IMG/VR virus record: IMGVR_UViG_3300028754_000004 | Coordinates: 1 to 37,286 of that record | DNA from: a virus | Length of the DNA: 37,286 nt | Direction: 5' to 3' (one strand) | In this document: in pieces, positions 1 to 37,286 of the stretch | How positions within the stretch are numbered: position 1 is the first letter of the stretch | How the letters are laid out: every line of letters starts with the position of its first letter | Notes under the pieces: model-generated | Seen by the model: the letters and a program-made list of their open reading frames with translations, nothing else | Told to the model about the DNA's origin: nothing | The model's database searches: none | Position numbers and translations under genes: made by a program

Positions 1-58
1 GCTCGACCTCGTGGATAACATGCAGGCGGTCGTGCGGGATGACGGATGTGGTGGTCAT
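1..58 (-). CDS. 5' end of an unknown minus-strand gene (partial)
   Basis: Only the first 19 codons are inside the window (MTTTSVIPHDRL...). The ATG at 56-58 is preceded on the minus strand by CTGAGGAAAAAATCAA, a usable ribosome-binding site, and it lies 12 bases downstream of the stop of the next minus-strand gene. It would be the last gene of the left minus-strand operon visible here. Function cannot be told from 19 residues. Confidence 0.5.
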   Translation of the reverse strand, partial: MTTTSVIPHDRLHVIHEVE

Positions 59-70
59 TTGATTTTTTCC

Positions 71-406
71 TCAGATGGCTTCGAAGATCGAGATGAATTC
101 AGATGCGGTGGTATTGTTGTCGAAGCGCGCAATCACGCGCCCATGGCAATTGTTGTTCCGCATCTCGATCCCCTTCGCGTAGGAGTAGCGGAAGTAATAC
201 GCCTTGCCGGTTGCCAGCGATTTGAACCACGACACGTTGCCGATCTTGCCACCTTTGCGGTCGCTGATTTGCAGATCGGTACCGTACTCGGTGACCAACA
301 GCTTCAGCATCCGGACGGCATCGGTGACGTTGCCGCCGTGATGGCGCGCTCGCACCATGACCGCGCCGACGTATTGGTTCATCGCTTGTGGGGTATTTAT
401 CAGCAT
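71..406 (-). CDS. hypothetical phage protein, 111 aa
   Basis: A soluble-looking protein with no signal peptide or membrane segment. ATG at 404-406 is preceded by AAAGGAGCAAAAGAATA, the extended ribosome-binding site shared by the early genes of this window. The start overlaps the stop of the upstream HNH-like gene, so the two are probably co-translated. The C-terminal half (WFKSLATGKAYYFRYSYAKG) is rich in aromatic residues. I do not recognise the family. It belongs to the recombination operon by position only. Confidence 0.65.
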   Translation of the reverse strand: MLINTPQAMNQYVGAVMVRARHHGGNVTDAVRMLKLLVTEYGTDLQISDRKGGKIGNVSWFKSLATGKAYYFRYSYAKGIEMRNNNCHGRVIARFDNNTTASEFISIFEAI

Positions 407-732
407 TATTCTTTTGCTCCTTTGGTCCGTTGATAGCGTTGGTAGTAATCTTGAGCGAGTGCAAACGGATCAGCGATCCCGTGTGCGGCCCACCATGCAA
501 GCTCGTCACCGTGATGGTGCTGAGCCATGTGGTGCTGGTGCCGGAGCGGCAAGGCCCAACGATCATCAGGCCTGCCCCATCCGCCGGTCTTGCCGTACTG
601 GAATGACGTGGCACGCAAGTGCGCCGCGTCGCATGGTGGCGCCTGCAGACATCCGCAGGCGCAGCGCTGCTTGCGCAGCCAAGCGAGATAGCCGGGATCA
701 GTTAGCCTCGGCTGTCTCTGTCTCAACGTCAC
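406..732 (-). CDS. HNH-like putative nuclease of the DUF968 type, 108 aa
   Basis: The pattern matches small phage HNH-like proteins found near recombination and nin-type genes: an N-terminal RQPRLTDPGYLAWLRKQ, a cysteine cluster C-A-C-G-C, then PPCDAAHLRA, a GKTGG..RPDDRW..PL stretch, HQHHMAQHH, and a C-terminal W-W-A-HGI.DPF.LA. The histidines and cysteines are in the arrangement expected for a metal-binding HNH fold. The start is GTG at 730-732; it overlaps both the upstream 86-residue gene and the end of recT. Family knowledge suggests structure-specific DNA cleavage during recombination or packaging, but that is inference from sequence pattern. Confidence 0.7.
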   Translation of the reverse strand: MTLRQRQPRLTDPGYLAWLRKQRCACGCLQAPPCDAAHLRATSFQYGKTGGWGRPDDRWALPLRHQHHMAQHHHGDELAWWAAHGIADPFALAQDYYQRYQRTKGAKE

Positions 733-958
733 CGTTTACCTTTCGGCGACTTGCGGTCTGGCGGGAAGATGTTGTCTTCTTGCCCTTCACCTTGCGCTGG
801 CGCGGCTTGTTCTCCGGCAGGCTGACTGCGAACTGCTGAACCAGCGCTATGAAGGTTTCCGCTTCCGCCTTGGTCTCGATTGTCGTCGGGTCCACGTGCA
901 GGAGCATCCGGCCCTCGCTCAGGGTCAGGAGCATCTTTGCGTTCTTCGGTACGTCCAT
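698..958 (-). CDS. hypothetical basic-tailed protein, 86 aa, overlapping recT
   Basis: ATG at 956-958 is preceded by AAGGAAG with six bases of spacing. The protein has an ordered-looking N-terminal half (MLLTLSEGRMLLHVD... then an alanine/glutamate helix) and a lysine/arginine-rich tail. It lies almost entirely inside the 3' end of the recT reading frame but in another frame, an overlap of about 230 bases, and it also overlaps the start of the HNH-like gene. Its composition looks more protein-like than the recT tail in the same DNA, so I believe the gene is real. The function is unknown. Confidence 0.55.
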   Translation of the reverse strand: MDVPKNAKMLLTLSEGRMLLHVDPTTIETKAEAETFIALVQQFAVSLPENKPRQRKVKGKKTTSSRQTASRRKVNGDVETETAEAN

Positions 959-1796
959 CTGGGTCTTCCTTTATGATGTCACCCTCGATGATGTGGCTGC
1001 TACGCATTGACGCCTCGCGGGTCACGTGATCGGCGTCGAAGCCTCGGACGTGGGTCGCCTTGGCGTCCTTCAGCTTCTGTGCGTAGGCAGCAACCTTGTC
1101 GGCCACCGGGGTGACATCGGTGGCAGCCATGGCGTCGGCATAGTACGGGTCTTCCGGCGTGTAGGCGCCGAGGATCACGTCGGGGCAATAATTCCGGGCC
1201 CATTGCCGCGACGCCGAATAGAACAGCTGCACCTCCGGGTCCTTGTCCCACAGCGGCGAGCCTTTGACGTTTCCCTGCTCGTTGCGGCCGCGCGCGTCGC
1301 GCAGCTTACCCAGCGGCTGCGAGGTGTAGTCGTGCGGCTGCGTCTCTCCGTGGAAGGTGGCCCACACCTTGCAGCGCCGGTCGTCATCCTCCTCGCCGCC
1401 CTTTTCCCAGACACCGTTAACAAGATGTCCGATCTCGTAACGCATCCTCCCTTTGATCGGCGCGTTGCGCTCGATGATCGCGTGAATCATCTGGCTCTCA
1501 TACGCGATGCGCTCGACGCCCTTGTTGCTCACCACGTAGGACTTGTTGATCACCGACATGATCGGCATGCGCCACTCCAGCGCCTGAAGGATCAGCGCGT
1601 GGCACACGCCCATCTTGCCGCGACAGTGCACCGGCACTGCCACCTCGCCGCGCGACAGCCGCAGGGCCATCACGTCAACGTCGTTGACAGTGTTGATCGT
1701 GACGCCGCCCAGCGTGGTGCCGATCTGAACAGCGGCGGCTTTCACCATGTCGGTGCGCTGCTCAATGTTCGCGAGATTATCTGCCATGTCAGGCAT
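729..1796 (-). CDS. recT: RecT-family single-strand annealing protein, 355 aa
   Basis: The central part has the signature of phage RecT-like annealases: NKSYVVSNKGVERIAYESQM, a QPHDYTSQPLG segment, LRDARGRNEQGNVKGSPLWD and VQLFYSASRQWARNYCPDV. Such proteins anneal complementary strands exposed by an exonuclease, and a RecE-like nuclease is encoded about 0.9 kb upstream in the same operon. The start ATG at 1794-1796 has AAAAGGAGCAAACCGA before it and overlaps the previous gene. From about residue 285 the protein becomes a low-complexity proline/glutamate/arginine tail that coincides with the 86-residue overlapping gene. The tail may be a read-through remnant after loss of an earlier stop. Confidence 0.85.
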   Translation of the reverse strand: MPDMADNLANIEQRTDMVKAAAVQIGTTLGGVTINTVNDVDVMALRLSRGEVAVPVHCRGKMGVCHALILQALEWRMPIMSVINKSYVVSNKGVERIAYESQMIHAIIERNAPIKGRMRYEIGHLVNGVWEKGGEEDDDRRCKVWATFHGETQPHDYTSQPLGKLRDARGRNEQGNVKGSPLWDKDPEVQLFYSASRQWARNYCPDVILGAYTPEDPYYADAMAATDVTPVADKVAAYAQKLKDAKATHVRGFDADHVTREASMRSSHIIEGDIIKEDPDGRTEERKDAPDPERGPDAPARGPDDNRDQGGSGNLHSAGSAVRSQPAGEQAAPAQGEGQEDNIFPPDRKSPKGKR

Positions 1797-2130
1797 TCGG
1801 TTTGCTCCTTTTCTTCGGCTTCTTTGTCTGCTTCGCCGTCCAGTCTGCCGCGATCTTGCGTTCGCGTTCGACGTTCAGGTCCTTTTTCTTGACGAACTGT
1901 TCTTCATAGCCCATCGCGGTCACCACTGCAGCAACCGTATGGTGCTGCGGATTGCGCGTCGAACCATGGAACCAGCCGACTAAGGTTGCCTTCGAGACGT
2001 TCGAAAGCTCGTGCACGATGCCCAGTTTATCAAACAGTTTCTCGTCCTGCACAATGGTACGGACGCGGTCCACCACAGGATTTTTGTCCACGTACTGGTA
2101 GGTCCGATAGATGCGTACCCACTTAGCCAT
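1789..2130 (-). CDS. HTH-like DNA-binding protein, 113 aa
   Basis: The middle of the protein (LFDKLGIVHELSNVSKATLV, followed by GWFHGSTRNP) reads as a helix-turn-helix of the XRE/lambda-repressor kind: helix, SNVSKATLVGWF recognition region, then a TVAAVVTAMGY helix. The C-terminus is strongly basic (TKKPKKRSK). ATG at 2128-2130 overlaps the upstream stop; an in-frame GTG at 2137-2139 is less likely. It lies between the winged-helix gene and recT, so it may regulate this operon or assist recombination. The exact role is not known. Confidence 0.65.
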   Translation of the reverse strand: MAKWVRIYRTYQYVDKNPVVDRVRTIVQDEKLFDKLGIVHELSNVSKATLVGWFHGSTRNPQHHTVAAVVTAMGYEEQFVKKKDLNVERERKIAADWTAKQTKKPKKRSKPNA

Positions 2131-2707
2131 GCGCTTCACCGTTGGCCTTCGCCTTGGCGGTCAGCGTGTAGCCCTCGCCAACCTTCTTGATCAGGTTGTC
2201 CCGTTTGGCTCGGTCCATCACGCCTGACAGTGACTTGGGAGACATGCCGTGGCCACGCAGGATCGACTTCAACTCGGCGACCGGTAGCGGGCCCGAGCCC
2301 AGTGCCAGCCGTAGTAAAGCCGGACCCGATCCCGGCGCCGCCCGGCCGTTTGGACCACGCTGGACATCAGGAGCAGACAGCGCCGTCACCTGATACAGGC
2401 CCTCGGCGTTGCGCTTGAGACCGAGCTTGCCGATGGCATAATAGACGCGATGGTCCTTCATGCCGGTGGCGTTGATCAGGTCGCGCGACTTCATCGGGCC
2501 GTTGGCCAGCGCCTTGAGGATCGCCTCCTCCGGAGAGCCGTTCAACTCGGCTGCCGCCTGCTGCAGCTTCTCCTTGCCGGGCCCCTTGCCACCCTCCCCG
2601 AAATCCAGATCGAGCTTCGCCACGCCGGGCATGTCGTGCAGCTTGCGCAGCACGGTGCCGAGCGCGATCTCTTCTATCTCCAGTCTCACCGAAAAAGTCT
2701 TAGCCAT
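2123..2707 (-). CDS. putative winged-helix DNA-binding protein, 194 aa
   Basis: Two segments look like winged-helix modules: residues about 60-107 (EEAILKALANGPMKSRDLIN, then a HRVYYAIGKLGLK wing) and about 130-185 (LLRLALGSGPLPVAELKSIL, then SGVMDRAKRDNLIKKVGEGY). The N-terminal 40 residues form a separate strand-rich part beginning with FSVRLEIEEIALG. Such proteins sit in phage recombination and replication operons and probably bind DNA, but I cannot name a family. The ATG overlaps the stop of the RecE-like gene (TAATG), which implies coupled translation. Confidence 0.65.
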   Translation of the reverse strand: MAKTFSVRLEIEEIALGTVLRKLHDMPGVAKLDLDFGEGGKGPGKEKLQQAAAELNGSPEEAILKALANGPMKSRDLINATGMKDHRVYYAIGKLGLKRNAEGLYQVTALSAPDVQRGPNGRAAPGSGPALLRLALGSGPLPVAELKSILRGHGMSPKSLSGVMDRAKRDNLIKKVGEGYTLTAKAKANGEAHG

Positions 2708-3642
2708 TATACCAATCCTTCATGCGTCAATCTCGCCATGATGCGCTCGCGTTTGTCTTTGCCCATGCCCAGCGGCTGCAGCGGGTTGTCCTCGCCCGGC
2801 CCCGGCCAGTGTCCGGCCTTGATGCTCGCGCTGATCCTGCGCAGGCTGTCGCGGTTTTGCTGGCGGCCCAGCCCGAGATCAACGTCTGTCAGCGGCGCCA
2901 TGCGCGCGCAGTACGGCGCCTTGGTCTCGACAAACATGCACATGAAGCCGTCAAACGGCTGGCCGAGTCCTTCGCAGACTTCGGCGATCAGCGCAGCCTG
3001 TTGATTGTAGCCATAGGTGTGGATGCTGTTCTGCAGCGCGACCGTTGTCACGTCGGCAGCGGTCTTCAGGTCTACGAACTCGGGACCGTCGGACGGGACC
3101 ACATCGGGCCTGACTTTTAACCAAAGGTTGCTTTCTTGGTCCCAGAAGAAGCCAGACGTTTCGACATGGCCACGCAGCAAGCCATCCTTGACCAGCGCCA
3201 AGATGCGCAGCGACTCGGCCATCTTGACGATAGCGTTCAGTATCTTGACCGTGACGATGGTGAAGCCCTTGGCCTCATGAAACGCGACCCACTCCTTGCA
3301 GTAGTCGGCGCCCATGTGCCACTTCTTCATTTCGCCCTTCGGGCCCGGATATTCTTCGGGCTGCGCCGCATACTTCTGACGGAAGTTTGCTTCGCCGAGC
3401 AGGAGATAATGCGCGCAGCCGCCAAGCAGCATGGCGTTGGTGACCTCGCGCTCCTCGCGCTGCGGATTCTCGGCCCAGAACGCAAACATCTTCGCGGGCG
3501 AGTGGCTCCAGCACGTGCGCAAATCAGTGCTCGACACCGACGGGCCAGAGCACATTCCGGCGCTGTGATAGCGCTCAATGGGGATGTCGCTGACCCAACC
3601 GTTCTCTGTGATTGGCTTGCCATCCCATTTTCTGACTTCCAC
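2707..3642 (-). CDS. RecE-like PD-(D/E)XK exonuclease (DUF3799 type), 311 aa
   Basis: The protein shows the core of exodeoxyribonuclease VIII C-terminal domains: a GGCAHYLLL helix with H78, the motif E161 (HVETSGFFWD), D180 in LKVRPDVVP and D191-L-K193 in FVDLKTAADV. These are the usual metal ligands and the lysine of a PD-(D/E)XK fold. The enzyme should resect double-stranded ends 5' to 3' and hand single strands to the RecT protein of the same operon. The start is GTG at 3640-3642 behind AAAAAAGGAGCAAAAAA. The gene lies directly downstream, on the minus strand, of a strong hairpin and the repeat array. Confidence 0.85.
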   Translation of the reverse strand: MEVRKWDGKPITENGWVSDIPIERYHSAGMCSGPSVSSTDLRTCWSHSPAKMFAFWAENPQREEREVTNAMLLGGCAHYLLLGEANFRQKYAAQPEEYPGPKGEMKKWHMGADYCKEWVAFHEAKGFTIVTVKILNAIVKMAESLRILALVKDGLLRGHVETSGFFWDQESNLWLKVRPDVVPSDGPEFVDLKTAADVTTVALQNSIHTYGYNQQAALIAEVCEGLGQPFDGFMCMFVETKAPYCARMAPLTDVDLGLGRQQNRDSLRRISASIKAGHWPGPGEDNPLQPLGMGKDKRERIMARLTHEGLV

Positions 3643-3667
3643 TTTTTTGCTCCTTTTTTGAAATTGT

Positions 3668-3693
3668 GGGGGTGAGCAACAGCGCTCACCCCC
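3668..3693. other. 10-bp perfect hairpin at the edge of the repeat array
   Basis: GGGGGTGAGC (3668-3677), loop AACAGC, GCTCACCCCC (3684-3693). The stem is perfect. Neither strand has a clean T-run after it, so a classical intrinsic terminator is unlikely. It separates the repeat array from the ribosome-binding site of the RecE-like gene. A comparable hairpin precedes the second copy of the element at 33723-33750. Confidence 0.7.
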
Positions 3694-3699
3694 GATTAG

Positions 3700-4546
3700 C
3701 CTGCCTTGACCAGCACCACCCCGCCTCGCCGAAAAACGCCTCGACTAGATCGGACTGGACGGACCTTGCCTGCCTTGCCTTGGCACTCCAGACTAAGCCT
3801 CGCAACCGCCCGGCACGGACTAGCCGCGCATTGCGTCGCCACGCCTTGCCTGCCTTGCCTCGCCAGCCTCCCGACTAGCAATGCCTGAACTGACATCGCC
3901 ACTCCGAGACCAGCCTTGCCAAGCCTGCCTTGCCATGGCTTGCAGTAACGCGACCAACCTAACCCAGATCAGCCGCGCCCCGCCGTGCCTGCCTTGCAGA
4001 GACCAGACGCGCATTGCCTTGCCTGACCAGAACACGACATGACACTCCCGACTCTGCCGCACCCAGCCCGGCCATGCCTGCCTTACACCGACGTGCCGGA
4101 CACCGCCTTGCCGTAGAGTGCCAAGCCACGCCTGCCTTGCCTTGCCTTGCCTCGCCGCAACAGACCAAGCCTCGCCTGAACCTGACTGACCTAGCCACGT
4201 CGCGCCGCGCCACGCCTGCCTTGCCTTAGCCCTGCAGCGCTTTGCGATGCGAAGCCTGAACCAGACACGCCGTGCCTGCCTTGCCGTGCGCCGACTTACA
4301 ACGCCATCGCCGCTCCGGGCCTTGACCGGACAAGCCATGCCTGCCTTGCCACGCGCGGACCTGCCTGACCGAGTCGAGTCATACAATGCCACGCCTCGCC
4401 TGCCTTGCCTTGCCTTGCTCGGCCTCGCCATGCCCCGACTTGCGCAGCCGGGCCTTGCCGTGCCTCGCCTGCCTTGCCATGCCTGACTACGGCCCCGACA
4501 CGCCAAACCAGAACGAGCCATGACCTGCCTTGCCAATAGTCTTAAC
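3700..4546. repeat. interspersed repeat array with an 11-bp core (13 copies), non-coding
   Basis: An 847-bp gene-free stretch, strongly C-rich on the plus strand. The core CCTGCCTTGCC starts at 3769, 3849, 3924, 4131, 4215, 4275, 4340, 4399, 4468 and 4524, with variants at 3700 (ends GAC), 3988 (ends GCA) and 4077 (ends ACA). Spacing is 54-89 bases, mean about 69. Most cores follow a GCC-A/G/T-T/C-G hexamer and many run on into CTTGCCTTGCC. Unit interiors differ but share GACCAG, GACTAG and GCCTGA(A/C) words. The left border is TGCCTTGACCAGCACCACC (3702-3720) and the right border CCTTGCCAATAGTCTTAAC (4528-4546); both recur at 33.75-33.83 kb. The minus strand carries repeated GGCAAGGCAGG, with enough paired Gs for two-tier quadruplexes. 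Function is unknown. Confidence 0.9.
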
Positions 4547-5080
4547 CTACGCGTGCCCCGGAAAACCGCCCGAAGCCTCGTACCGTGCGCGCCGCGCAGC
4601 GATCATTTCTCTTGCTTGCCTGATCGCGTTGCAGATATCACCGAATACCTCTAGCCGCCGCTCGTAAGCAGCTAGATCATTTTCCGCTTGCTTCAGCGCT
4701 ATCGCCTGCAGCGCGCTGCTTTCGAGCACCTCCTGCACCGTGCGAATATTGCGACCGCCCTTTTCTGACAGGCTGATGAACGCAGGCAACCGCCTGTCGG
4801 CATCGCCCTTCTTCTCAGCGCGCTCGACAATATCAACGCAGCCGACAAGCTCGCGCGCCTGCTCCTGCCGATACTTTTCCGCCGCGATGGTGTCGCGCCA
4901 TTCAAAGAAGCGATGCAGGTAGTGCTTGTTGTTGCGCGCAGCATCGAGCACGGTCTTTGAATTGCACCGGCCCTTGGTCTGCTCCCTGATTCTCGCCAGC
5001 GCCTCGCCGATCTTTTGTGGATCGGCTTTAGCGCCTCCCTTGATGACGAGAGGTTTGTCCTTAAAAACGTATCGGATCAT
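4547..5080 (-). CDS. hypothetical early phage protein, 177 aa
   Basis: The central segment (CNSKTVLDAARNNKHYLHRF, then FEWRDTIAAEKYRQEQARELV) matches a family common in phage early regions, where a short 'LHxxFEWDDxxAAxxYRxxQAR' motif is conserved; no function is established that I know of. The C-terminal half is helical and probably coiled-coil (ALKQAENDLAAYERRLEVF). ATG at 5078-5080 is preceded by GCGGAG ten bases upstream and sits seven bases below the stop of the next upstream gene. A longer upstream extension is open but overlaps that gene and looks non-coding. Its stop is directly next to the right border of the repeat array. Confidence 0.7.
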   Translation of the reverse strand: MIRYVFKDKPLVIKGGAKADPQKIGEALARIREQTKGRCNSKTVLDAARNNKHYLHRFFEWRDTIAAEKYRQEQARELVGCVDIVERAEKKGDADRRLPAFISLSEKGGRNIRTVQEVLESSALQAIALKQAENDLAAYERRLEVFGDICNAIRQAREMIAARRARYEASGGFPGHA

Positions 5081-5087
5081 GTTGTGA

Positions 5088-5873
5088 TTACTCCGCTGCT
5101 TCCAGAATGTCGTCTTCCTCACGCTTCGGCAGCGGCCCCTTACCCGCCGCGAATTTTTCCCAAGCCTCACCCTCGGCGAGGTTGGCCATGCGGAACGCGC
5201 CAAACATGCCACGTTTTTCGTTGCGCCATTCGCCAATGCCCACCCCAGTGCCAGACTCGTTGATGAGGAAGCCAAGCTGCTGACCGTTGAGCACCGCGCT
5301 ATTGAACTTGCCGGTGATTCTGACCGCCCAGTGCGTGAACTGTCCGCGATAGGCGAGCGATGCCTTCTTGTTCAGGCCAGCACCGACGCGAACCATGTCC
5401 TCGCGCATCTCCGGATCGCCGGAGTAGATGCGCACCAAGGGCATGTCACAAATCGCACCAGCGAGCGCTGGCCTGACGCGAACCAAATTTGCGTCGAGAT
5501 AGAGTGCGCTCATCACGGTCGTGCGTGGCACGCCCTTGTCCTTGTGCGCGGCAGACAGAATCGCGTTCTTGATTCCGGTGACCGGGAAACCATAGATCGG
5601 TTTGCCTTTGACGTGGCCCATCTCATAGAGCGAGTTCACGAAGTCATCATGCGGATCGCGGGCTTCCTTGCCGCCCTTGGTACCCTTGACCTGCTTCTGC
5701 AGCATCTCCCGCTTGGCCTTCTCGGACCATGCGTGCGTGATCAGCGGCGTACCGCCAACCAGCCAGATGCGGAAATGCTGGTAGGCCACCTCGGTGGACA
5801 TCAACTCGGCGAGGTTGATCACCCCCTTTGTTGTGATGGGGGCGGGCTTCTCGGTCTTCTTCTTCACTGCCAT
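5088..5873 (-). CDS. conserved early phage protein of unknown function, 261 aa
   Basis: The protein resembles a widespread phage and prophage early protein with the landmarks GGTPLITHAWSEKAKREML, a GFPVTGIKNAILSAA helix, a central EMREDMVRVG and a C-terminal GVGIGEWRNEKRGMFGAF. Members are usually found beside recombination or replication genes, but I know of no assigned activity. The start is ATG at 5871-5873 with AAAGGAGCAAGAGACCAA upstream; an open 16-codon extension lacks such a site. It is the first gene of the left minus-strand operon, next to the divergent promoter region. Confidence 0.75.
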   Translation of the reverse strand: MAVKKKTEKPAPITTKGVINLAELMSTEVAYQHFRIWLVGGTPLITHAWSEKAKREMLQKQVKGTKGGKEARDPHDDFVNSLYEMGHVKGKPIYGFPVTGIKNAILSAAHKDKGVPRTTVMSALYLDANLVRVRPALAGAICDMPLVRIYSGDPEMREDMVRVGAGLNKKASLAYRGQFTHWAVRITGKFNSAVLNGQQLGFLINESGTGVGIGEWRNEKRGMFGAFRMANLAEGEAWEKFAAGKGPLPKREEDDILEAAE

Positions 5874-5925
5874 TTGGTCTCTTGCTCCTTTGAAAAATTG
5901 AAATTTGGATTTTGGCAACAATCAG

Positions 5926-5954
5926 CATATACGTAATAGAAATGTGATTGTAAA
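5926..5954 (-). promoter_or_regulatory. candidate minus-strand promoter for the recombination operon
   Basis: In the 127-bp divergent gap between 5873 and 6001 the minus strand reads TTTACA (5949-5954), 17 bases, then TATATG (5926-5931), a fair match to sigma-70 hexamers. It lies about 55 bases upstream of the start of the first gene of the left operon. The gap is the most AT-rich stretch nearby. I found no equally good plus-strand pair for the opposite gene. Confidence 0.45.
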
Positions 5955-6000
5955 CAGCTTCGTGCTTTGGCACATAGGCATTGATACGAGGTCGAACTTG

Positions 6001-6273
6001 ATGAGCACAACCAGCAACGTCGTGTCACGCAGAAACCCCTTGATGAGCAAGTACATGAAGAGATCAGAGCGTGGTGAGCACCGGGACGACGTGATGAAAA
6101 TGATTTTCGCACGGGCCGGGTTTGCGGCGGCGGTCGCCAAGCATCTCGGCATCTCACCGCAGAACGTCTCGGCGTGGAAACGAGTCCCGGCCCACCACGT
6201 GCTCGATCTGGCGCCGCTACTGGAGATGACACCCGAGCAGATTCGCCCGGACGTTTTCAAAAGGCGAGCTTGA
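6001..6273 (+). CDS. Cro/YdaS-like HTH regulator, 90 aa
   Basis: Residues about 36-85 (FARAGFAAAVAKHLGISPQN, then VSAWKRVPAHHV..LAPLLEMTPEQIRPDVF) match the Cro/YdaS class of small helix-turn-helix repressors: a short helix, the turn at LGISPQN, recognition helix VSAWKRVP, and the characteristic end 'tPeqlRPDvF'. ATG at 6001 has ACGAGGT eight bases upstream; an internal ATG at 6043 is an alternative. It is the first plus-strand gene after the divergent gap, so it probably represses one or both divergent promoters, as Cro-like proteins do. Confidence 0.8.
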   Translation: MSTTSNVVSRRNPLMSKYMKRSERGEHRDDVMKMIFARAGFAAAVAKHLGISPQNVSAWKRVPAHHVLDLAPLLEMTPEQIRPDVFKRRA

Positions 6274-6773
6274 TGATCTGGACCGAAGAAGCGGACAGTC
6301 TGCTGATCAAGTTGTTCGACGAGGGCGGATCATACGGCTACGTCGCCGAGGGCATGAAGGCGAAGGGCTACAACGTCAGCCGCAATGCCATCGCCGGGCG
6401 CCGCTTTCGCATCGCGGAGAAACAGAATCCTTTCCGTCGCACTACATCGCAACCGACGAAGACAACGCCACCGAAAATTATCCATCCTATCAACCAGCCA
6501 AGGAGCACGCGCATGACCGACAAAGCAGCAACCCCGCAGGCTTCCGTCACAGAGAAAGACCTCGAAGCCCTTCGAGTGTGGAAAGGTGTCGATTACCTCG
6601 ACCTGCCCGCCAACGGCTGCAAGGCAATTCTGGATCGACCACGCGCTGGAAAATGGTTGTTGCAAAAGGTCTGCGGAAAGCCACGCACCGTTGATGCCAA
6701 CGGCTCACGGTCGAGCTATTGCCGGGTGCACCTGCGCCTGTACAGCAACCACAATGTCCGGAGGCTTGGTTGA
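6273..6773 (+). CDS. GcrA-like transcriptional regulator, 166 aa
   Basis: The N-terminus has the GcrA pattern: MIWTEEADSLLIKLFDEGGS, then a V-A-E-G-M-K-A-KG segment and VSRNAIAGRRFRI, equivalent to the 'W(T/S)xE...LW.eG.S...IA..LG.vSRNAVIGk.HRL' of the family. The C-terminus keeps a metal-binding-like region, GCKAILDRP...KVCGKPR and SSYCRVHLRLYS (C, C, C, H). Host GcrA binds sigma-70 and acts at promoters methylated at GANTC. The gene starts at an ATG overlapping the upstream stop (TGATG) and is followed at once by an adenine methyltransferase, a suggestive pairing. It may rewire host or phage transcription. Confidence 0.75.
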   Translation: MIWTEEADSLLIKLFDEGGSYGYVAEGMKAKGYNVSRNAIAGRRFRIAEKQNPFRRTTSQPTKTTPPKIIHPINQPRSTRMTDKAATPQASVTEKDLEALRVWKGVDYLDLPANGCKAILDRPRAGKWLLQKVCGKPRTVDANGSRSSYCRVHLRLYSNHNVRRLG

Positions 6774-7378
6774 TCAGCCAGAAGACCAAGGACAAGCAGA
6801 AGCTCAGGGCGCGACGCGAGAAGGCACTAGCAAAGCAAATCCGCGCGCTGCCCAAGAAAAAATACTGCGTGATCTATGCGGACCCGGAGTGGCGGTTCGA
6901 ACCGCGCTCCCGCATTACCGGGATGGATCGCGCTGCCGACAACCACTACGCCACCTCGTCGCTGGACATCATCAAGTCGCGCAACGTGCTGAGCATCGCC
7001 GCCCGGCACTGCGTGTTGTTTCTCTGGGCCACAGTGCCGATGCTGACGCAGGCGCTGGAGGTGATGAAGGCTTGGGGCTTCAAGTACAAATCGCACTGGG
7101 TCTGGCTCAAGGACAAGATCGGCACCGGATACTGGAATCGGAATACGCATGAGCTATTGCTGGTCGGTACCCGTGGCAGCATTCCGGCTCCGGCGCCGGG
7201 CACGCAATGGGCGTCGGTGATCACGTCGCCGCGCGGCAGGCACAGCGAGAAGCCGAGTGTCTTCTACGATATGATCGAGGCCTATTATCCGACGCTGCCC
7301 AAGATCGAGTTGAATGCCCGCAAGGTGCGTGTCAATTGGGATCGCTGGGGCGCCGAGGCGCCGAGGAGCAGGCGATGA
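6770..7378 (+). CDS. MT-A70 family DNA adenine methyltransferase, 202 aa
   Basis: The catalytic motif is DPEW at residues 38-41 (VIYADPEWRFE), a DPPW variant. It is followed by an ALEVMKAWGFKYKSHWVWLK segment, GTGYWNRNTHELLLVGTRG and a C-terminal HSEKPSVFYDMIEAYYPTLP, all typical of MT-A70 N6-adenine methyltransferases. The start appears to be TTG at 6770 with CCGGAGG five bases upstream, overlapping the stop of the GcrA-like gene; no ATG start with a good site exists. It may modify phage DNA against restriction, or supply the methyl marks read by the GcrA-like protein. Confidence 0.85.
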   Translation: MISQKTKDKQKLRARREKALAKQIRALPKKKYCVIYADPEWRFEPRSRITGMDRAADNHYATSSLDIIKSRNVLSIAARHCVLFLWATVPMLTQALEVMKAWGFKYKSHWVWLKDKIGTGYWNRNTHELLLVGTRGSIPAPAPGTQWASVITSPRGRHSEKPSVFYDMIEAYYPTLPKIELNARKVRVNWDRWGAEAPRSRR

Positions 7379-7623
7379 TAAAAACCAAGCCGACAACCAA
7401 GTACGACGCGCTGCACTACCTGCTCGGTCAGTACGGCGACAACCAGATGACGCGCGAGACATTCTGGCAGGAGATGAACGCGCGCGGCTACACGCAGGAC
7501 GACATTGACAGCTGGTGCGAGCAATACCACGAACTCAACAGGAGGAAGGACGATGAGCGAGAAAAAGATCGGGCCACGCGAGGCGCAGCTGCGCGCAATG
7601 CGCGAGGCGAGGGTCGAGGCTAA
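7375..7623 (+). CDS. hypothetical small acidic/charged protein, 82 aa
   Basis: ATG at 7375 is preceded by GAGGAGCAGGCG and overlaps the methyltransferase stop by four bases. The protein begins MIKTKPTTKYDALHYLLGQY and has a short helical region ending in SWCEQYHELNRR. The last 24 codons overlap the next gene in another frame and are arginine/alanine-rich, so the tail may be weakly constrained. I do not recognise the family. Confidence 0.6.
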   Translation: MIKTKPTTKYDALHYLLGQYGDNQMTRETFWQEMNARGYTQDDIDSWCEQYHELNRRKDDEREKDRATRGAAARNARGEGRG

Positions 7624-7732
7624 CAAGAAGATGATGGACAACGCCTTCAAGCAGAAAAAGACCGAGACCCGCAAGGGCGGCAAGGTGGTGGTGCAGTTCA
7701 AGCCGTCGAAGCGCAGCGGCAGGGGTCGCTAG
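7553..7732 (+). CDS. hypothetical basic protein, 59 aa
   Basis: ATG at 7553 has a strong site, AGGAGGAAGGACG. The protein is very basic (MSEKKIGPREAQLRAMREAR at the start, KPSKRSGRGR at the end) and mostly helical. It might bind nucleic acid, but that rests on composition only. The stop TAG touches the GTG start of the following gene. Confidence 0.55.
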   Translation: MSEKKIGPREAQLRAMREARVEANKKMMDNAFKQKKTETRKGGKVVVQFKPSKRSGRGR

Positions 7733-8227
7733 GTGCCAAAGTGGTCAGAGGAGCAGCACGGGCGGTTCTTGCAGCGCCTCAAGGCGTCATCGGATGCGGT
7801 GTTCGCGGTCGCGAGGTATCAGCACAACCGAGGGCGCGGTGTGGAGATTCCGCCACTGAGACTGGCGCCCAGTGCGGCAGTGAATATGAAATATCTCGAT
7901 GGTGGCGACCTGTTTATCCTGACCGACGACCGGCGCCTGCGTGTCGAGGTCAAGCATCGCCAGCGCCATTTTTCGTCAGCCGAAGACTGGCCTGATCCGC
8001 ATGTCTTCGTCAGCAACGTCCCTGCGGTTGATCGCAACGGCGTGGTCTACGCCTACGCGGTTGTGAGTATCGACTTCGCTCATGCGGCGGTGATCTACGG
8101 ATCGACCAAGCCAACGTGGTATATTGTCGAGCGCGTGCCGTCCAACACTGGCGTTGCCGAGCAGGTCTATTGCTGCCCGATGGAGAAGGTTGAATTCATC
8201 AAGCTGAACGAGGTTGCGGATGGATGA
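7733..8227 (+). CDS. PD-(D/E)XK-like phage protein, 164 aa
   Basis: Residues about 55-75 (DGGDLFILTDDRRLRVEVKH) contain a D...E-V-K arrangement like the catalytic core of PD-(D/E)XK nucleases, followed by HVFVSNVPAVD and a C-terminal strand-rich half (YIVERVPSN, YCCPMEKVEFIKLNE). Related phage proteins keep the same D-(x)n-EVK(H/K)R pattern. The GTG start at 7733 directly follows the upstream stop. A nuclease role is plausible next to the RuvC-like resolvase but not shown. Confidence 0.6.
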   Translation: MPKWSEEQHGRFLQRLKASSDAVFAVARYQHNRGRGVEIPPLRLAPSAAVNMKYLDGGDLFILTDDRRLRVEVKHRQRHFSSAEDWPDPHVFVSNVPAVDRNGVVYAYAVVSIDFAHAAVIYGSTKPTWYIVERVPSNTGVAEQVYCCPMEKVEFIKLNEVADG

Positions 8228-8564
8228 TTTATTCGACGGTGATCCCGAGGACACCAAGAAGCTCCGCGATGAGGCGCTGCGCCGTGTCACCGAGCACGGC
8301 GGCAACTGGCAGCGTCGCGCGCTGATGGCGCTGCATCTGATCCCCGGCTTCGAGGGCACCGCCGAGGACATCAGGATCAGGCTGCGAATGAAAGGTCTCG
8401 AAAAGCCGCACCATCACAACGCATGGGGCGCCATGATCATGGAAGCGATCAAGCAGCGGCGCATCATAGAGAACGGCAAGCGGAAGCACATGAAGACGTT
8501 GCCAAGCCACGGCAGGGAGACCGACGTTTATGTTGTGCTGACGGCGCCGTTGCCAAAGCCATGA
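8220..8564 (+). CDS. conserved hypothetical phage protein, 114 aa
   Basis: The protein has a helix-rich middle, WQRRALMALHLIPGFEGTAE followed by DIRIRLRMKG, then KPHHHNAWGAMIMEAIKQRR. This 'PHH.NAWGA.I..A' pattern is found in small phage proteins encoded near RuvC-like resolvases and helicases; it may be a winged-helix domain. The ATG at 8220 has GAGG six bases upstream, overlaps the preceding gene, and its stop overlaps the start of the resolvase gene (ATGA). No activity is known to me. Confidence 0.65.
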   Translation: MDDLFDGDPEDTKKLRDEALRRVTEHGGNWQRRALMALHLIPGFEGTAEDIRIRLRMKGLEKPHHHNAWGAMIMEAIKQRRIIENGKRKHMKTLPSHGRETDVYVVLTAPLPKP

Positions 8565-9121
8565 GAACCTTCACCGGCACGGTACTAGCGCTCGATCTCG
8601 CAACGACAACCGGCTGGGCGTTCGGTGCTCCCGGTCACCTGCCGGAGTTCGGCCACCTGCGCTTCACCAAGAAGGGCTCCTCGCGCGCCGAGACCTATCG
8701 CGCCTTTCGCAATTGGCTCGATATCACGTGGGGCAAACGCGGTGAGATGCCGGACTTGATCGTCTATGAGTCACCGGCGCTCAGCATGCACATGGGCGGC
8801 AAAACCAACATCGACACCACGCGGTTGTTGATGGGACTGGCTGAGCATCTGGAGGAGTGGGCCCACGGCAGATGCGATCTGCGCGAAGCCACGGCGTCAC
8901 AGGTGCGCTGTCACTTCATCGGCCAGAACCTGCGCGCCTCGATTGCCAAGCCGATGGTGCTGGAGCGCTGTCAGGCGATGGGCTGGATGTGTGGCACCAC
9001 CGACGAGAGCGATGCCTGCGCGCTGTGGGATTATCAATGTTGCTGGCTCGATCCGCAGATCGCGGCGAGATCAACGCCGCTGTTTTATCCGAAGCGCGGA
9101 CCGACAACCTTCGAAGGGTAA
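8561..9121 (+). CDS. RuvC-like Holliday junction resolvase, 186 aa
   Basis: The sequence has an RNase H-type fold signature: LALDLATTTGWAFG with D12, LIVYESPAL with E70, and DESDACALWDY with D148, D151 and D157. This spacing and order match phage RuvC-like endonucleases, which need about 180 residues. It would cleave branched intermediates left by recombination or replication before packaging, fitting the RecE/RecT pair in the window. ATG at 8561 overlaps the upstream stop. Confidence 0.8.
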   Translation: MRTFTGTVLALDLATTTGWAFGAPGHLPEFGHLRFTKKGSSRAETYRAFRNWLDITWGKRGEMPDLIVYESPALSMHMGGKTNIDTTRLLMGLAEHLEEWAHGRCDLREATASQVRCHFIGQNLRASIAKPMVLERCQAMGWMCGTTDESDACALWDYQCCWLDPQIAARSTPLFYPKRGPTTFEG

Positions 9122-9172
9122 TAGGGGGCTGAATTCTCGAAGGCCGCCGGTCCTGCTTCAGTCAACAGAAGA

Positions 9173-9427
9173 TCAAGATGCCTTGCGCGTCTGCTGCTGA
9201 GCGTTGTCGATCAGGCGCGTGAGCGACTGCTGACCGATATTGAATGCGTCGTGCCAGTAGGAAACGATCTGATTTCCCAGTGCCATCTGGCGCTGCCAGA
9301 CTTCCATCTGCGCCGTGGCCAGTTCGGTGAACCGGGTGGCGCCATCCTGCACCAGATGCTCGACGGCTTTTTCTTCCCGGCGCCGGTCAAGGGTGTGGTT
9401 GGTGTTGCTCTGGGTCGCGTCCGTCAT
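9173..9427 (-). CDS. small helical protein, possibly phasin-like, 84 aa
   Basis: A single minus-strand gene between two plus-strand operons. ATG at 9425-9427 is preceded by AAAGGAGTTGTTG. The protein is almost wholly amphipathic helix (ATRFTELATAQMEVWQRQMA, then IVSYWHDAFNIGQQSL), which resembles the central part of alphaproteobacterial phasins, though a full phasin is longer. Phasins coat polyhydroxyalkanoate granules in the cytoplasm. The assignment is weak; it could equally be a small phage coiled-coil protein. Its orientation and gene-poor surroundings suggest acquired DNA. Confidence 0.4.
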   Translation of the reverse strand: MTDATQSNTNHTLDRRREEKAVEHLVQDGATRFTELATAQMEVWQRQMALGNQIVSYWHDAFNIGQQSLTRLIDNAQQQTRKAS

Positions 9428-10174
9428 CAACAACTCCTTTGGTTGGACATTAAGGGTGGGGGGTTAGTGTCCGCCTTTAACCAACGCGCGAATCACTTGT
9501 CCAGTTGCACTGCGAAGAATTCACAGATTCTGTGTGACACGCGCGTGTAATTTGAAAGTGAGATTTAGCTGCGCGACTAAGACAGAAATGCTTCCCCAAA
9601 ATATCGTAGGCCTCGCGTGACCTGCCACGAGATTTTGTGGCAAGCGATTCCAGTGTCGGGTAGCGGACATTTTTTTTGGGGGACGGAGTCAGATTCAGTT
9701 TGACGGCGGCGATGCTCGCGGCCCATCCTGAAAACAGCGAGGGCCAAGGCTGCGCAACACGAGCCTTGACCCTCATAATCCGACACCTTTGTTCAGAGCA
9801 AAGGCTGGATCGCCTGTGCGAACCATAATGGTCAAGCACAGCGCCTTCAAGCCCCCAGCCAAAACAAAGTTCCGGTCATCAACGTGATGGGAGCGGCATT
9901 CATTGCCGGTCCGGGTGCGCGATTGGTGGTTGCAATGAGCCCGGACGAGCGGCGCGTGTACAGCGCAGTTTTCCCCACCTGCTCCTTGAGTCCTGTTCTC
10001 TCCGCTGGGTTTCTCAGCGGTCTGCGGGAGCAATGGCGAACACTGGGATTCGCTACTGTGGGGAGTAAGTGGGGGAAACCTTAGCCAGAGGCTACCAGTG
10101 AAGGAAGTAAGGAAAAAGAAGACAGTAGTAGTTGTTGAAAGAGTCTGATGGCCCACAACCAAAAGGAGCACACC
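9428..10174. other. gene-poor 0.75-kb stretch, no convincing gene
   Basis: Reading frames exist on both strands but none has a good ribosome-binding site or protein-like composition. Visible structures are a stem TGCCAC..GTGGCA near 9622-9641 and CCGCTG-GGTTTCT-CAGCGG at 10002-10020. Poly-T and poly-A tracts occur at 9671 and 10110. The stretch leads into the plus-strand operon starting at 10175, so it should hold that promoter, but I see no strong -35/-10 pair. Confidence 0.55.
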
Positions 10175-10393
10175 GTGAGCGAACAATTTCTCGTCAGGAA
10201 GCGAGGATTAAAACCAAAGGCCCACTACTGGAATGACGGAGACACGCTTTGCCGAATGGCATCGACCGGTGGGCTAAAATTATCCCGCTACTCCCTCCGC
10301 GAGAGCAACGACGGCAAGGAGATTTGCTGGATGTGCCTGCAGCGAAAGGAGCCGCGTCTTGACCGTCATGCGATGCACGAAGTGCGATGTTGA
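10175..10393 (+). CDS. small cysteine-containing protein, 72 aa
   Basis: GTG at 10175 is chosen because AAAAGGAGCACACC precedes it; an in-frame ATG nine codons earlier lies upstream of that site. The protein has a C-R-M..C-W-M-C pattern (DTLCRMASTGG, then KEICWMCLQR), which could be a small zinc ribbon with histidine help. First gene of the second plus-strand operon. Function unknown. Confidence 0.6.
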   Translation: MSEQFLVRKRGLKPKAHYWNDGDTLCRMASTGGLKLSRYSLRESNDGKEICWMCLQRKEPRLDRHAMHEVRC

Positions 10394-10538
10394 GCACGAG
10401 GTCGATACCAACCAGATCGGTTGGTCAACGATGTGCGAGGCCTGCCGTCCAGCATGGGGCATCAAGCAGCGAAGCTGGATGGCCGAGAAGATGAAGGAGC
10501 ACAAGAAGCGGAAGCAAAGGAGCAAACGAAATGGATGA
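10359..10538 (+). CDS. small zinc-ribbon protein, 59 aa
   Basis: Two CxxC knuckles are visible, RCTKC and MCEAC, about 17 residues apart, followed by a lysine-rich tail (KMKEHKKRKQRSKRNG). I prefer a TTG start at 10359 because AAAGGAG lies seven bases before it; an ATG three codons later (10368) has no site at the right distance. The frame overlaps the previous gene by 35 bases and the next by eight. The fold suggests nucleic-acid or protein binding. Confidence 0.6.
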   Translation: MTVMRCTKCDVEHEVDTNQIGWSTMCEACRPAWGIKQRSWMAEKMKEHKKRKQRSKRNG

Positions 10539-10797
10539 GGAGGAATCCCACCGCGAGTTTTTACTGCAGGCCCTGCGCGCCGGAGCGCTGCGTTGCCGGG
10601 TGATGAACGCCGATCTTGAGACCATCGGCATTGCCCTGAAGGCCAATTTGATCGGCGCCGACACGGCGGTAGCGTGGATTCGCGAGTCAAATTTGATGTG
10701 GGTTGTCGGCGCCATCCCTGACGCCGTTGGCAAGGTCGCTCGCACCGCAGAGCCAACGCTCACGGTCCAGATCGAGGAGATGGCCGATGCCGGATGA
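10531..10797 (+). CDS. conserved hypothetical phage protein, 88 aa
   Basis: ATG at 10531 has AAAGGAGCAAACGAA directly upstream. The middle (LRAGALRCRVMNADLETIGI, then AVAWIRESNLMWVVG) is helical and hydrophobic in short stretches but shows no clear membrane segment. The start overlaps the zinc-ribbon gene and the stop overlaps the next gene. No family recognised. Confidence 0.6.
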   Translation: MDEEESHREFLLQALRAGALRCRVMNADLETIGIALKANLIGADTAVAWIRESNLMWVVGAIPDAVGKVARTAEPTLTVQIEEMADAG

Positions 10798-11011
10798 TCC
10801 AGTAAGCTACGCCGCTGATCGAGCGAAGTACCTGCGAGAATTGTCCGAGCGTATCGGTGACGTGCTGCAGCGGGAGCGGCTCCCCGATGCGGTGTTCTCG
10901 TGTCTCTGGTGCATCGCTCACGCGGTTCAGCAGATGACGCCCGAGGACAAGAAGGCGGTGCGGCCGATGATGTTGAAATTTTCCGAAGAGATCAAAAAGG
11001 AGTTGAGGTGA
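10787..11011 (+). CDS. hypothetical helical protein, 74 aa
   Basis: ATG at 10787 follows GAGGAGATGGCCG and overlaps the end of the previous gene. The protein is helical throughout (YAADRAKYLRELSERIGDVL; MLKFSEEIKKELR) with one short hydrophobic stretch (FSCLWCIAHAV). It is translationally coupled to the Tad2-like gene by a TGATG overlap. No family recognised. Confidence 0.55.
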   Translation: MPDDPVSYAADRAKYLRELSERIGDVLQRERLPDAVFSCLWCIAHAVQQMTPEDKKAVRPMMLKFSEEIKKELR

Positions 11012-11238
11012 TGGATTTCGGTGGTGCAATTCACACGATGAAGGGTGGCGACAGCGTGTATCGCCAGTCATGGGCGCGCGGCATCTTCCTGATGATTCAG
11101 AAGCCGGACGACCATTCCAAGATGACGCGGCCCTTCATCTATCAACAGTCGGGTGAGATGGACAGCGGCGTCTGTGTGCCGTGGACGCCAACGCAGGAGG
11201 ACATGCTGACAGAAGACTGGGCGATGGGAGTCGGCTGA
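11011..11238 (+). CDS. DUF2829 / Tad2-like candidate anti-Thoeris protein, 75 aa
   Basis: The protein has the order of landmarks of the DUF2829 family, now linked to Thoeris anti-defence 2 (Tad2): start MDFGGAIHTMKGG, the VYRQSWARGIFLMI segment corresponding to 'v.R.gW.gkgmfl', and the C-terminal hallmark PWTPTQEDMLTEDW. Characterised Tad2 proteins sequester cyclic ADP-ribose signals made by Thoeris TIR proteins. Length (75 residues) fits. Coupled to the upstream gene by TGATG and followed by an SF2 helicase. The family is large and not every member has been tested, so the anti-defence role is inferred. Confidence 0.75.
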   Translation: MDFGGAIHTMKGGDSVYRQSWARGIFLMIQKPDDHSKMTRPFIYQQSGEMDSGVCVPWTPTQEDMLTEDWAMGVG

Positions 11239-11268
11239 TTTAGCCGGGCTAAAAAAAGGAGCAAAACG

Positions 11269-12852
11269 ATGAAGACATTGAGAGACGACCAGCAAGATGC
11301 GCTGGAGGCGTTACGCGACGCGGTCAAGGAGGGGCGCCGTCGCATCTGCATGCAGGCCTCAACCGGCTTCGGCAAGACGGTGCTGGCTGCCGCACTGGTG
11401 AACAGCGCATTGCAACGCAAGAAGCGTGTGCTGTTCACGGTGCCAGCGCTCGACCTGATCGACCAGACCATGGCGATGTTCGCCAGCCAAGGCATCACCG
11501 AGGTCGGCGTGATCCAAGCCGACAACCCGAATTACGATTGGGTGCAGCCGGTCCAGATCGCTAGTGTACAAACACTGATGAAGCGGCAGATTCCAAAGGC
11601 CGACGTGGTGCTGATCGACGAGTGCCACATCTGGTTCAAGTTTTACGAGCGCTGGGTAGGCACCAAGGATTTCTGGAAGCCGGAATGGGCCAACGTGCCG
11701 TTCATCGGTCTCTCCGCGACGCCGTGGACCAAGGGGCTCGGTGACTGGTTCGACCACTTCCATAAGGCCTCGACCACGCAAGGCATGATCGACGCCGGGC
11801 ACCTGTCGCCGTTCCGGGTCTATGCGCCGACGCACCCTGACCTGTCAGGCATCAAGATGACGGCAGGCGACTACAACGAGAAGCAATTGGCCGCGCGCAT
11901 GAACACCTCGCGGCTGACCGGTGACGCGGTGCAGACGTGGCTGCAGCTGGGCGAGGGACGGCCGACGCTGTGCTATGGCGTTGACCGGCTGCATGCCAAG
12001 GCACTGCAGCAACAGTTCATCGCTGCCGGGGTGAAGTGCGGCTATCAGGACGGCGACACGCCAGACGCCAGCAAATGGCGCAAGCTGAAGGACAAGGACG
12101 GCATCATCATCGGTCGCGAGTTGGTCGAGGGCCGCAAGGCGGTCAGGGAGAAATTCCACAACGGTGAATATCAGGTGGTGTGCAACGTCGGCACACTGAC
12201 CACCGGCATTGACTGGGATGTGCGCTGCATCGTGATGTGCAGGCCAACGCGCTCCGACATGTTGTTCACCCAGATCATCGGGCGCGGCCTGCGCAATGCT
12301 CCGGGCAAGGACGACTGCCTGATCCTCGATCACAGCGACAACCACATGCGGCTCGGCTTCGTGACCGACATTGATGAGAGTTACACCGGGCTGCGCAAGG
12401 GCAAGACACCGGAGCACGAGAACCGCACCGAGGGCATCCGGCTGCCCAAGGAATGCCCGAAGTGCGCCTACCTGAAGCCACCGAAGATGGCGCAGTGTCC
12501 GGGCTGCGGCTTCGTGGCGCAGGCGGTCAGCAAGATCAAGCCGGACGCTGGCGAGCTTCGCGCGCTGAAGCCGCCGCCGAAGCCGAAGCCGGTGCCGCCG
12601 GTTCTTTGGAGCATGGAGGAGAAACGCATCTTCCTTGCCGAGCTACAGTTCTACGGGCGCCGACAGGGCTATCAGAAGGGCTGGGCCTCGAACCAGTACC
12701 GCGAGCGCTTCGGGGTTTGGCCAGCGGTGGGCGAGGTCATTCCGCTGCCGCCATCGCCCGATACGTTGAGCTGGATCAAGTCTCGGCAGATTGCATACGC
12801 CAAAGCCAAAGCGAAGGAGAATGTGAATTGGACCAGTCAGTGGAGCCGATAG
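11269..12852 (+). CDS. SF2 DEAD/DEAH-type helicase with zinc ribbon, 527 aa
   Basis: Motif I ASTGFGKT (30-37), motif II DECH (117-120), motif III SAT (149-151) and motif VI QIIGRGLR (335-342) identify a superfamily 2 ATPase of the UvsW/ResIII kind. A zinc ribbon follows (C396, C399, C410, C413). The C-terminal 110 residues contain a proline/lysine linker and a region that starts at WSMEEKRIFLAELQFYG. Such phage helicases act in replication, branch migration or recombination. ATG at 11269 has AAAAAAAGGAGCAAAACG before it. The next gene starts inside its last codons. Confidence 0.9.
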   Translation: MKTLRDDQQDALEALRDAVKEGRRRICMQASTGFGKTVLAAALVNSALQRKKRVLFTVPALDLIDQTMAMFASQGITEVGVIQADNPNYDWVQPVQIASVQTLMKRQIPKADVVLIDECHIWFKFYERWVGTKDFWKPEWANVPFIGLSATPWTKGLGDWFDHFHKASTTQGMIDAGHLSPFRVYAPTHPDLSGIKMTAGDYNEKQLAARMNTSRLTGDAVQTWLQLGEGRPTLCYGVDRLHAKALQQQFIAAGVKCGYQDGDTPDASKWRKLKDKDGIIIGRELVEGRKAVREKFHNGEYQVVCNVGTLTTGIDWDVRCIVMCRPTRSDMLFTQIIGRGLRNAPGKDDCLILDHSDNHMRLGFVTDIDESYTGLRKGKTPEHENRTEGIRLPKECPKCAYLKPPKMAQCPGCGFVAQAVSKIKPDAGELRALKPPPKPKPVPPVLWSMEEKRIFLAELQFYGRRQGYQKGWASNQYRERFGVWPAVGEVIPLPPSPDTLSWIKSRQIAYAKAKAKENVNWTSQWSR

Positions 12853-13025
12853 AACTACTGGAGAAGACCTCGCTCTGGTTCACTACGTCAGTTCGAGACG
12901 ACGACATCGAGCACGAGCGGCAGCAATTAGAGGCGACGTATGATCGTCAGATCGCGCTGTATCGGGTGACGCACGAAATGCGTTCGGGAGTTAATTGCAC
13001 CTTGGTTGAATGGAGGGTTTTATGA
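12828..13025 (+). CDS. hypothetical small protein, 65 aa
   Basis: TTG at 12828 is preceded by AAGGAG with eight bases of spacing and overlaps the 3' end of the helicase gene by 25 bases. The product begins LDQSVEPIELLEKTSLWFTT (initiator would be Met) and is acidic and helical in the middle. No in-frame ATG is available early. Family unknown. It is likely co-translated with the helicase. Confidence 0.5.
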   Translation: MDQSVEPIELLEKTSLWFTTSVRDDDIEHERQQLEATYDRQIALYRVTHEMRSGVNCTLVEWRVL

Positions 13026-13040
13026 AAAGGAAGAGCAACA

Positions 13041-13289
13041 ATGAGTGTAACTCATATGGCAACGCTGCCGGATCAGATAGCCGAGGTCCGCCGGGAGATT
13101 GAGATGCGCAGGCGGACATACTTGCGCATGATTGATCAAGGTCGGATGACGAAGGACGACGCAACCACCAAGACCTCGGTGATGGTCGCGGTGCTGCATA
13201 CGTTGGAGCGGGCGCGGGAGGAGGCAAACAGCAGAAGCAATAATGGAGCCCACCATGAGTTTAGCGGAGAGACCAGAGAGTCGGTTTGA
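13041..13289 (+). CDS. conserved small phage protein, 82 aa
   Basis: ATG at 13041 follows AAAAGGAAGAGCAACA. The core, IAEVRREIEMRRRTYLRMID then a QGRMTKDDATTKTSVMVAVL helix, is a pattern seen in many small phage proteins ('E...R...Y...v..Gr......a....am...l'), with no known function. The final 12 codons overlap the next gene and look unconstrained. Confidence 0.65.
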   Translation: MSVTHMATLPDQIAEVRREIEMRRRTYLRMIDQGRMTKDDATTKTSVMVAVLHTLERAREEANSRSNNGAHHEFSGETRESV

Positions 13290-13455
13290 GTTCGAAGAGG
13301 TGGCGACCACAGTCGAAGAACGGTCGAGCGGATGGTGGCTGGTGATCAAGCGGCTCGGGTTATCGCTCTGGGTTGGCACCGAGCGGCCAGCGATCCAGTC
13401 GGGGGATTTGCTTTCCATCTCGATCAAGAAGCTGCCGGGGTTGCCGGAGCACTGA
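13255..13455 (+). CDS. hypothetical small protein, 66 aa
   Basis: ATG at 13255 is six bases from GGAG (GGAGCCCACC), better placed than an ATG four codons earlier. The protein is strand-rich (FEFEEVATTVEERSSGWWLV; LSLWVGTERPAIQSGDLLSI) and could be a small beta-barrel. Family unknown. It ends the main run of the second plus-strand operon; a structured gap of 180 bases follows. Confidence 0.55.
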   Translation: MSLAERPESRFEFEEVATTVEERSSGWWLVIKRLGLSLWVGTERPAIQSGDLLSISIKKLPGLPEH

Positions 13456-13485
13456 TAGGTGTCTATGTTCTGCGCTTCCATGCGC

Positions 13486-13619
13486 CACCGCCTCGGCGGT
13501 GATGAGGCTCGGTGAGGTTTGCTCCTTTACTCGACCTTGAGCATTGGACCGGGCGGGCGGCAGGTGAAAGCCTGTCGCCCGTCTGCGTATCTCACGCCTG
13601 ACAACATCCTGTCAGGCGT
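13486..13619. other. three successive inverted repeats in an intergenic leader
   Basis: The 184-base gap between 13455 and 13640 holds CACCGCC-TC-GGCGGTG (13486-13501), GGGCGGCAGG-TGAAAG-CCTGTCGCCC (13555-13580, one G-U pair) and ACGCCTGACA-ACATCC-TGTCAGGCGT (13594-13619, perfect 10-bp stem). No T-run follows any of them. The last ends 20 bases upstream of the ATG of the following small gene, so it could affect translation of that gene or end/process transcripts. Confidence 0.65.
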
Positions 13620-13639
13620 CACCCGGAGGAAACAACAAA

Positions 13640-13813
13640 ATGAACATCAGGGAAACGGCGCAGAAAATCCAGAAGCTCAGGCAGACCATCGGCAAGATCA
13701 GGGACGCGCGCGGCAACGAGCAGCAGATGGATCAGGCGCTCACCGAAGCCGAGCAGCAGGCAGACCAGTTGTCGCAGGAAGCACAGCTGGACGAACCGAA
13801 GCAGGGCGGCTAA
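13640..13813 (+). CDS. small coiled-coil protein, 57 aa
   Basis: ATG at 13640 is ten bases after GGAGG. The product (MNIRETAQKIQKLRQTIGKI at the start) is one charged amphipathic helix rich in glutamine and glutamate, with heptad-like spacing, ending DEPKQGG. It sits behind a structured leader and in front of a strong terminator, so it may form its own small transcription unit. Function unknown. Confidence 0.6.
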   Translation: MNIRETAQKIQKLRQTIGKIRDARGNEQQMDQALTEAEQQADQLSQEAQLDEPKQGG

Positions 13814-13844
13814 GAACGAATCTCTAGCTAGGGGATTTGGACAC

Positions 13845-13888
13845 AAAAAAAGGCCCCGCCTGTCATTGCTGACAGACGGGGCCTTTTT
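13845..13888. terminator. bidirectional intrinsic terminator
   Basis: A-run 13845-13851, GGCCCCGCCTGTC (13852-13864), loop ATTGCT, GACAGACGGGGCC (13871-13883), T-run 13884-13888. The 13-bp stem has one mismatch, and U-runs follow on both strands. It separates the plus-strand operon ending at 13813 from the minus-strand operon ending at 13888, so it stops both converging transcripts. Confidence 0.9.
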
Positions 13889-14103
13889 CATTTCAGTTTT
13901 TTGGTGCTGAGCAGCATGACGTTTTCAGGCGTGATGCGGTGCGCCACCATCACCCGCAACAGCAAGTCAGCGCTGATCGGGATCGGGTGCTTGTCCTTGA
14001 TCCAGCGCCGTGACGTGGTCTCGTTGACACCGAGAAGCCTTGCGGCGCCAGCCTGAGACAGGCCGAGTCTGCGGATCGCTGCTCGGTATTCGTTGCCGGT
14101 CAT
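13888..14103 (-). CDS. small XRE-like HTH protein, 71 aa
   Basis: A helix-turn-helix is clear at residues about 12-40: LGLSQAGAARLLGVNETTSR followed by RWIKDKHPIP. The sequence resembles small HTH proteins common in Hyphomicrobiales genomes. ATG at 14101-14103 has AAGAGGA seven bases upstream. It is the last gene of the middle minus-strand operon, ending at the terminator; probable DNA-binding regulator with unknown targets. Confidence 0.75.
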   Translation of the reverse strand: MTGNEYRAAIRRLGLSQAGAARLLGVNETTSRRWIKDKHPIPISADLLLRVMVAHRITPENVMLLSTKKLK

Positions 14104-14115
14104 TGTGCATTCCTC

Positions 14116-14412
14116 TTACCTCGTGAAGGGTGGGCCACCGTAGCGGCCTTGGTTAAGCTCAGGCGGGACACGGATGTATCCGCCATTGGCGAGCGCGGCG
14201 CCAGCTGGACCGAAGTCCACCGGGACACAGCTTCCCGAGACCTTCATGGTGACGCGGTGTCCGCCGATCTCCTGCGACGGAGGGTTCTGGTAGAAACTGC
14301 GCAACACCCACTGGCATTGATCTTCGCTGGGCCAGTTCGAATTCTCGGACGTGACGGCAATGCCGCCGGTGTCAGTGATCGCCAGCACCGATACCAAGAG
14401 GCGCCAGATCAT
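14116..14412 (-). CDS. putative secreted or periplasmic small protein, 98 aa
   Basis: The N-terminus MIWRLLVSVLAITDTGGIAV could be a short signal peptide. The rest contains two cysteines (DQCQWVL, GSCVPV) and no membrane segment. ATG at 14410-14412 has GGGAG eight bases upstream and overlaps the stop of the preceding gene. It might act in the periplasm of the infected cell. Family unknown. Confidence 0.55.
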   Translation of the reverse strand: MIWRLLVSVLAITDTGGIAVTSENSNWPSEDQCQWVLRSFYQNPPSQEIGGHRVTMKVSGSCVPVDFGPAGAALANGGYIRVPPELNQGRYGGPPFTR

Positions 14413-14711
14413 TTTGATTTCTCCCTTATGATGAGTTTGCGGACGGCGGCCTTGTCCCTCGCGTTGAGGGTGCCGAGGATGGCGTCGAAGACCCGGCAGA
14501 TGGCCTGCTCTTCTGTGATGTCCTCCTCGCTCATGTCGATGTGATAGGCCGCGCCTGCGATCATGTCGGAGGCGACGGCCAGCATGATCGCGGCGGTGTC
14601 GGTTTCGTCTTCCAGCACCTGAGTGACCAGCACCACCTGCTTGCGGACGCGATCAACCGTCAGCTTGGCAAGGTCAAGCAGGATACGCTCCTGCATTTTT
14701 TCACTTGTCAT
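14409..14711 (-). CDS. hypothetical helical protein, 100 aa
   Basis: The product begins MTSEKMQERILLDLAKLTVD and is mainly helix, with an alanine-rich middle (AAIMLAVASDMIAGAAYHI) and a basic end. The start at 14709-14711 uses GGGAG nine bases upstream, inside the end of the preceding gene; an open 28-codon extension is arginine-rich and unlikely. No family recognised. Confidence 0.55.
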   Translation of the reverse strand: MTSEKMQERILLDLAKLTVDRVRKQVVLVTQVLEDETDTAAIMLAVASDMIAGAAYHIDMSEEDITEEQAICRVFDAILGTLNARDKAAVRKLIIREKSK

Positions 14712-14925
14712 CTCGCGGTGCTCCCTCCTGTTGCGGCTCATCGTCCAAGAAATGATGAACCTGCGGCGTGTCCTTTGGCGGGTTGTGCTGGTCAATCGCG
14801 ACCAGCATCGTGCACAGACGATCTCGGGTTAATATGATTTTTCCTTTCTCGTTGCCGTCATCGTCGTTTAGAAAGATGTGAACTCTTGGGTCGCCTTCCG
14901 TGACGAGCCACCTCATCTTAATCAT
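14701..14925 (-). CDS. hypothetical acidic protein, 74 aa
   Basis: ATG at 14923-14925 is preceded by AAGGAGCAGCGCAA, a version of the shared early ribosome-binding site. The protein has a strand-rich N-terminal half (RWLVTEGDPRVHIFLNDDDG) and a proline/aspartate-rich end. It overlaps neighbours on both sides. Family unknown. Confidence 0.55.
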   Translation of the reverse strand: MIKMRWLVTEGDPRVHIFLNDDDGNEKGKIILTRDRLCTMLVAIDQHNPPKDTPQVHHFLDDEPQQEGAPRDDK

Positions 14926-15314
14926 TTGCGCTGCTCCTTAGTGGCGCCGGTCTGTTGGCCGCGCTCGTTGTAGAAGGTGGTCGTGCCGTTTGACGTACTC
15001 GACCGGCCGGTGTTCTGGCCGCGCTCATTGTAGAACGTAGTGTTGCCTCGCGTGTCGGTGGAGGAGCGGCCGGTGTTGCGCCCCATGTTGTCCTGATAGG
15101 TGCGGTTGATGGTCTGGCCGTGTGCCTTGTTGCCCCATATCTGCGGGCCGAAGATTTGTTCGGCCATAAAGCAGCCAAAGCCGATGGCAACGGAAACCAG
15201 AAACAGAAACACCGCGATCTTGAACAGCCCCTTCAGGAAGTCTTTGAAGTCGAAGCCGGACGGTGCGTTGTTGACGACGTGGCAGAACACTATGAATTTT
15301 AATAGCTCAGTCAT
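14922..15314 (-). CDS. single-pass membrane protein with internal repeats, 130 aa
   Basis: Residues about 25-55 form a membrane segment (LFKIAVFLFLVSVAIGFGCF). The C-terminal 60 residues carry two near-identical repeats of R-N/Q-TGRSST...G-(N)-TTFYNERGQ. Similar glycine/serine/threonine/tyrosine repeats occur in surface-exposed bacterial proteins. ATG at 15312-15314 has AAAGGAGCATCCTGCA before it. The topology suggests an inner-membrane anchor with a repetitive outside or periplasmic tail; it could take part in lysis, superinfection exclusion or nothing known. Confidence 0.65.
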   Translation of the reverse strand: MTELLKFIVFCHVVNNAPSGFDFKDFLKGLFKIAVFLFLVSVAIGFGCFMAEQIFGPQIWGNKAHGQTINRTYQDNMGRNTGRSSTDTRGNTTFYNERGQNTGRSSTSNGTTTFYNERGQQTGATKEQRK

Positions 15315-15496
15315 TGCAGGATGCTCCTTTGGTGGTTGATGAAGTGAAACAGATCGACGGCATCCTGATCGGTGATCGTGATGCCGATGCTCTCCGCATA
15401 CTCGATCACCATCATGGTGATCTGTGACGCGGGTTGCTGCCCTCGTTTGCGTTGCCGAAGCCACGCCACGAGCGCAGTCATGTCTTGGTCGTTCAT
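15311..15496 (-). CDS. hypothetical small protein, 61 aa
   Basis: ATG at 15494-15496 is preceded by AAAGGAGCAAGCCTGCA. The product (MNDQDMTALVAWLRQRKRGQ, then a TMMVIEYAESIGITITDQDA helix) is soluble and helical. Its stop overlaps the start of the membrane-protein gene. Family unknown. Confidence 0.55.
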   Translation of the reverse strand: MNDQDMTALVAWLRQRKRGQQPASQITMMVIEYAESIGITITDQDAVDLFHFINHQRSILQ

Positions 15497-15515
15497 TGCA
15501 GGCTTGCTCCTTTGG

Positions 15516-15605
15516 TCAGTAGTAGTTCAACAGAAACAGCGTCACGATGACGATGGCGGCAAACAGCGCCGCCAACGACATCAGCCATATATCCTCGGGT
15601 AACAT
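15516..15605 (-). CDS. 29-residue single-span membrane peptide
   Basis: The frame MLPEDIWLMSLAALFAAIVI-(9 residues) has one hydrophobic helix of about 20 residues preceded by two acidic residues and ending NYY. Its ATG lies four bases after the stop of the upstream gene, so coupled translation is likely since no strong ribosome-binding site is seen. Its stop TGA is directly followed by the AAAGGAGCAA site of the next gene, which fits tight operon packing. Small holin- or regulator-like peptides look like this, but nothing identifies the role. Confidence 0.5.
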   Translation of the reverse strand: MLPEDIWLMSLAALFAAIVIVTLFLLNYY

Positions 15606-15609
15606 GGCA

Positions 15610-15969
15610 TCAGGCCGCACTTTCTTGCTGCGGCAGCGCGCCCATCTCGATCAGGGTATCGAGCAGGAGTTGCTGCCGGTCGCAGTAGGAGACCAGCGCC
15701 TCGCGTCGCAGCGAGATGCAGAGCCTCGGGTGGTACACGTCGTCGGCGCCTGTATTCCAGAAGCGCCGCGTCACAGTCGCCGAGGCATGCGTCAGAACCG
15801 CGACATCGTCTGACAACGGCGTGTCAAGCCGCAGCACCGCCCCGCGTCTGCAGATGAACTGGGTAAAGTCGCAGGTGTGCAGCACGTAGCCGGTCGGGCC
15901 GTCTTCCATGACGGCCCTCGCGGTCTCGATGCTGGTCAGGATGGTCCGGGCCATCTCGGTCGGGGTCAC
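15610..15969 (-). CDS. hypothetical phage protein, 119 aa
   Basis: GTG at 15967-15969 is preceded by AGGAG with eight bases of spacing and overlaps the upstream stop. The protein is soluble, with three or four cysteines (HTCDFTQFICRRG, RLCISLRRE, SYCDRQ). No recognised motif. One of a run of small accessory genes of unknown role. Confidence 0.6.
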   Translation of the reverse strand: MTPTEMARTILTSIETARAVMEDGPTGYVLHTCDFTQFICRRGAVLRLDTPLSDDVAVLTHASATVTRRFWNTGADDVYHPRLCISLRREALVSYCDRQQLLLDTLIEMGALPQQESAA

Positions 15970-16205
15970 GGCAGGTGCTCCTGCTCGTGCACCATCTTGA
16001 GCCCGGAGGCGTCGAGCAGGCGCCGCAGCTGCTTGCCCATGGCGATGTATTGCTCCACCACGTTGCCGTAGGGCGGCAGCTGGCGGGCCCGGCGGATGTC
16101 CTCGAACATCAGCAAGGTATCCTGCACGGCAGTGACCAGCGGCTGCAGGTCCCTGCGTAGTTCGTCCCGCCCGGCCTTGCGCCCGGCGTCGTAGTCGCTG
16201 CTCAT
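15966..16205 (-). CDS. hypothetical helical protein, 79 aa
   Basis: ATG at 16203-16205 has AAAGGGAGCAAAC directly upstream. The product starts MSSDYDAGRKAGRDELRRDL and is helical (coiled-coil-like), without cysteines. It is the first gene after an intrinsic terminator on the same strand, so it is either expressed by read-through or from a weak promoter. Family unknown. Confidence 0.6.
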   Translation of the reverse strand: MSSDYDAGRKAGRDELRRDLQPLVTAVQDTLLMFEDIRRARQLPPYGNVVEQYIAMGKQLRRLLDASGLKMVHEQEHLP

Positions 16206-16220
16206 GTTTGCTCCCTTTGA

Positions 16221-16253
16221 AAAGAAAAACCCGGCAGCGGGATTGCTGCCGGG
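16221..16253 (-). terminator. intrinsic terminator inside the minus-strand operon
   Basis: On the minus strand CCCGGCAGC-AATCCC-GCTGCCGGG is followed by TTTTTCTTT. The stem is nine perfect G/C-rich base pairs (16230-16253) with a U-rich tail (16221-16229). It lies just after the stop of the 182-residue gene and before the next one, so it should reduce expression of the downstream half of the operon. Confidence 0.75.
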
Positions 16254-16265
16254 CTGAGTTTAATG

Positions 16266-16814
16266 TCAGCCGTTGCGGATCAGGTCCAGTGCTGCTTTGC
16301 CGCTGACCGGCATTCTTTTGGTTTCTCCACTCTTCTTTGCCTTCATCTTGGCGATGCGCCCGGCCGCCTTGGCCTTCTTGGTGGCGGCCTGCTCCTCGCG
16401 GATTGCCTCGGCTGCGGCGTCGATCATCTCATCGGCGGCCGCCTCCTTTGCCCGCTTCAGAAAGTCGGGGATATCAGGCACCGGCTCGAACGTCAGCTTG
16501 ACATCGTTCGGGTTGGTGACCGGGTGCGAGGTGACCTTGACCAAGGGCATACCGGCATCCTCGGCAGCCTCCCTGATCGCCGGGCCGAGCGTGGCGCCGA
16601 AGTCAGCGAGGGCAGCATGGGCACGCGGGCGCTTGCTCCGCTCGATGTGGCCCTTGACCGCAGCCACCAGCGTGGAGGCCGGGACCTTGGCCGCCAGTCG
16701 CTTGCGTCGCTTCTCCAGCGTGCCGAGCGTGTTGACCGCTCGCCGTAGCCGGGTCTTCCATCGCGCGATGCTCGCGTCGAGTTGCTCGATGGTCTCTTTC
16801 TTCTTTCGTGCCAT
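16266..16814 (-). CDS. coiled-coil basic protein, 182 aa
   Basis: The N-terminal third (KKETIEQLDASIARWKTRLR and on to KRRKRLAAKV) is a basic coiled coil. A middle region contains AIREAAEDAGMPLVKVTSHP, and the C-terminal third is an alanine/lysine helix (EEQAATKKAKAAGRIAKMKA). Basic charge suggests nucleic-acid contact. ATG at 16812-16814 is preceded by AAAGGAGCCAACC; the open 44-codon extension covers the upstream control region and is not protein-like. Family unknown. Confidence 0.65.
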   Translation of the reverse strand: MARKKKETIEQLDASIARWKTRLRRAVNTLGTLEKRRKRLAAKVPASTLVAAVKGHIERSKRPRAHAALADFGATLGPAIREAAEDAGMPLVKVTSHPVTNPNDVKLTFEPVPDIPDFLKRAKEAAADEMIDAAAEAIREEQAATKKAKAAGRIAKMKAKKSGETKRMPVSGKAALDLIRNG

Positions 16815-17033
16815 GGTTGGCTCCTTTGGTTGACGATGGGCACAGTATAGCAAACGCACTTCCGCCAAATCGCAGAACGTTGCGATCAGCGTGCAGCATC
16901 CGCTGCTATACAAGCAGCAGCTGTTGCGATTTCGAAAACTTGACACGGGAAAAACATAGGGTGAGACGCGCGTGAACCGCGCGCCTCGTGATCGTAAACG
17001 CCGACAGTATAGCGGCGCCGTCGGCGAAAATAA
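16815..17033 (-). promoter_or_regulatory. intergenic control region with two identical -10-like boxes
   Basis: The decamer ACAGTATAGC occurs at 16842-16851 and 17004-17013; on the minus strand it reads GCTATACTGT and contains TATACT, a good -10 hexamer. The upstream -35 regions are weak. A small hairpin GCTGCT-ATACA-AGCAGC lies between the copies, near 16900. The segment probably holds an internal promoter for the downstream minus-strand genes. No gene is visible. Confidence 0.4.
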
Positions 17034-17177
17034 TTATTCGTCGTCGTTTTCTTTCTCGCCTTCTCCCTCGAAGGCCTCGATGCATTCCTCGCAGAGATAC
17101 TCATCGACGGCGCGGCAGTAGTAGAGTTCGGTGACGCGCGGGCAGCGCTGGCAGCGATGGGTCATGGGTCCGGTCAT
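17034..17177 (-). CDS. small zinc-ribbon protein, 47 aa
   Basis: Four cysteine positions form two knuckles: HRCQRCPRV and LCEEC, plus a cysteine in YYCRAVD. The tail is acidic (EGEGEKENDDE). ATG at 17175-17177 has GGAGGAG five bases upstream and overlaps the preceding stop (ATGA). Too short to be obvious but the cysteine spacing and site make it convincing. It is probably a zinc-bound adaptor; function unknown. Confidence 0.65.
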   Translation of the reverse strand: MTGPMTHRCQRCPRVTELYYCRAVDEYLCEECIEAFEGEGEKENDDE

Positions 17178-17383
17178 GCTCGCTCCTCCAGCATGTCACC
17201 GGCGCGCTTGAGCCCGGAGGAATAGCCCTCGTACCAGCCCTCGACGAATTCGCGAGCGACCAGCATCTTGAGCCGCCGCTCGCTGTCGTTCTGATACGAC
17301 CAGCCGCGCACCTCGGCGCCGTTGATCGAGACGGTGATTTCGCCTGCGTCGTTGTCGATCAGGCGTGGTCTGTCCTGTGTCAT
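17174..17383 (-). CDS. hypothetical small protein, 69 aa
   Basis: ATG at 17381-17383 is preceded by GAAAGGAGCAACCA; a further ATG six codons upstream lies before that site. The N-terminal half is strand-rich (LIDNDAGEITVSINGAEVRG) and the C-terminal half helical (MLVAREFVEGWYEGYSSGLK). Coupled to the zinc-ribbon gene. Family unknown. Confidence 0.6.
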   Translation of the reverse strand: MTQDRPRLIDNDAGEITVSINGAEVRGWSYQNDSERRLKMLVAREFVEGWYEGYSSGLKRAGDMLEERA

Positions 17384-17397
17384 TGGTTGCTCCTTTC

Positions 17398-17721
17398 TCA
17401 CAGGATGTAATCAGCGGGGCGGGCCTCACCGGCGGCGAACCATTTGCGCTCCACCAAATAGCACGCGGCCAACTCCTCGGCCTCGGCATCGTCGATGCGA
17501 ACGTCGAGGTAAGACCAGACCGCGACGAACAGCGGCTCGAAGCCGCACTGCCAGCCAACCAGCCGTGCGTTGGCGGGCATGTCCTCGATGGATCGCTCGC
17601 TCATCGCATCGTCGATGCAGAACGAGACGTAGGGCAACGCCTGTTCGCGCTGCTCGATGGTGCCGCTCCCCCGGTAGAGATCGCGGGCGAGCTTGAGGTA
17701 GTGAGATTTCATTTCGTCCAT
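17398..17721 (-). CDS. hypothetical phage protein, 107 aa
   Basis: ATG at 17719-17721 follows AAAAGGAGCAACCAA; nine upstream in-frame codons cover that site itself. The product (MDEMKSHYLKLARDLYRGSG) is acidic and helical, with a single tryptophan-rich patch (RLVGWQCGFEPLFVAVWSYL). No family recognised. Confidence 0.6.
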   Translation of the reverse strand: MDEMKSHYLKLARDLYRGSGTIEQREQALPYVSFCIDDAMSERSIEDMPANARLVGWQCGFEPLFVAVWSYLDVRIDDAEAEELAACYLVERKWFAAGEARPADYIL

Positions 17722-17744
17722 TTGGTTGCTCCTTTTGGTGGTTG

Positions 17745-18047
17745 TCATGGCCAGCGCCAGCCATCTGCTTCATCATCCCACGTCATGCCGTCTGGGATCA
17801 GCCAGCAATCGCCTTCTTGATAGACGCGATACTTGTTGCCGTTGTCATCGGTGACGACGGCGTGGTCGCAGACATCGCCCCACGCATCCCAGTACTCGGA
17901 ATGATCGGGACCGGCCGCGAGTGCGGCCCAGTCCTCGTCGCTCACGCCAGTGACACGCTCGCGCGCCACGTTGGAGGTGAAGTCACGCGGGATGTAGACG
18001 CCGCGCGCGTCGCTCAGGATCAGTACAGGATCAGGTCTCTCAGTCAT
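17745..18047 (-). CDS. hypothetical acidic protein, 100 aa
   Basis: ATG at 18045-18047 is preceded by AAAGGAGCAACACG. The protein is tryptophan-rich (EDWAALA, SEYWDAWGD, CWLIPDGMTWDD, GWRWP) and strongly acidic, with an YIPRDFTSNVARERV stretch. Acidic tryptophan-rich small phage proteins include DNA mimics, but there is no specific sign of that here. Family unknown. Confidence 0.6.
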   Translation of the reverse strand: MTERPDPVLILSDARGVYIPRDFTSNVARERVTGVSDEDWAALAAGPDHSEYWDAWGDVCDHAVVTDDNGNKYRVYQEGDCWLIPDGMTWDDEADGWRWP

Positions 18048-18297
18048 CGTGTTGCTCCTTTGGGTTTACGGTGTAGACAATGGCCTTGACGACCTCGGTG
18101 CCGCTCCAGCAATTGAGCAGGAGCAGCACGTTGTCTTTGGTGGCGGGCACGTAGATGCATTCTATCGCGACGGGGCCACCGCGCTCGTTGGCGGCCCACT
18201 GGGCGGCCAGCTTGGCGCTGGCCAGCGTGGCATGATAGCGGGCGGGATCGCCAGCCAGTTCGAGTTCGTCGCAGGCGTCAACGTAATAGAACCTCAC
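18040..18297 (-). CDS. hypothetical phage protein, 85 aa
   Basis: GTG at 18295-18297 has GGGAG seven bases upstream and overlaps the stop of the preceding gene. The product begins MRFYYVDACDELELAGDPAR and has a strand-helix-strand look, with a hydrophobic NVLLLLNCW strand. Its end overlaps the next start. Family unknown. Confidence 0.55.
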   Translation of the reverse strand: MRFYYVDACDELELAGDPARYHATLASAKLAAQWAANERGGPVAIECIYVPATKDNVLLLLNCWSGTEVVKAIVYTVNPKEQHDD

Positions 18298-18587
18298 GTG
18301 ACATCTCCCTCATAGGTGTTGACGAAAATGCCGAGCGCACCGAGTTGGTTGCTGGCCTCGATGTGCTCCTGCCGGTAGCGGTTGAACTTCGCGTTATCAA
18401 ATTTGTCGTCGTCGTCGTTCAGGACGCGGTTGACGCCGTCCTGCGCCACCGAGCGCGCGGTGATCAGGCGGCTGATCAACTGTGCGGTGTTGAGGTCGAG
18501 CGGCTGCGGCGGCTCTGGTTCGCTGTGCAAGGCACGGTCGATCATTGCGAGTATTGCGTTGGCGTCGAGTCTGGTTGGGTCAATCAT
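18294..18587 (-). CDS. hypothetical phage protein, 97 aa
   Basis: ATG at 18585-18587 is preceded by AAAGGAGCAAACCAA. The protein is helical, with an NTAQLISRLITARSVAQDGV segment, an aspartate cluster (NDDDDKFDN) and a C-terminal HIEASNQLGALGIFVNTYEG. Overlaps the neighbours by four bases at each end. Family unknown. Confidence 0.6.
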   Translation of the reverse strand: MIDPTRLDANAILAMIDRALHSEPEPPQPLDLNTAQLISRLITARSVAQDGVNRVLNDDDDKFDNAKFNRYRQEHIEASNQLGALGIFVNTYEGDVT

Positions 18588-18787
18588 TTGGTTTGCTCCT
18601 TTGGGGTCTTGATGAAAGCACGAATGCGAACCTGCAGCGCAGTCTCACTGCTACGCTTCAGGCTGCGCCAGTATGCCGAGCGCGGGCTGCGCTGCATGAC
18701 GCGCGGTTCGCCCTGCTTGATGCGAACCTCAACGTCACCGGTGGTGCCGCTGACGCGATAGGTCTTGTTGTTGTACTGAACGATCAT
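18584..18787 (-). CDS. hypothetical basic protein, 67 aa
   Basis: ATG at 18785-18787 follows AAAGGAGCAAGCC. The N-terminus is strand-rich (MIVQYNNKTYRVSGTTGDVE) and the rest basic (RSPRSAYWRSLKRS). It is the first of the small genes downstream of the VWA gene, separated from it by a short hairpin. Family unknown. Confidence 0.55.
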   Translation of the reverse strand: MIVQYNNKTYRVSGTTGDVEVRIKQGEPRVMQRSPRSAYWRSLKRSSETALQVRIRAFIKTPKEQTK

Positions 18788-18809
18788 GGCTTGCTCCTTT
18801 GAATGGAAA

Positions 18810-18831
18810 CCGGCGGCACGATTGCCGCCGG
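18810..18831 (-). other. hairpin between VWA gene and downstream genes
   Basis: On the minus strand CCGGCGGCA-ATCG-TGCCGCCGG, a perfect nine-base-pair stem, followed by TTTCC. The tail is too short for a strong terminator, so it may be an attenuating terminator or an mRNA 3'-end stabiliser between the VWA gene and the small-gene part of the operon. Confidence 0.6.
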
Positions 18832-18838
18832 GTCTTTG

Positions 18839-20350
18839 TCAGTGAACGCCAACGTCGATGCAGCGTGCGCCCCACGGGGCGGTCTCCATCAGGCGCCTGA
18901 CGTTCTGCGGGTAGCCGTGCACGGCGAACAGCACCGGGCACTGCGGTTCGTCACCGCACGACTTGTAGAATTCCAAGTCGGTGAAGCAGATGATCAGCGA
19001 GGCGTCATCGTGCTCGGTTGCCACGTAGTCGAACAGCGGCGCCATGTCGGTGCCGCCACCGCCTCGGGGGTCGAACTCGATTTCGTCGCCGCTGTTGTAC
19101 TCATCCACGCGAGTAACCCGCGTGTCGCCATAGATCGCGATGACCTGATCGACCACGCCGTCATCGAGCAGCGCCTGAGCTTCATCGTTGACGAGGGCCA
19201 GCGCGACTTGGTCGCACGAGCCCGAGGTGTCGATCAGGAAGCATGCCTTGTTGACGCCGTCCTTCTGGGTGGACGGCAGGATCAGGCCGCGACCCATGAA
19301 GCGCCGGTTCGGTCTTGACCAAGTCTCGACCCTGAGCGCGCCCTGCTCCGCGAATTCGCGAAGCTCATCCCGCCAATCGCGCGGCGGTGAATTGGCGCGC
19401 TCGATGTCGCGGGAGACGTAGCCGGGCAGCTGGCCAGCGGCCTTCGCCATCGACACCGCCTGCCGGACCTTGCGCTCCCAGTCGCTGTCCTGTTCGGCGA
19501 TCTCGTTGGCATCGCCAACCGAGTCCAGCACCTGACCGCACTGGCCGGGATCGCCGGAGGCTGCCGGATCGGGCGAACCGGATTGCTCCGGCTCGCCTTC
19601 ACCGTCGGCCTCGCCTGCCTCGCCGAGCCGTGGCTCGCCAGTGCATGCCAAGCCACGCCGCGCCTTGCCATCAGCACCGTTGCCGGTGCCGTCGCCGGGT
19701 TCGGTGCCCGGTTCATCACCGGACGCCTCGCCAGCCTCGTTGCCAGCCTCGCCGGGTGAGTTCCCGGCGCCGGGGGCATCTTCCTGCCCCTCATCGCCTT
19801 CGCCCTCACCAGCGGCCTCGCCAGCGGTTCCATCGTCGCCCTGTCCGGGCTCATCCGGGTTCTGTCCGGGTTCGTCCGGGTTCTGATCCGGGTTGGTGTC
19901 GTCGCCGGGCTGCTCGGGCTCGGGTTGCGGCTGCCGCGAATCCAGTTCGCGCGATCTATAAATATCCTCGGCTGACATGCCGCGATACTTCGGGTCGATC
20001 AGCGCGCCCTTCGGCAACGTGAAGCCCTCGTCGATCAGGTCGATGTTGATCGCGTAGTCGCAGGCGATATTCCAAAGCTCGGGATCGCGCCCGTTGCGAC
20101 GCGTGCCGTGATGGCGCGCATCGTGTTCTGATTCGTGCACCTGCACGCCGAGCACTTCGTCCTCGGTCAGTTCAGAGATGAACTTCGGATTCCAGAAGTG
20201 CTGCTTGCCGTTGGTGGCGGCGGTCGGAAACTTTTCCGAGATCACCGGCTCGACGTTGGCGACCAGCACGCCGTAGAATTTGCGCTCCAGTGATAACCGG
20301 ACGCGCGCCTTCTCGATGCGTGACATCGCTTTGGTGTTGAGGTCTGACAT
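18839..20350 (-). CDS. VWA-like / DUF2201 putative metallopeptidase, 503 aa
   Basis: Two domains flank a long acidic low-complexity linker. Residues 1-150 carry H72-E-S-E-H76 (VQVHESEHDARHH), an HExxH zinc motif typical of DUF2201 N-terminal domains. Residues about 345-503 are a VWA-like domain with MIDAS-type residues D374-T-S-G-S (FLIDTSGSCDQ), T434 in GGGGTDM and D458 in CFTDLE. The linker (about 155-330) is rich in Pro, Glu, Gly and Asp. A stretch of it (ARRGLACTGEPRLGEAGEA) matches the 3.7-kb repeat array in DNA. ATG at 20348-20350 follows AAAGGAGCAAACC. Together with the AAA+ ATPase and DUF3150 protein it forms a MoxR/CobS-VWA type module, probably a chaperone or remodelling machine. 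Confidence 0.8.
   Translation of the reverse strand: MSDLNTKAMSRIEKARVRLSLERKFYGVLVANVEPVISEKFPTAATNGKQHFWNPKFISELTEDEVLGVQVHESEHDARHHGTRRNGRDPELWNIACDYAINIDLIDEGFTLPKGALIDPKYRGMSAEDIYRSRELDSRQPQPEPEQPGDDTNPDQNPDEPGQNPDEPGQGDDGTAGEAAGEGEGDEGQEDAPGAGNSPGEAGNEAGEASGDEPGTEPGDGTGNGADGKARRGLACTGEPRLGEAGEADGEGEPEQSGSPDPAASGDPGQCGQVLDSVGDANEIAEQDSDWERKVRQAVSMAKAAGQLPGYVSRDIERANSPPRDWRDELREFAEQGALRVETWSRPNRRFMGRGLILPSTQKDGVNKACFLIDTSGSCDQVALALVNDEAQALLDDGVVDQVIAIYGDTRVTRVDEYNSGDEIEFDPRGGGGTDMAPLFDYVATEHDDASLIICFTDLEFYKSCGDEPQCPVLFAVHGYPQNVRRLMETAPWGARCIDVGVH
19590..19665. repeat. repeat-array-like tract inside the VWA coding sequence
   Basis: The plus strand reads GCCTCGCCTGCCTCGCC near 19608 and TGCCAAGCCACGCC at 19646-19659 followed by GCGCCTTGCC. 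The 14-mer TGCCAAGCCACGCC is identical to array positions 4119-4132, where it is followed by TGCCTTGCC. In the protein it falls in the disordered linker, where insertion would be tolerated. Confidence 0.55.
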
Positions 20351-20375
20351 GGTTTGCTCCTTTGTTGATTGATGG

Positions 20376-20415
20376 TCACTGTGATGCAGCGGGACATGCC
20401 CGCTGCACTCAGTGA
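20376..20415 (-). other. hairpin between DUF3150 and VWA genes
   Basis: TCACTG (20376-20381) and CAGTGA (20410-20415) enclose TGCAGCGGG (20385-20393), loop ACATG, CCCGCTGCA (20399-20407). The inner stem is nine perfect pairs and the outer one six. It starts directly after the DUF3150 stop codon and ends before the ribosome-binding site of the VWA gene. No U-run follows. Confidence 0.65.
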
Positions 20416-21306
20416 TCAGCCGAATAGTCCGGAGACTGCGGCAACGATTTCGTCTGCGGACTTCTGCACGGCTTCGCGGGCGCCGTCGTTTTCGCGCAGG
20501 CTCTTGGCGTCCTCGGTGCAAAGCTCGGCTTTGATCCGCTTGGCGATCTCATCGAGCTTGGCATCGCCCACCAGATTGAAGGCGGGCAACAGATCGGCGA
20601 GTTCGCGAACGTTCTCGACTAGCGAGTCCCTGAACACGCCGCCTAACTCGCCGGGCGCCCGGTTCGAGTAGGCCGTCAGCTTGTTGGCCATGTGGCCAAC
20701 CACCGAGACGATCCGTTCGACCGTGTGCGCCATCGCCTTGTCAACCACCGTGGAGGTGGTGACCTGCAGCTGCGCCCTGATCTCAGCCACCGTGTCATCG
20801 TCCAGCTCGCTGCGGAAGTCGGCAGCGTCGGGGAATGGCAGGATGGTCAGATCAAGATTGAACTTGCTGCGGATGTCATCGGCCGACGGGTAGTCGCCGT
20901 CATTGAACAGGCCGTTCAGCGCCTTCTTGCGCTCCTCGACGAATGCCGGGTAGGCCGCACAGAAGCGGTCGGCGGCATCGTTGAATTCACGCTTCAGGGT
21001 GCGAAACTCATCACTGAATTTCGAGAACAGCGCGTTGGGCAGAATGCGCGGGCCATCGTCGGCCCACGGCTGCGTCATCTTGTAGTGCAGCATGCGCGCC
21101 TTGCTCACCATGCCGGTGAGTTCAGCCAGATGCTCGGAGGCGATGAGCAGCTTGTTGTAGCGCCCGGCGTCGTCGGCCGCGTGATACTTGCGGTTGGTTT
21201 CGTCGGTGACCTTGCGGTCGAGCTTGCGGGCAGTCCACTGCGAGATGTTGACCGAGACCAGAACGGCCTTGCGTGACAACGGCGTGGTGATTTGCATCGA
21301 GTTCAT
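20416..21306 (-). CDS. DUF3150-family protein, 296 aa
   Basis: The protein opens LSRKAVLVSVNISQWTARKL-DRKVTDE, the hallmark start of the DUF3150 family, and continues as an all-helical protein (EFRTLKREFNDAADRF..., VEERKKALNGLF, IRAQLQVTTSTVVDKAM). DUF3150 genes sit beside a CobS/MoxR-like ATPase and a VWA protein in phages and in integrative elements; the activity is unknown. ATG at 21304-21306 follows AAAGGAGCAACACC. It is the middle gene of the triad. Confidence 0.75.
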   Translation of the reverse strand: MNSMQITTPLSRKAVLVSVNISQWTARKLDRKVTDETNRKYHAADDAGRYNKLLIASEHLAELTGMVSKARMLHYKMTQPWADDGPRILPNALFSKFSDEFRTLKREFNDAADRFCAAYPAFVEERKKALNGLFNDGDYPSADDIRSKFNLDLTILPFPDAADFRSELDDDTVAEIRAQLQVTTSTVVDKAMAHTVERIVSVVGHMANKLTAYSNRAPGELGGVFRDSLVENVRELADLLPAFNLVGDAKLDEIAKRIKAELCTEDAKSLRENDGAREAVQKSADEIVAAVSGLFG

Positions 21307-21330
21307 GGTGTTGCTCCTTTGAGAATGAAA

Positions 21331-21354
21331 AGCGGCGCCGGGATTGGCGCCGCT
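21331..21354 (-). terminator. terminator-like hairpin between ATPase and DUF3150 genes
   Basis: On the minus strand AGCGGCGCC-AATCCC-GGCGCCGCT is followed by TTTTC. Nine perfect pairs with a short U-run: a weak intrinsic terminator that would lower the amount of DUF3150 and VWA messages relative to the ATPase. Confidence 0.6.
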
Positions 21355-21360
21355 GCTCGA

Positions 21361-22386
21361 TCACTGGATGACCAAGTCTTGGTTGGCGACGGCCCACTGA
21401 CCGTAGGTCGCCGTGTTTTTTAGTTTGGCATCGCGCAGCGTTGCGTCGTGCACCACGAGGATTTGTGATTCACGCGGCAGTCGCTGGGCGTATTCGACGA
21501 TGGCCGGGAAGGTCTTCTTGGTGGCCATGCGACCGAGCGCCGTGCAGATCGCAAACCGGACGCTCGGCTCGGTCGGCACTTTCGCGTCGGCCGGGTTGGT
21601 GAGGATGTCGTCGAGCGAGCCGATGGAATTGTAGAGGTCGATGAAGCCATCAAGCTCGGCAGCGTAGGCATCACCGACATGGGCAGCGAATAGCCGCATG
21701 CGGTGTTGCTTCGGCGCCGTGACGTACTTGCCGCAGCGCGTCCACGACCGTGGAGTCGGAAACGCGTTCTCATCGCCCTTCGGCATGACGTGCAGCACGT
21801 CCTGACCGCGCAGGCGGATGAAGGCGACCAGTTCAGGCGGCACGTCGTTGGCCGTGGCCCAGTTGGTCCACGATGCGACATCGGCCTCGACGAATATGTG
21901 CGCGAAACGATTGCGCAGCGCGGTCGGCATCCGTTGCGCCGAGGCGCGGTCACCGACGCGGTTACCTGCCGCGACGATCACCCAGCCCTTGGGCAGGTGG
22001 TAGTCACCGACGCAGCGATCCAAGATCAGTTGGAACATGACCGCCATCATCTGCGGCGAGCCGGTGTTGATTTCGTCGATGAACAAGATGCCGAATTCGC
22101 CATCACGCTCGACCTGCGGCAGTTCGTCGGGGACGAACCATCGCGTCTTGCCGGTCACCATGTCGGGCACCGGGATGCCGCGCACGTCAACCGGCTCACG
22201 AATGTTGGTGCGGAATTCAATCACCTTGCGGTTGGTCGCCAGCCCAAGCTGGCGGACGATGTCCGACTTGCCGACGCCGGGTGGGCCCCAGATCATCACG
22301 GGGTCACCGGCGTCGGTCATGAAGCGCAGCATGATCGCTGCTTCGGAAACGGAAACGGTGTGCTCTTTAACGGAGAGGTTTGCCAT
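21361..22386 (-). CDS. AAA+ ATPase, MoxR/CobS-like, 341 aa
   Basis: Walker A GPPGVGKS (34-41), Walker B GILFIDEIN with D104-E105, a sensor-1 IVAAGNRVGD and an arginine-rich PTALRNRF are all present, the set seen in MoxR- and CobS-type AAA+ proteins. Such ATPases form rings and work with VWA partners in protein or metal-cofactor remodelling. It leads the triad, and its ATG at 22384-22386 follows AAAGGAGCAACCAAC. A long structured leader precedes it. Target unknown; a role in takeover or particle assembly is speculative. Confidence 0.85.
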   Translation of the reverse strand: MANLSVKEHTVSVSEAAIMLRFMTDAGDPVMIWGPPGVGKSDIVRQLGLATNRKVIEFRTNIREPVDVRGIPVPDMVTGKTRWFVPDELPQVERDGEFGILFIDEINTGSPQMMAVMFQLILDRCVGDYHLPKGWVIVAAGNRVGDRASAQRMPTALRNRFAHIFVEADVASWTNWATANDVPPELVAFIRLRGQDVLHVMPKGDENAFPTPRSWTRCGKYVTAPKQHRMRLFAAHVGDAYAAELDGFIDLYNSIGSLDDILTNPADAKVPTEPSVRFAICTALGRMATKKTFPAIVEYAQRLPRESQILVVHDATLRDAKLKNTATYGQWAVANQDLVIQ

Positions 22387-22419
22387 GTTGGTTGCTCCTT
22401 TGATGGCAGGTGGGTTGGT

Positions 22420-22512
22420 AGTGCATCTTGTCGCGGCGCTGCGGGCTTGAATTGCAAACTGCGTTGTCCCGGTTGGCGCCGCGAAGTAGATGCACTCGCT
22501 CGTAAGCGAGTG
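22420..22512 (-). promoter_or_regulatory. structured leader of the ATPase operon, two competing folds
   Basis: A long inverted repeat pairs AGTGCATCT...CGCGGCGC (22420-22439) with GCGCCGCG...AGATGCACT (22476-22496), 17 pairs with an internal loop. Overlapping its right arm is a perfect hairpin CACTCGCT-CGTA-AGCGAGTG (22493-22512). Bases 22493-22496 belong to both, so the two structures cannot be formed at once. The leader lies 34 bases upstream of the ATPase start on the minus strand. Confidence 0.55.
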
Positions 22513-23076
22513 GAATTTGTTGTGAATGTTTGGAGGCTGTCTGTTCAGCCACGTCGGCCCCCAGTCTGGGCCGTTACAGCCGCGTGGCCAGCCAATGAGG
22601 CGTCCCGCGAATTCACCGCCTCAATGCCGCTTCGGGGTTATCGTGGATGGTCTGCCTGACCTGCTGCGCGATCTCCGCACAAATGTTTCCACGTTTTCCC
22701 CGCCTCACTGAGACGACCCGCTTTTTTCCATGACAGCCGCCGCCGAGGTGGTGCGCGCTCAGGCCGGGTTTGCTGGGTCCCGGTGTGGGCGCCGGGGTTG
22801 CTAGAGGCCCGGTGCCGCCCGGCTGGTAAATGAACCAACCGTAGGACTAGATATACGGGCACCGTGCCCGGTATTCAAGAGCGGCGTGTGATATATGATA
22901 TTGAGCAATATCAAGCACTTAGGAGGATATCTCGGGCGTGGCGCCCTGTGCACCATGCCGAATGACACGTTCGTGCCAGACAACCCGGGGTGCCCTCGGA
23001 GCCAGATTGACGGCGCCGCGCGCGTCGTTCAGCGTGCGCACAGTGATTCGCCAAGCATCGCCGGGGAGACATCGCG
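22513..23076. other. intergenic control region between divergent operons, with dyads
   Basis: About 560 bases without a convincing gene between the minus-strand ATPase operon and the plus-strand late operon. It contains the palindrome GGGCAC-C-GTGCCC (22857-22869) and TGATATTG-AG-CAATATCA (22896-22913), both possible operators, then AGGAGG at 22921 without a well-placed start codon, and GGGCG-TGG-CGCCC (22934-22946). A frame of 41 codons (22954-23080) ends on the NusG-like start but is not clearly coding. The late promoter should lie here, but I cannot pick hexamers. Confidence 0.5.
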
Positions 23077-23550
23077 TTGACGTTCTGGACCGTGGTGCAA
23101 GCACAGCCGATGAACGAGCGCCGAGTGATCATGCATCTCGACCGGCAAGGCTTCACGCACTACGCACCGCGCGAAAAAATCACTCGCGTCACACGCGGCC
23201 GCCGCATCCCGTCATCGCGCTACATCTTCCCGCGCTATCTGTTCGTGCTGATCGAGGAGGGATGGCACCGGCTGTTCTCCACCTTCGGTGTCACCAAGGT
23301 GTTGATGAACGGCCAAGAGCCCGCACGATTGCCCGATGACTTCGTCACCAAGATGAAAGCCTCAGAGCGCAACGGGCTGATCGAGCTACCGAAGAAATCC
23401 AACTTCACCAAGGGACAGGCAGTCCAAGTCACCGGCGGCCTGTTCATTGGATGCAAAGGTCTCTACCAAGGCGCGACCTCCCAGCAACGGGAGGTCGTTT
23501 TGCTGAATACACTGGGTCGAATGGAATTAGCGTCCGGTCTCCTGCGCTGA
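23077..23550 (+). CDS. NusG/RfaH-like transcription antiterminator, 157 aa
   Basis: The N-terminal domain matches NusG/RfaH NGN domains: FWTVVQAQPMNERRVIMHLD, FTHYAPREKI, then SRYIFPRYLFVLIEEGWHRL. The C-terminal part has a KOW motif, FTKGQAVQVTGGLFIGCKGL. Length fits (RfaH about 160). TTG at 23077 has GGGGAG eight bases upstream. As the first gene of a 14-kb late operon it probably binds RNA polymerase and suppresses pausing or termination along that operon, the known role of RfaH-type proteins in long operons. Confidence 0.85.
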   Translation: MTFWTVVQAQPMNERRVIMHLDRQGFTHYAPREKITRVTRGRRIPSSRYIFPRYLFVLIEEGWHRLFSTFGVTKVLMNGQEPARLPDDFVTKMKASERNGLIELPKKSNFTKGQAVQVTGGLFIGCKGLYQGATSQQREVVLLNTLGRMELASGLLR

Positions 23551-23579
23551 TGATGAGAGAGACATGTGTCGTGGCTGAT

Positions 23580-23642
23580 CGGAATCGTTGATTCCGTGGA
23601 CCGCCGGTAGGCCCTCAAAAAACCCGCTCCACTAAATTAGTG
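23580..23642 (+). promoter_or_regulatory. hairpin and dyad upstream of the packaging genes
   Basis: CGGAATC-GTT-GATTCCG (23580-23596) is a seven-pair hairpin. CACTAA-A-TTAGTG (23630-23642) is a perfect dyad whose end touches the GAGGA ribosome-binding site of the next gene. The second could be an operator or a translational control hairpin. Confidence 0.45.
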
Positions 23643-23653
23643 AGGACTTCACA

Positions 23654-24079
23654 ATGGCAAAGGCAGCCAAGGCTGTTGCGCAACCCAAGACGCCGAAGAA
23701 CTTGTTTCAACCCGGCCACGAGAAGAAGGGCGGCCGCAAGATCGGCTCGGGCAATCACGTCACCCGCGTGCTCAAGGAAGCGATCATGATCGCCGCCGAG
23801 ATGGAGGGCTCCGATTGCTGTGGCACGGGCAAGCTGATCGGGTATCTTAGACGCGTGGCACGTGACGACAGCCGCACCTTCTGCATGCTGCTCGGGCGCC
23901 TGATCCCGGTGCAGGAGAACAATCAGACCGACGTGCGGGTAGAGGTGACCTACCGCAGCGTCGAGGAAATCCGCCGTGAACTGGAAAGCCGGGGTATCGA
24001 CATCCGGCTGCTCAACCCACCCGAGATCGACAACGAGGAGGAGTTCGAAGATGCGTTGGAGGACGCCAACCAAGATTGA
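23654..24079 (+). CDS. putative terminase small subunit, 141 aa
   Basis: The N-terminal basic region (LFQPGHEKKGGRKIGSGNHV followed by TRVLKEAIMIA) resembles phage proteins that lie directly before TerL ('KGGRPKGsrNk'), taken as terminase small subunits. A helical middle (LIGYLRRVARDDSRTFCMLL, LIPVQ) and an acidic tail (EIDNEEEFEDALEDANQD) follow. ATG at 23654 has GAGGA seven bases upstream. It would recognise phage DNA for packaging; the assignment leans on position and the N-terminal pattern. Confidence 0.6.
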   Translation: MAKAAKAVAQPKTPKNLFQPGHEKKGGRKIGSGNHVTRVLKEAIMIAAEMEGSDCCGTGKLIGYLRRVARDDSRTFCMLLGRLIPVQENNQTDVRVEVTYRSVEEIRRELESRGIDIRLLNPPEIDNEEEFEDALEDANQD

Positions 24080-24260
24080 CCCCACCCAGCTATTAGACCT
24101 GACCGAGGCCGACGAGATCATCAGAGACTACCGAAACGGCGAGTTCGACCGCGCCGAGTTACGCAAAAAGCTGTTGCTGGAGGCCAACGTCCCGGCCGAT
24201 GCTCTAGAAGACGCCGTGGCGGATGCAGACAATGGTCCAGTTTCTTCCAGTCAAGACTGA
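24051..24260 (+). CDS. hypothetical protein between terminase genes, 69 aa
   Basis: ATG at 24051 is preceded by GAGGAGTTCGAAG, overlapping the previous gene by 29 bases; its end overlaps TerL by 38. The product (MRWRTPTKIDPTQLLDLTEA, then IIRDYRNGEFDRAELRKKLL) is helical and acidic. Its tight fit between the terminase genes suggests a packaging-related role. Family unknown. Confidence 0.55.
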   Translation: MRWRTPTKIDPTQLLDLTEADEIIRDYRNGEFDRAELRKKLLLEANVPADALEDAVADADNGPVSSSQD

Positions 24261-25701
24261 GTTCAACTCGACCGAGTTAGCGCTGACTGAGGAGTTGGCA
24301 GGCTCCAATGCCCGCAAGCACTTCAAGCATTTCAGGCGCCTGATCCGGCCCAAGATGCTGGACGCGTGGTGGCAAGAGGATGTTGCCAAGCACCTGATGA
24401 CGTTCTGGGACGACCTTGTCGCAGGCAAGCGCCCGGCCATGGTGCTGCAGGCGCCACCGCAGCACGGCAAGACCGAGCAGGTGAGCGACTTCGTGGCATG
24501 GGTGGCCGGGATGAACCCGGACCTGAAAACCATCTTTGCCAGCTACTCGGAAGACCTCGGCGTCCGGGTGAACCTGTCGCTGCAGCGCATCTTCGACAGC
24601 CCCAACTACAAGCTGGCGTTCAGGAAGACCAAGCTGAACGACACCAACACCGCGATGGAGGGCTCGGGCCGGTGGATGCGCAATAGCTCGGTGCTGGAAT
24701 ATGTCGGCCATCAGGGCGGCTTCCGAAACACCACCGTGATGGGCCAGATCAACGGCATGGGGCTCGACCTCGGGGTGGTCGATGACCCGATGAAGGGCCG
24801 CGCCGAGGCATCGTCCAAGACCGTGCGCGACAAGACGTGGAATTGGTTCACCGACGACTTCTTCGGCCGGTTCTCCAACAACGCGGGCTTCCTGATGATC
24901 ATGACGAGGTGGCACCTCGACGATCCGGCAGGCAGGTGGCTGGAGCACTTCCCCAACACCAAGGTGCTGCGATATCCGGCCATTGCCGAGCGCGATGAGA
25001 AGCACCGCAACAAGGGCGAGGCGCTGTTTCCCCAGCTGAAGCCACTGTCGTTCCTCAATGAACGCCGCAAGGTGCTGACCGAGGCAGGCTGGCAGAGCGT
25101 CTATCAACAGACACCGATTGCCGCCGGTGGTGACATGTTTCCGGTGGACCGGTTCAAGATCATCACGAGCTTCAACCGTTCTCAGGTGCGCCGCAGCATC
25201 CGCTACGTGGACAAGGCATCGACCGAGGAGGATGGCGCCTATACGGCAGCCGCCCTCGTGCACGACATGCGGGACGGCACCACCGTGGTGGAAGACATGC
25301 TGCGGGGGCAGTGGCCGGTGCTGGAGCGGGAGCGCCGCCTGATGCAGGCCGCCGAGGCCGATGACGCCTCCTGCAGGCAATACTCGATCTGGTTCGAGCA
25401 GGAGCCGGGCTCAGGCGGCAAGGAGAGTGCCGAGGCCTCGATCCGCAGGTTCAAGCAGTTCGGCGCCTTTGCCGACAAGGTGACCGGCGCCAAGGAAGTG
25501 CGCGCCGAGCCGTACGCCGGTGCCGTGCAGAATGGCGATGTCTCACTGGTAGCAGGCGAATGGAATAGGGCGTTCCTCGATGAGCACGAGCAATTCCCTT
25601 TAGGAAAGTATAAAGATCAGGTGGACGCGACGGCGGGGGCGTTTAACAAACTCGCTGAGAGCATGCGCAAGTACGATTCAAGTTTAGATTGGGTTGGATG
25701 A
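24223..25701 (+). CDS. terL: terminase large subunit, 492 aa
   Basis: Packaging ATPase motifs: Walker A-type APPQHGKT (77-84) and Walker B LGVVDDP (D187-D188). The nuclease domain starts at YVDKAS with D330 and ends at KDQVDATAGAFNKL. Length and motif order match phage TerL. It cuts concatemers and drives DNA into the procapsid. The start is ATG at 24223 (an ATG three codons later is equally possible). Its stop overlaps the start of a decayed endonuclease frame. Confidence 0.9.
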   Translation: MQTMVQFLPVKTEFNSTELALTEELAGSNARKHFKHFRRLIRPKMLDAWWQEDVAKHLMTFWDDLVAGKRPAMVLQAPPQHGKTEQVSDFVAWVAGMNPDLKTIFASYSEDLGVRVNLSLQRIFDSPNYKLAFRKTKLNDTNTAMEGSGRWMRNSSVLEYVGHQGGFRNTTVMGQINGMGLDLGVVDDPMKGRAEASSKTVRDKTWNWFTDDFFGRFSNNAGFLMIMTRWHLDDPAGRWLEHFPNTKVLRYPAIAERDEKHRNKGEALFPQLKPLSFLNERRKVLTEAGWQSVYQQTPIAAGGDMFPVDRFKIITSFNRSQVRRSIRYVDKASTEEDGAYTAAALVHDMRDGTTVVEDMLRGQWPVLERERRLMQAAEADDASCRQYSIWFEQEPGSGGKESAEASIRRFKQFGAFADKVTGAKEVRAEPYAGAVQNGDVSLVAGEWNRAFLDEHEQFPLGKYKDQVDATAGAFNKLAESMRKYDSSLDWVG

Positions 25702-25962
25702 AAACACAACTTACACAAGAGATAGCACGCGAGCATCTGAGCTACAACCCGAGCACCGGTTTGTTTGTTTGGAAGAAGCGCGATCTTGATTGGTGGAATA
25801 CTCGCTACGCAGGCAAGCCAGCGTTCAACAGCATGCACGTTGTCGATTGTTAACAACAAGACAATCTGGCTGGGCACGTTCGGTACACAAGACGAGGCCA
25901 TTGCAGCGCGACAGGCAGCCGAGCGTGAACACGGCTTCACCGAGAGACATGGGAAAGAATGA
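25698..25962 (+). pseudogene. decayed HNH-AP2 homing endonuclease remnant
   Basis: The 51-codon frame from 25698 to 25853 has the N-terminus of HNH-AP2 endonucleases (HLSYNPSTGLFVWKKRD, then WWNTRYAGKPAF). The opposite end of such a protein, TIWLGTFGTQDEAIAARQAA, appears in another frame ending at 25962. The whole central HNH core and the start of the AP2 domain, about 100 residues in intact relatives, are missing between them. This is a deletion plus frameshift scar of a mobile endonuclease gene that once sat behind TerL. Confidence 0.7.
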
Positions 25963-26153
25963 GCCGCACCTTTGACCGCGACAACATCTGGGCGCGCATC
26001 GCATGGGCCATGCCGCGCGAGTTGGTGTACTGGTGCGCCGTCCGTCTGGCCGTGCACGCCACCACCGGGGAGTGGAGCGGGCAGGAGGTGCCATCGCTGA
26101 AGCTGATGGACGCGCTGGACCGTTGGAAAAAACCTGAGAAGCCGAAGCCATGA
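25959..26153 (+). CDS. conserved small phage protein, 64 aa
   Basis: The core IWARIAWAMPRELVYWCAVR with ATTGEW and VPSLKLMDALDRW is a pattern found in small phage proteins near terminase genes; function unknown. One hydrophobic helix (LVYWCAVRLAVHA) is visible but is amphipathic. ATG at 25959 overlaps the remnant frame's stop, and its own stop overlaps the next ATG. Confidence 0.65.
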   Translation: MSRTFDRDNIWARIAWAMPRELVYWCAVRLAVHATTGEWSGQEVPSLKLMDALDRWKKPEKPKP

Positions 26154-26302
26154 TTGTTGTTGTGAGAGATGGATCGGTCGAGCTTTACAGCTACGACACC
26201 GAGCACAAGACCGAGGGGCTATCGCCCGCGCAGGCAGACTTCGACGACGTGAGGGACGCATTGCGCGAGGCGCTGGCGTATCTGGGCGACGACGATGGCT
26301 AA
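26150..26302 (+). CDS. hypothetical small acidic protein, 50 aa
   Basis: ATG at 26150 overlaps the preceding stop (ATGA). The product starts MIVVVRDGSVELYSYDTEHK, then SPAQADFDDVRDALREALAY, and ends in an aspartate run. Consistent with the chain of overlapping small genes here. Family unknown. Confidence 0.55.
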   Translation: MIVVVRDGSVELYSYDTEHKTEGLSPAQADFDDVRDALREALAYLGDDDG

Positions 26303-26489
26303 GCACGACACGCTCTTCATCGACCTGTGGAAGACCCCGCGCGATGAAAGCTGGCGCGAATGGCTCAAGGAGCAGGCGCGCAACGGCATGACGTGGGAGT
26401 GGGAGGCACAGCCCATCGCTGATCAGATCAAGCTGACCAAGTGCACCAACGTGCCAGAGGAATTGCCGCCGTGGCTGGAAAGAAGATGA
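26295..26489 (+). CDS. hypothetical small tryptophan-rich protein, 64 aa
   Basis: ATG at 26295 overlaps the previous gene by eight bases. The product contains FIDLWKTPRDESWREWLKEQ and MTWEWEAQPIAD, with five tryptophans. Overlaps the next gene at its end. Family unknown. Confidence 0.55.
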   Translation: MAKHDTLFIDLWKTPRDESWREWLKEQARNGMTWEWEAQPIADQIKLTKCTNVPEELPPWLERR

Positions 26490-26698
26490 CCGACGACGAG
26501 ATCAGGGACGCTGTCGAGATCATGAAGCAGCGCGCCTTGAGGGTCGCCGCCAACACGATGTCAGCGGATAAGCATGTCGGGCTGATCAACCTGATCATCG
26601 AGGTTGAAGCCTTATCGCGAGGCCTGCCACCGAAGCGACCGCGTGAGGACATCTTGGCTGACATCGAGCGCGAGCTTGCGCGCGTGCGCAATGGTTAA
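26486..26698 (+). CDS. hypothetical helical protein, 70 aa
   Basis: ATG at 26486 is chosen with GGAAAGAAG upstream; a GTG five codons earlier is an alternative. The product begins MTDDEIRDAVEIMKQRALRV and is helical, with a basic PPKRPRED segment. Family unknown. Confidence 0.55.
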   Translation: MTDDEIRDAVEIMKQRALRVAANTMSADKHVGLINLIIEVEALSRGLPPKRPREDILADIERELARVRNG

Positions 26699-26846
26699 GA
26701 AGATCGAGCGCGTGCTGTTGCGCTGTACTGCGTGCAAGGCGACCCGCTCGATCACCATCAAGACATTCGCCAAGGGTCTGCCGTTCTGCCCGAGGTGCGG
26801 CAACAAGGAAGTGCCAGTAGAGCCCGCACCCTGCAGGCCCGGCTAA
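26691..26846 (+). CDS. small zinc-ribbon protein, 51 aa
   Basis: Two knuckles, RCTACKA and FCPRCGN, about 20 residues apart with strand-rich sequence between (RSITIKTFAKG), form a classic zinc ribbon. ATG at 26691 overlaps the previous gene. It closes the small-gene run before the structural genes and is followed by a hairpin. It probably binds nucleic acid or another protein. Confidence 0.65.
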   Translation: MVKKIERVLLRCTACKATRSITIKTFAKGLPFCPRCGNKEVPVEPAPCRPG

Positions 26847-26854
26847 CAGGGTGC
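26826..26854 (+). other. hairpin after the zinc-ribbon gene
   Basis: GCACCCTG (26826-26833) pairs with CAGGGTGC (26847-26854). A TTTTT run follows ten bases later (26866-26870), so it is at best a weak terminator; the late operon continues beyond it, possibly with help from the NusG-like factor. The 105 bases between 26847 and 26951 hold no gene. Confidence 0.45.
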
Positions 26855-26951
26855 GGCGTTGGCCTTTTTACGTCCGGGCTTGCCACCTGCGCTTCATCGG
26901 GGGTGCACAAACCCTCCACGCATTGTGAACAGATTACGCAAGGATTGACCC

Positions 26952-27350
26952 ATGCTGCAAGTCCTGAACGGCCCCACCATCGAGGCAGGCGAGTCACTGT
27001 CCGATGCGATTGATTGCTGCGCAGGCCAGCTGGTCTGCATCACCATTCCGGAAGGGTGGGACAAGGCGAACCTGTCGTTTCAGTTTTCGCCCGATGGCAA
27101 GACGTTCTGCGATCTCTACCAGTTCGACGGCTTTGCCGCGACGATCAAGACCGTAGTGCCCGGCTCCAGTGTGATTGTGCCTGCCGATCTCGGGAGAGCC
27201 ACCGCGTTCATGAAGTTCAGATCGTCAGTACCGCAATCGGAGCGCCGCGAATTCAAGGTGGCGCTGATACCAACGATGCCATCACTAGGTGGTGGAGGCG
27301 ATGCACCTAGTCCCTACACCGCACTCATCACACCGGTAGCCCGGCGATGA
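26952..27350 (+). CDS. putative virion-associated protein, 132 aa
   Basis: ATG at 26952 has AAGGATTGACCC upstream. The sequence (ANLSFQFSPDGKTFCDLYQF, then VVPGSSVIVPADL, FMKFRSSVPQ) is beta-rich and resembles small proteins encoded next to portal genes in alphaproteobacterial prophages. It may be a head or tail accessory protein. Its stop overlaps the next ATG. Confidence 0.55.
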   Translation: MLQVLNGPTIEAGESLSDAIDCCAGQLVCITIPEGWDKANLSFQFSPDGKTFCDLYQFDGFAATIKTVVPGSSVIVPADLGRATAFMKFRSSVPQSERREFKVALIPTMPSLGGGGDAPSPYTALITPVARR

Positions 27351-27535
27351 TTGACAAGGTCGAGGTGGTCGTAGTCCCAGATGATAATTCACTCGCCCCT
27401 CGACATATTCCGCGCAACATCCTGACCAAGCTCGGTCGCCACGACACCCTGATGAGCAACGATAGCCGCCGCATGTATGTGCGCGAAACGTTGTGGCTGC
27501 AGATGCAATCCGCCGTCAATCATGTGAACCGATAG
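27347..27535 (+). CDS. hypothetical small protein, 62 aa
   Basis: ATG at 27347 overlaps the previous stop (ATGA). The product (MIDKVEVVVVPDDNSLAPRH) has a short strand start and a basic middle. It ends two bases before the portal gene. Family unknown. Confidence 0.5.
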   Translation: MIDKVEVVVVPDDNSLAPRHIPRNILTKLGRHDTLMSNDSRRMYVRETLWLQMQSAVNHVNR

Positions 27536-27537
27536 CC

Positions 27538-30500
27538 ATGTACCTGTTCGACACCTTCAGCAATTTCCTCAGTGGCTTGGGCGTGCCCGGCCGCGACAAG
27601 CTCACTGCGTCCAGATATGTCACCGTGCTGTGGACGCGCGAGCAGCTGGAATCCTCGTTCAAGTCGGACTGGATCGCACGCAAGGCGATCTCGATCCCGG
27701 CGTTCGACGCAACGCGTGAGTGGCGGGCGTGGCAGGCCGAGGCTGACCAGATCGAGAAGCTCGAAGCCACCGAGAAGAGATTGCAGCTGCAGCTGAAACT
27801 GCAGCAGGCCATGGTGAAAGCTCGGCTCTATGGCGGCGCCTGCATGCTGATCGGCGTTGACGGCAACATGGAAAAGGAGTTGGACCCCGAGAAGATCAAG
27901 AAGGACGGGCTCAAGTTCATTCACGTGCTGGCGCCGTGGCAGCTGCATGTCGAGGAGATGATCCGCGATATCTCATCGCCCTACTACGGGCAGCCCGAGC
28001 ACTACATCCTGCGCAGTGAAGGCGGCGCCAACACGCCCAACAAGCAGCTGCTCAACGAGGTGAAGATACATCCCTCGCGCATGGTGCGTCTCACTGGTCT
28101 CGATGCGCCGGACCCGATGATCAATTTCGGCTGGGGCGATCCGTTGCTGCAGGTGATCCACGATGCGGTGAACAGTGCGGGCACTGTCATGGGCAGCGTC
28201 GCTTCACTGATTGCCGAAGCCAAGTTCGACGTGATCAAGATACCCGGACTGACTGAGATATTCTCGACCGCCAAGGGCACCGACAAGCTGATCAAGCGGT
28301 TCTCCGAGGCCAACGTTGCCAAGTCGGTCATCAATGCCATCGTGATGGATGCCGAGGAGGAATGGGAGCGCATCGGTGTCAACCTCACCGGGATGCCCGA
28401 GGTGCTGCAGATGTATCTGCAGATCGCAGCGGGTGCGGCCGATATTCCTGCGACGCGTTTCCTCGGCATGTCACCTGCAGGATTGAACGCGACCGGCGAC
28501 AGCGATCTGCAAAACTACTACGACCGCATTGCCTCCGATCAGGAATTGCGTCTGCGTCCCGCACTAGAGAAGCTCGACATGGCGCTGCAGCGCTCAGCGT
28601 TGGGAAGCTACGACAAGGACATCCACTACACGTGGAATCCGCTGTGGCAGATGGACGATGCGCAGAAGGCCACCATTGCCAAGACCAAGGCAGATGCTGC
28701 CGCTGTTGATGCCAACACCGGGCTGATCCCGTTCGAGGCGCTGGTCAAGGGCAGGTGCAACCAGCTGGTCGAGGACGGCACCTATCCGGGGCTGGAGGCC
28801 GCGATCCAAGAGGCCATCGAGAACCAAGAGATGCCGGTGGAGCCGCCGATGCTGGAGCCTCCGGACGATGAGGATGGTGGCGACGATGGTCCTCCCGGTG
28901 GCCCTCCCGGTGGACCACCCAAGCAGTTGGCGCCGCCCAACTCGCGACCGTCGTCTGACAGTGAGAGGCTGCGCAGGCTGGCCGATCATATCGACGCACT
29001 CTGGAACGAAGCCAACCACTCACGCGGCAAGCCCGAGAACAAGGGACAATTCGGTCCGGGTGGTGGCGGTGAGGCGCCCACCAAGGAAGAGCTATCGCGC
29101 AAGGCGCTAAGCTCGCTCGCCAACAAGAAGCCGAGCGACTTCCACAAGGCAGCGCCAGAAGAATTCGTGGCCGCGCGCGACAAGTCCACCCGGCAGCAAT
29201 TCCTCTCGGCGCATCCCGCCGAGGAGTTGGCTGGCCACAAGCTGTTCATGAACAAGGATTCCACCGCAGGGGTGAGCGTCGATCCGCAAGGCGACGTGCA
29301 GAACGTGTTCAACAATGGCGGGCCCAAGGGTTCGGGCGCCTATGCCATGGTGCAGGCGATTGAGAACGGCGGCAGGACACTGGACTGCTACGCTGGGCAT
29401 CTCAACCACTTCTATCACCAGTTCGGATTTGAAGAAGACATGCGGATGAAGTTCAACCCGGAGTTTGCGCCGGAGGGTTGGGACTTCGACAAGATGGGGC
29501 AACCTGATATAGTGTTCATGAGTTGGCGTGGTTACCTTGGCAAGGACGGCGCCGACGCCATTGCGCGCGCCAACACGGCCAACCGCGCCAACTGGGAAGC
29601 ACCCACCAAGGCCAGCGAGTACACCGATGATTGGGAAGCCGCCAAAGAAAGCTCCAGAACGAACGCCGCCAGCGGAGGAGCCGATCAAGAAGCGGCTGAA
29701 CGCGGAGGAGGCAAGCCTGATAAAAACGCTGGAGCGTCTCGAAGGAAGGACGCTGTCCGATCAGGAGATCAATATCGCACTGGAGCAGGCGCGCGGGGTG
29801 GGCGATCTCTGAAGGACGCCGCCTTCGAGGATGTCCGCATCTGGAATGAGCGACTGATCAAGCGCAACGAGGAAGGCGAGTTCGGCTCGACCGCACCTAA
29901 CCGCAACGCCAAGAACGCAGCCGCACTGAAAGCGCTGAAGGGATCGGCCCGGCGTGAGGCGAAGGCGCTGGCCGCCAATGAAAGCGCGCTGCTCAAGACG
30001 TTGTCAGGCATCAAGTCGGTGGCCGCGCGCAAGGGCAAGGGCGTAGTACAGGCCACCACGCAGACCTCGGGCAAGCATCCCGGCAAGGGCTACTCGCCGG
30101 ATGCGTTCATCGACCGCAACGGGGTTATCCACACCTCCAACGTCTACGATGCACAGCGCGCGCTGTTCGAAGATCGCCGGGTGGACCTCAAGCAACCGAA
30201 GCAGGTCACGACCCTGATCCAGCGGCTCGGCGAGACCGCGCTGGAGATGGCAGAGGGCGGCTCATCGGCGCCGACGTTCAATCTGTGCAACGTCACCATC
30301 AAGGGCACCAATTTATTCTGCGCCGATCAGATCGGGGTGCCGCGCGTCGAGATGCCGGTGATCCGCGCCTCCAAGACCGGGGACTTCGTCAAGTATCTGG
30401 TTGAGCAGGGCTACGAGGTGGACGAGGGCCGCGAGAAGGCCGCCAACCTGCGCGCGTCGCAGAGCGAGCTAAGTGGCGAGAAGGTCGCCGCCTCGATGAA

Positions 30501-32607
30501 GCGGATCGAGGAAGAGGGCAAATTCTACAAGCGCATCGTGATCTCGCGCGACGACTACATTCTCGATGGTCATCACACATGGGCCGGGCAGCTGGCGCAT
30601 GACGCGTCCGACAACAACCTCACCAATGACGGCCGACAGGTGAAGGTGGCGCGCATCAACATCGGCATCATTGACCTGATCAAGGAGGCTGAGAAGTGGA
30701 CCGGCGGCAAGGGCAAGAAGGCTGCCAGCGAGAAGGCCAAGGGACTGGGTGACAGTGACGGCCCTTTTGAGATTACGTTCGGCCCCACCGTCAACGGCTA
30801 CATGGACGCCGGGGCCTTCAAGGAAGAATTGCATCCGCGCAATGAGGAGGGTGAGTTCGGCTCCAACGCGCCGGATCGCAAGGCACAGAACGCCGCCGCG
30901 ATTGCTGCGCTGAGCGGCAAGAAGGCTGGCGAGCCACAACTGAAGCTGGAGCCGAAGGCCATCGACGTTGGTGGCGACGAATGGAATAAGGCGCTCGCGG
31001 TGCGGCTGGAGACGCAGTACCAGAGCGCCAAGCCCGCGATGGAAGCGCTGTTGAACAAGTACTCGGGCGCGGACCAGCCCGAGGAAGAGGGTTCAGCCGA
31101 GCCCGATGAGGAGAACGAATACGACGGACCGCCGGAGCCTGAAAGCTGGGACATGCTGAGCGAGTCCACGCAGGCCGACATCGAGAGCGCGTATTACGAT
31201 CACGAGCTAAGCAGCTACATCGACAGCGAGACCGAAAGCTGGCAGCAGAACGGCGGCGCGCTGGATCAGGCCAAGGGCAATCTGGCCGACGGCTCTGATG
31301 CTGAACTGTTCATCAACGAGGCCATCGCGGAATATCTGGAAGTCAGCAAGGACAGCGACGGCGACATCCTGCGCGAGACCGATACCGAGTTTCCATTCAA
31401 CGCGCTTGAACTGGGCCAAGCGATCCGCATCAGGTATGACAGCGATGGCGAGGGCGGCGGCTCGGTCGATGTCGAGTACGACGACAAGCTGTTGCACAGT
31501 CTGAAGGCCGACAGCCTCGAAGACCCGGACCAGATCGAGATGGAGGGCATCGAGAAGCAGGACTACTCCAAACTGTTGACCGAGAAAATGCGGATGGAAT
31601 TGTCCGGCATGCTGGTCGAGAAGTTCAACGACAAGGCGCAGGACAACGCCAGCAACGAGGAGCCGCCTGATTTCTCCGACAGCGCCAAGGAGTACATGGA
31701 AGAGACTTACTCCGGCATGGACGACGACGAGAAATTCAAGTGGGCCAAATTCAACACCTCGATCATCGGCGACCTGATGGACGAGTACAACACGGCGATG
31801 GCAGAGTACGAGCAGACCGGCGTCACCCCCACCGGCACCATCGGCATGCCTGCCAAGTTCGACCCGCTCAACGAGACCTCGGGCGACGATTACAAGAAGA
31901 CGCAGAAGATCGCGCGGCAGCTGTCGCTGGATCGCGCCGAGCAGGTGTTCAAGGATCGCGACATCGACATTGAGCGGATCGACCTGCGCAGGCTGGATGC
32001 CAAGCTGTGGACGGCGTGGAAAGCATCCTCGACCAGTGAAGAGGGCCAGCTGTTGCAGGTGGCGACCGCCGATGAACTGGGCGGGCGCCTCAACGAGGTG
32101 ACCGGGCGCGACGGCAAGATCAGGCTGGAAAAGGATGTCATCGCCAAGAAGGCCGATAAGGACTATGGCGATGTCGGCGGCTATGAGGGCATCAAGGCCT
32201 ATGTGCGCGCCAAGTGGGAGACGACGCAGATGCTGCTCGACAAGGCGGGGCTGCAGGAGCTTGAGCTTTATCGCGGCATCGTATTGCCGAAGGAACAGTA
32301 TGAAGAGGCCGAGGCCTACAGCGTTGCGGAGGGTGGCTACAAAAAGGTGCCGCACCTCAATGTGGTGCGCAACGGCGCCGCCTCGACCACCTTCAACCCG
32401 GACATTGCTAATGGCTGGTCATCTGATGGGTCTCGCATCGTGTTGCGTGCGCTGATGCCGCGCACTGCAGCGCTGTCGATCCCGGCCTACGGCATCAACG
32501 TCAAATCCGAGCAGGAAGTGGTGGTTGCGGGCACCGCGTGGAAAGCATGGGATGCGTGGATCGAGAAGGCGCCGAAGCTCAGCGCCGTCAAGATGAAGGT
32601 GGCGTGA
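27538..32607 (+). CDS. DUF1073-type portal fused to several effector-like domains, 1689 aa
   Basis: Residues 1 to about 430 are a DUF1073-type portal (ISIPAFDATREWRAWQAEAD; MVKARLYGGACMLIGVDGNM), the ring through which DNA enters and leaves the head. Then come three linker repeats of a W/F-(N/K)-E...R-(N)-E-E/K-G-E/Q-F-G-(S/P) type at about 487, 772 and 1096. They lead into: a GNAT-like domain (565-675; KGSGAYAMVQAIENGGRTLD, EGWDFDKMGQPDIVFMSWR); a ParB/Srx-like domain with D1010-G-H-H-T (NLCNVTIKGTNLFCADQIGV, VISRDDYILDGHHTWAG); and, after a long acidic region, an ADP-ribosyltransferase-like domain with R1579 (ELYRG), S1616-T-T and E1658-Q-E1660. About 29620-29812 the frame seems to switch (see separate feature), so the protein may be made as two products. 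Confidence 0.75.
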   Translation: MYLFDTFSNFLSGLGVPGRDKLTASRYVTVLWTREQLESSFKSDWIARKAISIPAFDATREWRAWQAEADQIEKLEATEKRLQLQLKLQQAMVKARLYGGACMLIGVDGNMEKELDPEKIKKDGLKFIHVLAPWQLHVEEMIRDISSPYYGQPEHYILRSEGGANTPNKQLLNEVKIHPSRMVRLTGLDAPDPMINFGWGDPLLQVIHDAVNSAGTVMGSVASLIAEAKFDVIKIPGLTEIFSTAKGTDKLIKRFSEANVAKSVINAIVMDAEEEWERIGVNLTGMPEVLQMYLQIAAGAADIPATRFLGMSPAGLNATGDSDLQNYYDRIASDQELRLRPALEKLDMALQRSALGSYDKDIHYTWNPLWQMDDAQKATIAKTKADAAAVDANTGLIPFEALVKGRCNQLVEDGTYPGLEAAIQEAIENQEMPVEPPMLEPPDDEDGGDDGPPGGPPGGPPKQLAPPNSRPSSDSERLRRLADHIDALWNEANHSRGKPENKGQFGPGGGGEAPTKEELSRKALSSLANKKPSDFHKAAPEEFVAARDKSTRQQFLSAHPAEELAGHKLFMNKDSTAGVSVDPQGDVQNVFNNGGPKGSGAYAMVQAIENGGRTLDCYAGHLNHFYHQFGFEEDMRMKFNPEFAPEGWDFDKMGQPDIVFMSWRGYLGKDGADAIARANTANRANWEAPTKASEYTDDWEAAKESSRTNAASGGADQEAAERGGGKPDKNAGASRRKDAVRSGDQYRTGAGARGGRSLKDAAFEDVRIWNERLIKRNEEGEFGSTAPNRNAKNAAALKALKGSARREAKALAANESALLKTLSGIKSVAARKGKGVVQATTQTSGKHPGKGYSPDAFIDRNGVIHTSNVYDAQRALFEDRRVDLKQPKQVTTLIQRLGETALEMAEGGSSAPTFNLCNVTIKGTNLFCADQIGVPRVEMPVIRASKTGDFVKYLVEQGYEVDEGREKAANLRASQSELSGEKVAASMKRIEEEGKFYKRIVISRDDYILDGHHTWAGQLAHDASDNNLTNDGRQVKVARINIGIIDLIKEAEKWTGGKGKKAASEKAKGLGDSDGPFEITFGPTVNGYMDAGAFKEELHPRNEEGEFGSNAPDRKAQNAAAIAALSGKKAGEPQLKLEPKAIDVGGDEWNKALAVRLETQYQSAKPAMEALLNKYSGADQPEEEGSAEPDEENEYDGPPEPESWDMLSESTQADIESAYYDHELSSYIDSETESWQQNGGALDQAKGNLADGSDAELFINEAIAEYLEVSKDSDGDILRETDTEFPFNALELGQAIRIRYDSDGEGGGSVDVEYDDKLLHSLKADSLEDPDQIEMEGIEKQDYSKLLTEKMRMELSGMLVEKFNDKAQDNASNEEPPDFSDSAKEYMEETYSGMDDDEKFKWAKFNTSIIGDLMDEYNTAMAEYEQTGVTPTGTIGMPAKFDPLNETSGDDYKKTQKIARQLSLDRAEQVFKDRDIDIERIDLRRLDAKLWTAWKASSTSEEGQLLQVATADELGGRLNEVTGRDGKIRLEKDVIAKKADKDYGDVGGYEGIKAYVRAKWETTQMLLDKAGLQELELYRGIVLPKEQYEEAEAYSVAEGGYKKVPHLNVVRNGAASTTFNPDIANGWSSDGSRIVLRALMPRTAALSIPAYGINVKSEQEVVVAGTAWKAWDAWIEKAPKLSAVKMKVA
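29620..29812 (+). other. probable reading-frame break inside the portal fusion gene
   Basis: In the main frame, residues about 700-758 (SSRTNAASGGADQEAAERGG...) look like non-coding translation. In the +1 frame the same DNA gives PIKKRLNAEEASLIKTLERL then EGRTLSDQEINIALEQARGV and GDL-stop at 29810-29812, which is the typical C-terminus of portal-fusion proteins of this type. So portal plus GNAT-like domain may end at 29812, with a second gene starting near CTG 29809 (CTGA overlap). An indel, assembly error or programmed +1/-2 frameshift could explain it. Confidence 0.6.
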
Positions 32608-32792
32608 TGGCCAAGGAGAAGCCGCCGACGATACACGTGGACATTCTCGCCGATGAGATCGTCAACGAGAAGCCGCACTGGCTTGACCCCAAGGTGAAGT
32701 ACTCGGGCCAGTTCGACGAGGACCGCCGCAAGAAGCAGATGGCGCGCACCAAGGCGCTGCAACGTCAGGGCCAGAGCAAGAAGAAAAAATGA
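32607..32792 (+). CDS. hypothetical small basic protein, 61 aa
   Basis: ATG at 32607 overlaps the stop of the portal fusion (TGATG). The product (MAKEKPPTIHVDILADEIVN; LDPKVKYSGQFDEDRRKKQM) ends in a lysine run. It overlaps the head morphogenesis gene by four bases. Family unknown; position suggests a head accessory protein. Confidence 0.55.
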   Translation: MAKEKPPTIHVDILADEIVNEKPHWLDPKVKYSGQFDEDRRKKQMARTKALQRQGQSKKKK

Positions 32793-33724
32793 ACCACCGC
32801 GACCCCACCAAGAGCCTCGCATTGCGCCAGCGCGGGCGAGGACTGGTCAATCGCAAGGTGTTCAACGTCCACACTTTGCTGCGGCAGGCGGTGCTCGATC
32901 ATGACGTGACCGGGCTGCGCAGCGAGGGCCCGATGCTGCCGGGTGAGATCATTGCGTGGATCGAGAGCAAGTCCCAGAAAATGTCGCGCTCCGAGATGAT
33001 GATGCGGCAGGTGGTGGGGCGTGAGCTATCCAACGAGCCGCACTGGCTGTGGAAGGTGATGGCGGACGCAGTCGAGCATGGCATCGGCCAAGCCGAGCGC
33101 GAATTGAAGCACGACATGGCGCAGCTGGATTCCACTGATCTCGGCCAGACCCATGGCTACATGGCGACCGCCGAGGTGATCGGGATCGCGTCCGAGACCG
33201 AGCGGCGGATGATCCGGCACACCTCGCACGCGGTGCTGCGCAAGCGCAGCCCGGAAGAATTGATGCGCGAGATACGCGCGACGCTGGAGAAGATCACCAA
33301 GCTCAGGCTGCACTTGCTGGTCAACACCGGTGTGGTTCGAGCCGTCAACGCAGGCAAGCTGCACGCCTACAAGCACGCGGGCATCAAGCAGGTCGGCATT
33401 GATCCTGAGTGGCTACCGCATATTCACGACGCCAAGCGCAAGGGTAGGGGGGGCAAGAGGAAGGCCGCCAAGGCGTTGGTGGTGGCCGAGGTGGTAGCCG
33501 AGTTGCTCGCCGCCATCGAGGAGGAGCAAGCCAAAATCAAGCTGGTCAACGTTTTGACTGCGGGAGACGACCGGGTTTGTGATGATTGCTTAGACATCGC
33601 CGAGGGCGGACCTTACGACATTGATCAAGCAAGCGATTTGATTCCCGCTCATCCCAACTGCAGATGCAGTTTTATTCCATGGGGGGACCGACGTTTTGCA
33701 GCTATCCAAGAGCAGGAAGAATGA
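32789..33724 (+). CDS. phage head morphogenesis protein (SPP1 gp7/Mu F-like), 311 aa
   Basis: The C-terminus carries the signature of this family: NVLTAGDDRVCDDCLDIAEG, YDIDQASDLIPAHPNCRCSF, with C-x2-C...H-x-N-C-x-C residues. The middle is helical (VVRAVNAGKLHAYKHAGIKQ). Such minor head proteins contact the portal and are needed for head assembly or DNA ejection. Start ATG at 32789 overlaps the previous stop. The next DNA is a short version of the repeat element. Confidence 0.85.
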   Translation: MNHRDPTKSLALRQRGRGLVNRKVFNVHTLLRQAVLDHDVTGLRSEGPMLPGEIIAWIESKSQKMSRSEMMMRQVVGRELSNEPHWLWKVMADAVEHGIGQAERELKHDMAQLDSTDLGQTHGYMATAEVIGIASETERRMIRHTSHAVLRKRSPEELMREIRATLEKITKLRLHLLVNTGVVRAVNAGKLHAYKHAGIKQVGIDPEWLPHIHDAKRKGRGGKRKAAKALVVAEVVAELLAAIEEEQAKIKLVNVLTAGDDRVCDDCLDIAEGGPYDIDQASDLIPAHPNCRCSFIPWGDRRFAAIQEQEE

Positions 33725-33829
33725 AGGGGCAGACCGAAGTCCACCCCTTCCCGTGCCTTGACCAGCGCCACCAAACCTGAACCGGCCTGACCGCGACTTG
33801 CCGTGCACCGCCTTGCCAATAGTCTTAAC
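33723..33829. repeat. single-unit copy of the 3.7-kb repeat element, with leading hairpin
   Basis: A hairpin GAAGGGG (33723-33729)...CCCCTTC (33744-33750), with an inner GAC-CGAA-GTC stem, overlaps the stop of the head morphogenesis gene. It is followed by TGCCTTGACCAGCGCCACC (33754-33772; one mismatch to the array's left border) and 38 bases of C-rich array-like sequence. The end, CCTTGCCAATAGTCTTAAC (33811-33829), is identical to the array's right border. The whole copy from border to border is 76 bases, the size of one array unit. It lies in the same plus-strand orientation as the array, here inside the late operon, 13 bases before the next ATG. Confidence 0.85.
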
Positions 33830-33842
33830 AACGGAGAGATAC

Positions 33843-34079
33843 ATGCCCAGAGTGTTCACTGCAATCGACGATTTCCACAGCGACGAATTCAACTGCGACT
33901 ATGTCGCTGGGCTTTCCTACACCGCGCGCGATGAGGACGAGCAGCTGCTCGGCCTGCTCGATGGCTGGATCGAGGATGGCAAGGTGCGCGAGGGCGGACC
34001 GCAAGCCGAGGTCTCGGGCACTGCGGAGGTTACCGACGCTCCCGACGAAGACGACGAGCCGCCGCGCAAGAAGCGCTAA
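33843..34079 (+). CDS. small acidic virion-region protein, 78 aa
   Basis: ATG at 33843 follows ACGGAGAGATAC. The product (MPRVFTAIDDFHSDEFNCDY; GLSYTARDEDEQLLGLLDGW) has an ordered first half and a disordered acidic tail ending PPRKKR. Similar small proteins occur among head-tail genes of related phages. Its ribosome-binding site lies just after the right border of the short repeat element. Confidence 0.6.
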   Translation: MPRVFTAIDDFHSDEFNCDYVAGLSYTARDEDEQLLGLLDGWIEDGKVREGGPQAEVSGTAEVTDAPDEDDEPPRKKR

Positions 34080-34118
34080 TCCCATCAACCCACATCCCAA
34101 GTCACAGGAGAATTCAAC

Positions 34119-34496
34119 ATGGCCGTTACTCACCCCACCGCAGTCCGAAACGGTCTGTGCGATTTCGTGGTCGATCAGATTGATGTCAACACGCCTCCCG
34201 GCAAGCTGGTGATGCAGACCGCCGCCAGCGCGACCGTCGCGACTTTGACATTCGCCAACCCGGCATTCGGTGCTGCAGCGTCGGGCACTGCGACGGCCAA
34301 CGCCATCGTTGCCGACACCAACGCGGTGGGCGGCACCATTGCCAAGGCTGAGCTTCGGCAAGGCAATGCCACGCCCATCGTGCTCTGCAGCGTGACCACG
34401 ACTGGCGGCGGCGGGGATATCCAGCTGAATTCAGTGGTTATCTCCGCAGGCCAGCAAGTCTCGCTGACCTCTCTGACCTATTCGGCGCCTGCGTAA
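34119..34496 (+). CDS. putative small structural protein, 125 aa
   Basis: ATG at 34119 follows ACAGGAGAATTCAAC. The sequence is alanine/threonine/serine/glycine-rich and beta-strand-prone (LVMQTAASATVATLTFANPA; IQLNSVVISAGQQVSLTSLT), the look of head decoration or tail proteins. It has no lysine-rich core as expected for a major capsid protein. It lies three bases before the fibre-like gene. Assignment is by composition and position. Confidence 0.55.
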   Translation: MAVTHPTAVRNGLCDFVVDQIDVNTPPGKLVMQTAASATVATLTFANPAFGAAASGTATANAIVADTNAVGGTIAKAELRQGNATPIVLCSVTTTGGGGDIQLNSVVISAGQQVSLTSLTYSAPA

Positions 34497-34499
34497 CGC

Positions 34500-37286
34500 A
34501 TGCCGCTCAGGGCCGCGTGGGACAACAGCTTTGTCACCAACCTCAGCTATAGCAACGGTGACAAGACCGTTGCTTTTGCCGGGGATGGCTTTGCGTTCTC
34601 GACCACGTCCTACGCCGTAGCGCATCAAAGCAATTATGCCGACAGGAGCTACGCCGAGATCACGATTGGCGCTCTCGTCGGAACGTCTGCCGACACCTAT
34701 CCACGGATCGGCATCAGCACCAAGGACAAGGGCAAGACGGTTTGGCTTCAGCGCAACGGCGAGGTGAAGAACCGCGACAACTTCAATAACATCGCTGCAC
34801 AGCCTCATCTCGTATTCAATTCCGGCGATGTCATCAGCGTCGCATTCGACTTTACGACTACCGCCTTATGGGTCCGCGTCAATGGCGGACCATGGAATAC
34901 CGGAGGTACGGCCGATCCGTCATTGATCGTTGGCGGCATGAACTATTCCGGCAGCGGCGTGTCAGGCATTGAACTCTTCGTCATAGCGGAGTGGGTCGGT
35001 GCCGCCGGTCCGATAGCCACCATCAACACCGGCGACACGCCATTCGTCTACCCGGTACCTAATCGCTTCTTTGCTTGGGATGACATGCTGCCGCCATCCG
35101 TCAGCGGATGGAATGAAACTGACCGAAGCCGGGGGCTGGGAGCATCCCTCTACAAGGACAAGCTCGCTACCCGTGCCGCTGGCAATGGTGGCATCCGCTC
35201 GACACAGACCTACAACAAATCGGCTGCCGCTAAACTCTACGCCGAATTCCATGTCACCGTGATCCCGTCGGCGAGCAGTCACTTCATCGGGATCATGAAC
35301 AAGACTTCGGTTATTGATGTCAGGACCAATGCCGCCTACATCGCCGCCAACGGAAACTTCTGGATCGACCCGCCGAATACATCCGTCGCCTGTCTTGGTG
35401 CCTTGCTGAAAAACGACGTTGTCAGCGTGGCGTGGGATACTGCCGCCAACAAGATTTGGTTTCGGCAGAACGCTGGCAACTGGAATAACAACGCGACGCA
35501 CGATCCGGCAACGGGCGCTGGAGGTTTCGACGTTGCCGCGATAGCAGCGGGCGACTACGCGCTGTATTGCTATCTGTCAGGTAATCTGGCAGCTGACACG
35601 CTTCGCACCGAGGCTCACGAGTTCACCCAAGTTGTCCCTGTCGGTTTCTCGGCGTGGTCCGCGCTGGTGTCACCGGCCTACACTGGCACGGCCGCGCTCA
35701 GTGCCAATGTCACGCGCACCAATTGGCTACCCTATTCAAATACGATGAACAGTTGGAATCTGAACGGTTCAACGATTGCGGCTGACGCAACCACCGCACC
35801 GGATGGTACACTGACAGCGGAAAGGATTATTGATACCGCAGCGAACCAGAACCACACCGCATACATGATTACTGTGGGGGAGGGCATAGCCGGAAAACAA
35901 ATCACATATTCAGTCTACGTTAAGGCCAGCACGCTGACATGGATGCAGCTTTACCTTAGCAGTCCCCTCGGTACTGTAAATTTTGATCTGACCAACGGTG
36001 TGATTGGTGCGGTTTCTGGAGTGGCACTATCTCCGGCTATTCAAAGTGTCGGTAATGGTTGGTACAGATGTTCAATAACTCTCGTTGTAGAGACCCCAAC
36101 ATTCGCAGCATATATCGTTCTTAAACAGAGCAACGTATCTGGCTACACTCCATATCTAGGTACGCTTCAATCACTGTATGCGTGGGGAGCGCAGGTAGAA
36201 CTTGGCCCGACTCCTACTGCTTTAATCGAGACCACCACAACCTATCGCACCGTTGCTATCGGCCAGCCGCCTGATCGCCAAAACCTGATAGTGCAGTCAC
36301 AGACAATAGATAACGCCGCTTGGAATAAAACCGCCACCACGATCACGGCGAACAGCGGCTCTTCAGCGCCTGACGGTACGATGACCGCCGACATAATGGT
36401 CAATACGGCAACCGATGCTGAACATCTGATCCGAATTTCGGCGGGCATCCCAGAGATTAGTCCAGTCACGTTTTCCGCTTACGCCAAATACTGGAACTTA
36501 GAATGGATACGGCTGCGACTACAAGGCTTGGGACGTGAGGCCAACTTCAACATCAACGCAGGTACCATAGGTTATGTTTCGGCGGGTGTGACGGCGCGAA
36601 TAGAGCCACTCCTCAACGGCTGGTTTCGAATTTCAATAACGGTGGAGACATCAGGGACTATTTATCCATGTATCCTTGGCCTGCCGAGTGACATGGCTGG
36701 TGCCTCCGTTCCTTACCTCGGGACCGTCAACGACAAATGGATTTTGTGGGGAATACAGTGCGAGATATCGCCTGTTGCCACGGCCTATATGCCAAGGGCT
36801 GGTCTCGTTGTCCCGGCGCCTGCCTCGCCTGTGTTTGGTACCGGTGTTGTCACTGGTATTCGTGGGGCGTGGGAAAGTCTCTACGCCAACGATGGCGCGG
36901 CCATTTACAGCAACGGTGATCGCACCGCCACGATGAATTCTCCGGGCTACCCGTCATCGACCGACAGTCGTCTAAGCGGCAGCAATGATCTAGTATATTT
37001 CGAGATTAACGTAGACGTGTCTGGTGCGCCAAATTACCCGACGATCTGCGGCATTGACCAGTTCAATTACAGCTTGGGTATACATCTCTGGTATAGCGGG
37101 AGGTTAACGGCCTCCGGTTCTAGTTACGACGTAACCCATGCGCACCTTGCCTACACTACCGGGGCGGTTCTTGGCTTCGCCTACAAGGCCGCTACCAACG
37201 AGGCTTGGGTTCGCGTGAACAACGGCGCTTGGAATGCGGGAGGAACAGCTGACCCCGCAACAGGTGTAGGCGGTTTGAATATCGGG
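34500..37286 (+). CDS. tail fibre/adhesin-like protein, 3' truncated by window end (929+ aa)
   Basis: The frame opens at ATG 34500 and runs without a stop to the last base. Three SPRY/concanavalin-like repeats are visible, each with a W-x-R-x-N-x-G-x-W-N-x3-T-x-D-P ending: near residues 123 (WVRVNGGPWNTGGTADPS), 319 (WFRQNAGNWNNNATHDPA) and 902 (WVRVNNGAWNAGGTADPA). Between them are two copies of a carbohydrate-binding-like module (about 410-580 and 594-765), with AW or SWN..., APDGT.TA and NGW(Y/F)R(C/I)SIT landmarks. Such modules are found in phage host-recognition proteins. The module region is richer in A+T than its surroundings, a sign of exchange between phages. Confidence 0.75.
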   Translation, partial: MPLRAAWDNSFVTNLSYSNGDKTVAFAGDGFAFSTTSYAVAHQSNYADRSYAEITIGALVGTSADTYPRIGISTKDKGKTVWLQRNGEVKNRDNFNNIAAQPHLVFNSGDVISVAFDFTTTALWVRVNGGPWNTGGTADPSLIVGGMNYSGSGVSGIELFVIAEWVGAAGPIATINTGDTPFVYPVPNRFFAWDDMLPPSVSGWNETDRSRGLGASLYKDKLATRAAGNGGIRSTQTYNKSAAAKLYAEFHVTVIPSASSHFIGIMNKTSVIDVRTNAAYIAANGNFWIDPPNTSVACLGALLKNDVVSVAWDTAANKIWFRQNAGNWNNNATHDPATGAGGFDVAAIAAGDYALYCYLSGNLAADTLRTEAHEFTQVVPVGFSAWSALVSPAYTGTAALSANVTRTNWLPYSNTMNSWNLNGSTIAADATTAPDGTLTAERIIDTAANQNHTAYMITVGEGIAGKQITYSVYVKASTLTWMQLYLSSPLGTVNFDLTNGVIGAVSGVALSPAIQSVGNGWYRCSITLVVETPTFAAYIVLKQSNVSGYTPYLGTLQSLYAWGAQVELGPTPTALIETTTTYRTVAIGQPPDRQNLIVQSQTIDNAAWNKTATTITANSGSSAPDGTMTADIMVNTATDAEHLIRISAGIPEISPVTFSAYAKYWNLEWIRLRLQGLGREANFNINAGTIGYVSAGVTARIEPLLNGWFRISITVETSGTIYPCILGLPSDMAGASVPYLGTVNDKWILWGIQCEISPVATAYMPRAGLVVPAPASPVFGTGVVTGIRGAWESLYANDGAAIYSNGDRTATMNSPGYPSSTDSRLSGSNDLVYFEINVDVSGAPNYPTICGIDQFNYSLGIHLWYSGRLTASGSSYDVTHAHLAYTTGAVLGFAYKAATNEAWVRVNNGAWNAGGTADPATGVGGLNIG

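What the first reader, a model, noticed from the sequence alone, without database searches (positions are those of the whole stretch)
3700..4546. Interspersed repeat array: 13 copies of an 11-bp core at ~69-bp spacing, non-coding
Seen directly: CCTGCCTTGCC (10 exact, 3 variant copies) recurs every 54-89 bases over 0.85 kb, with variable but similar C-rich interiors and a GCC-(A/G/T)-(T/C)-G lead-in. The minus strand therefore carries regularly spaced GGCAAGGCAGG, compatible with serial two-tier G-quadruplexes or a structured RNA. It lies in the middle of an operon whose genes otherwise overlap or nearly touch. Possible roles: replication origin with iteron-like sites, protein-binding array, non-coding RNA, or a selfish expanding repeat. 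I know of no named family with this structure.
Basis: partly seen in the sequence, partly recalled or inferred. Interest (0 to 1): 0.85.

Follow-up and report, generated by a model that had tools for sequence, protein, structure and literature searches.

The report
Phage guide-RNA array aimed at rivals
The repeat is the guide-RNA array of a VIPR system, a recently described RNA-guided weapon that phages use against other phages, and two of its guides can be decoded to genes of other phages, one of which this phage also carries in a form the guide does not match.

Summary
The array is real, but its basic unit is a pentamer, NN-GGY, read on the minus strand. Just upstream on the same strand lies a gene (5088-5873) whose profile has one PDB match, the phage SUSP1 Vipr protein, and whose model resembles Cas7/Csm3 RAMPs. 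A small companion gene (4547-5083) follows. This module recurs in phages and prophages of Alphaproteobacteria, Actinobacteria and Firmicutes: 60 loci fetched with the protein alone, 46 with a detectable array, always on the vipr strand and nearly always next to vipr. It matches VIPR, published as a preprint in 2026 (PMC13142463). I decoded guides with the published 1-nt-skip rule. Guide 1 matches 11/11 dinucleotides in the helicase gene of other phages, with every skipped base at a codon wobble position. The window's own helicase matches only 7/11. Guide 9 matches 12/12 in another phage's terminase gene. Arrays of related phages hit other phages' vipr genes in frame. So this is a new member of a known but very young kind. 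It adds decoded natural targets, an apparent self-exemption and a relaxed GKY scaffold. No transcript or activity data exist.

The parts
3684..4536 (-). vrRNA-type guide array: about 12 guide units of NN-GGY pentamers punctuated by AAGGC-AGGC
   Evidence: Pentamer parse far above shuffles; same kind of array beside vipr in 46 of 60 relatives
4467..4531 (-). Guide 1: AA AG AT TC CT TT GT GG CG CA AT, then constant AA-GGC A-GGC. Target: antisense strand of a phage DNA helicase gene, motif CRPTKSDMLF
   Evidence: 11/11 NN in L098, L099, L103, L106, L112, L125, L129 and others; 45 IMG/VR contigs match 9 NN, always with the skip at the wobble position
3923..3986 (-). Guide 9: AC GG GC TG TG TA TG GC AC AA AT AA, then A-GGC. 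Putative target: antisense strand of a phage terminase large-subunit gene, motif FMFVAQYQQAPV
   Evidence: 12/12 NN in L136 and L137, which are the same phage
5088..5873 (-). vipr: RAMP/Cas7-like protein, phrog_4652
   Evidence: Only PDB match is SUSP1 Vipr, E 1.2e-11; Foldseek best matches are Csm3, type VII Cas7 and Cas7-11
4547..5083 (-). Putative vap (vipr accessory) gene, phrog_15946; start codon not settled
   Evidence: PHROG match; detected beside vipr in 52 of 60 loci
3668..3693 (-). Strong hairpin that closes the array (GGGGGUGAGC-GCUGUU-GCUCACCCCC), possible 3' end or terminator
   Evidence: MFE -23 kcal/mol, z -3.1
11269..12852 (+). The phage's own helicase, ortholog of the guide 1 target; its site (at 12234) matches only 7/11 NN
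   Evidence: 56-63% identity to the closer target helicases; site comparison; phrog_16 DNA helicase
2707..3642 (-). RecE-like exonuclease downstream of the array; neighbour, not part of the module
   Evidence: DUF3799 and phrog_412; found in 1 of 60 relatives

Best explanation
This is a phage-encoded VIPR system. The minus strand is transcribed through vipr, a vap-like gene and the array. The array RNA yields a series of guides in which GGY-type triplets form a scaffold bound by Vipr subunits, and the dinucleotides between them pair with double-stranded DNA, skipping one base of the target each time. The Vipr-guide complex then binds genes of competing phages and probably represses them. Shown here: the array, its grammar, the RAMP-type protein, the conserved module, and the match of guides to genes of other phages under the published rule. 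Inferred: transcription, processing, binding, and repression as the outcome. Guide 1 targets a helicase that the phage itself also carries, but its own copy differs at 4 of 11 dinucleotides, three of them through synonymous switches (Leu CTG to TTG, Ser AGC to TCC, Arg CGN to AGG), so it would be spared.
For: Protein: profiles of relatives match only SUSP1 Vipr in the PDB, and the AF2 model (pLDDT 84) matches Cas7-family RAMPs. Module: in 50,697 phage records, all 21 with a BLAST-detectable array are among the 32 that encode the protein; 60 loci fetched by the protein alone, vap-like gene in 52 and array in 46. Grammar. Targets: in 1.44 Mb of held loci (arrays masked), 328 guide runs gave two 9/9 hits under skip 1, none when shuffled, and none or one under other skips. 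In vipr genes alone, three hits of 8-9 NN against 0.25 expected, all in frame with the skip at the wobble position. Guide 1. Skip control: guides 1 and 9 reach 22/22 bases with skip 1 and at most 17 with skips 0, 2 or 3. Guide 9. Published rule: PMC13142463. Guide turnover in near-identical mycobacteriophages.
Against: No RNA or activity data for this phage. Only two of five guides scanned in IMG/VR gave targets, although some patterns may have been cut from the wrong end of long units. About 24% of scaffold triplets are not GGY or GTY, and the preprint reports that perturbing GGY motifs abolished silencing in SUSP1. The structured 3' tail of type II vrRNAs was not seen. The guide 9 target phage is AT-rich and may not share a host with this phage.
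Confidence: 0.94

Rival explanations
1. A genuine VIPR array that is decaying or inactive: the system once worked, but scaffold drift has disabled most guides.
For: Many non-GGY triplets; several relatives have even more degraded arrays at the same place.
Against: Guides 1 and 9 still match targets perfectly although nearly half of their triplets are non-GGY. L018, which has a low-scoring array, also hits a vipr gene 9/9 in frame.
Confidence: 0.15
2. A replication origin with iterons, or a recombination hotspot serving the neighbouring RecE/RecT genes; G-rich repeats on the transcript strand could also form R-loops.
For: Lies next to recE and recT; strong strand asymmetry of G and C.
Against: RecE and RecT are detected in only 1-2 of 60 relatives, whereas vipr and the vap-like gene accompany the array. 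Iterons should be near-identical copies, while here the dinucleotides vary and match other phages' genes.
Confidence: 0.02
3. A repetitive protein-coding gene (the 238-aa ORF 3820-4536).
For: One frame is open for 238 codons; some relatives' arrays are annotated as hypothetical genes.
Against: 23 of 31 distinct arrays have stops in all three frames; one-base-shorter units shift the frame throughout.
Confidence: 0.01
4. A selfish or slippage-born microsatellite without function, as in Salmonella plasmid pSA20021456.1, which has perfect GGCAA repeats.
For: Pentamer period; a pure (AAGGC)n run exists elsewhere.
Against: The window units are not copies of one another; the dinucleotides vary and decode to genes; the array is linked to one protein family across phyla.
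Confidence: 0.01

Closest known systems
VIPR systems (Vipr protein plus vrRNAs; PMC13142463), SUSP1 and Pseudomonas fulva type II
   Same: RAMP protein, minimal locus with a vap-like gene, tandem NN/GGY guide RNA, 1-nt-skip targeting at codon wobble positions, targets in competing phages including other vipr genes
   Different: Continuous array of about 12 guides separated only by AAGGC-AGGC, no structured tail seen, second scaffold base often T (GTC or GTT), a different vap-like gene whose published class I could not check
Class 1 CRISPR-Cas (Csm3, Cas7 and Cas7-11 effectors)
   Same: Predicted RAMP fold of the protein; serial guides in an array
   Different: No identical repeats with unique contiguous spacers and no cas genes found near; targeting by dinucleotides with skips

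Membership tests
VIPR | Vipr protein, a single small RAMP | tested here: met
   36pp_D SUSP1 Vipr, E 1.2e-11; Cas7-family folds
VIPR | vrRNA with 9-16 YNNGG tandem repeats, GGY conserved and NN variable | tested here: met
   Units of roughly 10-17 pentamers, scaffold 76% GGY or GTY; in mycobacteriophage relatives the parsed scaffold is almost always GGY while NN and whole guides change
VIPR | Targets recognised by the 1-nt-skip rule, skip usually at the wobble position | tested here: met
   Guides 1 and 9, plus three vipr-gene hits from relatives; other skips and shuffles do not reach it
VIPR | Minimal locus with an accessory (vap) gene | tested here: met
   phrog_15946 gene beside vipr in 52 of 60 loci; correspondence to published vap1-6 not testable (supplement not readable)
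VIPR | Encoded mainly by phages and proviruses | tested here: met
   Virus record with terminase, portal and RecT
VIPR | Expressed RNA of about 100 nt with 3' tail, co-purifying with Vipr | not testable with these tools
   Needs RNA sequencing; only a terminal hairpin was found
VIPR | Assignment to one of seven types | not testable with these tools
   Type definitions are in supplementary figures
CRISPR array | Near-identical repeats with unique contiguous spacers and cas genes | tested here: not met
   Continuous pentamers; no cas or PADLOC CRISPR hits among the six neighbouring proteins scanned
Known Rfam RNA family | Match at the gathering score | tested here: not met
   No match in the window, so also no hammerhead ribozymes

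The most novel reading that the evidence does not exclude
A distinct VIPR variant with a relaxed GKY scaffold and tail-less, tetramer-separated guides, in which the phage aims at conserved motifs of its own gene set in rivals and protects its own copies by switching six-fold-degenerate codons (Leu, Ser, Arg) at positions the guide reads. This would be synonymous self-immunity against a code that ignores wobble changes.
Probability: 0.35. Interest if true: 0.85.

Novelty: new member of a known kind. Interest (0 to 1): 0.72.

Why it matters
VIPR was described only in 2026 and is proposed as an ancestor of class 1 CRISPR. This window is an independent case found blind from raw sequence. Its guides can be read with the published rule, which supports that rule outside the lineages in which it was worked out. 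It also raises a directly testable question: how a phage that targets a conserved gene avoids targeting itself.

Tried and rejected
Coding gene: rejected on stops in relatives. Rfam families and hammerhead ribozymes: none. Pfam, NCBIfam and PADLOC: nothing for vipr; only weak PADLOC hits for the vap-like protein. First structure model (12 sequences) was poor, pLDDT 57; replaced by a 46-sequence model. Guides 2, 8 and 12 gave no IMG/VR match; guides 8 and 12 gave none within 3 mismatches in 50 related records. Guides 1 and 7 gave none in 398 Hyphomicrobiales genomes, so the guide 1 target looks phage-specific and chance matches are rare. Patterns for long units were taken from the 5' side; guides 1 and 9 suggest that the dinucleotides before AAGGC-AGGC matter, so guides 2, 6, 8 and 12 deserve a repeat from the 3' side. 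BLAST with guessed wobble bases was considered and dropped as too insensitive. Whether the own helicase site was selected or is ordinary variation could not be decided: near relatives (L140, L141, L151) share two of the four differences. A first pass at that comparison was one base out of register and was redone.

Full report
What is there. On the minus strand, in gene order, lie a phrog_4652 gene (5873 to 5088), a phrog_15946 gene (about 5083 to 4547), the array (4536 to 3684), a strong hairpin (3693 to 3668) and a RecE-like exonuclease (3642 to 2707), with RecT further on. The array parses into NN plus triplet units. Of 172 units 92 carry GGC, 22 GTC, 10 GGT and 7 GTT; 154 are pentamers. Thirteen one-base-shorter units, mostly A-GGC after AA-GGC, mark off about 12 guides. 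The parse score (294) is far above shuffles (at most 20.9).

It is a conserved module. A DNA search of 50,697 phage records found similar arrays only in 21 Mycobacterium phage records. All 21 also encode a relative of the window's phrog_4652 protein; where the neighbourhood was read (Saal, Donkeykong), the array sits directly upstream of relatives of both window genes. Fetching by the phrog_4652 protein alone gave further loci from IMG/VR and bacterial genomes. Of 60 loci kept as non-redundant, 46 have a detectable array and 52 the phrog_15946 gene. Every array lies on the vipr strand and nearly always beside vipr (one locus, L033, has a second array about 4 kb away); the order varies (vipr-vap-array, array-vipr-vap, vipr-array-vap). 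RecE or RecT is nearby in only 1-2. Several loci without a detectable array have more degenerate repeats in the same spot.

The protein is a Vipr. Profiles of the family match one PDB sequence, 'SUSP1 Vipr protein' (36pp_D; E 3e-8 and 1.2e-11). The predicted structure (pLDDT 84, pTM 0.79) matches Csm3, type VII Cas7 and Cas7-11 chains. The preprint PMC13142463 describes VIPR: a RAMP protein, guide RNAs of alternating GGY/NN, and recognition of DNA through the NN dinucleotides with one skipped target base, often the codon wobble position, aimed at competing phages and at other VIPR systems.

Decoding. I read 328 guide runs from all arrays and searched the held loci (arrays masked) with skips of 0 to 3. 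Skip 1 gave two 9/9 and eight 8/9 hits. Shuffled guides gave none at 9 and one at 8; skips 0 and 2 gave none at 9, skip 3 gave one. In vipr genes alone the three best hits (M. szulgai prophage guide to phage Saal vipr, 10/12; L018 to L015 vipr, 9/10; L076 to a vipr gene, 8/11) were all in frame with the skip at the wobble position, against 0.25 expected at 8 or more.

Guide 1 of the window first matched L014, a related phage, 10 dinucleotides in a row. Its nine-dinucleotide pattern then occurred in 45 IMG/VR contigs. In all of them the match lies antisense to the motif RPTKS(D/E)(M/I)LF with the skip at the wobble position; 44 are clearly the same helicase gene and L122 is doubtful. Several match 11/11. 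The same pattern had no match in 398 Hyphomicrobiales genomes. The 45 hits are one gene family and so not independent evidence; the strength lies in the 20-22 matched bases, the phase and the failure of other skips. Guide 9 matched 12/12 in one phage's terminase gene, again antisense and at wobble phase; this is supported more weakly because it rests on one AT-rich phage seen twice.

Self-exemption. The window encodes an ortholog of the guide 1 target (11269-12852). Its site matches 16 of 22 bases and 7 of 11 dinucleotides, and no site in the window matches the nine-dinucleotide pattern within 3 mismatches. Its nearest helicase relatives with the same motif context score 19-22. Of the four differing dinucleotides three are synonymous (Leu, Ser, Arg codon switches) and one is Lys to Arg. 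This fits selection to avoid self-targeting but could be ordinary divergence.

Guide turnover. In mycobacteriophages with nearly identical Vipr proteins, first and last units are largely shared while inner guides are swapped, added or lost; parsed scaffolds stay GGY almost throughout.

What is inferred and not shown: transcription, processing, binding, the outcome at the target, and the role of the phrog_15946 protein. The published type of this system is unknown because the supplement could not be read. The preprint mentions staggered arrays with overlapping vrRNAs, which may be this form, so I rate novelty as a new member rather than a new variant.

Noticed in passing
L009, L010, L078-L088 (cluster F mycobacteriophages): vrRNA-type arrays upstream of vipr are in places annotated as hypothetical protein genes (for example Donkeykong gp48, Gorge gp53, DRBy19 gp51); guides are exchanged as units between near-identical phages.
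   Followed up: partly
L077 and L009 5711-5746: A Mycobacterium szulgai prophage carries a guide that matches the vipr gene of phage Saal over 10 consecutive dinucleotides, in frame.
   Followed up: yes
L033 1446-1921: A second array between recE- and recT-like genes, about 4 kb from vipr.
   Followed up: no
L016, L017, L019, L027, L029, L034, L042, L064: Relatives whose arrays at the same position are strongly degenerate or not detectable; either another scaffold consensus or decay.
   Followed up: partly
L011 7992-8104 (Salmonella plasmid pSA20021456.1): A perfect run of more than 20 AAGGC units downstream of repA and a ProQ/FinO-family gene; looks like a plain microsatellite.
   Followed up: no
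window 19841-19894: Short tandem repeat (CTGTCCGGGTT) inside the HNH endonuclease-like ORF 18839-20521.
   Followed up: no
window 27493-32607: A 1704-aa ORF that matches portal protein at its N-terminus and other families further on; looks like a fusion of structural genes.
   Followed up: no
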